Assembly (NCBI GenBank): GCA_947561395.2
Contig: OX387184.1
Coordinates: 41,902,766-41,966,765, forward strand
DNA length: 64,000 bases
Direction of reading: 5' to 3'
Source of the DNA: Buxus sempervirens
Lineage: Eukaryota; Streptophyta; Magnoliopsida; Buxales; Buxaceae
The notes below the pieces were generated by a model. That model was not told where the DNA came from, did no database searches, and saw only the letters and a list, made by a program, of their open reading frames with translations. The position numbers were made by a program, and so were the translations under genes. This document shows positions 1 through 64,000 of the stretch, in pieces; the first letter of the stretch is position 1, and every line of letters begins with the position of its first letter.

Positions 1-8
1 ATAAATGC

Positions 9-3000
9 GTGAAGTCTTTTGATTATTTTTCTGCTTTTGTGAATAATTCTGCAAATAAGCTAACCCAAAATCGTAACCTTAATATCAATCTCGACGCACA
101 CCTGAAAAATTCGGAGCACGAGATGGATAATCAGGCTGCCAAAATCAAACAAAAACAAAAAGGTCAAAAAGAACAAAAAAAAATCCAAAGTGTTGAGCAT
201 GAATCAAATAGTGACACTTACTCATCACAACCCAATGATTCAGAAATTATCCCCAGTGATCCTTTTGAACTTGAGGATAATGATGAATCATGGGAGACCC
301 CACCTGAAATCCAATTTACCTTAGACAGGCATGAAAAGGGTCTCCAGGCTAACATTGAGGAAACTGAACCTATCAACATAGGTGAAACAGCACAACCAAG
401 GATTCTTCAAGTTGGTAAAAAGCTGACATTATTACAGAAAACACAGATAACTGATTTTCTAAAATCCTACACTGATGTGTTTGCATGGTCATACGAGGAT
501 ATGCCTGGGTTAGACACAGACTTAGTTGTGCATCGGTTACCTATAAAGTTTGAGGCCACACCAGTGAAGCAAAAGCTCAGACGCATGAAACCAGAATGGG
601 CCCTGAAGATCAAAGAAGAGGTCACCAACAATTAAAAGCTGGGTTCTTGAAAGTTACAGATTACCCAGAATGGTTAGCAAACATCGTGCCAGTCCTCAAG
701 AAAGATGGAAGGGTCAGGATGTGTGTTGATTACAGGGACCTCAACAAGGCAAGCCCAAAGGATGACTTCCCATTTCCACACATTGATATACTGGTTGACA
801 ATACTGCAACTCATTCCATGTTCTCCTTTATGGATGGATTCTCCGGGTACAATCAGATAAGGATGGCACCTGAAGACATGGAAAAGACATCCTTTATCAC
901 GCATTGGGGCACGTACTGCTACAAAGTGATGCCATTCGGGTTGAAAAATGCAGGCGCCACATACCAGCGGGCAATGACTTTGCTATTCCACGACTTGATA
1001 CACAAAGAAATGGAAGTATATGTGGATGACATGATTGCAAAGTCAAAAGAAGAGGAAAATCATTTGGTGAACCTTGGAAGGGTGTTTGACAGGCTCAGGG
1101 AATGCAAGCTCAGATTGAACCCGAATAAGTGTGTATTCGGCGTTACCTCAGGGAAGCTGCTTGGATTCATCGTTGGGAAACGAGGAATTGAGGTTGATCC
1201 TGTCAAAGTGAAGGCAATTCTGGAGATGCCTCCCCCATCCACAGAGAAAGAAGTGAGAGGTTTCCTTGGCAGATTACAGTACATCAGTCGGTTCATAGCA
1301 CAGATGACTCCCGTGTGCGAACCAATATTCAAATTGCTAAAAAAGGATAACCCCGTGATCTGGAATGAAGATTGCCAAGAAGCGTTTGACAAAATCAAGG
1401 CCTATATGATGAGTCCGCCGACTTTGGTTCCCCCTGTACCTGGACGACCCCTAATCATGTACTTGTCAGTCACAGAAACGGCAGCCGGATGTGTCCTAGG
1501 GCAGCATGATGATACAGGAAGAAAGGAACAAGCAATTCATTATCTGAGCAAGAAGTTTACCAATTATGAAGTAAGATACACATTGCTTGAAAAGAGCTGT
1601 GGCGCATTGGTATGGGCAGCTCAGAAGCTCCGGCATTAACTGCTCAGTCACACTGTCCTTTTGATTTCAGATACAGATCCCCTGAAGTACATTTTTGAAA
1701 AGCCAATCTCCACTGGAAGGATAGCCAAGTGGCAGGTTATCTTATCTCAGTATGACATTGTCTACACCACAAGAAAGGCAATAAAGGGACAAGCAGTGGC
1801 AGATCACCTGGCAGAACACCCCGTGCCTGACTATCAACCACTTCTCACCGGGTTGCCGGATGATGAAATTATGTTTGCCGAATCAGTAGAAAAGGAAACC
1901 GGATGGCAAATGTTCTTCGATGGGGCCGTCAACATCAATGGGAAAGGGATTGGAGCAGTAATCATTTCCCCAGAGGGAGTCCATCATCCAATAGCAGCAA
2001 AACTCTTGTTCGATTGCACTAACAACATGGCAGAATACGAAGCATGTGTGTTAGGCTTGCGAGCCGCAATCGAAATGAATATCCAAGAGTTAAAAGTTTA
2101 TGGTGATTCCTGTCTAATCATCTACCAAGTAATGGGGGATTGGCGGACTAAGGATCCAAAGTTGGTGCCATATCAGGAACTGATTAAGGAATTGGAAGGA
2201 CAGTTCAAAAGCATGACATTTGATTATATGCCGCGAGACAGGAATCAGTTTGCAGATGCCCTGGCAACACTGGCATCTATGGCAACCATCACTGGTGATA
2301 CTTGGGTACAACCGTTGGAGATAGAAGTGCGACGTTCTCCTGTCTACTGTTTTAATGTTGAGAAGAGTACACCAAAAGGGGAACCCTGGTATGCAGACAT
2401 AATGAGGTACCTGAGAAACAGGACTTTGCCAGAAAATGCCACAGCATCTGAAAGGCGCACGATTCAGAAACTGGCAGGACAGTTCTTCCTCAGTGGAGAC
2501 AAGCTATACAAGAAGTCATATAATGATTCACTGCTGCTATGTGTAATAGAAGAAGAGGCACAACAGCTGGTTGATGAAGTCCATGGGGGACAATGTGGCG
2601 CACATACGAACGGGCATATGCTAGCAAGGAAAATTTTGAGAATGGGTTATTACTGGTTAACTATGGAACATGATTGCCATATCCATGTAAGGAAATGCCA
2701 GTTATGCCAAGTTTATGCTGACAACATTCATGCACCACCCACACCTTGTACTCAATGACTTCTCCTTGGCCCTTTGCCATCTGGGGAATTGATATGATTG
2801 GAGAGATCCATCCGAAGGCATCAAATGGGCATTGATTCATCTTGGTTGCAATAGACTATTTTACCAAGTGGGTAGAGGCCGTGTCCTTTGCAGATGTCAA
2901 AGGGTCCCATGTACTGAAATTCATCAGAAATAATATTGTCTGTCGCTATGGTGTGCCTGAAGCACTTATCACAGACAATGCCAAGAATTTGAATAACAAG

Positions 3001-3608
3001 GACATGGACAAAATGTGTGAAGATTTGAAGATCAGACATCTCAATTCTACAGCATATAGGCCCAAGATGAAGGGAGCAGTAGAGGCTGCCAACAAAAACC
3101 TGAAGAAAATACTTGAGAAAATGGTAGTTACCTACATTTCCTTCATGCATACCGAACCTCAATCAGGGCATCAACCGGGGTAACTCCTTTCTCTCTGGTA
3201 TACGGAATGGAGGCAGTTCTTCCCGTGGAAGTAGAGATCCCTTCGCTTAGAATCCTGAAGGAAGCAGAAATTGATGACATTGAGTGGAAAGAATCAAGGT
3301 TTGACCAGTTGCAGTTGCTTGATGAGAAAAGAATCAAAGCTCTGTGCCATGGACAACTCTATCAGCAAAGAATAGCACGAGCTTACAACAAGAAAATGAT
3401 ACCACGACACTTCAAGGTGGGAAACATTGTTATGAAAAAGATATTCCCCCACCAAGAAGACAATAGAGGGAAATTCAAGCCAAACTATGAAGGACCTTTC
3501 ATAGTGCACAAAGTTTTGTCCAGAGGAGCTTTGATCCTACAAGAGATGGACGGAACTATTTTTCCTGAGCCAATAAATGCAGATGCAGTCAAACTATATT
3601 ACCCTTGA
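9..3608 (+). pseudogene. Tat-type pol: RT, RNase H, archaeal RNase H, integrase (broken)
   Basis: This would encode the replication enzymes of the element. The order is a linker (9-480), reverse transcriptase (about 480-1180, YVDD at 1018-1029), RNase H (about 1400-1830), a second RNase H of archaeal type (about 1890-2310, with FDGA, AEYEA, GDS and ADALA motifs), integrase zinc finger (about 2570-2720), integrase core (D at 2791, D at 2974, E at 3082; the last two are 36 codons apart, the usual D35E spacing) and a C-terminal domain to 3608. It is dead: frame changes near 620-632 and 2745, stops at 1637-1639 and 2833-2835, and a short deletion with frame change near 3140-3200. All pieces are collinear. 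A close relative begins at 63077, roughly 80 percent identical by eye over RT. Confidence 0.9.
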
Positions 3609-5394
3609 GATCATTCCAATTGGGAAATGAAGAGAGGCCATCCTTGACTCTCTCCTAAGACTGTAAATCCTTCCAAACACCCAAAAAAAAAAAAAAGTTT
3701 CCCCTAGTTAAACACTTTTGGGCCTGAAAATTTCTTTTCTAACCTAGTACAGGTATTCCTCACATCAAAATGGGCATTCCTGGCCCCCACACCAAAAAAA
3801 AAAAAAGAAAGAGCAATTGCGAAGAAAATCAAGAAAAAGAATGTCAATATGAATTTCATACCAAAAGAAATAAGCCAGGATGTAAGCCCCAACAATAAAA
3901 GGAGCACTGTACAGACCTATAAAATCACAGCCTTCTTGGGCCACTTATCTTTCTTTCAAAACCCCGACCTAGCCTACATTTCGTCCTACCTTAAAGACCT
4001 TTCGGATCCCAAAGAGAATGATCTTGAGCAAGACAGTCAAATCTGCGTTCTCGGGTAATGGCAGAATTGAATTCCCCCTGAAAGGACCAAACATAGTGAA
4101 AACCCAAAAAGGGCGCTATGTGCAAAAAGGGTCAGTCATGGTCAAAAAACAAAAAAAAAAAAGCTGGTCATGCCTTGATTAGAAAGGGAAATGAAGCAAA
4201 AACAGAAACAGGTGGGACAATGCACTGAGTGGGGACAGCCAAGTGACCTGAAGGGCCCAGATTGTCAGACTGTGTTTGAGTCAACGCTCCAAGGCCTATG
4301 ATGACAAGGCTAAAAATACCAAGCACTCTAAGCTGTGTCTAACTTAAGGATTGACTTTTATGATAATTGCAGGCACAAACACACACTACCACATCTGTGT
4401 TTTTCTGTAATTATTCTGCTTAACTATTCTTTGAATTTCCCCATCTGTGCTGCTAACCCGTGAAGAGGGGCTCATTGCCTTAATCAATAGCCATTTTAAA
4501 TTTTGATGAATTAAAGGCCTACAATAAACAAACCCTGCATATCTCCAATGGAACAAGCACTGACATTTTGTTCCTTGTACAGGTTCAAAGAAGGAAGAAA
4601 GATGCAAGATGAACATAAGGAGGATACTTTGTTCCTTCATTCTCCAGCAGAGGCTTCTTCCCTTTCATCCCCAGCAGAGTTCGGAAGAAAGAAGATCGTC
4701 AAGATCCTTGGACCCTCCAACAAAACTTCAAAATCAAAGAAGGACATCACAATAATTCCCAGAGAATCGTCTAGACAGATCATACTCCCACCAAATCCCC
4801 AGTGGATACTCATAAGTGGGAAGAGAAGCTCTAATACCTCAACAAGAGAAAGAACCTGGCAAGGAGAAGCAACAAGGAAAAGCGATAATGGGTCAATTCG
4901 CCCCTTTTTGTAAAATTTTGATTCTCACTTTTGTAAATAGTATAGGCTAGAATAGGTGTGTGGTCTCCGAGATGATGGACAGCAGCACGAAAGCTTCCTC
5001 TTGTCCTCCCACCTGCACTCCCAAACCCATACCTTGGCCTATTCCAAAAAAAAAAAAACTGAAGTCACTAAAAGCTTTAAAGGAACAAACAAAAAGAAAA
5101 GAACATTGTTAAGTGCCTTGCATCAACGCCGAAACAGGCTGATGAGCTCAAATCTAATCTTATCTTTCTTTTCAAAAAACAAAGAACTAAGGAACAACCC
5201 TATTCAAACCCGAAAGAGGGTATAGGGATTTCAAAGTCAGGAAGTGATACCAGACATCTGACACTTCCCTTTCATTAAAAACAATTCAGTGATTGAGCTC
5301 GTCGACCATGTCGGCAGAAATGCAAGGTACAAAAATAAGGTTCTTTTTCTTCTTTGCCGTTCATCCCCCAAGGTGACTCCAGCAAATAGGCGGC
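3609..5394 (+). other. 3' non-coding region of the Tat element
   Basis: These 1.8 kb lie between the end of pol and the LTR. There are several poly-A runs (3684, 3797, 4150, 5046) and short ORFs of up to 121 codons (4548-4913) with no recognisable domain. Tat elements often have a long, variable 3' untranslated region, which fits. I do not call a gene here. Confidence 0.6.
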
Positions 5395-5958
5395 TGTAGA
5401 CACTTGATTTTTGCACCCCAAAAATGGCAAAAAATGTAAAGTCAAATTAAAAGTCAAACCCTGAAGGGGTCAAAAAATTGACTTTTTGATTCAAGTAAAT
5501 CTGGCCATCAAACTTCATCTAATTGAAAAGAACATTTCGACACGATTCCAACGCAACTGGATTTGCTGGAATCAGAGTCCAGATGAAAAAGATATGAGCT
5601 GGTCAAACTTTTGGGGAGCAAAAAGTTGACTTTTTGCTCGACCCCAATTCAGCTGCCAAACTTGACCCCAGTGGACAGGTGGTTCCGAGCCGGTTCCAAC
5701 GACACTAAGTTTGCTGAAATCGGACACCGGATGAAGAAGTTATGAGCAGTTGAAGTTTCAAAAAAACTGCCCATGTGGCAAAAAAGGCAGCAAAAATGGA
5801 ATAAACCAATAAAATAAATAAGATAAATGTGTTTAATAATATTTTAATAAAGAGAATCTCGCTTTTTAATAAAATAATCGGAAAAATCGAATAAGAATCT
5901 TGCAAAAAACTAAATTGAATAAAGGTTTGAAATCCAAACATTTTAAAAACGTGCTGGA

Positions 5959-6140
5959 CCGTATTTGAAATACGGGCAAGATTCTGGTAGAAGACACGCG
6001 TCGCTGTACGGCGGGACACGCGTCCCGTACGGCCGATTCACGAGATTCGCACATGTGCATTTTTCGCTCGTATTTGAATTACGGGCAAGGCACGCCCGTA
6101 CTTGAAGTACGGGCAAGGCATGCCCGTATTTCAAATACGG
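5959..6140 (+). promoter_or_regulatory. Near-palindrome array A upstream of TATA
   Basis: The core is a 17-bp near-palindrome of the form CCGTA-(seven bases)-TACGG, often extended to GCCCGTA and TACGGGC. Copies start at 5959, 6068, 6096 and 6124; the last three are exactly 28 bp apart. Between the first and second lies another inverted repeat (GTACGG...CCGTAC around ACGCGT, 6006-6032). The last copy ends 17 bp before the TATA box. The role is unknown; dimeric protein sites in U3 would look like this. Confidence 0.75.
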
Positions 6141-6156
6141 ACACGGAAATTTTGCC

Positions 6157-6164
6157 TATAAATA
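6157..6164 (+). promoter_or_regulatory. TATA box of LTR A
   Basis: TATAAATA in the context GCCTATAAATAGAG, 762 bp into the LTR. The same context is found in inverse orientation in the solo LTR (40499-40506) and in LTR family B (50068-50075). Confidence 0.75.
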
Positions 6165-8130
6165 GAGAGGCCACCCCCCTCATTGGAACAAGCCCTCCCT
6201 CCTGGCCACCCCCTGCCCTCCTGAAGTTTGCCTCGACCAAATGCTGCCCTCATACTGTCACTCTAGCATCCAAACTCTTCTTTTTCCTAAACTACCCCTA
6301 GGTTAGTTAAACCATGTCAATATCATGAAAAAATCCTCTTTAGTCTAACTCCCAAACCCATCACCCAGCCAAACCCTTTTTCCAACAATTTTGAAATATT
6401 TGGGAGGACGCGGGAGCGCTGCCCAAATCTTCGGAGAACCACAAATCCAACAAAACAAACTAATTACATTGTAAGTATACCATTCTCTCTAATTTGAATA
6501 AATTTTGCTTATTTCATTCTCTTCTTTACTCATTTTTTTATCACAATACCACTAACTTGTTTGCTGTTTTGGATGCCATGAGAGGAGCCATGAGAGTTTA
6601 GAATTAAAGTATTAACCTTTGTTGGAAATGAGGAAAAGAAAGTGTTTTTCTTGATTAAACAAATGGTCATCTCTAACCCTTTAATGTGGAAGGATTAAGC
6701 CTTGCTTAAGGACACGTGATATTCCCTGTAAAACTCCCCTTTTCCATGCTAAAAATGAATTGGAGATTATTCATGCAAGGCAGTGTTTCTTCAAGAAACA
6801 CTAAAAGAAAAGGAAGATGGTCATTTGGGCCAAATGAGGCAAATGAAGTCGCTGGAAGAACCTGCAATCTTTTTTGAAGCTACCAGAACATCTGAGAAAG
6901 CCACGGAACTGATCCCATGAAGAGCCGGCGCCAAATATGCAAAACTGGAGGCGCCCGTAAACTCAGAGCGGTCCGGTCGGGACCGTGTTTACTTCACGGA
7001 CGAGCCCAACCGGAGTTTGTCCACGGGCAAGGGTGGACCGTATAACAAATACGGGCAAATGTTAAGTAACATAAAAAATGTAAATTTTTGGCCCGGTTGG
7101 ATCTATTCCAACCTGAACCGACCTAAACCGGCCCATTTAACAACTTGGGCTATCTTAAGCCCATTTTTAGACCGTGGGCCCAAATGGGCCCACCAAGACC
7201 ACCCTGGGCCCACTTGTGAGTGGTCCACCTTAGACTGGCCTATACCAGGCCTGTTTGCAACAAAGAGGCCCAGGCCCTTTGACCCTTGGCTAATGGGCCA
7301 AATTCAAGCCCACTAAGCCCATTTGCATCTGTAAATAGTTTAAGTAAATAACCAAATGGGTTACCCAATAACCCAGCTGGGCCCAAGGCCCAACCATGGC
7401 AACCCACGGGTCTTCCAACGGGACCCGGGTCCGACCCACTTCGCTTAAATAAATAAAAAGATGAAATCAAATAAAAAAGGGACCCACACCTCCAGAGGGC
7501 CCCGCTAGACCTAACAAGGTAGCATGCTGATCTAGGAAAAAGGTGAAATTGACTTAGAAACCAGGGAGACCCGAGGGACCTGTCAAACCGACGGGGCGGG
7601 CCGGGGTGTCTTAGGGATTCCCCGGACGTAACCGAGGACTTAGCTAGATCTCTAAAAAGCCGCAGACCAGACTTAGACCCGATTATGGGAAAACCGTGTC
7701 TGCTTGCACTCTCAGGCAGTGGCGACTCCGAAAGTCCCGAGGCACGCACTGTACGTGCGCTCGGTGTGTGATCTAGGATCCAGGTCAAATTTAGGTGCGC
7801 ACACAAAGGTTAAGACTAAGCAACCTACTAGACTAAGGATGGTAGTAATAATCCTCCTCCCTATATGTGTCGGTCAGATCTACCCCCGTAGGCGTCTCAC
7901 CACGAAGATTTGAAAAACGAAACACAAAGAGGGATGAGATACGAATATCTCAGCGAGTGACACATGCATGCAGAAATAGTTAACACAGTTATAAGACATG
8001 CTTCGATAAATAATCAACAATTTAAACCGACGTACTTCCGAAAACAATACAAACAAGGTCAATGTCATGCATATGGTTACATTGATTAATCTACATGCCA
8101 AGTAGACACTCCACACCTCCATGTACACAG

Positions 8131-8252
8131 TTCCGGCCTACTCAGGGTATCGGACACTCTGAAATGACGGCCTACTCAGGGTATCGTCATCCAATGCCGG
8201 CCTACTCCGGGTATCGGCACTGACAACCAGGCCTACTCAGGGTATCTGGCTG
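8131..8252 (-). repeat. Four hairpins with constant loop and varying complementary arms
   Basis: Core GCCTACTCAGGGTAT (one copy differs by one base) starts at 8136, 8170, 8200 and 8231. It is flanked by arms that differ between copies yet pair with each other: TCCG/CGGA, ATGACG/CGTCAT, TGCCG/CGGCA and CCAG/CTGG. Only the innermost G-C pair is common to all. A related array is at 17820-17948. The pattern suggests that folding of DNA or RNA is kept while arm sequence drifts; the function is unknown. Confidence 0.75.
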
Positions 8253-8770
8253 CTCTACACTGGTCGTGGCAACACACAAGGCCATGCAATTACACCAATA
8301 AACACATAACCATCACATTACTAAGCTTAACAAGGATCCATGGGAAGCTAAACCCAAAGCCGATAAATAACTAATAAAATTCCGCATTCAGTACACACAT
8401 CACAAGTTGTTCCAGCCAGAACTTCAACTCACACAAGTGTTCCAACCAGAATAATAATTTCTCACAAGAAAACAAGTAAATAATCTCTGCAACATAATTC
8501 AAAACTTTCCATCACGAAAATAGGGTTTAATAACTCTCAATCAATTTCAGTGCAATCCAAAAGAACTAAAATAAAAGCCCCGGTGTTGAGTATCTCAAAC
8601 ATCACCTAACAGGTTGCTCTACGCCTACATTGGAAGCTCTTAGGAAAATTCCCGAATCTATCTTCAATGTTCTCATAAGTAATTTTGTCTCTAATGCCCT
8701 AAACAAGTACTTCGCTAAGTGATCGGAGACCTTCTAGCATCAAAATCCCCATTGGTTTACTAAATTTTGA

Positions 8771-9060
8771 ACTTCAGCAAGAACAGTGGACTATGCGCTC
8801 ACTTCCTGAAGTGAGCGCCAGGTGAGCGCCGAGTGAGCGGATCGTATTAATTAAAAACTAGGGTATGCGCTCACTCGATGGTAAGTGGGCGCGAGCTCGG
8901 CGTGAAGTGGGCGCGAGAAGGGCGCGAGATAGGCGCGAGATAGGCGCATCTAATTTAAGTGGGCTCGAGCTGAGCGCTAAGTGGGCGTGAGCTCAGTGCC
9001 AAGTCAGTTTTTACTATGCGCCTACTTCCGAAGTGGGCGCCAAGTGAGCGGATACCCACT
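8771..9060 (-). repeat. GC-rich word cluster in Tekay-like LTR
   Basis: A CpG-dense patch in AT-rich DNA. It holds an inverted repeat GCGCTCACTTC / GAAGTGAGCGC (8795-8818) and a run of GGGCGCGAG-type words starting at 8887, 8909, 8920, 8931 and 8942, spaced 22 then 11, 11, 11 bp. GCGCTCAC also occurs at 8873 and, in another LTR family, at 60245. Confidence 0.65.
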
Positions 9061-9622
9061 GCGTTTTTCAGTTCTCTGTTAACTCCAAATCTTCGACTCT
9101 GGCTGAGATTTTTCAATCTGTAACTACTTCTCTAGTCTCCTAATACCCCCGGAACACATTCAAGCCTATTTTGAATTTAATCTAACCTACTTTTCAATTA
9201 TCCCCAATTTGTTATACAAAAACCCTTCGGACCGTCTTGGACCAGAAACCCAGCGAAGAATTCATTCGATAAACACATGCATTCATTGAAATCAAATACT
9301 ACGAATTACACAAACCAGGTTTAAAACGGTGCCACTCACCTTTCTATGCTCCCAAGTCTTGGAAACGAGCAACCCAGAAAAACCCTAAACTCTTTCGGTC
9401 CTCGGCTTGCTCTGGTCGAACAGAGGTTCTGCTCGCGAGGGAAGAAACTCTTCCGAACTTCTGATCAGCTAAACTTATTGGCAGTAAGTCTTCCCCATCT
9501 CGACTCTCCCACAGCACTTCCCCTACTCCTCTTGAAGAGCCCTAAACGAAAAACCACAGCCGCAACCTTCTCAATATACTATACGCGTATTCAGGGCAAA
9601 ACAAAAACCTAATTTCTTAAAC

Positions 9623-9630
9623 TATTTATA
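9623..9630 (-). promoter_or_regulatory. TATA box of the Tekay-like LTR
   Basis: TATAAATA on the minus strand (context GGTATAAATAG), about 190 bp from the LTR start at 9815. Confidence 0.6.
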
Positions 9631-9815
9631 CCTTCCGCAATACGCTTGGACGCTTGCTGCTCGACGAATCCTTTTATTCTGATATAGTGCAAGCGCGACC
9701 ACCAAAAACCCCTACATCCACACCTTATTAGTAGATATTTATTATTGAAATAAAATTTTAATTTTATTTATTATTATTTTTTTCCATAAAACCTGGAAAT
9801 AAACGGGGTTTTACA

Positions 9816-11167
9816 CCATAGGGCAGGACAGGACCACAAGGTCGAGGAGCTACACCTAGAGTAGACCAGAGACAGACAACTAGAGTGTTTGCAGTTGAGG
9901 CTCAAGAGGAGGGGCCTGAGGCACAAGAGCTTATGGGAGGTATTCTTTTTATTTGTGGTAGATCTGCAATTTGCCTTTTTGATTCTAGAGCATCTAAGTC
10001 ATTTATCACATCATCATGTGCACATTGCATTGGTCTTAAACCTACTATCTTGGATTGTTTATTATTTGTATACACACCTTTGGGAGAGACCACTAAGGTC
10101 CAGGCCATCTATAGAGATTGCATGATCAGGTAGGGTCGGATAGAATTGCTAGGGAATCTGATTGAGTTGGATTTTAGTGGGTTTGATGTGATTCTGGGTA
10201 TAGATTAGTTGTTTTGGCATTATGTCACGATTGACTGTCATAAGAGGACAGTTGTTATTAGAATGCCAGAGCAGCTGATATATTGTTTCGTATGTGAGGG
10301 TTTGGATTGTCGGATTGGACTAGTTGCCTCTGTTGCAATAGAAGAGACCAGGGGTAACACAGCTAGTTTTTCTGAGGTGCCAGTGGTATCTGAGTACGCA
10401 GATGTTTTCCCTGATGATTTGATAGGATTACCACCGGTTAGAGCCATTGATTTTGGAATTCAACTTCAGCCTGGTACGGCTCCTGTATCCAAGCCACCCT
10501 ACCGATTGGCGAAGCCTGAACAAAATGAGTTAAAGAAGTAGATAGATGAGTTTCTAGAGAAGGGTTTTATTAGACCAAGTGTGTCAACATGGGGTGCACC
10601 GGTCCTTTTTATTCCGAAGAAAGATGGTAGCATGCGCATGTGCATCGATTATAGGCAGCTTAACCAAGTTACGGTTAAGAACAAATACCCATTGCCTAGG
10701 ATCGATGATTTATTTGATTAGCTGAGAGGTGCATCTTGGTTTTCCAAGATTGATTTGAGATTAGGCTACCATCAGTTGAGAGTGGTTGATGAAGATATAG
10801 AGAAAAACTCTTTTCGGACTCGATATGGGCATTACGAGTTTCTGGTTATGCCATTTGGTTTGACTAATGCCCCAACAGTTTTCATGGACCTCATAAATTG
10901 AGTCTTCCATCAATACTTGGACAATTTTGTACTAGTCTTTATCGATGATATATTGGTTTATTCTAGGACCCAAGAGGAGCATGCTGGACATCTTAGGGTA
11001 GTACTCCAGACTTTGCGTCATCATTGGTTATATGCCAAGTTTAGTAAATGCCAGTTTTGGCTGAGGCAGATCTCTTTCCTTGGACACGTTATCTCAGGCA
11101 AGGGTATTTCAGTGGACTCGGCCAAGGTCCAGGTAGTTGCAGATTGGCCTAGACCTACCACATTGAT
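9816..11167 (+). pseudogene. Tekay/Del-like gag-protease-RT fragment
   Basis: Plus-strand remnant of a chromovirus-type polyprotein. The protease region is around 9885-10200, followed by a linker and RT with LP.R motifs, IDYR at about 10645, VMPFG near 10846-10862 and FIDDILVYS near 10938-10964. It ends in the connection region at about 11160, where a plus-sense LTR begins. Stops break the frame (near 10131, 10208, 10539, 10719 and 10900). Several are TAG or TGA where the family usually has Gln or Arg. A second copy of the gag-protease part lies at 17219-17711. Confidence 0.85.
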
Positions 11168-13085
11168 TGATATAACGCCCCGGATCCAGATAAATATTCC
11201 AAACTTGAGGTGTTAGTGAAAGAGGGCAAAAGCATCTAAAATCCATAATAATTTAAAACTTTTTATTCCTTTTATTATCAGAGTTATTATGCGGAAATAA
11301 ATTCAATTACAATAAACTTAACATTTACAAATAACTTTTAAATTCATGACTGGTTCACATCTACTGACTACCCTTTACATAATCTACCAATGCTTATCGA
11401 CCTCTCTAAGAATACTTGAAAAAAAATGGGGAAAACTAGAGTGAGAATAAATCTCAACAATTAGCAATGTGCATGAGGTAAAATAGTCCATAATTTTTAC
11501 AAAATAAGTCATGAGGTGAAACGATAAAACAAAATCATGATAATTATATTCTAAGTAATCATCAAACCAAACCAAGCATGTGTGACATGATAGGACTCAT
11601 GACCTGAAACCACTTAGCAAGCTATTCCTGTCCCCATAGTCGCTACCTCACGGCTTACATGATAATGGAGCCGAGATACACGGTCATCCATTCCTCCGTC
11701 AACCATCAATGCGGATCACCCCCGAGATACACGAATAGGTTGGCGCGTACAATCCAATCAACTACAAATAAGTAACTAGGGGAATACCAATCCGATCATA
11801 GATATATGGATCCTCGACAACACGGCTAATACCAGTGCATGTAAAAGTCACAAGTGAACTACAAGCACGGCCAAAATATAGCTCTCATATGCGAGTCCCA
11901 AGTAAACTAAAACATGACCAATATAAAGCTCGTGTAAGCCGTTGTCTCATTGAAGCACACGGTGGTAACCCAAATAAACCAATTCCGAGATACACGGCTA
12001 AAGACCAGGTCGAGGTAACACAACGGGTTTGGATTGCTGCCCTCGTCCAGATACATGACGGAATGCATACTGGGAAAAACAGGTTTAACTTACCAGAAAA
12101 TTTCATTTCACTTCCTAGCTAAGCTATGAATCCACACTAAGCATTGCCCGTTAGACACAACTCACAACCAAAAATATTCAATAATAACTTGATAATGCAT
12201 AAATCAATAACAAACCCCCATACGAGGAGACGTAAACATGTCAATAACAAACCCTCATACGAGGAGACATATACATGTCGAGTAGCAACCCCCATACGAG
12301 GAGACACCTACGTGTCAAATAATGTGTCCACAATCATCACCAAATTCTAGGTTGCAAACCAACAAATATTTAAAATAACCAAAATTAGGTTTTTAACAAA
12401 GTTCCAGGTCTTTAAAATAAGATAAGTATGAAACCATGTCATCTTTACCAAAATATGCCAAATTCTTTGATTAATTATTAAACTGTAATTTATTAGTATG
12501 AACACTCCTAATTTACCCATACGGAAGTGTTAGGTTATTGGCCAAATCAGTATTTTATGATTTACTAAGATTCATCCCCTAGTTGGTTGTTATTCTAGAC
12601 ATTCACTAAAGAATACCCAAAGTTCCCCTGTTAAGAACCTAAGGTGTAAAAAATTATTAACTTTGATGTTTAACCCTTCCAGAGGTACATCTATGTCTGT
12701 GGTGAAGTTTAGGAATAGGTGAAATTGCCTAAAATTAAATCTAAATAGGTTGTGACCTCTTTCTACTCATAACCTCTCCAAAAAATTATTCTTTACAATC
12801 ATTGTCCCAAATTATTATCCTTTAATCCAAATTTAATTCTGTCACTTCCTACATTACACATTACCCTAATTACAAGTGTTACAACTTTAAAATTTCCAGA
12901 CAAATCAATAAAAATGGATTTGGGCTCGAATATCAAACATCTGGAAATTCTGACATAGGTCGCTCAATTGGGCGCTCAAGCAGCCTATCGGGCGTTGGAG
13001 AATTGGTTTCTATTAAAAATACACTGGCAGGGCGCTTGTATTGGCACTCGAGCGGCCTATCGGGCTCTCGGCTAATTTTACTGTT
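11168..13085 (+). repeat. Tekay-like LTR, plus sense, truncated by CACTA end
   Basis: It starts TGATATAACGCCCCGGATCC, resembling the TGTAACACCCC start of Tekay-like LTRs, directly after the broken RT. It contains repeated GAGATACACG words (11672, 11723, 11989), three tandem copies of an approximately 40-bp unit containing CATACGAGGAGAC (12205-12320), and a GC-rich word cluster at 12955-13075. It stops where CACTACAAGAAAA begins at 13086. The 3' end was not found. Confidence 0.5.
12205..12320 (+). repeat. Three tandem units of about 40 bp in LTR
   Basis: Each unit contains CATACGAGGAGAC followed a few bases later by a CATGTC or CGTGTC. It lies within the plus-sense Tekay-like LTR. Confidence 0.6.
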
Positions 13086-13505
13086 CACTACAAGAAAATA
13101 CAATTTTTTGCACCATCCTAATGTTGCCACCAATAATATATGAGCCGCCGCCAAAAAGATTTTGTGGCAACTAGTGCTCGTCGCAAAAAGGCCGTCGAGA
13201 ATACTATTTGCAGCAACATAAGCAACGGTTGCCACTAATATTAAGAGTTTTAGCGGCAACCATTGTTGTCGCGAAAGCTTGGTACCTATAAGTTCACATT
13301 TGAATTTGCGACAAAGACATTTAAATTCACGACGAAGTAAGGCCACCGCTAATAGTTACTGAAAAACTTTTGGCGATAAAGGCAACTGTCGTGAAAGTTG
13401 CCACTAAAAATTTGTACTTTTGATGACATTAAATTTGTGACGGAATAAGGCTGCCGCTAAAAATACAAAGTATTGTGGCCAAATAATCCTTTTTTTCTTG
13501 TAATT
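13086..13505. mobile_element. CACTA-type terminal sequence or small non-autonomous CACTA
   Basis: It begins with CACTACAAGAAAA, the classic CACTA terminus. At 13490-13505 lies TTTTTTCTTGTAATT, a degraded inverse copy. In between are repeated subterminal-type words with GCCACTAA/GCCGCTAA and GTCGCGAAA on both strands. Either this is a 420-bp non-autonomous element, or 13086 is the end of a larger CACTA whose genes lie at 15536-17218. No convincing 3-bp target duplication was found, so both readings stay open. Confidence 0.6.
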
Positions 13506-15535
13506 ACAAATATAACCTGATTTGCAATAAAAAGAGAATTGTGAAGCATAACTTGAGAAGGTTAAAACATCCAAAGATATAATTTTATTAGGAAAATCAG
13601 ACGAAACATTCAAATTACTTGTTTTCAACATAAAAGAAATTAAAATCTCTCAAAATTATAAACTTGAAGTACACAATTAAACAAATTTCAATGTCTTTGA
13701 ACCATATACATTCTAATTGTCATTTACACAAATATCACTGTTTGTTCTCTCGCCAAGAGCTCCTCTACACTTGTATTGCTAAAGCCAAAAGCCTACAAAA
13801 TAAACACAAAAGACAAAATATACTTTAGTTGCTTGATAAAACTTCAAATAACTTTCTGCCAAAAAAAAAAATTGAGACATGAAGCATGAGAAAAATGAAA
13901 ATAACAAGAAGAAGAAGGATTTCCCAAAAAGCTGGGGAACAACTTTGCAGCAAAGAACCCATCTGCAATAGCTGCCTAGAATTTGATTTTAACAAACAGT
14001 AATGGGCCGATCCTAGCATCAAATTCTCTAATCTGAATCCTATAATCAACTTCAGGCAAGTAAACTCCAGAGAAATATGCCCACACTAGATTTGAGGGGT
14101 GGACAAAACATCAAACCAACCAGTGGAGGACTTGTCTTCCTTTAGAAAGAAGTTACCCCATCTAATATTATGGCTTCTAAACCAGTTATAGAACCAGTCT
14201 AAACACAACTTCCATTAGCAAATTCTGAAAACAAGCTTTAACTAACTTGGTAATATATCTGAAGCTTTGCCTGTAAAGAAATAGAGTGCCGGATTAGGAA
14301 CTCACGTCTGGTAAGAATCAAAACAGTTCTCTTACAGAATTGTATTCAGATTCCTAGTTTTGCTACCTTTTCAAAGTATCAAACTTTTCTTTTGTTATGG
14401 AGACATGACACTCATGAACTTGTGGGTTTTGTAGAAAACAATGGAGGCATTTTTAATCATCCTTTCAGCGACACAGTTCCTTTATGTCTTTGGCATTCAT
14501 GGAGCACAATCCATTACTATAAGGAGGAGATGAACTTGAGCATCAATTACAATGGCGTGTGGTGCTTGTTCTTGTTGGGTTTTCCATGTTTTATCCCCTT
14601 ATGCTGTACAAGGATTTCCTAGGTATTGGTTTTCATTGTGTGATGCGATTGCATTTGTTCGTATGTAATAAAAAGGACTCATTCATACTGCTGAGTGATT
14701 CATGAACTTGCTTGCAATCAAAGATGTCAAACTAAGCAAATTGAAATGGTTTATTAGAAGCGTCAATTTAGAACATTGAGCAAGAAATCAGATGGATATT
14801 TGGGAATAAGAAGCAATTTAGAATCCAAAAAACAGCAAATCCTACCTACTCATGCAGTGGTGTTTTTCCATGCAACTTGCTAATAGTCTACTGATGGAAA
14901 CATTTTCTTTTTGCAAATCACAGAAATGGGAAAGCACAATCCAATGATCATAAATGACTCAAACGATATCTACATGCTTTATGTGCAGAATCAACAGGAA
15001 GGATTCTCAATGTAGAGACTTGGTAAACTAATAGCAGTGACCAGTGACTAGGCAACACACCCTTCAATTAACCACTGCTATATTGATTAACAGATCAGTA
15101 AGAACTCAAAGTTGTGGCAGATGGATTCTAAAGATCAATAAGAACTCAGATAAAACAATTAAGGAAATAGGAATAAATAAAATACATTGACTGTTAGAAT
15201 ACATCTTTTTCCCTCCCATTTCCTGTGAGCAATATTTTCGAATTGGCCAAAAGACAAACGAGGCAAAAATTATAAACATCTACATTAAAAACCTCTGAAT
15301 ATGTACACATTAAGCTGATTTTCACATTAAAAAGAATAAAAATACATTCAAGACTGTGAAGGATAGGAGCAGTCATTATCTACCTTATGAATGCATCATT
15401 AGTTATCCTGATCCCTTGATAAGTGTTGTTGGTTCTCAGGAGATTTGGATTGAAGGTTGCTCCCAACATCCTACATATGCTTGTAATTAGTGATGCTTTA
15501 AATTGGGTTTTGAGACATGAAAAATGCAAAAACAA
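13506..15535. other. No recognised feature
   Basis: AT-rich sequence with only short ORFs (for example 14392-14622, 76 codons) and no domain I recognise. It could be the 3' non-coding part of the CACTA element to the right, or unrelated intergenic DNA. Confidence 0.5.
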
Positions 15536-16840
15536 CTACTTATCATGCCTTACCTGCCTTGTAAAGTGCTGTTCAAGCATTTTCTCCATGGTAGTTACTT
15601 GCTCTTGCAACCTGTCCATTTCTGAATTCCTATACGAGGCTCTAGAGCTGCTTGAAGTAGACCCCCATAGTTGAGTGGGGGTCACACTCATGCCAGAACA
15701 ACGTACTCGTCCATGCCTCTCACGTCCCATCACTCTAGCATAGATATCATTTTGGCCAATACAGTCTTCAAAATTCTCAGGTGCTTTGCTCTTGGATCTC
15801 TTCCATTTCATGCTATAAAATCATCAATATAAATTAAACATTAATTTACTAGTTTAACTCAATTGATAGAATTTTAAACCTATGGTATTATCTACAACTT
15901 ACTATCTTCACAGCAGACATTGCATCAACTGGTGTGCCATCTTTATGACGATGTGTCTTCACAAAGATGTCCTTTCAAGAAGGTGGAACATTGCTAGGCT
16001 TGCTACATATGTTAAACGAAACTATGAAAATATAAGAACGTGATGAAATAGAGATCAAAAATAGAAAATTTGTGAACTATTGGGATATTACCATTTCAAA
16101 AGCCACCCTTACAAAGCTCTTCGAACCAGAAGTATGCAGCATCATTTGCTTGCTTCGATTTGCCTTGCCTCTCTCGCATTTTTTCTATATTAAAAATTTG
16201 TAAATCAAATAGAGATAACAATAATATTGGTTAAATAAAATATAACTATAGAAGAGTAAACATGATCATATACTAACCTTACTGTCATTTGAGCTCCAAT
16301 AGTCAATAAGTGCATACCATTGCCTAGGCACAACATTATGTGGGCAAGGAATGTATCCATGTCTTTCCTCAATCAATCCTTCATAATAGCGTTTCTTTAA
16401 TCTACATTTGTTGTCCCTCCATTTCTTTCGAAGAGTCCTCACACAAGGTGATGGGAAGTTGGATCAATTGCAAATAACACCAATAAAACATTAAAAATTC
16501 AATTATTTTGTAAAAATACTGACAACTCTAATAAAAATTGTAAATTATATATATTTTTTAAAACTTTTACCAACACTGCCTGTAAAGCACGATTCTTATC
16601 ATCATCATTGATGTCAGACCATTCAACCACATCTAAAGGTAAAATGGTTTCATCTCTTGCCACGATACCAATATGGCTTTGTAACTTTGAAGCATTAGGT
16701 CCTACAAAATCACCATTACTTGTAGTGTCGACTACATACTTTTGCCCATAAGGTAAAGGCCGTAATCCTTGACATGTTGTTCGACCTCTTCCTCTCTTTT
16801 TTAGGAGAGCAGGTGTAGAAGAGCCCTTTTGTGTGTCCAT
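15536..16840 (-). pseudogene. CACTA second protein (Transposase_24-like), exon remnants
   Basis: Minus-strand exons in order: about 16840-16560 (start MDTQKGS; KKRGRGRT, then VGPNASKLQSHIG), 16440-16280 (RTLRKKWRD, then PRQWYALIDYWSS), about 16200-16090, 16010-15905 (FVKTHRHKDGTPVD) and 15811-15536 (IYARVMGRERHGRV, then VTPTQLWG and a coiled-coil-like tail). This matches the plant En/Spm-type Transposase_24 family carried by CACTA elements, which binds element ends. Introns separate the blocks and at least one stop interrupts the 16010-15905 exon, so it is read as a remnant. A piece of the upstream transposase gene lies at 17021-17218. Confidence 0.7.
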
Positions 16841-17020
16841 AAATTCAAAACAAAGTGTTTAAATTAAAGAAATTGTCAAACAATATTTGAATGCATTACA
16901 TAATATGTTAAGCAAAAACATGTAAAAAACTACATCTTTATGAGTGTGATAAAGATGTGTTTATATGCATAAGGAGTTAACAATCAACACTCCTATTGTC
17001 TATATGGTGATTCACATCGA

Positions 17021-17218
17021 TCAGTCAATCTCTTCCATTTCATCACTAGAATATGATTCAAATCCATCGCCAATGGCATTGTAATCATTCAGCAAATCAG
17101 GAGGTGCATCAACAGTTCTTCCACGCACATTTGGCCTTACCCAATCATTATTGTCATCATCAAGTAGGTATGTATTATCCATGTGTTTGTGCACAAAAGG
17201 TTTGCTCTCCCAAAACAT
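17021..17218 (-). pseudogene. CACTA transposase C-terminal fragment
   Basis: 65 codons with FWESKPFVHKH, then NDWVRPNVRG and TVDAP, typical of the C-terminal end of CACTA transposases. It ends at a stop 180 bp before the start of the second CACTA protein, the usual gene order. It is cut at 17218, where a Tekay-like gag fragment on the other strand begins. Confidence 0.6.
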
Positions 17219-17711
17219 ACCATCACTTCAGGTCACTCGTCCTCAGACGGGACCACAACCAGCTAGTGTACCCACCCAGAGTCAAGCACAGAGGGCACCC
17301 ATGGGGCAGAAACCGCAGGGTAGGACAGGACCACAGGGTCAAGGAGCTACACCTAGAGCAGACCAGACATAGCCAGCTAGAGTGTTTGCAGTTGAGGCTC
17401 AGGAGGAGGGGCCTGAGGCACCAGAGCTTATGGGAGGTATACTTTTTATTTGTGGTAGATCTGCAGTTTGCCTTTTTGATTCTAAAGTATCTAAGTCATT
17501 TATCACATCATCATGTGCACGTCGCGTTGGTCTTACACCTACTATTTTGGATTGTTTATTATCTTTACACACACCTTTGGGAGAGACCACTAAGATCCAA
17601 ACCATCTATAGAGATTGCATGATCAGGTAGGGTCGGATAGAATTGCTAAGGAATCTGATTGAGTTGGGTTTTAGTGGGTTTGATGTGATTCTGGGTATAG
17701 ATTGGTTGTTT
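17219..17711 (+). pseudogene. Second Tekay-like gag-protease fragment
   Basis: It is homologous to 9820-10210 nearly base for base (gag tail, then FAVEAQEEGPEA and FDSKVSKSFI of the protease region) but extends about 90 bp further upstream. It has stops in the gag part and TAG after CMIR. It ends abruptly at 17711, next to an LTR in the opposite sense. The two copies differ by scattered substitutions, so they are separate insertions or an old duplication. Confidence 0.8.
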
Positions 17712-18545
17712 TGAGTGGGCTTAGCTCTTACATGGATCCATAGAGTAGCTAGTAAGTGAAATGTTTTCTAGAGTGGTTTGAATTCTGTGTCATAGGCACT
17801 CCATCATCTTGAGGATGGTACCGCTCCGGTATTGGTCGGTTGCTATGTTATCCACTCCGATATCGGTTGGACCGTACATGCTAACTCACTCCGGTATCGG
17901 TTGAGTACTTCCGTTGGGTGTTGAATAACCTGTCCGATATCAGTTGGTCCACCTATAAATCGGTTAGGTAGCATATTGGCATAGTATATGATCTATCTTT
18001 GGTTTCCTATTTCATGAGTCCTGCAAGACTATTCGTATGATTGTATCATGTTATATTTCAGTGTGTTTGAATCTATCTTGGTTAGCTTGATTAATCGCTT
18101 GCATAATTGAACTATTAAAGTTTATATTTTTGCATGACTACTTACTGAGATGTTGTTTCTCACATTATCGTTTTACCAAATTTGTTTTCAGATATTCCGG
18201 GAGAGGACGTTGTTGGGTTAGATACACAGGGGGATTACTTTGATTATCAAGAAGAAGATTATTATTTACCTGTGTAGGTTCAGGGGACTTTGACTTTAGT
18301 TGATCTAGTTTATTGTGGTGGAAGTTTTGGACTATTTTTATTTAGTTGACCCATTCAGATGTAGTTTGATGGTTATGTATCGGATGATAGTACTTTTCAT
18401 TCTACGCTCATTTGAGGAATTTATTATTATTGTCACACTCTGATTATGATCATGAATTGTTTATGTCTGCATTAGTTTTACCTGGGCCTTTTTCTAACGT
18501 TCAAGGTTTGGGTTTATGATTTTAAATAAACCTGGATCTAGGGCA
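17712..18545 (-). repeat. Tekay-like LTR fragment, minus sense
   Basis: Minus-sense start TGCCCTAGATCCAGG at 18545, abutting the LINE tail; cut at 17712. It carries a hairpin array (17820-17948) related to the one at 8131-8252. Confidence 0.5.
17820..17948 (-). repeat. Hairpin array related to 8131-8252
   Basis: Core CTCCGGTATCGGT (variants) starts at 17824, 17855, 17889 and 17932. Arms are ACCG/CGGT, TCCA/TGGA, ACTCA/TGAGT and, for the last copy, ACC/GGT behind one mismatched pair. Core and arms differ from the first array but the plan is the same. Confidence 0.65.
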
Positions 18546-19095
18546 TTAAAAAATCCAATTTGAGTATGCACAAGATATGAATAGTTGGGGGATAGATTCC
18601 TTGTCATCTTGACACAATATACATTCGGAAACATTGAGGATGCAAAGAGTATATAACCTGTCTTGGGTTAGTAGCCTCTCTTTAATGGCTAGCCATGTGA
18701 TAAATGCATGTCTAGAGATGTTTTTGTTAAACCAAATCAGGTTGTAGTAAGGCCACTGATGTTGGGGTTCTCTTAAAGCATGGTAAGTTTCCTTCACGGT
18801 GAAGAAGCTTGTAGAGCTAGGTGTCTAGGTAATCTTGTCGACCTTGCTTGCATTTGGTTTGGGAATGCTATGGAGATGCTGGCAAGCTTCCATGAGGTCA
18901 ATGGAGGTAGCTGCAGGGGTTTGCCAGTCATTATTGCAAATGATTTCGGCTACCTTTGCATCCATTCCTAGCCCGGAGTCGTAGATTATTCTCTGACTAA
19001 ACTTTTTAATCAATGGGCCACAAGGTAACCAGTGGTCGAACCAGATGGAAGTAGACAAACCATCACCCAAATCAATTGCCAATACGCACTTCGTT
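18546..19095 (-). pseudogene. LINE 3' end: RT-associated zinc-binding region
   Basis: One minus-strand frame contains DLGDG.STSIWFDHWLP (about 19070-19020) and later the zinc-binding region with HAFITWLAIKERL, DRLYTLCI, CILC and LFISC. This is the C-terminal end of plant L1-type LINE ORF2. One TAG lies at the position of a usual Trp near 18825. The left end is cut by the LTR at 18545. No poly-A tail or target duplication was seen. Confidence 0.8.
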
Positions 19096-20062
19096 TTCTT
19101 GATAGAATTAAATATTCTGAAATTAGATTTAGTCTTCTCTTCATATTAAATCATCCCTAATCGATGAATCCTCAAAATCTTAAATACAGCTTCAATTATT
19201 TAATTCTTGATCTTGTTGTGGCACTTCTTCATTGATTATCAAAGTTATTGTCATACTAGATGCGATCCAAGTACTAGTGGTCCTCTAGAAATCAGCTTGT
19301 AGGACACCCAATTCGTTTGAGCTAGATATATTCATCACTGTTAAGTGTCAGAGTGTAAATTCTTAAAGTCAATAAATCTAAACAGGCTTGTAAAATGAGT
19401 CTTGATTGGCCAACCGGCATCTCTTCTCAGATGAAGGCCAGTTTTGGACAGGAAAGTAATATATGAAATTGTTAGGTTTTTTTGTTATTTTTTCCCCTAT
19501 CCCTCATCTCTCATATACTTCTATTTTTAATATTGACTTGGCATCCTTTGGTTAGGAACGCAATGCAAAAATAGGTAAGTAGCTACCTCTAGTTTACCTA
19601 GAACAATGCCGACAAACACATGTAAGAGATATTCATTGAGATTCTGCCAAAGCATTCCAATACTGGATCATTATGTCTTTCAAGTTTACTTGAATTTGTT
19701 GATTAAGAACAAGAGAGAACTACATCCTTACATCTGAACATATTCCCTTGGTAATGTCAATCTTTGGTTTTCTGCATCATTACATCTGAACATAATACAA
19801 AAGTATAGAAGCAAATTATTGTATATTTACCTAAACAAATGTGAGACAATGAGAGAAGAAGAGCAACAATTATCATATCAGTGTAAACCGTAATAGTTAG
19901 TAAATTAAATTATGCTTACCTAAACCATTTTAATTGCTTTTGGAGGACCTGTAAATTAAAAATTACACAAAATTCAGTAATAAAAATATTAAGTAAAAAA
20001 TAAATCAATATTTTAAAAATGAAATAGTGATGTTAATTTGTTTTACCTTGTTGTGAAGTTTG
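19096..20062. other. No recognised feature; probably holds the Helitron 3' flank
   Basis: AT-rich sequence without domains. The Helitron helicase ends at 20063, so the 3' hairpin and CTRR end of the Helitron may be here, but I could not identify it. Confidence 0.4.
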
Positions 20063-20164
20063 TTAGGTTATTGAAACTTCTTTGTAGACAACATTGCGAG
20101 TGAAATCTTCTGGTTTGTCCTCTTTATTAATAACTAAAATCTTCAAACCATTTGGTGATGTAGC
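20063..20164 (-). pseudogene. Helitron helicase, C-terminal piece (3 of 3)
   Basis: Minus strand from 20164: TSPNGLKILVIN, then NVVYKEV and a stop at 20063-20065. This is the end of a PIF1-type Helitron helicase. It joins exactly, through the 5-bp duplication of the Athila insertion, to the LSRA end of the piece at 30079-30478. Confidence 0.85.
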
Positions 20165-21773
20165 TGATGTACTTTTTCGCAAGTGCACGAATTCGTAACA
20201 AGTAATAAAGTGATGAAATAGAGTGTCGAACCCACAGGGAATGGTAGCTACTAAATACTGAAATTACTATCCTAAATTCTATTTGAATAATCAAAGATTG
20301 AGATGAGTGTTTAACTAACAATTAAAATTATCACCTAAGAAAATATCAGATTTAGATTTAACAAGAGATTTAAAATACTAAGGCATTTGATTTCATCATA
20401 AACAAATCTGAATTAATTCTTGAATACACATGCTAATGAATGTTATAATCCAATTTGAAAGCGAAAATCCCTATTCTATCCAATGGTCTCTCTCGAGCAC
20501 CAACGAACTTATCTTCCCACAATAACTCACTATATCTCTATGTGAATTTAAAAGCAACAAGGCACATTAAGATCTGTAGATTTTCATGTCAAAAACACAA
20601 AGCTACATGAACCATGCCAATATCTCTATCAACATGTAGAGTATGGTATTTTATCATAGGAACTAAAATTGTATATCTCCTCTCGGTCTCAATACAATTA
20701 TCAAATACAATTGAATGGTGATCAAATACTCAATTGGGTTAAGCACAATAATAAAATACTCAAATAGTGAATCACAAATCCATTAGCAATAATATTCAGA
20801 AATAAAACATAATGTTTAGACTACATCAAAGCCTTAGAAAAAGAAATTAGTTCATTACTGAACTAAGAATAACCATTAAAAACAGAGTATATTTAAAAAG
20901 AGAAGAAAAGAGAAGAAATAAACTAATGGAGTCCAAGCTTTGGTCTCCCACGTTCCTCTGGTTCTTCCTCACGTTCCCAGCATCAATCTCTCCTTCATTC
21001 ACGTTCAAGCTTCTCCTTTTATATCTCCAAACTTACCCAGAAATCCCTTGAAGAGAAAATTAGAAACTTGCCTTCCAAGACTCCTAATGAAGAGAGAACT
21101 TCCTTTCCTTGTATATCCACGATTGTCAAGTCCAAAAACGACCTAATCTTCTTTAATAGAAACCCCTAAAAATCCTCCTAAAGACTAGAAGAAGATCCCC
21201 AAGAAAAAGGAAACAAATCCTCAAAGTTCGGAATTTTATAACAGGATTTACTTCTTGATCGTTCGAACGGTCATCGAACGCGGGTCGAACGCTCAAGTTA
21301 AAAAGCTGTTTCTTCATCTCTTGTTCGAACGTTCATCGAACGGTCAGCGAACGCCACTCATAATTTCTCTATTTTTCACCAACGTTCGAACGACAGTCGA
21401 ACGTTCAGCGCACGCTGCTCTCGGGTTTCTCTGTGGAACACCAACGTTCGAACGGCAGGCGAACGGCCAGCGAACGCTGATCTCGGGTTTCTCTGTGGAA
21501 CACCAACGTTCGAACGGCAGGCGAACGGCCAGCGAACGTTCGTGATATCTTCTACAAATTGACTCCGATTGTTACGCCGTTTGAACCATGACTTCTATAA
21601 TCACCAAGAGTATCTCTACATCAACAAATTAGGCATAATTTAGACAATGAAAATAAAATGTAGAGATGAAAGATTTTAACAATTTCTAAGTAATATTGGG
21701 AATTGAATATGAAATAAAACCAGATAAGTCATGGAATTAATGTGCTATAATGTGGTATTTTCATGACTTATCA
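20165..21773 (-). repeat. Athila 3' LTR
   Basis: Starts TGATAAGTCATG at 21773 and ends TACATCA at 20165 on the minus strand. The TATA box is at 21017-21024 (minus, TATAAAAG) and a CGAACG word array at 21264-21538. Confidence 0.95.
21264..21538 (-). promoter_or_regulatory. Athila U3 array: CGAACG triplets
   Basis: CGAACG words start at 21264, 21275, 21286; 21326, 21337, 21348; 21387, 21398, 21409 (CGCACG); 21449, 21460, 21471; and 21511, 21522, 21533. Within a triplet the spacing is exactly 11 bp. Triplets repeat every 61-62 bp. The first word of each triplet is preceded by GTT, giving GTTCGAAC. The array lies about 240 bp upstream of the TATA box. The 5' LTR holds the same array at +8305 (29569-29843). 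Confidence 0.85.
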
Positions 21774-21790
21774 CACCCCCCAACTTACTT
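21774..21790 (-). other. Athila polypurine tract
   Basis: The minus strand reads TTGGGGGGTG directly before the 3' LTR start at 21773, the expected site for plus-strand priming. Confidence 0.85.
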
Positions 21791-23077
21791 TTTGCTGGTC
21801 CCTAGCAAAACTTAGTAAAACAAATAAAACACATGCTATCAAAGACCATAAAAGCAACACCCAAAACAACCATTAATATTCAAGGATAACTTAATATTTG
21901 AAACTCCATGTTCACAATCTTAAGAAATCAACAATGAGCCTAATCACTTATACTTAGATAGTGGAACATCACAAGTGCCTTTGGTGTAAAGTGATCTAAC
22001 ACATCATTATGAGGCTTCAAAATAATTCCATTATAAAAGTTCCAACTAACCCAAATTCAGAGGATTCCTTATTTTTATGAAACAACCAAAGCATGACATT
22101 TTGGCTATCTTTTTTTTTTTTTTTTTTTTTTTTTTCAACATGTGGACTGTGCAATGTCTAGCTTCCTTAAGCTTTCTAATTGACCCTTTTATCGAGTGTT
22201 GGACCAATGACTCCCGAACCAGATGGCTCAAAGGGCATTAGGTGTGAAGACACCCCTACAGGTTTTATTAACTCGAGTCAAAAAGGCTACGAAGCTAAAC
22301 TAGCCACATTATCAACCATAAGGCTCTTTACCTTTTGACGCGAACACTCATTGCTTAGTGAGGCAAGAGGCCCGGTTACTCAGTAAAAAGAAGCTCAAAA
22401 TCTCTTAGCACTGCTTGTTACTCAAAAAAAATTTTTTCTTTTCTCATACCACAATTATCATGCCAAAGTTGTCCATCTATAAGTCAATCAATCAGAACTC
22501 AAGTTATCAAAACTTCCATTAATGGTTTCAGTTCTCATACCCCACACATAATGCATTAGTGTGCTCGTGCTAAGTTCAAAGTGAGACAAATGAAATCACA
22601 CTATCCAAAGATAAGTAATAAAGGCCAAAATTTAGATCTCCTAGTCATGTGATTATGTGTTCAACTATTTAAACTTAACCAAGAATATCAAGATTGCAAG
22701 GCATGAGCTATACGTTCACATCAAATAAAACTCTCCTTACCATCAAGTTATTCAGCACAATAAATCAAAATCTGGGTTTTAGATCACCAAAACAGGGGTC
22801 AACAAACATGAGATTTCAGCACAACACCCCCCAACTTAAATCTAACATTGCCCTCAATGTCAAAGAGTAGAATGAAAAATAAAGAGAAAAGGGCAAAATA
22901 CTCCCCAGATTTTCTGATGTTGAGATGGGCTGTAGGATGGACTTGTATGTTAGTGAATAACCTTCAAGAACCTGAAAAATGAAAAAATTTTAATGAAAAA
23001 AACTAAAATGAAAAACACTTGGGTTGCCTCCCAAGAAGCGCTTGGTTATAGTCATTAGCTTGACTGAAAACCATCTT
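21791..23077 (-). other. Athila 3' non-coding region
   Basis: 1.3 kb between the pol stop and the polypurine tract. It has no long ORF on either strand, so the env-like gene found in some Athila elements is absent. A run of about 27 T residues lies near 22109-22135. Confidence 0.8.
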
Positions 23078-26000
23078 TTATGTTGATGGGTGGAGCAAAT
23101 AGGAAGACTTGTAGTTCTTGAAGTCCTCATCAACATAAGGCTTTAATCTCTGACCATTGACCTTGAAAGTGCCTTTTGTGTCATGATGAATCTCTACAGC
23201 TCCATGAGGGTAAACTTTTACCACAATAAAAGGGCCAGACCAACGAGAACGAAGCTTGCCCGGAAATAATCTCAGCCTAGAGTTGTAGAGTAAGACTTTC
23301 TGGCCCACTAGAAACTCCTTTGGTTGAATATGCTTATCATGCCATATTTTTGTTCTGTCCTTGTAAATTCGAGCATTCTCATAAGCATCAAGCCGAAATT
23401 CATCCATCTCATTTAGCTGTAGAAGCCTCTTCTCTCCAGCAGTCCCAAGATCAAAATTTAAAATCTTCATTGCCCAGTAGGCTTTGTGCTCTAATTCCAC
23501 CGGGAGATGACAAGCTTTTCCATAGACAAGTCGGTATGGAGACATTCCAATTGGTGTTTTGAAAGCAGTCCGGTATGCCCACAATGCATCATCAAGCTTA
23601 TTTGACCAATCCTTTCGGGATGAGTTAACTGTCTTTTCCAATATGCGCTTCAGTTCCCTGTTGGAAACCTCAACTTGACCACTTGTTTGGGGATGATAAG
23701 GAGTGGCAACTCTATGTGTAACACCATATTTCCGTAAGAGTGCCTCAAAGTGTTGATTGCAAAAGTGTTTTCCCCCATCACTAATGATTGCTCTTGGAGT
23801 GCCAAACCTGGTAAAAATCTGTTTTCTCAAAAAATTCAACACAACTTTAGAATCATTTGTAGGGAGGGCTACTGCCTCTACCCATTTGGAAACATAATCA
23901 ACAGCAACTAAAATGTATTGATTTGAGAAAGATGAAGGGAATGGTCCCATAAAATCAATGCCCCAAACATCAAATAATTCAACAACAAGATTATTGTTTA
24001 GAGGCATTTCATTTTTTCTGGAAATATTTCCACTTCTTTGACATTGATCACATGATGAAACAAAAGCAAAAGCATCTTTAAAGAGAGAGGGCCAATAAAA
24101 ACCTGACTGTAGCACCTTTGCAACCGTTTTGTTTGGTCCAAAATGGCCTCCAACTTCAAGTGAATGACAATGCTTTAAGATATTCTCCATCTCTTCTTCA
24201 GATACACATCTCCTAATGATTTGATCTTTGCAATGCTTGTAGAGGAAAGGATCTTCCCAAAAGTAGTGCTTTACATCCGAAAAGAATTTCTTCTTTTGTT
24301 GATATGAGAACTCCGGATTTACCACATTGCTAGCCAAGTAATTTACAATATCTGCATACCAGGGAACTTCTATTAATGAAAAGGCAAGAAGTTGTTCATC
24401 TGGAAATACCTCATTGATTGGGATGGATGTGGTGGCTTTTTCATCTTCAAGTTCAAGTCGAGAGAGATGATCAGCTACTTGGTTCTCGGTTCCCTTCTTG
24501 TCTTTGATTTCCAAGTCGAACTCTTGCAAAAGTAGAATCCACCGACATAGCCTTGGTTTTGCTTCCTTTTTGGCAAGCAAGTATTTGAGAGCTGAATGGT
24601 CAGTATATACAATAACCTTGGAGCCAATCAAATAAGATCTAAATTTATCAAAGGCAAAAACTACAGCCAATAATTCTTTTTCAGTTGTAGCATAATTTAG
24701 TTGAGCATCATTCAAGGTCCTACTAGCATAGTAAATAACATGCAATAATTTATTTTTCCGCTGTCCTAAAACAGCTCCTAAAGCATAGTCACTAGCATCA
24801 CACATCAACTCAAAAGGCAGCTCCCAATCTGGAGCACAAATTATTGGGGATGAAATCAGTTTTTCCTTCAAAAGCTCAAAAGCATGCAAACAGTCTTTTG
24901 AAAAAATAAAGGGTGTATCCTTGACCAACAAGCTACAAAGGGGTTTTGTGATCTTAGAAAAATCTTTAATAAAACGACGGTAAAACCCCGCATGCCCTAG
25001 AAAACTCCGTACACCCTTGACTGTTGTGGGTGGAGGTAATTTTTCAATAACCTCCACCTTGGCTTTATCCACTTCGATCCCTTTGGATGAGATCCTATGA
25101 CCAAGCACTATTCCTTCCTGCACCATGAAGTGGCATTTTTCCCAATTTAAAACAAGGTTAGTTTCTTCACATCTTGTCAATACCATAGATAAATGATTCA
25201 AACAAGCATCAAAAGAGAAACCAAAAACAGAGAAATCATCCATGAAAATTTCCAGAAATTTTTCCACCATGTCAGAAAATATTGCCATCATGCATCGCTG
25301 AAAAGTGGCTGGAGCATTGCACAAACCAAAAGGCATCCTCTTATAGGCAAATGTTCCATAAGGGCAAGTGAAAGTAGTCTTCTCTTGATCTTCTGGTGCT
25401 ATTTGGATTTGGTTGTACCCTGAGTATCCATCAAGAAAACAGTAATAAGCATGACCAGCAAGCCTTTCTAACATTTGATCAATAAAAGGGAGAGGAAAGT
25501 GGTCTTTTCGAGTGGCATCATTGAGTTTCCTATAATCTATGCACACCCTCCAACCTGTTACTGTTCTTGTTGGAATAAGCTCATTGGTTTCATTCCTAAC
25601 AACTGTAATACCACCTTTCTTTGGTACTACTTGGACCGGACTTACCCATGAACTATCAGAAATTGGATAGATAATACCTGCGTCCAGCAACTTGAGAACC
25701 TCAGACCTTACCACTTCTTGCATGTTTGGATTTAGCCTTCTTTGTGGTTGTACTGTGGTTTTGTGGCTCTCCTCCATAAGGATTTTGTGCATGCAAATTG
25801 AAGCACTAATCCCCTTTATATCGGCTATTGACCAACCCAATGCTGATTTGTGAGCTCTTAACACCCGAAGTAGTTTCTCTTCTTCAAGACCTGTCAAAGA
25901 GGAAGAGATAATTACTGGAAAAGAATTTTCAACTCCTAAATAAACATATTTTAAATGAGAAGGCAGAATTTTAAGCTCAAGCTTGGGAGGATCAGAAATC

Positions 26001-28372
26001 AGTAAATTCTTTGGGGGATCTTCTTTCTTATGAAGATCTTCAAAATTTGGCTTCTTCTTGTGAGTGTAGTGTGGTGAAGCCTCTAAATAGAGTGCACACT
26101 CTCTAATGTTTATGTCTTTAGAAGAAATACTCCCTGATTTTGTAATGCATGCTTCTAGTGGTTCCGTTGGATTATTTTCATTGAAGGTATCTGATACCAA
26201 CTTGCTGATGGTATCAATCTGAAAACATGAATCACTTGTGGAGGGATGCTTCATAGCTTCGAACACATCAAACACAATCTGTTCCTCTTGCACTCTAAGT
26301 ATAAGCTTCCCTTGTTGGACATCAATAAGAGTTCTTCCCGTAGCTAAGAATGGTCGGCCTAGGATGAGTGGAATTTCTCTGTCCTCCTCCATGTCCAATA
26401 CAATGAAATCTGCAGGAAAAATAAACTTGTCAACTTTCACAAGAACATCTTCTATGATACCTCTTGGGTATTTGATTGATCGATCCGCAAGTTGGAGAGA
26501 TACGGTTGTTGCCTTCGCTTCACCAATCCCCAATTTCTGAAAAACAGAATAAGGCATTAGATTTATACTTGCTCCTAGATCACATAAAGCTTTATTGAAA
26601 TGAGAATTTCCAATTGTGCAAGGAATAGTAAAACTCCCTGGATCTTTTAGCTTTTGTGGAAGTTTATTTTGCAAGATTGCTGTACATTCCTTTGTTAGCA
26701 TCACCGTTTCATGCTCCTCCCATTTTCTCTTGTTAGACAACATCTCCTTCATGAACTTGGCATAAGTAGGCATTTGCTCCAACGCATCTGCAAAAGGGAT
26801 GTTAATATGCAATTTCTTAAAAATATCTAGAAACTTAGAAAATTGCTTGTCTAACTTATTTTTCCTCAATCTTTGTGGAAAAGGAATAGGAGGAACATAA
26901 GGAGGAGGAGTTTTAGAAAGCAAATCTGTTTTTGTATTTTCTTTGTGCTTCTCTTTTTCCTCTTCTTCATCTTCTTTTCTAGCTTCTTGCTGAGTTTCCA
27001 GATTTTTCCCACTCCTTAGGGTGATGGCTTTAGCATGTTCTCTTGGATTGGTAATGGTATCACTTGGGAGGGACCCTTGAGATCTTTCTGCCAATTGCTT
27101 TGAAAATTGCCCCATCTGGTGCTCAAGGTTCCGGATGCTAGCATCTTGGTTCCGGAAAGTAGTCCTTGCTTCTTGCATGAATCCTGAAGTGTCTTGCATG
27201 AACTTGGTAAGCATTTCCTCCATATTTGGCTTCTTTTCTTGCTGTTGGAACCCGGGAGGTTGCTTATTGAAATTTTGAGGACCACTCCAAGAAAAATTTG
27301 GATGATTTCGCCATCCGGGGTTGTAAGTATTTGAATAGGGATTATTTGGGCGTTGAAAATTGGAGACATAATTGGCTTGGTCGGATGCACCCATGGCAAA
27401 AGAGTTTCCAACTTGACATTCAACACTTGAATGATTCCCTGCACAAATTTCACAAACAAAGTGAGTAGATTGAACAGCATTCACATTAATATTATCTACT
27501 TTCTTTGTCAACAAAGCAACTTGAGAAGTTAAAGAATTTAATGCATCAATTTCATGAACTCCCTGAATTCTCCTTGGTCCCAAACGATCTGATGGCCATT
27601 GGTAGTTATTTGAGGCCATTTCCTCAAGTAAATTGTATGCTTCTTCATAAGGCTTCCCCATCAATGCTCCACCCGCTGCGGCATCCACAATTGTCCGTGT
27701 ATTTGGACTCAATCCATTATAGAAAGTTTGGACTTGCAACCAATTGGGTAAACCATGGTGAGGACATCTTCTGAGCAAGTCCTTATATCTTTCCCATGCT
27801 TCATATAGTGACTCCATGTCGAATTGAGCAAAGGTAGTGATATCATTCCTCATCTTAGCAGTTTTTGATGGAGGAAAGAATTTTGCTAAAAATTTCTGAG
27901 CTAAACCATCCCACGTAGTGATGGTCATTGGTGGAAGGGAATTTAACCAACCTTTTGCCTTATCTCTTAAAGAGAAAGGAAAGAGCCTCAACCTTATTGC
28001 ATCATCAGAAACTCCATTGTGTTTGAAGGTATCACAAATTTCCAGAAAATTTGCAATATGAGCATTAGGATCATCATTCGGCATGCCACTGAATTGCACG
28101 GTTGATTGGATCATTTGAATGATGGCTGGCTTTATCTCAAAATTGTTGGCTTGTATTGCTGGCCTTCTAATGCTTGTGTGAGCCCCGGTGACTAATGGCA
28201 TGGCATAGTCTCTCAAGGCCCTATTGTTCTCCTCTTCTTCAATTTGATTTGCCATTCCAACTGGAGAGTTATTCAAAACTTGCCTCTTCTCCTTGTTCAA
28301 CCGCCTAAAGGTACGATCAATTTCGGGATCACAAGGAAAGATTTCAGCACTTCTAGAGTGTCGCATACACAA
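23078..28372 (-). CDS. Athila gag-pol polyprotein, intact (1764 aa)
   Basis: One uninterrupted frame encodes all replication proteins. The gag domain spans about residues 90-225, with a zinc knuckle C-x2-C-x3-H-x4-C at 307-319. Aspartic protease has D598-L-G. Reverse transcriptase is at about 890-1080 with D981 and the FMDD pair D1045-D1046. RNase H has D1192, E1232, D1258 and D1301. The integrase zinc finger has C1441 and C1444, and the catalytic triad is D1473, D1532, E1568 (35 residues between the last two). A C-terminal domain follows. Met1 or Met40 (MANQIEE) could be the start; Met40 looks more like a gag start. All catalytic residues seen are in place, so the element may be autonomous. 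Confidence 0.95.
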
Positions 28373-28445
28373 GACCTGAAATAAAAAAATTAAAATCCAA
28401 ATTAAAACTGAGAATAGATAGTATCAATATTAGTAAACAAATCAA

Positions 28446-28463
28446 TCCCCGGCAACGGCGCCA
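28446..28463 (-). other. Athila primer-binding site, tRNA-Asp type
   Basis: Plus-strand TCCCCGGCAACGGCGCCA equals the 3' end of plant tRNA-Asp with CCA, so the minus strand is complementary to it over 18 bases. It lies six bases inside the 5' LTR. tRNA-Asp priming is known for Athila elements. Confidence 0.9.
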
Positions 28464-28469
28464 AAAACT

Positions 28470-30078
28470 TGATGTACTTTTTCGCAAGTGCACGAATTCG
28501 TAACAAGTAATAAAGTGATGAAATAGAGTGTCGAACCCACAGGGAATGGTAGCTACTAAATACTGAAATTACTATCCTAAATTCTATTTGAATAATCAAA
28601 GATTGAGATGAGTGTTTAACTAACAATTAAAATTATCACCTAAGAAAATATCAGATTTAGATTTAACAAGAGATTTAAAATACTAAGGCATTTGATTTCA
28701 TCATAAACAAATCTGAATTAATTCTTGAATACACATGCTAATGAATGTTATAATCCAATTTGAAAGCGAAAATCCCTATTCTATCCAATGGTCTCTCTCG
28801 AGCACCAACGAACTTACCTTCCCACAATAACTCACTATATCTCTATGTGAATTTAAAAGCAACAAGGCACATTAAGATCTGTAGATTTTCATGTCAAAAA
28901 CACAAAGCTACATGAACCATGCCAATATCTCTATCAACATGTAGAGTATGGTATTTTATCATAGGAACTAAAATTGTATATCTCCTCTCGGTCTCAATAC
29001 AATTATCAAATACAATTGAATGGTGATCAAATACTCAATTGGGTTAAGCACAATAATAAAATACTCAAATAGTGAATCACAAATCCATTAGCAATAATAT
29101 TCAGAAATAAAACATAATGTTTAGACTACATCAAAGCCTTAGAAAAAGAAATTAGTTCATTACTGAACTAAGAATAACCATTAAAAACAGAGTATATTTA
29201 AAAAGAGAAGAAAAGAGAAGAAATAAACTAATGGAGTCCAAGCTTTGGTCTCCCACGTTCCTCTGGTTCTTCCTCACGTTCCCAGCATCAATCTCTCCTT
29301 CATTCACGTTCAAGCTTCTCCTTTTATATCTCCAAACTTACCCAGAAATCCCTTGAAGAGAAAATTAGAAACTTGCCTTCCAAGACTCCTAATGAAGAGA
29401 GAACTTCCTTTCCTTGTATATCCACGATTGTCAAGTCCAAAAACGACCTAATCTTCTTTAATAGAAACCCCTAAAAATCCTCCTAAAGACTAGAAGAAGA
29501 TCCCCAAGAAAAAGGAAACAAATCCTCAAAGTTCGGAATTTTATAACAGGATTTACTTCTTGATCGTTCGAACGGTCATCGAACGCGGGTCGAACGCTCA
29601 AGTTAAAAAGCTGTTTCTTCATCTCTTGTTCGAACGTTCATCGAACGGTCAGCGAACGCCACTCATAATTTCTCTATTTTTCACCAACGTTCGAACGACA
29701 GTCGAACGTTCAGCGCACGCTGCTCTCGGGTTTCTCTGTGGAACACCAACGTTCGAACGGCAGGCGAACGGCCAGCGAACGCTGCTCTCGGGTTTCTCTG
29801 TGGAACACCAACGTTCGAACGGCAGGCGAACGGCCAGCGAACGTTCGTGATATCTTCTACAAATTGACTCCGATTGTTACGCCGTTTGAACCATGACTTC
29901 TATAATCACCAAGAGTATCTCTACATCAACAAATTAGGCATAATTTAGACAATGAAAATAAAATGTAGAGATGAAAGATTTTAACAATTTCTAAGTAATA
30001 TTGGGAATTGAATATGAAATAAAACCAGATAAGTCATGGAATTAATGTGCTATAATGTGGTATTTTCATGACTTATCA
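28470..30078 (-). repeat. Athila 5' LTR
   Basis: Same length and ends as the 3' LTR. The TATA box is at 29322-29329 (minus) and the CGAACG triplet array at 29569-29843. The right flank GTAGC completes the target duplication. Confidence 0.95.
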
Positions 30079-30478
30079 GTAGCCCTAGACAATGCCACAC
30101 ATAGTTGTCCACTAGTGAAAACTGGATTTGGTAAATAAACACCAACATGCTTCATTGTTTGCCCTTGGCTTTTGTTTATTGTCATTGCGAGTGCCAACTT
30201 AATAGGAAATTGGCGTCTTTTGAGCATAAAAGGCCATTTTATATCTGATGGGGATATGACTATTCATGGAAATATGACTGTAGCACCTATGTTAGTACCA
30301 GTTATGATTATTGCTTCAATAACTCTTCTTCCCAATCTACAGCTTCAAATGCATTTCTATGAATCATTGGTGCTTCATCCCATATGATCAATTCTGCTTG
30401 TTGTATCAATTTTGCAACTTCAGTTCATTGCATAATTGCACAAGATGAACCTTCATGTAGCTGTAAGAGAATTTTAAA
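30079..30478 (-). pseudogene. Helitron helicase, middle piece (2 of 3)
   Basis: On the minus strand it contains Walker B LIIWDEAPM (about 30394-30364), then, after an internal deletion, [30 protein letters not shown] and CVALSRA. These are late motifs of PIF1-type Helitron helicases. It has stops (for example near 30425) and lacks the stretch between Walker B and motif V. It is bounded by the Mutator-like element on one side and the Athila LTR on the other. Confidence 0.9.
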
Positions 30479-30909
30479 GGGTTTTTTTGCATCCATACCC
30501 CTATATTATTGTATATTTGCATTTATATCCTCATGCTTTTAATATTTATATTTATACCCCTCTATTTATCAAAATCGTTACAATCATACCCCTAATGTTA
30601 AAATCCGTTAAGTTTGTTGTTTATTTTTTTAAAATGACTAAAATAACCTTTTGCAAAATAAATGATTTTTACATTTATCCCCCTATATTATCTTATATTT
30701 GCATTTATACCCTTATATTATTATATTTATTGCATCTGTAACCAAAGTCATCAATATTAGGGTTTTTTGCATCCATACCCTTGTATTATGATATATTTGC
30801 ATTTTTGTCTTTATGTTTTAAGTATTTATATCCATACTCCTCTACATATCATAACCATTACAATTGCATCCATACCCCTGTATTTATACCCATACTCCTC
30901 TACATACCA

Positions 30910-31170
30910 TGTAAACATGCTATTAAGGCTATCATGAAAAAGAAACACAATCCTGAAGAATATTGTGATAAAGCTTATGACATTCAAACATATCAAGAAA
31001 CTTATGCACATGTAATTCATAGTATCTTTGATCATAAGTTGTGGCCTCAAGACATTCATGGTTGTAATGTCTATCCACCTAACACATGCTGACCACCAGG
31101 ATGACCCAAAAAAAATAGATGACGTGCTTTGGATGAAGCTAAATCAAGTCAACACAGGCATCTAAAAGGT
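30910..31170 (+). pseudogene. MuDR-type transposase C-terminal remnant
   Basis: Plus-strand reading gives HNPEEYCDKAYDIQTYQETY, then W and PP followed by a G-x-PKK basic patch, the usual tail of plant MULE transposases after the SWIM zinc finger. Two TGA codons interrupt the basic patch. Its presence shows that this foldback element is a deletion derivative of an autonomous MULE and not an unrelated inverted repeat. Confidence 0.6.
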
Positions 31171-32220
31171 GTGGAAAGTAAGACCATAATAGACGTACAT
31201 GCAAAGAGGCAATTCCTAGTAGGGGCGAAAGGCAAGTATGGCTGTAGAGGAGTATGGGCGTATGGGTATAAATACTTAAAACATAAGGACAAAAATGCAA
31301 ATATATCATAATACAGGGGTATGGATGAAAAAAGCCTAATATTGATGACTTTGGTTACAGATGCAATAAATATAATAATATAAGGGTATAAATGCAAATA
31401 TAAGATAATATAGGGGGTAAATGTAAAAATCATTTATTTTGAAAAAAGGTTATTTTAGTCATTTAAAAAAAATAAACAACAAACTTAACGGATTTTAACG
31501 TCAAGGGTATGATTGTAACATGTAAGCACCTCATTTTTGCACTCCCGGAAGTGCCGGAAATGCAAAACCCTGCTAAAAAGTCAAACCCTGAAGGGTCGAA
31601 AGTTGACCTTTCGAATAAATGAAATCTGGCTACCTTGTTGTATCTCAATGGATAGAGAATCCTGACACGAGTCCAACGCAACTAAGTTTGCTGGAATCAG
31701 AGTCCGGGTGAAGGTTCTGTGGGCCGGTCAAACTTGAAAATGAGCCGCGAGTTGACTTTTCCTCGATTTCCGTGCCAAGTACCTTGCTCTATACCATTGG
31801 ATAGAGAATCCTGACACGAGTCCAACGCAACTGAGTTTGCTGGAATCAGAGTCCGGGTGAAGGTTCTGTGGGCCGGTCAAACTTGAAAATGAGCCGAGAG
31901 TTGACTTTTCCTCGATTTCCGTGCCAAGTACCTTGCTCTATACCATTGGATAGAGAATCCTAACACGAGTCCAACGCAACTGAGTTTGCTGGAATCAGAG
32001 TCCGGGTGAAGGTTCTGTGGGCCGGTCAAACTTGAAAATGAACCGAAAGTTGACTTTTTGCCGAACCCGAGCCAGGTGTTTAGCCCTATCCCAATGGATA
32101 GAAGACTTCAATATGATTCAAACGCAATTGAGTTTGCTCAAATCGGAGTCCGGATGAAAAAGATATGAACAGTCAAAGCTAGGGGCATTTCTGGATTTTT
32201 GGCAATGCCACATGGGATGC

Positions 32221-32283
32221 CACGTGTGCGCATGGGGGCTCCACATAGGATGCCACGTGGACACAATGAGGGCTGCACACGTG
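32221..32283 (+). promoter_or_regulatory. Three G-boxes upstream of TATA
   Basis: CACGTG at 32221-32226, 32254-32259 and 32278-32283, within 63 bp and about 450 bp upstream of the TATA box. The related LTR at 59466 has two (60003, 60022). G-boxes bind bZIP and bHLH factors; that they act here is inference. Confidence 0.6.
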
Positions 32284-32514
32284 GCACCTCCTAACCCTTC
32301 ACCTCCCAACCCTTCACTTCCCCATGAAACCCTTCATGTCCCCATAAAGAGTCTTCATTTCCCCATGAGACTCTTGATTCCCCATGAGTCTCTTCACTTC
32401 CCAACCAATCCTCCACCTCCCATTAACCCTTCACCTCCCCAACACAAACAACCCTCTCTCCATCTTACACATGTCACCTCCCCAATAAAAATCCTCCACC
32501 TCCCATTAACCCTT

Positions 32515-32660
32515 GACCTTCCCCAACCTTTCCTCTCCACATGGCAACCATCCACTTCCTCAAGAGAAAAACCCTTGACCTCCCCCAACCTTTCCTCTCC
32601 ACATGGCAACCATCCACTTCCTCAAGAGAAAAACCCTTGACCTCCCATCACCTTTCCTCT
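32515..32660 (+). repeat. Tandem pyrimidine-rich unit of about 65 bp
   Basis: A unit containing CCTTTCCTCTCCACATGGCAA occurs at least three times with few changes between 32515 and 32680, in a strand-biased CT-rich stretch (32290-32760). Confidence 0.65.
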
Positions 32661-32729
32661 CCACATGGCAACCCTCCACCTCCCCAATGAGTCTCTTCAC
32701 TTCCCCATGCAACCCTTCATCTCCCATGG

Positions 32730-32737
32730 TATAAAAA
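32730..32737 (+). promoter_or_regulatory. TATA box of the 3956-bp solo LTR
   Basis: TATAAAAA in the context CCATGGTATAAAAACC, 1.2 kb into the LTR. Confidence 0.6.
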
Positions 32738-35577
32738 CCATTTTATTTCCAACACAAAAGGAGATCACCATTTGGACCCCCTTTTTTCCATTCTCTCCCA
32801 AGCTATCCCACCCTCTCTATCTCTCCCATTCGTCCTCTCTAACAGAAAAGAAAAACTCTCCCATCTCTCCAACCTCTCTCCAAGAAAACCCACTCCAATC
32901 CCATCTCAAGCCTTGAAACCCCACAAAAAAACCTCTTCTAATCACTTCTCTACACTTCTCTCTTCTTTCTAAACACTAAAGGAGATCTTTGGAGTGCATT
33001 TGGAGAAGAGGAAGTGCTGCTCAAGAGTTGCTCCAGCCGTGCCTTGGCTTCAAGAGGAGGTTAGCACAATTCAAAGAAAGTTCTGAAGCCCTAGGTGAGT
33101 TCCTTGGCACCCTTTGTTAAACATACTTAAAAATAAATGAAATATGAGCATTTCCATTCTTTTTTTTATGCCAAGTGCCTACTGTTCTCTCATGTTAGGA
33201 TTTGTTGGTTCATTTTATTTTTTGTATATTAACTCCCATGGTAAGGGGAGGGCTTGTGTTCAATCGGAAAGGAGAGAAAGGGGCTACTCATGATCCTTTA
33301 AGTGTCATTTTTTCAGCATATGTTTTCTTTTCTTTGTTTGTTTATTGCTATTATTTATACGTGGGAGCATGTTCCCTCTCTTATTCTTTAATCCCATGTA
33401 TCCCAGGTGTAACCCCCACTTACCCCTTCTTAAGACTTTTCTTTAAGTTAGATGGATGATTTAGGGAAACATATTTTGCTATGAATTGTGTGTGGAGTGC
33501 ATGCTGAATTTTGCTTCTATTATTTATTTTATTTGTGCATAGTTCAACCGAGATTCTAAGCATGCATGTCATTCACTAATCATTTATAAATATTTAGAGC
33601 ATGCATAATGGATGAAGTCACACATTCATGTACATCAAGTATTCATGCATCAAGATCTCTAAAGCTTGCCATATTGTTGCCCTTTTCTTTTTACTCATTA
33701 GTACACTTCCACCGTGCTCCTTTCCCTCTCTTATCTTGCTGTCCCATGCAATATTTGTCACTTTCTACTTCATCTAGGTTGCTGTTTTTTACTTATAGGG
33801 AATTAACCCCATCTTTCCGTACCTATTCCATGCATAGGTTCACATACCCAACCATTAGAAGCATGACCAGGTTTTTATATGCATGTAAATATTTATTTGA
33901 GTTCATGTTCACAGCCAATGCATACACATATACATGCTTTATTGTTCACTTTTTATTTATATTTAAATGTCATGTCTTAGTTGCTTGATTGTCTTGGGTG
34001 CATGCATGAGTTCCCTACTTTAGGAATAAACCGAATGGTATCTTACTTAGGTCTTACTTGTTTGAATGCATGCATGAGTTGCTGTCCCCTTGGATAAAGT
34101 ATGAGTATACATGTATTGGTAATTTGTTGGATCATGTTTTAGGTTCTTAACCGTAGGTTTTTTATTGATCAATTATGCTTGCTATTGGTGGAATCTAAGA
34201 GACCAAACATGGACACCTTGGTCCCTTTTTATTGGCATATATGATCCAACATGGAGGAGGCAACTTCCCATGCCTCCCCCCTCCTTTACTTGCTGTAGAA
34301 ACTACCCAAAAGAGACCAAGAGCTGGAGACTCCACAACTCCAGCACCCTGGTGGGCCTTTGCAAGGGCCTACACAGCCCTAGAAAGACCCCAAGAAGCCC
34401 ACAGATGCATCCTAACTGGCAAAGCCCTTAAAAATGCATTTTTATGTGTGATCTTTGATTTTCATTGATTTGAATAATCTCATAACTAAACCAAATGAAC
34501 CAATAGGGTTTCCGGGTCACCCGGAAACCCAACATGGTACCTGGACCACCGGTCCAACTTGGAACACTAGTGGGCCTTCCAACGGGGCCCACCAAGCCCA
34601 ATAAATCGGAAAGCATGCAAATAAGCAAGATTAAGTGAAATCAACCAATCAAATCGGATGGGCCAAACCCAATGCGGCCCACCCAAACTTTGTTTGTGGA
34701 ATGAAGTGTGAAATGCATGGTTTGGCCGAGACTCCGGGTAAGGGCCTATCGGGCTCGCCAAGGCCCATTAACTAAACCTAAGAAGGGTGCAAACCCTAAA
34801 CCTCAAGGAACCGGGCTTTCAAGCCCAAATTTGGACTACAGGCCCCAAGCCCGATGTCCAATTCATTTTGGCCAATATAAGCAAGATAAGTTAAACCTTT
34901 TTTGGCAACCCACATGGGGGCCCACCCAGGGGCCCGCAAACCAATGCCGACTCACTTCTGACATGAAAAATACTTAAGTTCCAAACTTAAACCTTAATAT
35001 AAAATCGATTCATTTCACCTAAGCCCACAGGGCCTCCTAGGCTTAGACGGAGGCCCACATGGGTACATGGGCTTACCCAAGCCCACCAAGGACATCGTGG
35101 ACCTTCCAACGGGGCCCACCCAATCAGACCCAGATCACCTAAGTAAAGCAAGATAAAATCAACTAAAAGGACCCACACCACTTAGGTGGTCCCGCCAAGA
35201 CCTAACTAAATGGCATGCTGGATTAGGAATCGGGTGAGAACCAAATAGAAAGTTGACTCAATCCTAGGGAACCTAGGGGACCCGTCATTCGACGGGGCGG
35301 ACTGGGGTGTCTACGGACTTCCCCAGACCGCAACCGAGACCTGCCTCAGAATCTCAAGTCGCAGACCAAACCAATAGATAAGATTAGGCACCCAGGTGTC
35401 CGCCTGCACCCCATCAGGCGATGGCGACTCCGATTTCCCGTTTTCTACCAGTGCGACCGTTTTTCAGGCGCGCACATAACAATTTTGATAAATAGAGGGG
35501 TATAAATATAAATATTAAAAACATGAGGATATAAATGCAAATATACAATAATATAGGGGTATGGATGCAAAAAACCC

Positions 35578-36672
35578 AATTTTAAATCTTGAATGTGCAG
35601 TACGTCCCCCTAGTAAAAGTAAAGCTGCAATGCCTAAAGAAGCAACGACTAGGAAAATTTTCTTTTCAGCTCTCATGCTTGAAATTGTTGTTTTTCATAA
35701 ATATGTTTTTCCTGTGCCACCACTAACATAAACAAAGATGAGTCCCCTCTTTTTATTTTTGCATGCTTCCATTACCATGTCAAATATTAATCTCTGATCT
35801 TGATTTAATCCTGAACATAGTTCTTCAAAATGATGACATCCCTCAACATGATCATAGTTGAGTTCTTCTCTAATGAGTCTATTATAAAGCATTTCTGAAG
35901 ACTGGAATATGGGTGTTGGCATAGCTGGAAAGTCGTTGGGTGACATACCATTTCTATTTAAAACATTCCCAATTTCACATAGTGCCATTTGCATGAAATC
36001 TTTAGTATCGAAGCATAATTCTTCATGTAAAGAATCTTTTCTCATTCTATACATAAAGTCCTTTGTAAGATCAATCCAATGTTTTTCCCATAACTCCAAT
36101 GGATTTGTTATGTATGAGAAAATAAGCGTAGAGCAAAACATATTTCTTAGTTGTGTCGCAATTGCCCAAATTGATGCCTCATTTAGCGCTTCATGCCATT
36201 AATTATCATCATCCAACAAGTCAAATATTAAGCAAGTTGACTTGAATATAGAGTATAAGGTGCCATCTACAATCCTAGTGTCCTCATAACTTATTGGTCC
36301 TCGAACTTTGTGAATTAGCATTTCTTAAGTAGTATCGCTTGCCTGAATTAGGTTGTGCATAATAAAATTTCCAATAGAACGTTTTCCTTTTGTCCTTGTC
36401 CATTCTCTATTTTTTTTATTCCATACCCATTTGGTGGGAAATTTGACATACATCAAAGACCGTGCATCTTCATGTTGATTGTTTACTTCAAACCATTTGG
36501 TGAACATTGTATCTCTAACACAAGGCCGTTCTATGATTGATTCAACATCATCATAATCCTTAAATATTAAAACTGCTCATCTTGGAGATGAAATTGCAAT
36601 CTTTCAACTGATGGGTTTTGTTGCTGAAGATCAAACTCAAATATCCTCCAACAAGATTTAATTGTAGATACA
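35578..36672 (-). pseudogene. Helitron helicase, N-proximal piece (1 of 3)
   Basis: Minus-strand reading from 36672: CWRIFEFDL, then FTKWFEVN, then VDGTLYS, LNQDQRLIFD, Walker A GGTGKT (about 35724-35705), and GIAALLL followed by RTAHSRFKI at the Mutator-like insertion point. These are consecutive landmarks of the Helitron PIF1-type helicase. Several stops and frame changes are present (near 36300, 36200, 36570, 35700). The N-terminal Rep part of RepHel is not in the window, because a Tekay-like LTR begins at 36678. Confidence 0.9.
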
Positions 36673-36839
36673 CAACGTGTAAAACCCCGAATTTTTGAAT
36701 ATAGTAATATAATAAGTAAATCTAATTATTGGATAATAAGTTAGATTAACTGAAAAAATATTAAGGAATAAATAATTAATCCAAGTATTGGAGAATTAGC
36801 AATATGTTCCAAGTATGTATATATTAGAAATTAAATAAA

Positions 36840-37241
36840 GGGCAAATTACACTTACCTCCCTTGAGGTATGACATAATTACACTTACCTCCCTTGGGGTT
36901 TCTGATATAACACTGTCACCCCTTGACGTTTATATGTGGGTCACACTAACACCCCCTCACTACATTTTCCGTATTAAAAAATAAATAACTTTTGAATGTA
37001 TGACTAAAAATTAATTTTAAAAAATAAATAACTTGTGAATGTATGACTAAAAATTAATTTAGAAAATTAATTTTTAGTCATACATTCAAAAGTTATTTAT
37101 TTTTTAATACGGAAAATGTAGTGAGGGGGTGTTAGTGTGACCCACACATAAACATCAAGGGGTGACAGTGTTATATCAGAAACCCCAAGGGAGGTAAGTG
37201 TAATTATGTCATACCTCAAGGGAGGTAAGTGTAATTTACCC
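36840..37241. mobile_element. Foldback MITE of 402 bp
   Basis: Nearly perfect inverted repeat: GGGCAAATTACACTTACC at the left, its complement at the right, arms of about 180-200 bp. A short direct duplication (ATAAATAACTT...GTATGACTAAAAATTAATTT) lies in the left arm near the centre. Flanks are AT-rich and similar (ATTAAATAAA and ATTTAAATGA), so a 9-10-bp target duplication is possible but not exact. No coding capacity. Confidence 0.8.
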
Positions 37242-38554
37242 ATTTAAATGATCGTAATTATGAGTTATTGGGAATTGGAATAGTAATTTAAATTAATTGG
37301 AAGATTAATTATAGGTTTAACTTTAATTAATAGTAATAGGAAAAGTGAAGAATTAATTTAGAATAATTGGAAAAGTAAGTTAAATTTGAAGTTTGGAACA
37401 GATAGGTATTAATCCAAGTGTGTATTATAGCCAAGAATACTATAAAGAATAAATTTGGAAATTTTAGAAGAAATCAAATGGTTACATATGAAATTATCAA
37501 GAGAAAGGTATTTTGGTTAATTCCTAGTTAGCTAAATAATTAAATAATTATTAGGTTTAAGAAATTAAGTTAGACTTAAGTTGGATTGATTTAAGTATAA
37601 ATAGTGAAATTTATAGCTTAATAAGTGAGGAAAGGGCATATTGGTGATTATACTTAATTAGGAGCCTTAAGTTGAGGGAAAAGAGGAGTTTTGGGGAGTT
37701 TTTGTAATATTTAAAAATAAGGGAAATAATTAGCACGAAAATTAGGAAAAATAGAAGTTTCTCTTATTTAGTATTAAGAGGAAAGTATTAGAAGGAGGAA
37801 TTGTGAAAGAATAGGAAAGCTTCTAAGTGAGATTAGGAAACCTAGTAGGATTAGTTAGAAAGTTTCCTAAACCTATTAAGACTTCTATTTTGGGTGAGCC
37901 TGTAAAAGGGAGGCTTTAAGGAGGAATTAAGGTTTCTTCTAATCAAATCATATAGAGGAAAAGGAGGAGCAAGGAGGGCTCTCACGTTTGGGGAATATAG
38001 AGAAAGGAGTTGTTGCTGAAACCTCCGACCAGCAGCCATCAAACTTAGATCGGGAGAGATCCAGCCATTGGATCAACCTCGAATTTGGAGGTTCTGTTCA
38101 TGACTAGTAGGACTTCAATCTGAATGGTGGAGATGGTGTTCTGAGGTATCTAGAGGGGTGAGGTAATAACAGACTTCGGTTATACCTTGAGGAGAAGGGT
38201 TTTGCGTTTTGAGGCAAGTAGTAACACCCCGTTTCATTTAATTGTTGCATGGTTTTAGGTTTAATCGAATTGGTATGATTTGGAATTATTGTATAATGGT
38301 TTGAGATGCAAAATCATATATTTTATTTAATATATTTCATGGGTTTCAATGATCATGGATATAGTGGAAGAACATCGTCAAGCGTGCTTTTAAGTGTCGA
38401 TTTTATTGGGTTTTGATAAAGATTTATTGTAGATCTAGGTTTGGATGTGTTCGGATTAATCTAGCATGTTTAAATGTTGAGAATATATTATTTAGAAGTG
38501 GTTTGAATTGTTGGAATCATGTTTTAAAGAATAAAAGAGAAGAATTACAAAAAT

Positions 38555-38830
38555 CGCAATTGGACGAGTGCCTAACACGATCGCCTGAACGATCTGGACG
38601 AGTGTCTCGACTATGTATTTTTAGAAATATTTTAGATAGGTCGCCCAACCAAGTCTCCTGAGCAATGGGTTGAATGACTGTTAAACGATTCGATTTTGGG
38701 TAGGTTGCCCAACGGGATCGCCTGGGCGCCCACCTTGAGCGCCCATTGGTTTAATTTTCGTTTCAATTATCATGGCCACCCAACTAGGTTGCCTGAGCGA
38801 TAGGGTCTAGCGACCTTAACAGAAACCTGA
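38555..38830 (+). repeat. CpG-rich word cluster in Tekay-like LTR
   Basis: A patch in AT-rich DNA with many copies of TCGCCT/TCGCCC, AACGAT and CCTGAGCGA-type words on both strands, about 950 bp downstream of the TATA box. The position is comparable to 8771-9060 in the other Tekay-like LTR. Confidence 0.5.
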
Positions 38831-38900
38831 ATTTCCTATTTTGAAGAGTTATTCAATTCCAAAATAATTTTAAATGAATTTTAAATACCTGAACCTACTG

Positions 38901-41294
38901 TGCGCACCTAAAAATAAATCTAGATCGCACACCGGGCGCACCTTTGGTGCGTGCCTCGGGACATTCAGAGTCGCCACTGCCTGAGAGTGCAGGCAGACAC
39001 GGTTTTGCCCTAATCAGGTCTAAGTCTGGTCTGCGGCTTATTAGAGATCTAGCTAAGTCCTCGGTTACGGTTCGGGGAAGTCTTAAAGACACCCCGGTCC
39101 GCCCCGTCGGTTTGACGGGTCCCTCGGGTCTCCCTGGTTTTTTGAGTCAAGTTCACCCTATTCCTAGACCAGCATGCTACCTTGTTGGGTCTGGCGGGGC
39201 CCTTTGAAGGTGTGGGTCCCTTTTATTTGATTTTATCTTTTTATTTATTCAAGTGATGTGGGTCGGATCCGAGTCCCGTTGGAAGACTCGTGGGCTGCCA
39301 TGGTTGGGCCTTGGGCCCAGTTGGGTTATTGGGTAACCCATTTGGTTATTTTATTTATTTACACATTCCATGGGCTTAGATTTGGCCCATTAGCCAAGAG
39401 TCAAAGGGCCTGGGCCTGTTTATTGAAAACAGGCCTGGTATAGGCCAGTCAAAGGTGGGCCCACAAATGGGCCTATGATAATCTTGGTGGGCCCGTCTAG
39501 GCCCACAGTCTTTTATTGGGCTCACAATAGCCCAAATTGTCTAAAAGGCCGGTTCAGGCCGTTTTGGGTTGGGTTAAGTCCAACCAGGCCAAGAAATTAC
39601 ACTTTTTAAGTTATTTTACATTTGCCCGTGTTTGCTATACGGTCCGCCTTGCCCGTGAATGAATTACGGTCTTCCTTGTCCGTGAATCAAACACGGTCCA
39701 GACTGGACCGGCCTGAGTTTATGGGCACAACCTATTTTGGGCTTTTGCGGCCGACTCTTCCTGGGATCAGTTCCGTGGATTTCTTGGGACCTCCAATGGC
39801 TTCTGTGGTGATTCCAGTGCTTTCTGTCATGGCACACTTGCTTCACTTGGCTTATAAAGCCACTTTCCTTTTCTTCTTGTTCTTTTTGGAAAGGAGAGTC
39901 TTCCTCTAATCATCCTTGGTCATTTGTAGAAGGAGTGAGGGAAGATTACAGGGGATGATTTATAAATTACCGATTCTTTTTATGTTCCCAAACCAAAGCC
40001 AAAATGGGTGTATGGCATCTTCAGGTTGCCTCATATACTTACATCTTTTTTATTTTGAAACTCTCATTAGCATGGAGATATCCCAGCAACCATAAATCAA
40101 AAGATTAGTAGATAATGTAGTAAAAGAAACAAAAAGAAAGAAACATCAAATACTTCAAATAAGGAATTTGAAAGATATATTGATCGGAAACATTACCAAA
40201 CTAGCAATCCTTTGCTTTTGTTGATGCTAGGATCCTTCGAGGATTTCGGCAGCGCTTCCGCGTCCTACAAGATTTCTTGGAATGGTTTTGACAGAGGTTT
40301 GGTGGGTTCTTGATATTCAAAGGGTGGAGAGGAGAAGTTTAAACATAATTCTGATGGGGCAGGGGTATTTTGGGCATTAAATAAGGTTAGGTGTTGGGAT
40401 GATGGTGGTTGGGCAGGGCTTGGCCGTGGAGAGCACCAAGAGGGAGAGGGGGTAGGCCAGAGGAGAGGGCTTGCTCAAATGAGGGGGGGTGGCTTCTCTA
40501 TTTATAGGCAAAATTTTCGTGCCCGTATTTGAAGTACGGGCGTGCCTTGCCCGTACTTCAAGTACGGGCGTGCCTTGCCCGTAATTCAAATACGGGCGAA
40601 AAACGAATATTTGCAATTATCGCAGATTCTTCCGTACTGGACGCGTGTCCCGCCGTACAGCGACGCGTGTTTCCTTCTAGAAGCGTGCCCGTACTTCAAA
40701 TACGGGCATGCCTTGCCCGTAATACAAATACGGTCCAGCACGTTTTAAAAATGTTTGGATTTCAAATCTTTATTCAATTTGGTTTTTTGCAAGATTTACA
40801 TTTGATTTTATGATTATTTTATTATATAAACGAGATTCCTTTATTAAAATATTATTAAACACTTTTATCTTATTTATTTTATTGGTTTAGTCCATTTTTG
40901 CTGCCTTTTTGCCACATGGGCAGTTTTTCTGAAACTTCAACTGCTCATAACTTCTTCATCTGGTGTCCGATTTCAACAAACTTAGTGTCGTTGGAATCAG
41001 CTCAGAACCACCTATCCATTGGGATCAAGTTTGGCAGTTGAATTGGGGTCGAGCAAAAAGTCAATTTTTTGCTCCTCAAAAGTTTGACCAGCTCATATCT
41101 TTTTCATCTGGACTCCGATTCCAGCAAATCCAGTTGCGTTGGAACTGTGTCGGAATGCTCTTTTCAATGAGATGAAGTTTGATGGCCAAATTCTTTTGAA
41201 TCAATAAGTCAATTTTTGACCCCCTCAGGGTTTGACTTTTAGTTTGACTTTTCATTTTTCTTTATTTTGGGGGTGCAAAAATCAGGTGCTAACA
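38901..41294 (-). repeat. Solo LTR of family A (2394 bp)
   Basis: Minus sense from 41294 (TGTTAGCACC) to 38901 (GGTGCGCACA). CCTAC flanks both sides (38896-38900 and 41295-41299), which proves insertion followed by loss of the internal region. It is homologous over its whole length to 5395-7803. Near-palindrome copies start at 40523, 40551, 40579, 40689 and 40717 (28-bp steps within each group). The TATA box is at 40499-40506 (minus) and GAGTCGCCA at 38968-38976. Confidence 0.93.
40523..40733 (-). promoter_or_regulatory. Near-palindrome array A in solo LTR
   Basis: CCGTA-(seven)-TACGG units at 40523, 40551 and 40579 (28-bp steps), then at 40689 and 40717 (28 bp). Between the groups is the inverted repeat around ACGCG also seen at 6006-6032. 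The array ends next to the TATA box, as in the other copy. Confidence 0.75.
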
Positions 41295-41461
41295 CCTACA
41301 AATGTTGAATGTTTACAACTATTTTCAATGATTTTGTATATTTAAACAAATTGATGAGTGATTTAGGGTGTTTGCAAAAAGAGTTGTCTTAATTTGAAAA
41401 TAAAAGGATTTTTGGGTTATTTCACTATCTGATTTGATTTGATTGGGAAATTATTACTTAG

Positions 41462-43952
41462 TGTGAGACATGGAAAAATCACCGAGATGATTCCCCTCCG
41501 TCAACACACGGAGTCATCAAAAAATGGGAGAGTTGCTACCATTCAAATTCGGGTGTGAATGGACACCAAAAGATTCAAAATAAGCAAATAGGCAAATACT
41601 AGAGTAAAAATAACTCTACTTGAAAATCAAATCCAGATATGGGTAAGGGGATTAGATTATGAACGGGGGAAGGTGTTAGGCACCCCCATTCACCCACACA
41701 AGGTGGTTGCCAAGTGTTGTTCATGCTAAAAAAAATGAGAAAGCTTGCTAAAAGCATCAAAAACCTTGGAAAATGATTAAACACATATGTGATATTTCTA
41801 CATGAGAAATCCAAATGAATTCCGGATCCTCTTTTATATCCATATAACTTCTGGAATATCGCCAATAGATGGAAACCAAAGCAAAAATTGCACAAAACAA
41901 AGTTGAGTCAAATCCGGAAAATTCAATAAAAGATAGAGCCATTTGTCTTGAAATCATTCAAATCTAGTTTAGATTGAATTAAACCAAATCCATTTGAAAG
42001 ATTATGATAAATAGAAGACTCATGCAAATTTTCAATCAATTCCAGTTAAAATCCTAGGGGTTATTCTCCTTTGAAATTTGCTGCTGGAGATAATTAAAAG
42101 TGACAAGTGGGCAAGTTTGGAAAATCATTTAGAAAACTCGGCTCCATATAAATCAATAAAATTTGGTGTGAATGAAGTATGTATGGCCATCTTTCAAATG
42201 AAACTAGCCTCATGCAAAATTTCATTTGGATGCACCTTGGGTGACCTCCCGAACAGGCCTCGAGGATCACAGATTAACCCAGAAAAGTGCTGTTGAGCAC
42301 TTCTGAGTAAATCTGTTACCCACGACACAAATGGAGTCAAACAATTATGAAACCAACTGGATTTGAAACTAGACTTCCAAGGAAAATACAAAAACAAGAA
42401 TCACTCGAATCGGACTTAAAACGAACACATGGCGCTCAGTCGAAGTGACAGGTTCCGTAATCAGACCTGAACTGCCCTATAAACTTCGACAGAGAGGTGT
42501 CAAAAATCCGCTAAATAGAAATTGATGAAATTTTATAGGCATAAACGAGACAGCCTTACCTTTCCCATGGCTTTGGAATCACTCCAAAAGTCATCTGGAC
42601 GATGAAGTTACGAGTGTCCGAATTTGGGGTACAGTTGCTGTCAAGTTAAGCCTTTTTTAAAGAAAATCAACTCAAAACAGTGATAAGGTGTGTGGAATCC
42701 ATGCAAGGCAAATCAAAACCATTTTGAACAGATATTGAAGAACCTCTAGGATGAAATGGGGCCCAAGTTTGGCTCACCATCCTCTCCGATTGGAAAGGAT
42801 ATGCCAAAAAAACCCCAAAATTGAGCAAAAGTGCCCAAAACTGAGAGGTTAGACCTAGAGGTCTTCAAGATTTGAAATAAACTTGATTGAAATTGATAAC
42901 GAGCATTCCAGAATTGCTTGGGGCTATTTATTTTAGATCTACCACAATGACGGCAATAGATCCAAAATACAAGCCAAATCCGACAAAACAAGTGCTATGT
43001 GTGTGTGAGTGAAAATCCATTCTTCAATAATATAACAACATATAGCATGCATTCATATCAATCAAATGGGGTTCTAGAACAGCCTAGGGTTCCATTCCAT
43101 TATCGTTTCCCTTAGTTCTCTCTCCCCGTATAACGGTTCTTCGAGATAATCTTGGGGTACTTTGAATATGAAACGGTTTTCATAGAATCAAAAGGCTTAT
43201 TCCAACAAGGTTCTAACACTAGGATCAATCCTCAGTCTCGTTTCCCCTAGATCCCGCCTTCACGTTTTATGGCTAGGGGGAGTCTCGAGGTACTTTGAGT
43301 AGAGGAAGGGTTTTCACACACATAGAATAGGCCTTATTATACAGAAAGGTAGAAGAAAAGAACTAACTCTAGATTGTAAAGACAGAAAAATAAAGAGAGG
43401 TTTGAGGCTTACCTGGGCTTCTGGAAGCAACACTGCAGCAGTTCCCTTCTTCACTCGAAGCTCTTTGATCTCCAACTTCTTGGCAGAAGTTCTTTGCAAA
43501 AGTTATTGGCCATTTGCTTGAGGAGGAGCCTCCTATTTATAGGCAAAGGCTAGGGTTAGGGTTTGCAAGATGCTAGACACAAAATAATGTCTAGAGCCCA
43601 CCAACCTTAACCATAAGGTCATTTCCGAGATTTCCACTCCTTTAATAAAGGATATGATGGTAAAAGTGAAAACTCTCGAAAAACCCTAATTTTGAGCAAA
43701 AAATCATGTATCTGACATATTAGGTCGGATACAAGAGCACCTATATGTATCCGACATATGATGTCGGATACATTAAGAGCTGCTTATATACGACAACTTA
43801 TGTGGGATATGAAGAAGTATGCTTGTATCTGACCTGAGTTGTCGGATACAAGGAAAAATGCCTATTTTCTCAAATTTTGTGCTGGTTTCAAAGGAGATAA
43901 TGATTTTTGCCAATTATTAATCATTTTTACTGTGCAATTTGGGGTGTCTACA
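41462..43952 (-). repeat. LTR family B, 3' LTR (2491 bp)
   Basis: Minus sense from 43952 (TGTAGACACCCC) to 41462 (TGTCTCACA). Homologous to 49657-52146 (2490 bp). The 39-bp array starts at 43707, and the TATA box is at 43534-43541 (minus). Flanks do not match (CTTAG and ACAAC), as expected for one LTR of a longer element. A decayed PBS-like 9-mer lies at 41530-41538. Confidence 0.85.
43707..43850 (-). promoter_or_regulatory. 39-bp array B in the 3' LTR
   Basis: 27-bp inverted repeats TGTATCCGAC-(seven bases)-GTCGGATACA (variants) start at 43707, 43746, 43785 and 43824, exactly 39 bp apart. The third copy is the most diverged. Confidence 0.9.
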
Positions 43953-43956
43953 ACAA

Positions 43957-43965
43957 CCCCTCTTT
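43957..43965 (-). other. Polypurine tract of the minus-strand Tat element
   Basis: The minus strand reads AAAGAGGGG, then TTGT, then the LTR start TGTAGACACC. This marks 41462-43952 as the 3' LTR. Confidence 0.75.
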
Positions 43966-44329
43966 GCGGGAGTTGCGAAGCAATGAGCTGCAAAGATTAG
44001 ACAAGCCCAAATTGCACTCCCTTAACCATGATTTGCTTGGTTCAATTCAATTTTGCAAAATAATTTTTGGGTGAAGATTTGCCAAAAAGCCCTAACCTTA
44101 AGGGGGCATTTCTCCAAGAGGTCTTAAATTCCACTGAGCTCTCGTGGCTATGAAGTGGATTTTAAACCCAAAATAAGATTTTTGAAAACTGATATTTTAT
44201 CAAACGAAGTTAAAAATTGAGTGAATATTTTCCTTTTGACCAACACATTTCCCCAAGTTGTCCCAAATTCCACTGAGCTATCGTGGCTATGACGTGGATT
44301 TTAAGCCAAAAATAGGGTTTTTTTTTTTG

Positions 44330-44538
44330 AAAATAGCAGACTTTGTAGCACATTTTTTCTTTTTCTTCTTTTTTTCTCTTTTTCTCCTTTTCTTCTCTTT
44401 TTTTTTCTTTTTTCTTTTCTTTTTCTCTTTTTTCTTTTTCTTTTTTTTTTCCTTTTTCCTTTTCTTTTTCTCCTGTTTTTTATTTTTTCTTTTCTTTTTC
44501 TCCTTTTTTTCTTTTTTTTTTCTTTCTGTTTTTTCTTT
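44330..44538 (+). repeat. Polypyrimidine tract of about 200 bp
   Basis: Almost only T and C on the plus strand (purine-only on the sense strand of the element), between the polypurine tract and the first PMD promoter. The translations across it are artefacts of low complexity. Confidence 0.85.
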
Positions 44539-44617
44539 TGTATCTGACATAGCTCGTCAAATAAGAAGACCTCTATTTGTTTCCGACATACTTCGTCAGA
44601 TACACTTATTTATATAA
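44539..44617 (+). promoter_or_regulatory. Promoter of PMD gene 1: two array-B units and TATA
   Basis: Units resembling TGTATCTGAC...CGTCA start at 44539 and 44578, again 39 bp apart. TATATAA follows at 44611-44617. A CT-rich leader begins at about 44636. The first coding ATG is at 46086, so an intron-containing 5' leader is likely (splice-type TGTAG directly before that ATG). Confidence 0.65.
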
Positions 44618-46085
44618 GTTGCGCGTGACCGCGACTCTTCCTCTTCTTTTCTTCTTCTCCGATCGCCAACCCCGGACACATCTCTCCTTCTCCTTCATCC
44701 CCGACGGTCCTCCTTTCTTCTCCGGTTACTTCCGACGAATCCCCGTGGCTTCGACGTCGGCAATTGTGGTTAACTCCGGCAACCCCCTGTATTTCCGGCG
44801 ATTGGTATTCTCTGAGCCCTAGCTCTTTGTTTCCACCGCCATCTTTACTAGTTCCAGGCGATCCTCTAGTGGCAACTCGACGCCCTTGTGCACGAATTGT
44901 CTAAGCTTCAATCCCTGCTCTTGCTCCACCATTTTCTGTCTCCCACAGCGGCAGTAAGCATCCCATTTCCTTCGGCAATCCTCATAGTTTCAAGTAAGTG
45001 TTCTTACTTTGTCCGAAATTTTATCCCAACAGGAGCTGGTAATTATTTGCATAACTTGGGATTTGATTTTTCTGATTGCATGCTAGATTGCTGATTTTCT
45101 GCTCGCATGCTTTGGTTCCTTGGACTGCTGATTTTCTGATTGCATGCTAGATTTGCTGATTGCATGCTAGAACAAGCTTTGATCTCCCAATTTTGATCCA
45201 ATTTGCTGCAATTGTTTAAGATTGTCCTGCTGGTGATATTTCCTCACGGTTCCTACCGAAATTGACAGTGATCAGCATAATTTTTTCTTTTTGCTGTGTT
45301 TTCTCTTTCGATGCTTATCCGAGAACTTGAGCTTGTGGTTTTGCCAATCTCTAAAATTTTTTTGCAAGCCTATGTCTCTATCTCGAGAACATTGGATTAC
45401 TCGTGCTAATTCCCAACTGAATTGTTCACGGCATGTCTTTGCATTTCCAGACTTGATGCCATGTCTATTTTCCTGAAATTTGCTTTGACTTTCAAATTGG
45501 TCCTGCCCATTCCTGAGGTGTGGTTCTTTAACACTGACTGCCGGTGTTATTTATTGAATTGCTGGTTGTATGGCTTTTTTACTTTGCTCTTGCATTGCTG
45601 GTGATGAATGGCATGATTTTCTGGTTTTGCCAAAGCTTTTGATGAATTATTGATGGTGGCCTGCCCACTGTTGTGAAATTTTTTTTTTTCAATTCATCTT
45701 GACTTTCTGACATGGCTTGCCAATTTGAATTTCTTCCGCTCTATCTGCAATTCCTGTTTTTGATCCTTTGGCCTTCAATTTTCCCATATCCTGAAATCAC
45801 AACATATTAGGAAATATTAAGCATTGTAGGCATGTTTTAGAACTAGAAAACAGAAATATCCATCACTTCCAAAAACTTTGTAGATAACACAAATGAGATA
45901 AAATTCCCTCGAGAAATAATTCATGATAATTTTGAAAAAAATCATATAAGATTCCTAATGAATTTGAGCCAAAAACTAGATCCAAAAGCAAGGTGAGATT
46001 CCTGATAAATTTGAACAAAAACCTAGAGCAAGGTAAAATTTCTGATAAATTTGCACTAAATTTCATAAAACACTTCCCTGTGTAG
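44618..46085 (+). other. Leader and probable intron of PMD gene 1
   Basis: T-rich DNA without a convincing ORF. Short repeats of TTTGCTGATTGCATGCTAG lie near 45065-45170. It is read as 5' leader plus intron. Confidence 0.4.
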
Positions 46086-48869
46086 ATGGCTAGGAGTCGC
46101 TCTCGTGTGCGAGAGGAGGTTGATCCAGCTGATCAGCCCTCCACTTCGTGGGCTCGGACAGAGGCGAGTTCTAGTGCCACCCTGTCGAAGCCATTAGATG
46201 TTTCCAGAGAGAGCTCTGCTGAGGGCTCTGCTAAGGTAGGCTTCCCAATTCTTTCTTTCTTTTCTTGCTTCCCTTGAAACTGACTTCGCTTATTCATTTC
46301 TGTTTTTAGCCTGTTGTGGCTCCTGCACGAGGTCGCGGTAGAGGCTGAGAGAGAGGCGGAGGCCGAGTTGGAGAGAGAGGCCGAGGCCGGGCCGGAGCTT
46401 CAGGCCAGGAGGGTGTTGCTGTAGCTTTACGCCTAGGGATCTTTACGTAGCTGAGAGCATCTGTTCATGATACAAAGTTCCTTAGTGGTTTGGATAGCCA
46501 CCCCTCCATGTGCATCCGGGCCGATGTGCCTCTTCTGTATCCCTCCTTCTCATCTACGTGGCAGTTGGGGGAGATTTAGTGAGTTGGCGCAGACGCTTTC
46601 TCCGGCACTCAGGCGTGAGTTTGGCAGGTGCCGCCTGGATTATTTTCTCAGCATCCCTTCGTTCTGAGCCGACCGTCCCCTTATCTTTGCTATGATGGAG
46701 CGATATTTTCTGGAGACGCACTCATTCCATCTGCCAGACGTGGAGCTGGGGATCCGCCCTTCTGATTTTGTGATGATCATTGGCATCCCTCTGATGGGGC
46801 GGACCATCGTGTTGGATCGGCCTTCAGCGGCGGATATTGGCCTTCTCTTGGGATACCAGGACTTGCCTGGTGCTGCTTGGGATGAGCGGAGTGGTCGTAT
46901 CTCCATCAACTGGCTACGGGAGAGCCTTACCCGACATTTTGAGGGGAGACACGCGATCATTACCATGGAGGATGCAGAATTTGCACCTATCTTTCGGCAT
47001 GTGTTTCTGCTGATGCTCGGGAGCTGCTTCTTCCAGGAGGACACGACCAGTGTTAGTCCTATCTTTCTGGATGCTTTGAGAGATCTCCACCAGACCCGAC
47101 AGTTAGCCTAGGGTCGGCTTATATACGGGACTATCTTGGCTGGACTGTGCCGAGTAGTTCGAGGCCTGGCCGCTCCGAGAGGTGATGGAGTCAGCTGCTG
47201 GTTCTTTTGGCAGATCCTGCAAGTACTAAATTCATTTGTCTTGTCTTATTCTTCATGTTTTATCTTCTTTATCCTTGATTGATTTTTCTTTTGCCAGGTG
47301 TTTATGTACACCTATATGACTTACTTCCGCCCGTCCCCCGTGCCTGGTGTTGCGGAGTTCCCCGTTGTTTTACGGTGGTCGGCCCAGGTCCGAGATGCAG
47401 ATAGGAGTCAGCCCCGCACTGCGTAGGTTCACTTGGACCGTGCCCGACGATCTGATGTAAATTCTTCGCCCCTTTTCCTTTTATTTCTTTTCCTGTACCT
47501 TGCCTGTATCTGACCATCTTTTTCCTCTTTGCAGCTCATCCTGGCACACTTTGATGATGTGGATATTGGGGTGGCCCGTGAGATGATAGTACAGGATGCT
47601 TTTGATAGGGATCTTCGACGTCAGCCCTACCAGTGCTTCCTTGGGAGGTTTGGTAGGGTGATGTATTTAGGAGAGCGCTTGTACTATCAGCACACAGGCA
47701 CACTTCGTATCCCAGTTCCCCCTCCTCGTGTGGGTTCCGACACACTCCTGCCTGGTTTTGATATTGGCCAGTTTGACCAGTATCAGGATGTGGAGGGGCT
47801 CACAGTAGTTGGGGATTATGACGAATGGATCTAGAGAGTATCCATTGGGTGCTTGATGGATCGACCCACCCGTGCTGGAGTGACAAAGATCGGCGGGATC
47901 TATATTCGAGTGCACGATGACACTGTGAGTTTCATGATCTTCATTCTTTCATCTAATTTCCTTCAACTCTGCATTTATGACCCTAATTCTGTTCTTATTG
48001 GCAGGCACATGAGCTGAATGCTTTCTGGGACATGTTCCAGAGCTAGCAGGCCGCGATTGATGATATGATCGCAGAGCATGACACGGTTGTGGCCCAGACA
48101 GATGCTCGGATCAGAGAGCTGGAGGCTTTGGTTGCTGAGCTTCAGGCTGGACAGGTATCTTTATAATTTTATCTCTTTCATTTCTATGTCTTGCTGTTCT
48201 GATATAAACTTTTTGACTTTTGCAGGATCCAGTCCCAGATCACGATGTCTTAGTAGGGCCAGACCCTCCTGTTCCGGATTCCTCTCCGATTGGGGCTATA
48301 GATCCTTAGGACGCTCCAGCTGTTGTTCCTGATCCAGTCGCATCTCCTTCACTTGCTGCTCCTGCGGATCCTAGGGCTTCTGCGGATCCTGTAGTATCCA
48401 CCATTTCTGCTGCTCTTGTGGACCCTGCCGATACCTCATCTCCTGTGGCGGCTTTTGATCCTGCTCCTGAGGTCCCTGGTAAGTTTTCTTTAATTCCCTC
48501 TCTTTGGTTTGTTTTGATGCTTCCATTTCTGACTTTATTCCCATTGACCCAGATATTTCTGTTCCTGGCCCTTCTTTTGCTACTGCTGGGCCTTCTGGAG
48601 CTGCGGGAGCGGAGACCGCTGTGGCTGAGGGTCCAGTTGAGCCGGTTGCTGCTGAGCCTGAGGCTTCCTCACCAGACTCTACTCCTGACTTGCCTCCTGA
48701 TCTTTTAGACTATTGCTTGGAGTATCAGCTCTAGTCCATCGTGGGTCGGAGACCGCACTACATGGCCGAGCACCTTCTGGCATATTCTAGGCACCGACCA
48801 TCCCGAGGGAGAGGTCGTAGAGGAGCACGGGGCAGAGGACGCCGAGGTGATCCTGCACAGGAGCAGTAG
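46086..48869 (+). pseudogene. Plant mobile domain (PMD) gene 1, seven exons, broken
   Basis: Exons with GT/AG borders: 46086-46235, 46310-47222, 47298-47456, 47535-47924, 48005-48154, 48226-48478 and 48553-48869. Exon 2 holds the PMD core (ERYFLETHSFHLPDVELGI, then MIIGIPLMGRTI). Exon 3 has YTYMTYFRP and exon 4 FLGRFGRVMYLGERLYY. Exon 5 is coiled-coil-like, and exons 6-7 are Pro/Ala-rich, ending in RGRGRRGARGRGRRG, a likely nucleic-acid-binding tail. PMD proteins occur both as host silencing factors (MAIN, MAIL1) and in transposons. Stops lie in exons 2-7, with a frame change near 46570. Most stops are TAG. The gene is antisense to the surrounding Tat element. Confidence 0.75.
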
Positions 48870-49065
48870 TTTAGGATTTTCATTTTTTTTACATTATCAT
48901 TGTACAAAGAAACTTGTTTATATATGAAAAAAAACCTTTTTATTTATTCTCTCTTGTGATGCTCTCTTTTATTTTCATTTTCATGCAATTCAAGCTTGTA
49001 TACAGGTGAAACAGGTAAAAAATTCGGATTTTCCTTCATTTTCTCTTTTTTTTGCCTTTTTTCTT

Positions 49066-49228
49066 TGTATCCGATATATCAGATCAGATACACTGATATT
49101 TTTTTGTATCCGACATACTATATCGGATACACACAAGGTGACTTGTATCCGGCATTGTTCATCGGATATAAAGAGATTCTTTTGTATCCGATTTGATATA
49201 TCGGATACATTAAAAAAAGCTATAAATA
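49066..49228 (+). promoter_or_regulatory. Promoter of PMD gene 2: array B (4 units) and TATA
   Basis: Units start at 49066, 49105, 49144 and 49183, exactly 39 bp apart, each of the form TGTATCCGAT/C ... ATCGGATACA. TATAAATA follows at 49221-49228. Confidence 0.85.
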
Positions 49229-49328
49229 CGACTGGCCTCAGGATTTGAGTCGTTTTTACAACTTTTTGAGTTTAGGAACCCCCTTTTTCCTCCTCCTATT
49301 GATTCTTAGCTTGCTCCCATCATCTCCA

Positions 49329-49661
49329 ATGGATTCCGAATCATCTTCTGCCCTACCATTGTCTGTCCATGCAGCCTCCCCTGCAAAACAACCTTTTAGA
49401 GCAAAACCTCCTAATCTCACTAGGTACAGTCCTGTAGATTCATTCTACACTAGGTGGGTCAACTCCATGACCCTTGATGAAGAGATCAGATGGGATTCTA
49501 TTCATTTAGGCCACATTTTGCTCATCCCTTCCATCCCATTCAAGTGGGAAATTATTGAAGCCATGATTGGCCATTGGGTACTCGACCTAAACCTTTTTCG
49601 TTTTGGAAACCATGAGATGACCCCCACCATTGAAGAGGTTGAGACCATCTTGGGCTTGTAG
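49329..49661 (+). pseudogene. PMD gene 2, truncated N-terminal part
   Basis: 110 codons from ATG 49329 (MDSESSSALPL), chosen because it lies 108 bp behind the TATA box; an in-frame ATG at 49245 is only 24 bp from it. The sequence has the PMD pattern W...M.....I....L.HILLIP, then ALIG-like AMIGHWV and TPTIEEVETILGL. The frame runs into the LTR that starts at 49657, whose TGTAG supplies the stop, so the rest of the gene has been displaced by the insertion. No internal stop: this fragment is better preserved than PMD gene 1. Confidence 0.75.
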
Positions 49662-49758
49662 ACACCCCAAATTTCACAGTAAAAATGATTAATAATTGGC
49701 AAAAATCATTATCTCATTTGAAACCAGCACAAAATTTGAGAAAATAGGCATTTTTCCT

Positions 49759-49902
49759 TGTATCCGACAACTCAGGTCGGATACAAGCGTATATCTTTAT
49801 ATCCGACATAAGTTGTCGGATATAAGCAGCTCTTAATGTATCCGACATCATATGCCGGATACATATAGGTGCTCTTGTATCCGACCTGATATGTCGGATA
49901 CA
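49759..49902 (+). promoter_or_regulatory. 39-bp array B in the 5' LTR
   Basis: 27-bp inverted repeats start at 49759, 49798, 49837 and 49876, exactly 39 bp apart, about 165 bp upstream of the TATA box. The first copy has TGTATCCGAC and GTCGGATACA around AACTCAG-type centre sequence. Confidence 0.92.
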
Positions 49903-50067
49903 AGCTTTTTGCTCAAAATTAGGGTTTTCCGAGAGCTTTCACCTTTTACCATTATATCCCTTATTAAATGAGTGGAAATCTCGGAAATAGCTTTAGGGTT
50001 AAGGTTGGTGGGCTATAGACCTTATGTTGTGTCTACCATCCCACCAACCCTAACCCTAGCCTTTGCC

Positions 50068-50075
50068 TATAAATA
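50068..50075 (+). promoter_or_regulatory. TATA box of LTR B
   Basis: TATAAATA in the context TTGCCTATAAATAGGAGG, 411 bp into the LTR. Confidence 0.75.
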
Positions 50076-52148
50076 GGAGGCTCCTCCTTAAACAAATTGC
50101 CATTAACTCTTGCCAAGAAGTTGGGGATCAAAGAGCTCCGAGTGAAGAGGGGAACCGCTGTAGTCTTGCTTCCAGAAGCCCAGGTAAGCCTCAAACCTCT
50201 CTTTAATTTTCTGTTGTTACATTCTAGGTCTAGTTCTCTCCTTCTACCTTTCTGTAGATTAAGGCCTATGATGTGTGTATGAAAACCCTTCCTCTACTCA
50301 AAGTATCTCAAGACTCCCCCTAGCCGTCAAACGTGAAGGTGGGATCTAGGTGAAACAAGACTGAGGATTGACCTTAGAGTTAGAACCTATTTGAATAAGC
50401 CTTGTGATTCTATGAAAACCGTTCCATATTCAAAGTACCCCAAGATTATCTTGAAGAACTGTGTTTAACAGGGAGAGAAAACTAAGGGAAACGATAATGG
50501 AGAGGAACCCTAGGTTCTTCTAGAACCTTTTTTGTTGATCTAAATGCATGCTATTATGAAATAAGCCTTGTGATTCTATGAAAACCATTCCATATTCAAA
50601 GTACCCCAAGATTATCTTGAAGAACCGTGTTTAACGGGGAGAGAGAACTAAGGGAAACGATAATGGAACGGAACCCTAGGTTGTTTTTAGAACCCTATTT
50701 TGATTGATATAAATGCATGTTATCTTTACTATGTTGCTGGAATGATTCTTACACCTACACATACATAGCAGGTGATTTTGGCGGGATAGACTCATATTTC
50801 GGATTTATTGCATTTATTGTGATAAATCTGAAATAAATAGCCCCAAGCAATTTTGGGATATTTTGAAATGATTTTCAAAGGATTTTGATTCATTTTGCAC
50901 GGAATACACATACTTGGTCACTGTTTTAAATTGATTTTACTTAAAAAGGGCTTAACTTGACAGCAACTGTACCCCAACTTCGGACACTCGTAACTTCATC
51001 GTCCGGATGAATTTTGGAGTGATTCCAGAGCCATGGGAAAGGTGATGCTGTCTAGTTTAGGCCTGTAAAAGGTCATTAATTTCTATCAAGCGGATTTTTG
51101 ACACCTTTCTGTCGAAGTTGATAGGTCAGTTCATGTGTGAATATGGAACCTGTCACTTCGACTGAGCGCCATGTGTTCGTTTTAAGTCCGATTCAAGTGA
51201 TTCTTGTTTCTGTGTTTTTCTTTGGAAGTCTAGTTTCAAATCCACTTAGTTTCATAATTTTTTGATTCCATTTGTGTCGTGGGTAACAGATTTACAAGAA
51301 CTGCTCAACAGCACTTTTCTGGGTTAGTCTGTGATCTTCTGGGCCTGTTCGGGAAACCACCCAAGGCACATCCGAATGAATTCTTGTATGAGGCTAGTTT
51401 CATATGAAAGATGGCCATACATATCTCATTCACACAAAATTTCATGGATTTATATGGGGCCAATTTTTCTAGATGATTTTCCAAACTTGCCCACTGACAA
51501 CTTTTAAACATCCCCAGCAGCAGATTTTAAAGGAGAATAACTCATAGGATTTTAACCGGAATGGATTGAAATTTTGCATGAGTCTTCTATCTATCATAAT
51601 CTTTCAAATGAATTTGGTTTGATTCAATTTAAATTGGATTTGAATGATTTCAAGACAAATGGTTCTTGCTTTTACCGAATTCTCCGGATTTAACTCAACT
51701 TGGTTTTGTGCAACTTTTGCTTTGATTTCCATCTTTTGGTTATATTCCAGAAATGATATTGACATAAATGAGGATCTGGAATTCATTTGGATTTTCATGT
51801 GAAGATATCATACATTTGTCCTTTTTCAAGGTTTTTAATGATTTTTAGCAAGCTTTTTTATTTTCTAGCATGAACAACACTTGACAACCACCTCGTGTGG
51901 ATGAATGGGGGTGCCTAACACCTTCCCCCATTCATAATCTAATCCCCTTACCCATCTCGGGATTTGATTTTCAAGTAGAGTTATTTTTACTCTAGAATTT
52001 GCATTTTAGCTCTTTTTAATTATTTTTGAATCTTTTAGTGTCCATTCACACCCAAAAATCTGAATGGTGGCGACTCTCCCATATTTCTGTTGAGCCCGTG
52101 TGCTGACAGAGGGGAAATCATCCCGGTGATTTTTCCATGTCTCACAGC

Positions 52149-52166
52149 TGGCGACTCTGCTGGGGA
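52149..52166 (+). other. Primer-binding site, tRNA-Arg type
   Basis: TGGCGACTCTGCTGGGGA lies two bases after the LTR end. It is complementary, with one mismatch, to the 3' end of plant tRNA-Arg(ACG) as I know it. tRNA-Arg priming is known for Ogre/Tat elements. Confidence 0.8.
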
Positions 52167-52473
52167 CTTGTGGATTGAAGCCGTTTTGGTGTTTTGTTCA
52201 TGCTTTTCGTTACTTTTGAATGCTTGCTATTTTGATTTTTATCTTTCTTGCATGTTTGATGTGTCTTAGATTTGATTCAAATACTGAGAAATTCATATGA
52301 ATAGAGGCATGTATGTATTGTGTGGTTATGGCTGAAATCATGTTTGAGTGCCTTATCTTGTCACATATGTTTGCTTATTACATTGTTAAGAGAGCATGCT
52401 TGGTTTTGGGGATATATGAATATTTTTTGATCATGAGCATAAGGTCTGGAAATTCAGTATAGTTTTTTGGTTC

Positions 52474-53100
52474 CCAAGCATGTCTTCCATGATCAATTAT
52501 TGCTTGTACCATATGATTACTTGCTGTTTTTTTTGGCATGCCTTAAATTTGGGGTATGGGATGACATGATTTGAGCATGAAAACAATGAGCAGAAATTCA
52601 GAAATGCTTGGTGGGAATTTTTGGGATTTTCAAGCATATTTTCCCTAGCTAAAAGGCTTCTTGTACCGTATTGTTAGGTGCTGTATTTTTAGGCTTGGAT
52701 TTGGGCATAAAACAATGTCACTTGAGCATAAAAATGAAGAATACAAAATCTGGAAATTCAGTAGCTATTTGGAGGGTCCTCAAGCATGTTTTCGCCAACA
52801 AAACCTTTCTTGTACCATGTCAAGTAGTTGCTGTATTTTAGGCTTCAAGTGGAGGTATAAACCATGCAATTTGAGCATGAAAATGAGACCATAAAACCCA
52901 GAATTCAGTAGAGGTTTTTGGGGGTTTTTTAAGCATGTTTCCCCGGTTAAAAGATTCTTGTACAATGCATATAGTTGCTGAATTTTTAGGCTTCAATTTG
53001 GGTAAAAATAATGCACTTTTGAGCATGAAAAAAAAGAGCATGAAATCTAGAAATTTAAGGGATGTTTTGAATTTTACTAGCATGCTTTTCATGAGCTAAT
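52474..53100 (+). repeat. Degenerate tandem repeat of about 150 bp in the leader
   Basis: Units beginning CAAGCATG (or close) start at 52474, 52631, 52781, 52930 and about 53077. Each contains TCTTGTAC, GTTGCTG, TAGGCTT and GAGCATGAAAA in that order. Copies are clearly diverged. Confidence 0.75.
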
Positions 53101-54060
53101 GGTGATTTGTGCAATATAATGCCATGCTTGTATGCTACTTTGTGGGCATGTAATACTTGTGTGCATATTTGGTTGCTTTGGGTTAGCTTGCTTGCTTATG
53201 TTTCGCTTTCAATATAATGTCATATGCCTTGGCTTGAAATTGTATGCATGGCTACGAAAAAGAGTGGCAAGGGGCAGGGACGTTATGAATGCACCTTGAA
53301 TTTCAAATGCACTTGAGCACTTTAAACTATTTGCATAGCCTACCCATTACCTATAGGAAGTTGAACCATGAATGTGGGTAGCTTGGCGCACCGAGGTCGA
53401 TTACTTCGGAAAGCGAAAGTGAAAACATTCACCTTAGAATTTGAGTTAATGATGTGATGACAATGGGATCTGTGATTCGATTCCGGGCATCACTAGACTT
53501 GAGTTCTAAGTTGCCAATTAAGCCAAAACCCAAAAACCATACGCTTGAAGGTGGAGAAACACGTTTGCAGCTAAAAGTACACAATTACGTTTGGGGAATT
53601 GGGTGTAAATGTGGGAAGGCCGTTTGCATGTTCACAAGCCAAGGTATAATATGAATACCATATTGAAGGTAACACAAGGTAGCAAGGTAAAGCCATGTAT
53701 TCTTTTATCTTCATGTAAATTATAAAAAAAAAACCATGGTGTCCATATGCTTGGGATGAAATTTTTCCCAAAAATGTATATAACCCTAAGGTTGGTGTAA
53801 CCTATAGGATGAGTTTCCAACTCAATTTAAAGGTCATCCTACCCAAAGTCCATGTAGGAGTCAACCAAGTGTACAAGATCCATGAATTGGTGTCTAACTG
53901 TCAAAGGGACAAGTACCCTCATGAATGTGCATATTTTGCAAGTATAGTGCCAAAGCCCAATTTGGGGCTGGATTTAAAGGCCAAGTCAAGGTGAACATCA
54001 AGTGGGATTGAAAACAACATAATCTGGTGAAAAAAATGAGTCAAAAAGGGCCATTTCGGC
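53101..54060 (+). other. Leader of the family-B element, no ORF
   Basis: Part of the untranslated leader. It has only short ORFs without recognisable domains. Confidence 0.5.
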
Positions 54061-54204
54061 ATTAACCGGCAACTCAGGTCGGATAAGAAGAGTCTTATTC
54101 GTATCCGGCATACTTTATCGGTTACAAAGGCCTATGCGTGTATCCGATCATTTGTATCGGATACAATAAGCCATAGCTTTAGCCGATACTTCATGCCGGA
54201 TACC
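54061..54204 (+). promoter_or_regulatory. 39-bp array B in the leader
   Basis: Four diverged 27-bp units on the same 39-bp grid, starting at 54061, 54100, 54139 and 54178 (for example CGTATCCGGC...TTATCGGTTACA and TGTATCCGAT...GTATCGGATACA). The spacing is kept exactly although the sequence has drifted. No TATA box was seen directly behind. Confidence 0.85.
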
Positions 54205-54519
54205 TTCAAAAAATGCTCAAATTGGTTTTTCAGCCCAAATTTTCAGAATAAAATGCCTAAAACACTGTGGATAATCCTTAGGCACCCCAAAGAGAATATA
54301 AAATGTTTCAAAAAACAAAAAAAATAAAATAAAATAAAACAAAAATATATATATATATTCCTTCAGGATTTAACCTAATTTTGAAACTCAAAGAGGGAAC
54401 CAAGGTGTCATATTTTTTGATACCAATTCAATTCAAACATGTTACATTCAAACTTCTGAACTTGAAAACTGAGAAAATTTAGAAAAGAAAAAAAACCTTT
54501 GGTTGGTTATTTTTATCAA

Positions 54520-55735
54520 TCAAATCAAAAAATTTGTGGGACATTTGGAAGCCCAAGAATATTCCAAAAAATTTTGTTTGGTAACGAGAACCAATCAAAA
54601 TCAAAAAAAATTATGGGACATTTGGAAGCCCCAGAATATTCCAAAACTTTTGTTTGGTCACGAGAACCAATCAAAATCAAAAAAAATTGTGGGACATTTG
54701 GAAGCCCCAGAATATTCCAAAAACCTTTGTTTGGTCACGAGAACCATTCAAAATCAAAAAATTGTGGGACATTTGGAAGCCCAAAATATTCCAAAAACTT
54801 TTGTTTGGTCATGAGAACCATTCAAAATCAAAAAATTGTGGGACATTTGGAAGCCCCAGAATATTCCAAAAACTTTTGTTTGGTTACGAGAACCATTCAA
54901 AATCAAAAAATTGTGTGACATTTGGAAGCCCCAGAATATTCCAAAAACTTTTGTTTGGTCATGAGAACCATTCAAAATCAAAAAATTGTGGGACATTTGG
55001 AAGCCCCAGAATATTCCAAAAACCTTTGTTTGGTCACGAGAACAATTGAAAATCAAAAAATTGTGGGACATTTGGAAGCCCCAGAATATTCCAAAAACCT
55101 TTGTTTGGTCACGAGAACCATTCAAAATCAAAAAATTGTGGGACATTTGGAAGCCCAGAATATTCCAAAAACTTTTGTTTGGTCACGAGAACTATTCAAA
55201 ATCAAAAAATTGTGGGACATTTGGAAGCCCCAGAATATTCCAAAAACTTTTGTTTGATCACGAGAACCATTCAAAATCAAAAAATTGTGGGACATTTGGA
55301 AGCCCCAGAATATTCCAAAAACCTTTGTTTTGTCACGAGAACCATTCAAAATCAAAAAATTGTGGGACATTTGGAAGCCCCAGAATTCCCAAAAACCTTT
55401 GTTTGGTCACGAGAACCATTCAAAATCAAAAAATTGTGGGACATTTGGAAGCCCCAGAATATTCCAAAAACCTTTGTTTGGTCACGAGAACCAATCAAAA
55501 TCAAAAAAAATTGTGAGACATTTGGAAGCCCCAGAATATTCCAAAAACTTTTGTTGGTCACGAGAACCATTCAAAATAAAAAAATTGTGGGACATTTGGA
55601 AGCTCCAGAATATTCCAAAAACCTTTCTTTGGTCACGAGAACCATTCAAAATCAAAAATTTATGGGACATTTGGAAGCCCCAGAATATTCCAAAAACCTT
55701 TGTTTGGTCACGAGAACCAATCAAAATCAAAAAAA
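54520..55735 (+). repeat. 75-bp tandem array, 16 units
   Basis: GGGACATTTGG anchors start at 54538, 54615, 54691, 54766, 54840, 54915, 54990, 55065, 55140, 55214, 55289, 55364, 55438, 55514, 55588 and 55662. Unit length is 74-77 bp, mostly 75. Because 75 is a multiple of three and the unit lacks stops in several frames, long overlapping ORFs appear on both strands. These are by-products of the repeat and not genes. Copies are much more alike than those of the 150-bp repeat. Confidence 0.92.
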
Positions 55736-55845
55736 ACAAAAAACAAAAAAAAGGGGACAAATAAACCCAGACTTGTGTTCACCTAGCCTACTTGTCTACA
55801 TTTATAAGGGTGTGACTCAAGTTAAATTGAAGCTGACATGTTTCT

Positions 55846-58800
55846 TTGCTTTTTCTTCACCAGGTACAATCAATTGCCATCATTGCTCCCGTGACTAGAT
55901 CCAAAGCCCGAGCCATGAATATTGAAGAAAATCAAGCTCAAGCCACCGTACCTGCTCAGGACTTTGCTCAGCTGCAAGAGCAAGTGGCCGGTCTGGCCAA
56001 AATGTTGGGGGACTTATTGGCGGCTCAAGCCCAACAGGCCCAGGTCCAAAATCAAGCGTCAACTTCCCATCAAGCACCGCCACCTCAAGCCTACGTTCCG
56101 CCTCCGGCTCAACCCATGCCTGAGCCCGTCTCTGAACCGGTCCCTGAACCTATCCTGATCAGGGAAAACACTGTGGAATCTGAGAAAGAAATAGAGAAAG
56201 AAAAAGCCAGAGAAGAGATGGAAAGAAAACTCTTGCACAAGATAGAAAGAATCCAGGAAGAGCTTAAGGAGGTAAAGGGGGGAAACAGCTACGGAGGTAC
56301 CACCTTCGATGACTTATGTATGTACCAGGATGTATGCCTACCGGCCAAGTTCAAGTGCCCGAACTTCGACAAATTTGACGGCACAGGCTGCCCTATGAGC
56401 CACTTGAAACTATACTGCGGGGCCATATGCCAATTTGGCCGGGATGACGGCATATTGATCCAACTCTTCCAGAGGAGTTTGACAGGGTCGGCTCTAAGGT
56501 GGTTTGCCACGGTGGACCATGGAAGGATCAGGAGGTGGAAGGACTTGGCCGACGCCTTCTTGGATCAATACAAGTTCAACTCTAAGATCGTGCTAGACCG
56601 ATACGACATGATGAGAATGAGGAAGGGAAAGGAGGAGTCTGTACGGCAGTATGCTAAGAGGTGGAGAGAGGCCGCCTCCCAAGTCAGGCCGCCTATGGTG
56701 GAACCTGAAATGATCTCAACGTTTATGGGCACACTGGGGCAGCCTTTCTACAACCATTTGGTGGGGCAGATCACCACCAATTTTGCAGCCCTGGTACAGG
56801 TGGCAGACCAGATCGAGGAAGGGGTCAGGTCAGGAAGGCTCATTGACTACTCTACTTTGACTGGGCAATCTGATTCTGCCGCTTCCCTGGCACAGAAGAA
56901 GGGAACTGGGTTTAAGAAGAATGGAGCCAGGAAAGAAGGGGAAGTGAACCTGGTACAAGCTTCCCCCGCCAAGAAACCACTCCATGTCAACATATCCGCA
57001 GCTCAACAGGCCCAGCCAACCCAGCAATTGTACCAGACCCCGCACAATGTCAATTTCTCCCCCTCCGTACCTGCAAATCAGAGGAGGGCCTTTACCAAGG
57101 AAGAGAAGGATGCTTGGATGGCAGCAAGGAGGAACAAAGTTTTTACTCCCTTTCTTATATCTCTTTCCCAATTGTTACCAACCCTGCTGAAAGGGGAGTA
57201 TGTGACACTGAAGGAGCCCAACCCAAATGCCTCGAAGGGGAGGAATTTTGATCCAGTCATCACTTGTGACTATCACATGGGTGCACCGGGGCACTCTATT
57301 GACACTTGCTGGATGCTGAAGCATGCGGTCCAGGACTTGTTGGACCAGAAGGCCCTGGTTTTTAATAATGCTGCGCCCGCCACATCAGGAAGTGATATTG
57401 GGCAGAACCCTCTGCCTTACCACAATGGGGCAAGCCCGTCCAACTCCATCACTGCCATATCCACCACGAGAAGGGCCTTTGACCCATCTCAACTTATAGC
57501 TCCCGTGGGGACCTCGGTCAAGGTCCATTTCTTCCAAGAGGAAGAAGAAGAGGAGGTCAATGTGGTCTCCCAAAAAAATGATCATACTGCTGAGGACATT
57601 AGCTCCTCTCTGAACCGGGTCTCCTCCCTCATGGCCTAGATAAACATTGCAAGGCCTCCTCTGGTCTTCAATTGCAGTCCACCCACCTATACTCCAGCCA
57701 AACCATCAAAGGCTCCATTGGTCGTCAACCTTGACCCCACTACTGCATCCATCACCTCTTCAGTTCCATCAGCCACATCTGGGTCCAAACTTCAACCCAT
57801 GGTTGTAGATATTCCAGCTTCCTATAGTGTCCCTAGACCGGCCCATACATCCCGGTCCAAACTCCAGTAATTGGTGGTCAGTGTCCCCAAATTAGCCTAT
57901 TCTGAGGCTACTGTACCATGGAATTACAGCGAGGGAGTCACGACTACGGTTCCAGTGGTCAGGAACTAGAACCAGGAGGAGGTGAACCTCATGACGAGGT
58001 CGGGGAAATGTGTGGAAGGAGTAGAGAAAGAAAAAGAAATAGAGGTGGAGAGGGAGAGAAAAGAAACCGAAGAAAAAAGAAAGATGAAAGGAAAGACAAA
58101 AGTGGGAGAAAACACCCTCAGGGTGCAGAAAATGAGGTCAGACCTCATAAAAATTATAAAAAAAAGTGAATTCAATCTTGTGGATCAATTGAACAAAGTC
58201 CCGGCTCAGATTTCAATACTGGGCCTTTTGCTAAATTCTGAAAAGCACAGGGACGCATTGTTAAGGGTGCTACAGAGTGCACATGTATCCCAGACCATCG
58301 ATCCAGACCAACTAGGCAAAAAGGTTGGTCAAATCTTGTCACATAATGTGATAAGTTTCTTCGAAGGTGAGATAAGCCCAGGTGGGTGTTATCATGTTGA
58401 CCCTTTGCACATCACAGTGCTTTGTAAGGGCAGTATGATCGCACGGGTTTTAATTGACAATGGGTTGGCGTTAAACGTCTACCCGCTAATCACTTTTGTC
58501 AAGCTTGGTCTGGATCAGTCAAAAATCAAGCAGAATGGGGGGATAGTGAGAGCTTTTGATAGCTCTAAGACACACTCCCTAGGGGAGATTAAACTGCCGG
58601 TCACAATCGGACCGAATATCTTCAACATAACATTTGAGGTGATGGATATACCCGCAGCCTTCAATCTGCTCCTAGGAAGGCCGTGGATACACTTGGCTAG
58701 GGCAATACCATCCACGCTCCACCAAAGGGTGAAATACATAAGAGGGCAAAGGGTGATAACAGTCCTAGCTGAGAATTTGGTGCCTCCTATTGTGTCACCT

Positions 58801-59465
58801 GATGTACCCTTAATAAATGTGGACTTAACTGTCGACAAGATTGCGTTTCACTCATTTCAGTTTGAGACGGTTAATTTCATACCTGGGGGGTGTGAGAAAA
58901 AAGAAAAGAAGGAGACTACTGCAGAAAAGATGGTGAAGAAAGTGATGGAGAAATACCACTTTCACCTGGGAATTAATTTGTAGGGGATGTTAGAACCAAT
59001 CAGGGCCAAGAAGCTGATCCCTAAAGTAGGGTTGGGATTTAAACCTCGAGGCTGGAGGAGGATGAAGTATGAAGAAGGAGAGAACAGAAGCAAAGGAAAA
59101 TTCCCTCATTTAAGGGAAAGTTTTCCAAAACCCTCTTGCATCATCCAACTGTCTCCCCCAATGGACCAATCCAAGCCTCCATACCGCAATATCAATCCTT
59201 ACCAAAGGCCTTCTGTTCCAACCTTGCAACCATACAACCCATCTTCTATACTGGGAACATTGGGCGGGCCTAGGCCATAGCCTGAACAGCAGGTGGACTT
59301 CTCTGAAGATGTCGGTGCATTCTTCGCCATGACTGAGGGCGATAAGACATGGGCAGACATGGACCTGCCATTCATTGACTGGGTAGCAGTGAAGGTTCCA
59401 GATGAGGTGATATCTGGACTGGGCCCCGTAGAAGAAAAGGGCAGTACCCACCCGGTGATGATGGC
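55846..59465 (+). pseudogene. Tat gag and protease frame, with stops
   Basis: One frame with stops at 57637-57639, 57868, 57967, 58981-58983 and 59278-59280. Gag: coiled-coil-like N-terminus, then the retrotransposon gag domain (FKCPNFDKFDGTG, FQRSLTGSALRWF, about 56340-56830) and a zinc-knuckle-like C-x2-H-x5-H-x4-C near 57260-57310. The protease region is about 58400-58700, with LIDNG at the catalytic site followed by Leu, and LLGRPWIH. The first Met may be 55846 or 55915; TTCTTCACCAG at 55853-55863 looks like a splice acceptor, which would favour 55915. The frame continues across the solo LTR into 62543. Confidence 0.85.
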
Positions 59466-60244
59466 TGTAAGCACCTTATTTTTTTGCACCCCTGGAATTG
59501 CTGAAAATGAAAACCCTGGCAGAAAGTCAAACCCCGAGGGGACAAAAAGTTGACTTTTTGATTAAGTGATATTTGGTCACCTTGCTTTATATCATTGGAT
59601 AGAGAATCTTGACACGATTCCAACGCAACTGAGTTTGCAAGAATCGGAGTCCGGATGAAGGTTCTGCGGGCGGTCAAACTTGGGCGAAGCCAAAAGTTGA
59701 CTTTCTGCCAAAATCCGATCCAGAGGCCTTGCTTTATACCATTGGATAGAGAATCCCGACACGATTCCAATGCAACTGAGTTTGCAGGAATCGGAGTCCA
59801 GATTAAGGTTCTGCGGGCGGTCAAACTTAGGCGAAGCCAAAAGTTGACTTTCTACCAAAATCCGATCCAGGTGCTTACCTCTAGGTCATGGGATAGAGGG
59901 CTCCGATACGATTCGAATGCAACTAAGTTTGCCTAGATCGGAGCCCGGATGAAGAAAATATGAGCCGACAAAATTCCCGAGCAGCAAAACCGGCAAACTG
60001 TCCACGTGGCAGAGAGCTGCACACGTGGCGAGTTGCGCAGGAAAATATCTCAGGGATCAAATCCATAAATATCCAAACATTCAAAATATCCCAGGGACTA
60101 AATCTGTAAAAATCCAAGAATATCGGATTAAATTGAAAATAACCAGGAACTAAATCCGAAAATTCGGATTTTCCGACCAAACGAGCAGCCGCATTAATGG
60201 TTTTTTAATCATTCGGTCGCTCGCGCGAACGTGGCAGGGGGTAT

Positions 60245-60303
60245 GCGCTCACCTTGAGGTGGGCGCCAAACTCGGTGGATACCCTCTGTCCTCTTCTATA
60301 AAG
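60245..60303 (+). promoter_or_regulatory. Inverted repeat and TATA box of LTR C
   Basis: GCGCTCACC and GGTGGGCGC separated by four bases (60245-60266), then TATAAAG at 60297-60303. Confidence 0.65.
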
Positions 60304-60954
60304 CCGCGCAAGGTTTCATTTCCAGGGGTTGGGGAAAATTTTGGTTGGAGATTTTTTCTTGGGTTGGGCATTTTCTGGGTTCAGGATTTTGAAGAAAAAG
60401 ACCAGACACACACGCCCCCCTCCCTTCCTCTTCTTCCTTGTCAAATCCGAAGGTCGTGCTCTTGGTGTGAGAAGAAGGAGGCTCCGGCAGCAGCTCGTGA
60501 GCTCCAGGGAACCATCCGGCCTGTTCTACAAAGGTTCGGAACCAAGGTGAGATCACTCTCTGTTATTGTTTTAACATGTAGAAATCGAGCATGTTTTCCA
60601 TCTCAGCAAGTTATTTTATGTTTTGGTTTGCTTGATTCGAAGGGGGAGCATGTTCCCCATGAATTCTCCATCCCTGTTGTTGTAACCCATAAAACCCCCT
60701 GTTCCCTTCTTCATAATCATGTTCTGTTAGTTAGGGTTTCGATTTCGGAAGTTTATTCATGTTTTGTTAATATTGTGTTTCGGATTTGTAAGTTTCCAGG
60801 GAGATTTGAGTGATGAGTGGTGAGGATATGTTAGGTTAGATTAATTTCCATTTGTGTTTAGAGGTCTTCTGGGGTTCCAAGGATCCCCAGAAAGTGCTTA
60901 CAGAGCTTTAAAACCTTAAAAATGGAGTTCGGAAAGAAAAAACAGGGAATCAGG

Positions 60955-61165
60955 GCTTGGCGCTAAGCTCGCACCCACTTAGTTTGGGTGCGCTGAGCTC
61001 GCGCCCACTTGGCGCGGAGCTCGCGCCCACCTGGCGCTGAGCTCGGGCCCACCTGGCGCTGAGCTCGCGCCCACTCATTTTGGGTGCACTGAGCTCGCGC
61101 CCACTTGGCGCTGAGCTCGCGCCCACCTGGCGCCTAGCTCGCGCCCACCTGGCGCTCACTTCATT
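60955..61165 (+). repeat. 22-bp word array in LTR C
   Basis: Units of the type GGCGCTGAGCTCGCGCCCACCT. AGCTCG starts at 60966, 60996, 61018, 61040, 61062, 61092, 61114 and 61136. Steps are 22 bp except two of 30 bp, where an extra eight bases with TTTGGG are inserted. It lies about 670 bp downstream of the TATA box. Confidence 0.85.
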
Positions 61166-61292
61166 TTTTTTTGTTTTTTTGCTGTTTTCGGTCCGCCCAT
61201 TTCGCACCAACTACCTGAGGTTGGCGCCTACCCCTAAAACATGCCGAATTGATATATTTTTGAAAAATTCCAAAAATGCCCTTTACTGTACC

Positions 61293-61423
61293 GCGGGGGG
61301 GCTTCGCCCCCCGCACCCCCACCCCTTTGTTCGCTACGCATTAACTAGTTCCTTGGTACGGGGAGGTACCCCGCCCCGTGGGCTCCGCTTCGCTTCGCTC
61401 ACAGGGGCCCCGGGTACCTCCCC
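61293..61423. repeat. GC-rich hairpin cassette in LTR C
   Basis: Hairpin 1 (61293-61314): GCGGGGGG and CCCCCCGC around GCTTCG. Hairpin 2 (61360-61423): 12-bp stem GGGGAGGTACCC / GGGTACCTCCCC, followed inward by CCCC/GGGG and GTG/CAC. Base composition is unlike the rest of the LTR, and the cassette is absent from the related LTR at 31521. Origin unknown. Confidence 0.75.
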
Positions 61424-62542
61424 TTGGACCTAGCATAATGAGCTAGTCCCCCCTTGCTAAGTATTAATTTTGATATGCTTCTGTGGCCTATATTCTGTAA
61501 CTACTTTTGCTAAGTATGGGTGGCATTCTTAAATCGAGCCAAATGAACCAATAGGGTTTCCGGGTCACCCCGAAACCCAACATGGGACTTGGACCCTCGG
61601 TCCAACATGATTTCCAGTGGGCCTTCCAACGGGGCCCACCCGGCCCAATAAACATGTATGCATGCAACTTAATCAAGATAAAGTGAAATTAACCGATTAA
61701 ACCAGGCGGGCCAAACTTAAGGCGGTCCACCCGAACCGGACTTGTGAAATTGATGCATGAAATGCGTGGTTTGGCCGAGACTACAGGTAGGGCCTATCGG
61801 GCCCACTAAGCCCATGAACCCAACCAACTTAGGGTTTCAAAACCCCAACTCAGGAAGTCTTGGGTTTTCAAGCCCAAGCCCAGGTAAAAGGCCCCAAGCC
61901 CAACACTTGGCCATTTTGGCACAGATAAGAAAGATAATCAAAACCACTTGGCAACCAACTGTGGGGGCCACCCAAGAGCCCACAAGGCAATCCCGGCCCA
62001 CTTTTGACATGGAATCCACTTAACTAATCCAACCTGAACTTCAAAATAAAATCAATTCAAAATTGAACCAAAGTCCAAAGGGCCACACTTGGCCCGCCAA
62101 GGAACATATGGGCCACACTTGACCCACCAAGGGATACCATGGGCCTTCCAACAGGGCCCACCCTACCAGACCCAGATCATCCTAATTAAAAAGATAAAAT
62201 CAAGTAAAGGGACCCACACCACTTTGGCGATCCCGCCAGACTTAATCCAATTTCATGCTGGTATAGGAATCGGGTGAGTGAGAGACCAACTGAATTGACT
62301 CAAACCAGGGAAACCTATGGGACCCGTCACTTGACGGGGTGGACTGGGGTGTCTACGGACTTCCCCAAACCGCAACCGAGAACCTACCTAGAATCTCAAG
62401 CCGCAGACCAAGCCTTAGTAGAAGAACTTAGGCACCCAGGTGTCTGCCTGCACCCCATCAGGCAGTGGCGACTCCAAACAAATCCCGAGGCACTCCTCGT
62501 TTCGCGGGCGCCTCGTCGTGCGACCGAAATCCGGTGCGCACA

Positions 62543-64000
62543 ATGGCATCGGATTCTGGGTTTGAGGAGCAGGCTTTCCCTATTTCCCCAGCTCCCAAAA
62601 ATTTTGTATTGAACAATTGGGAGGAAACTCCCCTTACCTTTGAAGCAGTGTTTGTTTGGCAAACTGACGCGGCTTCCAAAAAAAACTCCAATAGTGGAAT
62701 GCCATTTCCCTGAAGGTTCTAATGAGCCTTCGTCTTCAGGGGAATTATGTTTAGAAGGCTCACAAAAAAACCAAAAAAATTTTTCTATTTTTTCTAGAAA
62801 ATTTAAATTTTTCAAAAAGGTCCAAACCACTTATGAACCATATAAGCAAACCGAATTGGACTAGGTTGAATATGACTTCGACTTTGAGCTCGACTTTGAT
62901 CTCATGGGGATCGAAGAAGAGACCGAGGTCGAAGAAGAAGACGTTCCAAAAGAAATTGAGTATCAATTAGAACGTCATGAAAAGGGGGTCCAACCTAATA
63001 TTGAGGAGACTATTTCAATAAATCTTGGGACCGAAGATGACCCAAAAATAGTAAAAATTGGGCATGTTTATCTAATGTGCAGCGTGTTGAAATAACACAG
63101 TTCTTGGTAGACTACAAAGATGTATTTGCTTGGTCGTATCGAGACATGCCGGGGTTGGACACTGACATGGTGGTGCACAAGTTGCCAATTTTGCCAGGGG
63201 TTAAGCCAATCATGCTAAAGCTGAGAAGATTGAAACCTGAATGGACCTTGAAGGTCAAGGACGAAGTGGTAAAGCAATTCTAAGCAGGATTTTTGGCAGT
63301 CACTACGTACCCTGAGTGGCTCGCAAACATAGTGCCGGTACCAAAGAAGGACGAGAAAGTCAGAATGTGCGTAGACTACAGAGATCTGAATAAGGCAAGC
63401 CCAAAGGATGATTTTCTGCTTCCACACATCGACATTCTGGTCGATAATACTGCGGTACATAGCCTATTTTCATTCATGGATGGTTTCTCGGGATACAATC
63501 AGATCAAAATGGCAAAGGAAGATCAAGAGAAAATAGCGTTTATCACGCCTTGGGGCACCTTCCACTATACAGTCATGCCATTTGGGCTTAAAAACGCTAG
63601 GGCAACATACTAGCGAGCCATGACCGCACTATTCCATGATATGATCCATAAGGAGATGGAGGTCTACGTGGACGATATGATTGCCAAATCGTGCAAAGAG
63701 GAGGACCACTTGATCAATCTGAAGAAAGTGTTTGATCGACTCAGAAAATACAGTCTACGGCTTAACCCGGCTAAATGCGTCTTTGGGGCTACATTAGGGA
63801 AGTTGCTGGGATTTATTGTGAGCCGAAGAGGAATTGAAATCGACCCGGCTAAAGCCAAGGCCATAATCAAAATGCCATCACCCAGAACAGAGAAGGAGGT
63901 TAGGGGCTTTCTTGGAAGAATTCAATATATAAGCCGGTTCATAGCACAACTCACTGCTATCTGTGAACCAATTTTCAAACTTCTGAGGAAGGATAACCCG
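62543..64000 (+). pseudogene. Tat pol: linker and reverse transcriptase, continuing past the window
   Basis: The frame resumes with ASDSGFEEQ after the solo LTR. An acidic linker follows (to about 63060), then RT from 63077 with WSYRDMPGLD, MCVDYRDLN, MDGFSGYNQ, VMPFGLKN and YVDDMIAKS (about 63663-63690). It is broken by frame changes near 62690-62710 and 63075, a TAA at about 63281 and a TAG near 63611. The closest sequence in the window is the pol at 9-3608. Confidence 0.88.

What the first reader, a model, noticed from the sequence alone, without database searches (positions are those of the whole stretch)
43707..54204. A 39-bp grid of inverted repeats shared by LTR, leader and both PMD promoters of family B
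Seen directly: 27-bp inverted repeats (TGTATCCGAC, seven bases, GTCGGATACA and variants) at exact 39-bp steps in five places: 43707/746/785/824 (3' LTR of the minus element), 49759/798/837/876 (5' LTR of the plus element), 54061/100/139/178 (leader), 49066/105/144/183 (before the TATA box of PMD gene 2) and 44539/578 (before the TATA box of PMD gene 1). Word and period are kept while surrounding sequence differs. Inference: one DNA-binding protein, perhaps encoded by the element (the PMD protein is a candidate), recognises all five and couples the LTR promoter and the antisense PMD promoters. The CCGAC core also resembles the C-repeat/DRE core of CBF/DREB factors, an alternative host reader. 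Logic and architecture recall VANC proteins of VANDAL elements, which bind short motifs accumulated in their own non-coding DNA and remove silencing.
Basis: partly seen in the sequence, partly recalled or inferred. Interest (0 to 1): 0.88.

Follow-up and report, generated by a model that had tools for sequence, protein, structure and literature searches.

The report
Shared control sites across a retrotransposon
A plant jumping gene carries the same rigidly spaced paired DNA sites at its main promoter, its leader and its two backward-reading genes, and a sister family has changed the site's spelling at all these places together, as expected if a protein, probably its own, reads them.

Summary
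In detail: all 18 sites lie where stated, in exact 39-bp steps. They are four independent arrays, since the two LTR arrays are homologous; flanks of LTR, leader, PMD1 and PMD2 arrays are unrelated. Genome-wide, 1971 of 2006 facing exact half-sites within 30 bp have a 12-bp linker, while linkers are diverse. Where a half-site and TATAAA lie within 30 bp, 95 of 100 listed places have a gap of 10-11 bp. New: a sister family, about 73-83% alike, has arrays at the same four places, but its half-site reads TGTATCCGG(T/A) instead of TGTATCCGAC (position 9: G in 43 of 44 arms against A in 49 of 54; bias check 128). A concerted switch across unlinked arrays indicates a trans-acting, family-matched reader. 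Both antisense PMD-type genes are under purifying selection and are the best candidates, but that is inference: another PMD-bearing family lacks the grid in the stretch read. Words also mix. CBF/DREB is disfavoured. The logic resembles VANC/VANDAL; membership is not met.

The parts
41462..43951 (-). 3' LTR of the minus element (family B, Ty3/Gypsy, tRNA-Arg-type PBS as in Tat/Ogre)
   Evidence: inverted copy of 49658-52146; polypurine tract next to it at about 43952-43970
43707..43850 (.). LTR array, 4 palindromes at 39 bp
44539..44604 (.). PMD1 promoter array, 2 palindromes; TATATAA at 44611 (6 bp after)
   Evidence: homologous array in L037 6306-6371
46086..48868 (+). antisense PMD gene 1 (several exons; RG-rich N-part, PMD, helical stretch, RG-rich tail); broken by stops in this copy
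   Evidence: PF10536 E=2.7e-9 on 46668-47108; other features read from the sequence; dN/dS about 0.09
49066..49209 (.). PMD2 promoter array, 4 palindromes; TATAAATA at 49221 (11 bp after)
   Evidence: homologous arrays in L037, L045 (B) and L040, L042 (B')
49329..49657 (+). antisense PMD gene 2 (DUF7745/PMD), cut off by the plus element
   Evidence: DUF7745 E=0.0039, below its cut-off; homolog continues in L037 (DUF7745 E=2.4e-12) and L040 (4.1e-17)
49658..52146 (+). 5' LTR of the plus element (family B); TATA at 50068
   Evidence: TGTAGACACC start, PBS TGGCGACTCTGCTGGGGA from 52149
49759..49902 (.). LTR array, 4 palindromes, about 165 bp upstream of the LTR TATA box
54061..54204 (.). leader array, 4 palindromes, partly degenerate
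   Evidence: homologous place in L041 1429-1533
55837..57636 (+). gag of the plus element
   Evidence: PF03732 E=1.4e-11; 37-38% identical to two Tetracentron sinense proteins

Best explanation
The grid is a set of operators for a sequence-specific, two-fold symmetric DNA-binding protein. Each 27-bp unit is a pair of facing half-sites (TGTATCCGAC, 7 bp, mirror), placed at 39-bp steps and, at PMD2 and in many LTR promoters of a related type, ending 10-11 bp before the TATA box. The same operators stand at the LTR promoter, the leader and the promoters of two antisense genes, so one factor can couple genome-length transcription with the element's accessory genes and close a feedback loop. Shown: the grid, its TATA anchoring, and the concerted change of half-site spelling in a sister family.
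For: 3954 exact palindromes in 676.5 Mb, control 0. 1971 of 2006 facing exact half-sites within 0-30 bp have a 12-bp linker; the 50 linkers listed first give 32 distinct sequences, 24 clusters. CCGGATACA to TATAAA within 30 bp: 3150 against 90 reversed controls, 95 of 100 listed at 10-11 bp; AC word 627 against 11. Sister family B': same four places; position 9 G in 43 of 44 arms against A in 49 of 54 in family B; position 10 T/A in 41 of 44 against C in 42 of 54. Leaving out arms that served to fetch the loci: G 31 of 32, A 42 of 47. Positions 3-8 of the arms match the word in 260 of 264 cells of B' and 308 of 324 of B (hand sum from 76), though the families are only about 73-83% alike around them. 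Spacers can persist while arms change (LTR last unit CTGATAT in both). Mixed-word neighbours 1260 (77) against about 3960 expected from random assortment (hand calculation from 23, 71, 77). PMD1 omega 0.08-0.11, PMD2 pieces 0.07-0.37; dS between families 0.48-1.50. PMD2 exon hits on C1 within the span listed: 3 of 3, one being the query's own copy, have an exact array pair 83-85 bp upstream (lists of 71, 93).
Against: No binding data; no DNA-binding domain recognised in the PMD1 or PMD2 pieces. Within family B the arms not used to fetch loci are hardly better conserved than flanks (LTR 86% against 83%, PMD2 86% against 84%), only better than linkers (71%, 67%); for PMD1 the linker is kept (10 of 11). 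Steps are not always 39: in the distinct loci, 39 of 43 steps are 39 bp, the others 38, 64, 72 and 104. Family A (two intact PMD ORFs) has no grid in 9 kb without its LTRs and no shared promoter motif. Ten best PMD loci, some perhaps host genes, lack a grid within 1.5 kb. The word split leaks: 1260 mixed pairs; window leader 3 G of 8, one G each in the window PMD2 and plus-LTR arrays; L045 family B PMD2 array 3 G of 8. PMD1 TATA gap is 6 bp, and the family B LTR array is 165 bp from its TATA (1). An edge unit with spacer AACTCAG/CTGAGTT in 17 of 30 related arrays hints at ancient common descent of arrays.
Confidence: 0.65

Rival explanations
1. Host transcription factor sites: elements exploit a plant factor (CBF/DREB, auxin response factor, GARP/MYB type) and the arrays are ordinary LTR enhancers.
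For: Arrays of sometimes palindromic repeats are common in cis-regulatory regions of transposons (PMC10760457 passage). The AC word contains CCGAC/GTCGG.
Against: Base before CCGAC is T in 51 of 54 arms, and the sister word has neither CCGAC nor GTCGG (76). A concerted switch at all four arrays, with the grid unchanged, is not expected unless two host paralogs read the two words. DRE and auxin element cores are recalled, not from a call.
Confidence: 0.25
2. RNA hairpins: the arrays matter as stem-loops in the genomic RNA (packaging, export, small-RNA source), as argued for palindromes of maize Sireviruses.
For: By position all arrays can lie in the sense transcript of a full-length element; Sirevirus palindrome clusters attract small RNAs (PMC10760457 passage).
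Against: One-arm transitions that keep a G.U pair 23, that break it 49, in 98 palindromes of 25 arrays, related copies and partly fetched by exact match; fixed 12-bp linkers and TATA distance are not expected of hairpins.
Confidence: 0.07
3. Copy history only: one array spread by recombination or template switching to four places and is homogenised by conversion without selection.
For: Edge spacer AACTCAG/CTGAGTT recurs in 17 of 30 arrays, each time at an edge; in several LTR loci homology with the window LTR ends at the array.
Against: Linkers and flanks differ between the window's arrays; B and B' arrays keep place and nearly the unit number at high synonymous divergence; arms change in concert while some neighbouring spacers stay.
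Confidence: 0.08

Closest known systems
VANC/VANDAL anti-silencing system of Arabidopsis (PMC5735166 and PMC10398659, passages seen)
   Same: Transposon non-coding DNA holds many copies of a short word; related families use different words; the word set evolves in step; an element-encoded protein reads it.
   Different: VANDALs are DNA transposons; their motifs are 8-9 bp, arrayed in one orientation in tandem repeats that turn over quickly. Here LTR elements, symmetric 27-bp units on a fixed grid with unrelated linkers, often anchored to TATA boxes, and no protein-DNA data.
Palindromic cis-regions of maize Sirevirus LTRs, CACCGGAC-N3-GTCCGGTG (PMC10760457, passages; the 2016 paper is not held)
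   Same: Clusters of CCGG-type palindromes in an LTR control region of a plant retrotransposon.
   Different: Copia elements; other word and spacing; discussed as cis-regulation and small-RNA hairpins; no shared operators at antisense genes and no sister-family word switch in the passages seen.
Antisense genes of Retand/Tat elements (PMC11963269: abstract, discussion and passages seen)
   Same: Antisense ORFs between pol and 3' LTR, suspected of DNA binding and a regulatory role; family-specific tandem repeats.
   Different: There TRP28 (PF04195); here PMD and DUF7745. In the parts seen that paper names no target sites; here candidate target sites are found.
MAIN/MAIL1 PMD proteins and the DOWN promoter motif (PMC9899485, passages)
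   Same: PMD proteins linked to expression of genes that share a promoter motif.
   Different: Motif CATGCAGTTT in the MORC1 promoter; whether the complex touches chromatin is unknown there; host genes, not a transposon.
En/Spm TnpA and its subterminal 12-bp sites (recalled)
   Same: Transposon protein reads repeated sites at its own promoter and affects methylation.
   Different: CACTA DNA transposon; other word; no palindromic grid.

Membership tests
Ty3/Gypsy Tat/Ogre-type LTR retrotransposon | PBS for tRNA-Arg type, long LTR, gag, integrase in sense, antisense ORFs between pol and 3' LTR | tested here: met
   PBS at 52149 (tRNA-Arg assignment recalled, and described for Ogre in PMC9289625); LTR about 2.5 kb; gag; integrase rve E=5.9e-13 sense with PMD genes antisense in L040
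Ty3/Gypsy Tat/Ogre-type LTR retrotransposon | reverse transcriptase phylogeny within the lineage | not tested
   no tree was built
Retand elements with TRP28 | antisense ORF with TRP28 (PF04195) | tested here: not met
   the antisense pieces scanned match PF10536 and PF24924 or nothing, not PF04195; not every exon was scanned
VANC/VANDAL system | element-encoded protein binds the word and removes silencing | not testable with these tools
   needs binding and methylation data
VANC/VANDAL system | VANDAL DNA transposon carrying a VANC gene | tested here: not met
   LTR element with gag and integrase
CBF/DREB target (DRE/CRT) | RCCGAC core (recalled) | tested here: not met
   T precedes CCGAC in 51 of 54 arms; sister word lacks CCGAC (76)

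The most novel reading that the evidence does not exclude
A family of plant LTR retrotransposons encodes its own dimeric transcription factor from antisense PMD-type genes and forms a closed regulon: LTR, leader and both antisense promoters carry the same phased operators. The genome holds at least two matched operator-regulator pairs (AC word and GG word), and LTRs of an unrelated type (C) carry the same grid in either word, as if they borrowed the regulators or carry a DUF7745 gene of their own.
Probability: 0.5. Interest if true: 0.92.

Novelty: new variant of a known kind. Interest (0 to 1): 0.85.

Why it matters
What the antisense genes of Tat-lineage retrotransposons do is an open question in print (PMC11963269). 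Here the probable target sites are laid out with single-base predictions: two words, two families, four arrays each, and abundant natural copies. A two-by-two binding test would tell whether a retrotransposon carries its own family-specific transcription factor, what PMD and DUF7745 domains do, and how related elements in one genome avoid or share each other's control.

Tried and rejected
CBF/DREB and auxin-element readers: rejected as main reading because the sister word lacks the cores (cores recalled). RNA hairpin: disfavoured by the one-arm transition count. Recent duplication of one segment: not seen in flanks or linkers. PMD domain as sufficient mark of the grid: not supported. I first took a DUF7745 ORF in L039 (2166-3068) as a second counter-example; on checking, L039 carries the PBS-like end (9676) of the LTR whose arrays stand in the adjoining L036, and the ORF lies downstream in that element's direction among nested insertions, so it may belong to a grid-bearing element and counts neither way. 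Zero indels inside the family B LTR arrays is not evidence, because I chose complete 39-step arrays for that set and left out L002, L017 and L018, which have steps of 64, 72 and 38 bp; likewise the 92% arm identity is inflated by arms used to fetch the loci, 86% without them. Whether family C elements encode PMD genes: sought in L038/L039, L043, L044, L045 (58, 80, 104) without clear result. Search for solved PMD structures with a family A protein: none. Homologs of PMD2 in the protein collection: none at E<=0.001; of a family A PMD: one pea protein. A genome count for the 7-bp spacing inside palindromes did not complete; held loci, partly fetched by the pattern itself, were used instead. Species not identified: nearest gag 37-38% in Tetracentron. 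Print searches; no description of these arrays was seen in the listings and passages; TGTATCCGAC is in 26 papers, of which five listings were shown and none opened; nothing wider is claimed.
Full report
Check of the observation. All 18 sites exist at the stated coordinates in 39-bp steps; arms carry 0-6 mismatches of 20, and no other 27-mer of the window has fewer than 7. Searching with up to 3 mismatches gives 13 hits and none in 100 shuffles. The minus element's 3' LTR is 41462-43951, the plus element's 5' LTR 49658-52146; they are inverted copies, so the five places are four independent arrays. With the arrays left out, the only similar flanks are those of the two LTRs.

Genome-wide test. 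The window lies in a 676.5-Mb assembly. The exact palindrome occurs 3954 times, the backward control 0. Facing half-sites GTCGGATACA and TGTATCCGAC occur 2006 times within 0-30 bp, and 1971 of these are 12 bp apart. The 50 linkers listed first fall in 32 distinct sequences and 24 clusters. In loci already held (four overlapping ones left out), 71 of 90 convergent octamer pairs span 27 bp, 16 span 66 bp, 3 other values; 45 of 45 gaps between units are 12 bp. These loci were fetched partly by the exact pattern, so this last count is not independent. In the 15 distinct loci, 39 of 43 steps between successive units (<=5 mismatches) are 39 bp; the others are 38, 64, 72 and 104.

Conservation. One search compared seven complete family B LTR arrays, chosen by me for unbroken 39-bp steps, so their lack of gaps inside arrays says nothing. 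Arms used to fetch the loci are identical in 95%, other arms in 530 of 620 (86%), spacers 89%, linkers 533 of 756 (71%), flanks 83%. PMD2 (window, L045, L037): other arms 171 of 200 (86%), spacers 64 of 84, linkers 71 of 106 (67%), flanks 84%. PMD1 (window, L037): arms 33 of 39, spacers 6 of 14, linker 10 of 11, flanks 80%. The window's own two LTRs: arms 74 of 80, linkers 33 of 36, flanks 391 of 452. So within families arms are kept better than linkers but not clearly better than flanks. Family C: arms 85%, spacers 65%, linkers 69%, flanks 73%, not corrected for fetching. Of 115 grid palindromes A4 is kept in 229 of 230 arms (partly fetched by the word).

Anchoring to TATA. CCGGATACA followed within 30 bp by TATAAA: 1552+1598 places against 42+48 for the backward pattern; of 100 listed, 52 have a gap of 10 and 43 of 11 bp, with 42 distinct gap sequences. 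For GTCGGATACA: 302+325 against 8+3. Window PMD2 has 11 bp, window PMD1 6 bp, and the family B LTR array lies about 165 bp upstream of its TATA, so the anchoring is a feature of PMD2 and of family C LTRs, not of every array.

Sister family. CCGGATACA and TGTATCCGG face each other 7661 times within 30 bp (by eye the listed places are 30 bases long, a 12-bp linker). Two such copies, L040 and L042, and a leader, L041, align with the window mostly at 73-83% over PMD2, PMD1, LTR and leader. Arrays stand at the same four places: PMD2 4 units, PMD1 2, LTR 3-4, leader 3 (window leader 4). L040 has one 40-bp step. Position 9 of the arm is A in 49 of 54 arms of family B (window and L037) and G in 43 of 44 of B'; position 10 is C in 42 of 54 and T or A in 41 of 44; other positions are alike except a weak difference at position 1. 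Without the arms by which loci were found: A 42 of 47 and G 31 of 32. Arms are not independent units, so the Fisher values are only descriptive. L045, fetched later, is a further family B copy with G in 3 of 8 PMD2 arms; it was not in the table. Neighbouring units of mixed word number 1260, against about 3960 if arms assorted at random (hand calculation; 7661 may include a few gaps other than 12). So the split is strong but leaky, with GGC as a likely intermediate.

Family C. L014, L034, L035, L036, L031 and the right end of L045 carry LTR arrays of five units in two groups with a 103-104-bp break, then TATA 10-11 bp after the last unit; L033 has a similar, more decayed array for which no such TATA was listed. 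In the listing their LTRs match family B LTRs only within arrays. L014 and L034-L036 mostly use the AC word, L031 and L045 largely G at position 9. L036, L031 and L044 hold a second array downstream with TGTAGCCGAC or TGTAGCCGG. What these elements encode was not settled; a DUF7745 ORF (E=2.6e-18) lies in L039 on the inner side of the L036 LTR.

The genes. PMD1: PF10536 in the window (E=2.7e-9), L037 (62), L042 (114). PMD2: DUF7745 with PMD second. Integrase is in sense, both PMD genes antisense. dN/dS: PMD1 0.08-0.11; PMD2 pieces 0.07-0.37, the higher values probably from stretches that include the 5' untranslated part. RG-rich tails and a helical stretch that could dimerise are my reading of the translations.

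Mechanism. Shown: symmetric, phased sites; the same sites at four promoters or leaders; concerted change between sister families. Inferred: a dimeric protein reads them; a factor acting in trans on all arrays must have changed specificity, which is natural for an element gene and awkward for a host gene. PMD1 and PMD2 are the only accessory genes seen and their promoters carry the sites, so autoregulation is expected. Direction (activation, anti-silencing or repression) is unknown; upkeep at LTR promoters favours activation.

Against. PMD alone does not predict the grid. No DNA-binding domain or structure is known for these proteins here (16, 62, 81, 97, 114, 121).

Comparison. VANC works in a similar way in logic but differs in element type and site design; Sirevirus LTR palindromes are the nearest cis-arrays; Retand antisense genes are the nearest genes.

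Noticed in passing
30 sampled arrays (window and loci): An outermost palindrome with spacer AACTCAG/CTGAGTT (<=1 mismatch) occurs in 17 of 30 arrays, each time at an edge (20 of 115 palindromes; chance 0.27% each; arrays are partly related): common descent or a special edge unit.
   Followed up: partly
L007, L010, L012, L015, L018, L019 around positions 1450-2200 (L012 inverted): Homology to the window LTR stops at the array and another shared segment begins; arrays seem to be joints between LTR modules, perhaps by template switching.
   Followed up: partly
L030, L031; C3:45640023 and others: Another Tat-type family (A) carries two antisense PMD genes about 3.4 kb apart, open over some 550-590 aa, with many very similar copies, without the grid in the stretch read.
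   Followed up: partly
L036 629-860, L031 8712-8816, L044 9287-9391: A second array about 1 kb downstream of the TATA box in family C LTRs, with the half-site TGTAGCCGAC or TGTAGCCGG, mostly on the same 39-bp step.
   Followed up: no
L039 2166-3068 (minus strand): DUF7745/PMD ORF on the inner side of the family C LTR of L036; whether that element encodes it is open.
   Followed up: partly
window 54491-55810: Leader of the plus element holds a 75-bp tandem repeat array just before gag; L041 aligns to it.
   Followed up: no
window 59466-62470: An LTR of the family C type without palindromes (TATA at 60298, PBS-like at 62467) stands inside the plus element's coding region.
   Followed up: partly
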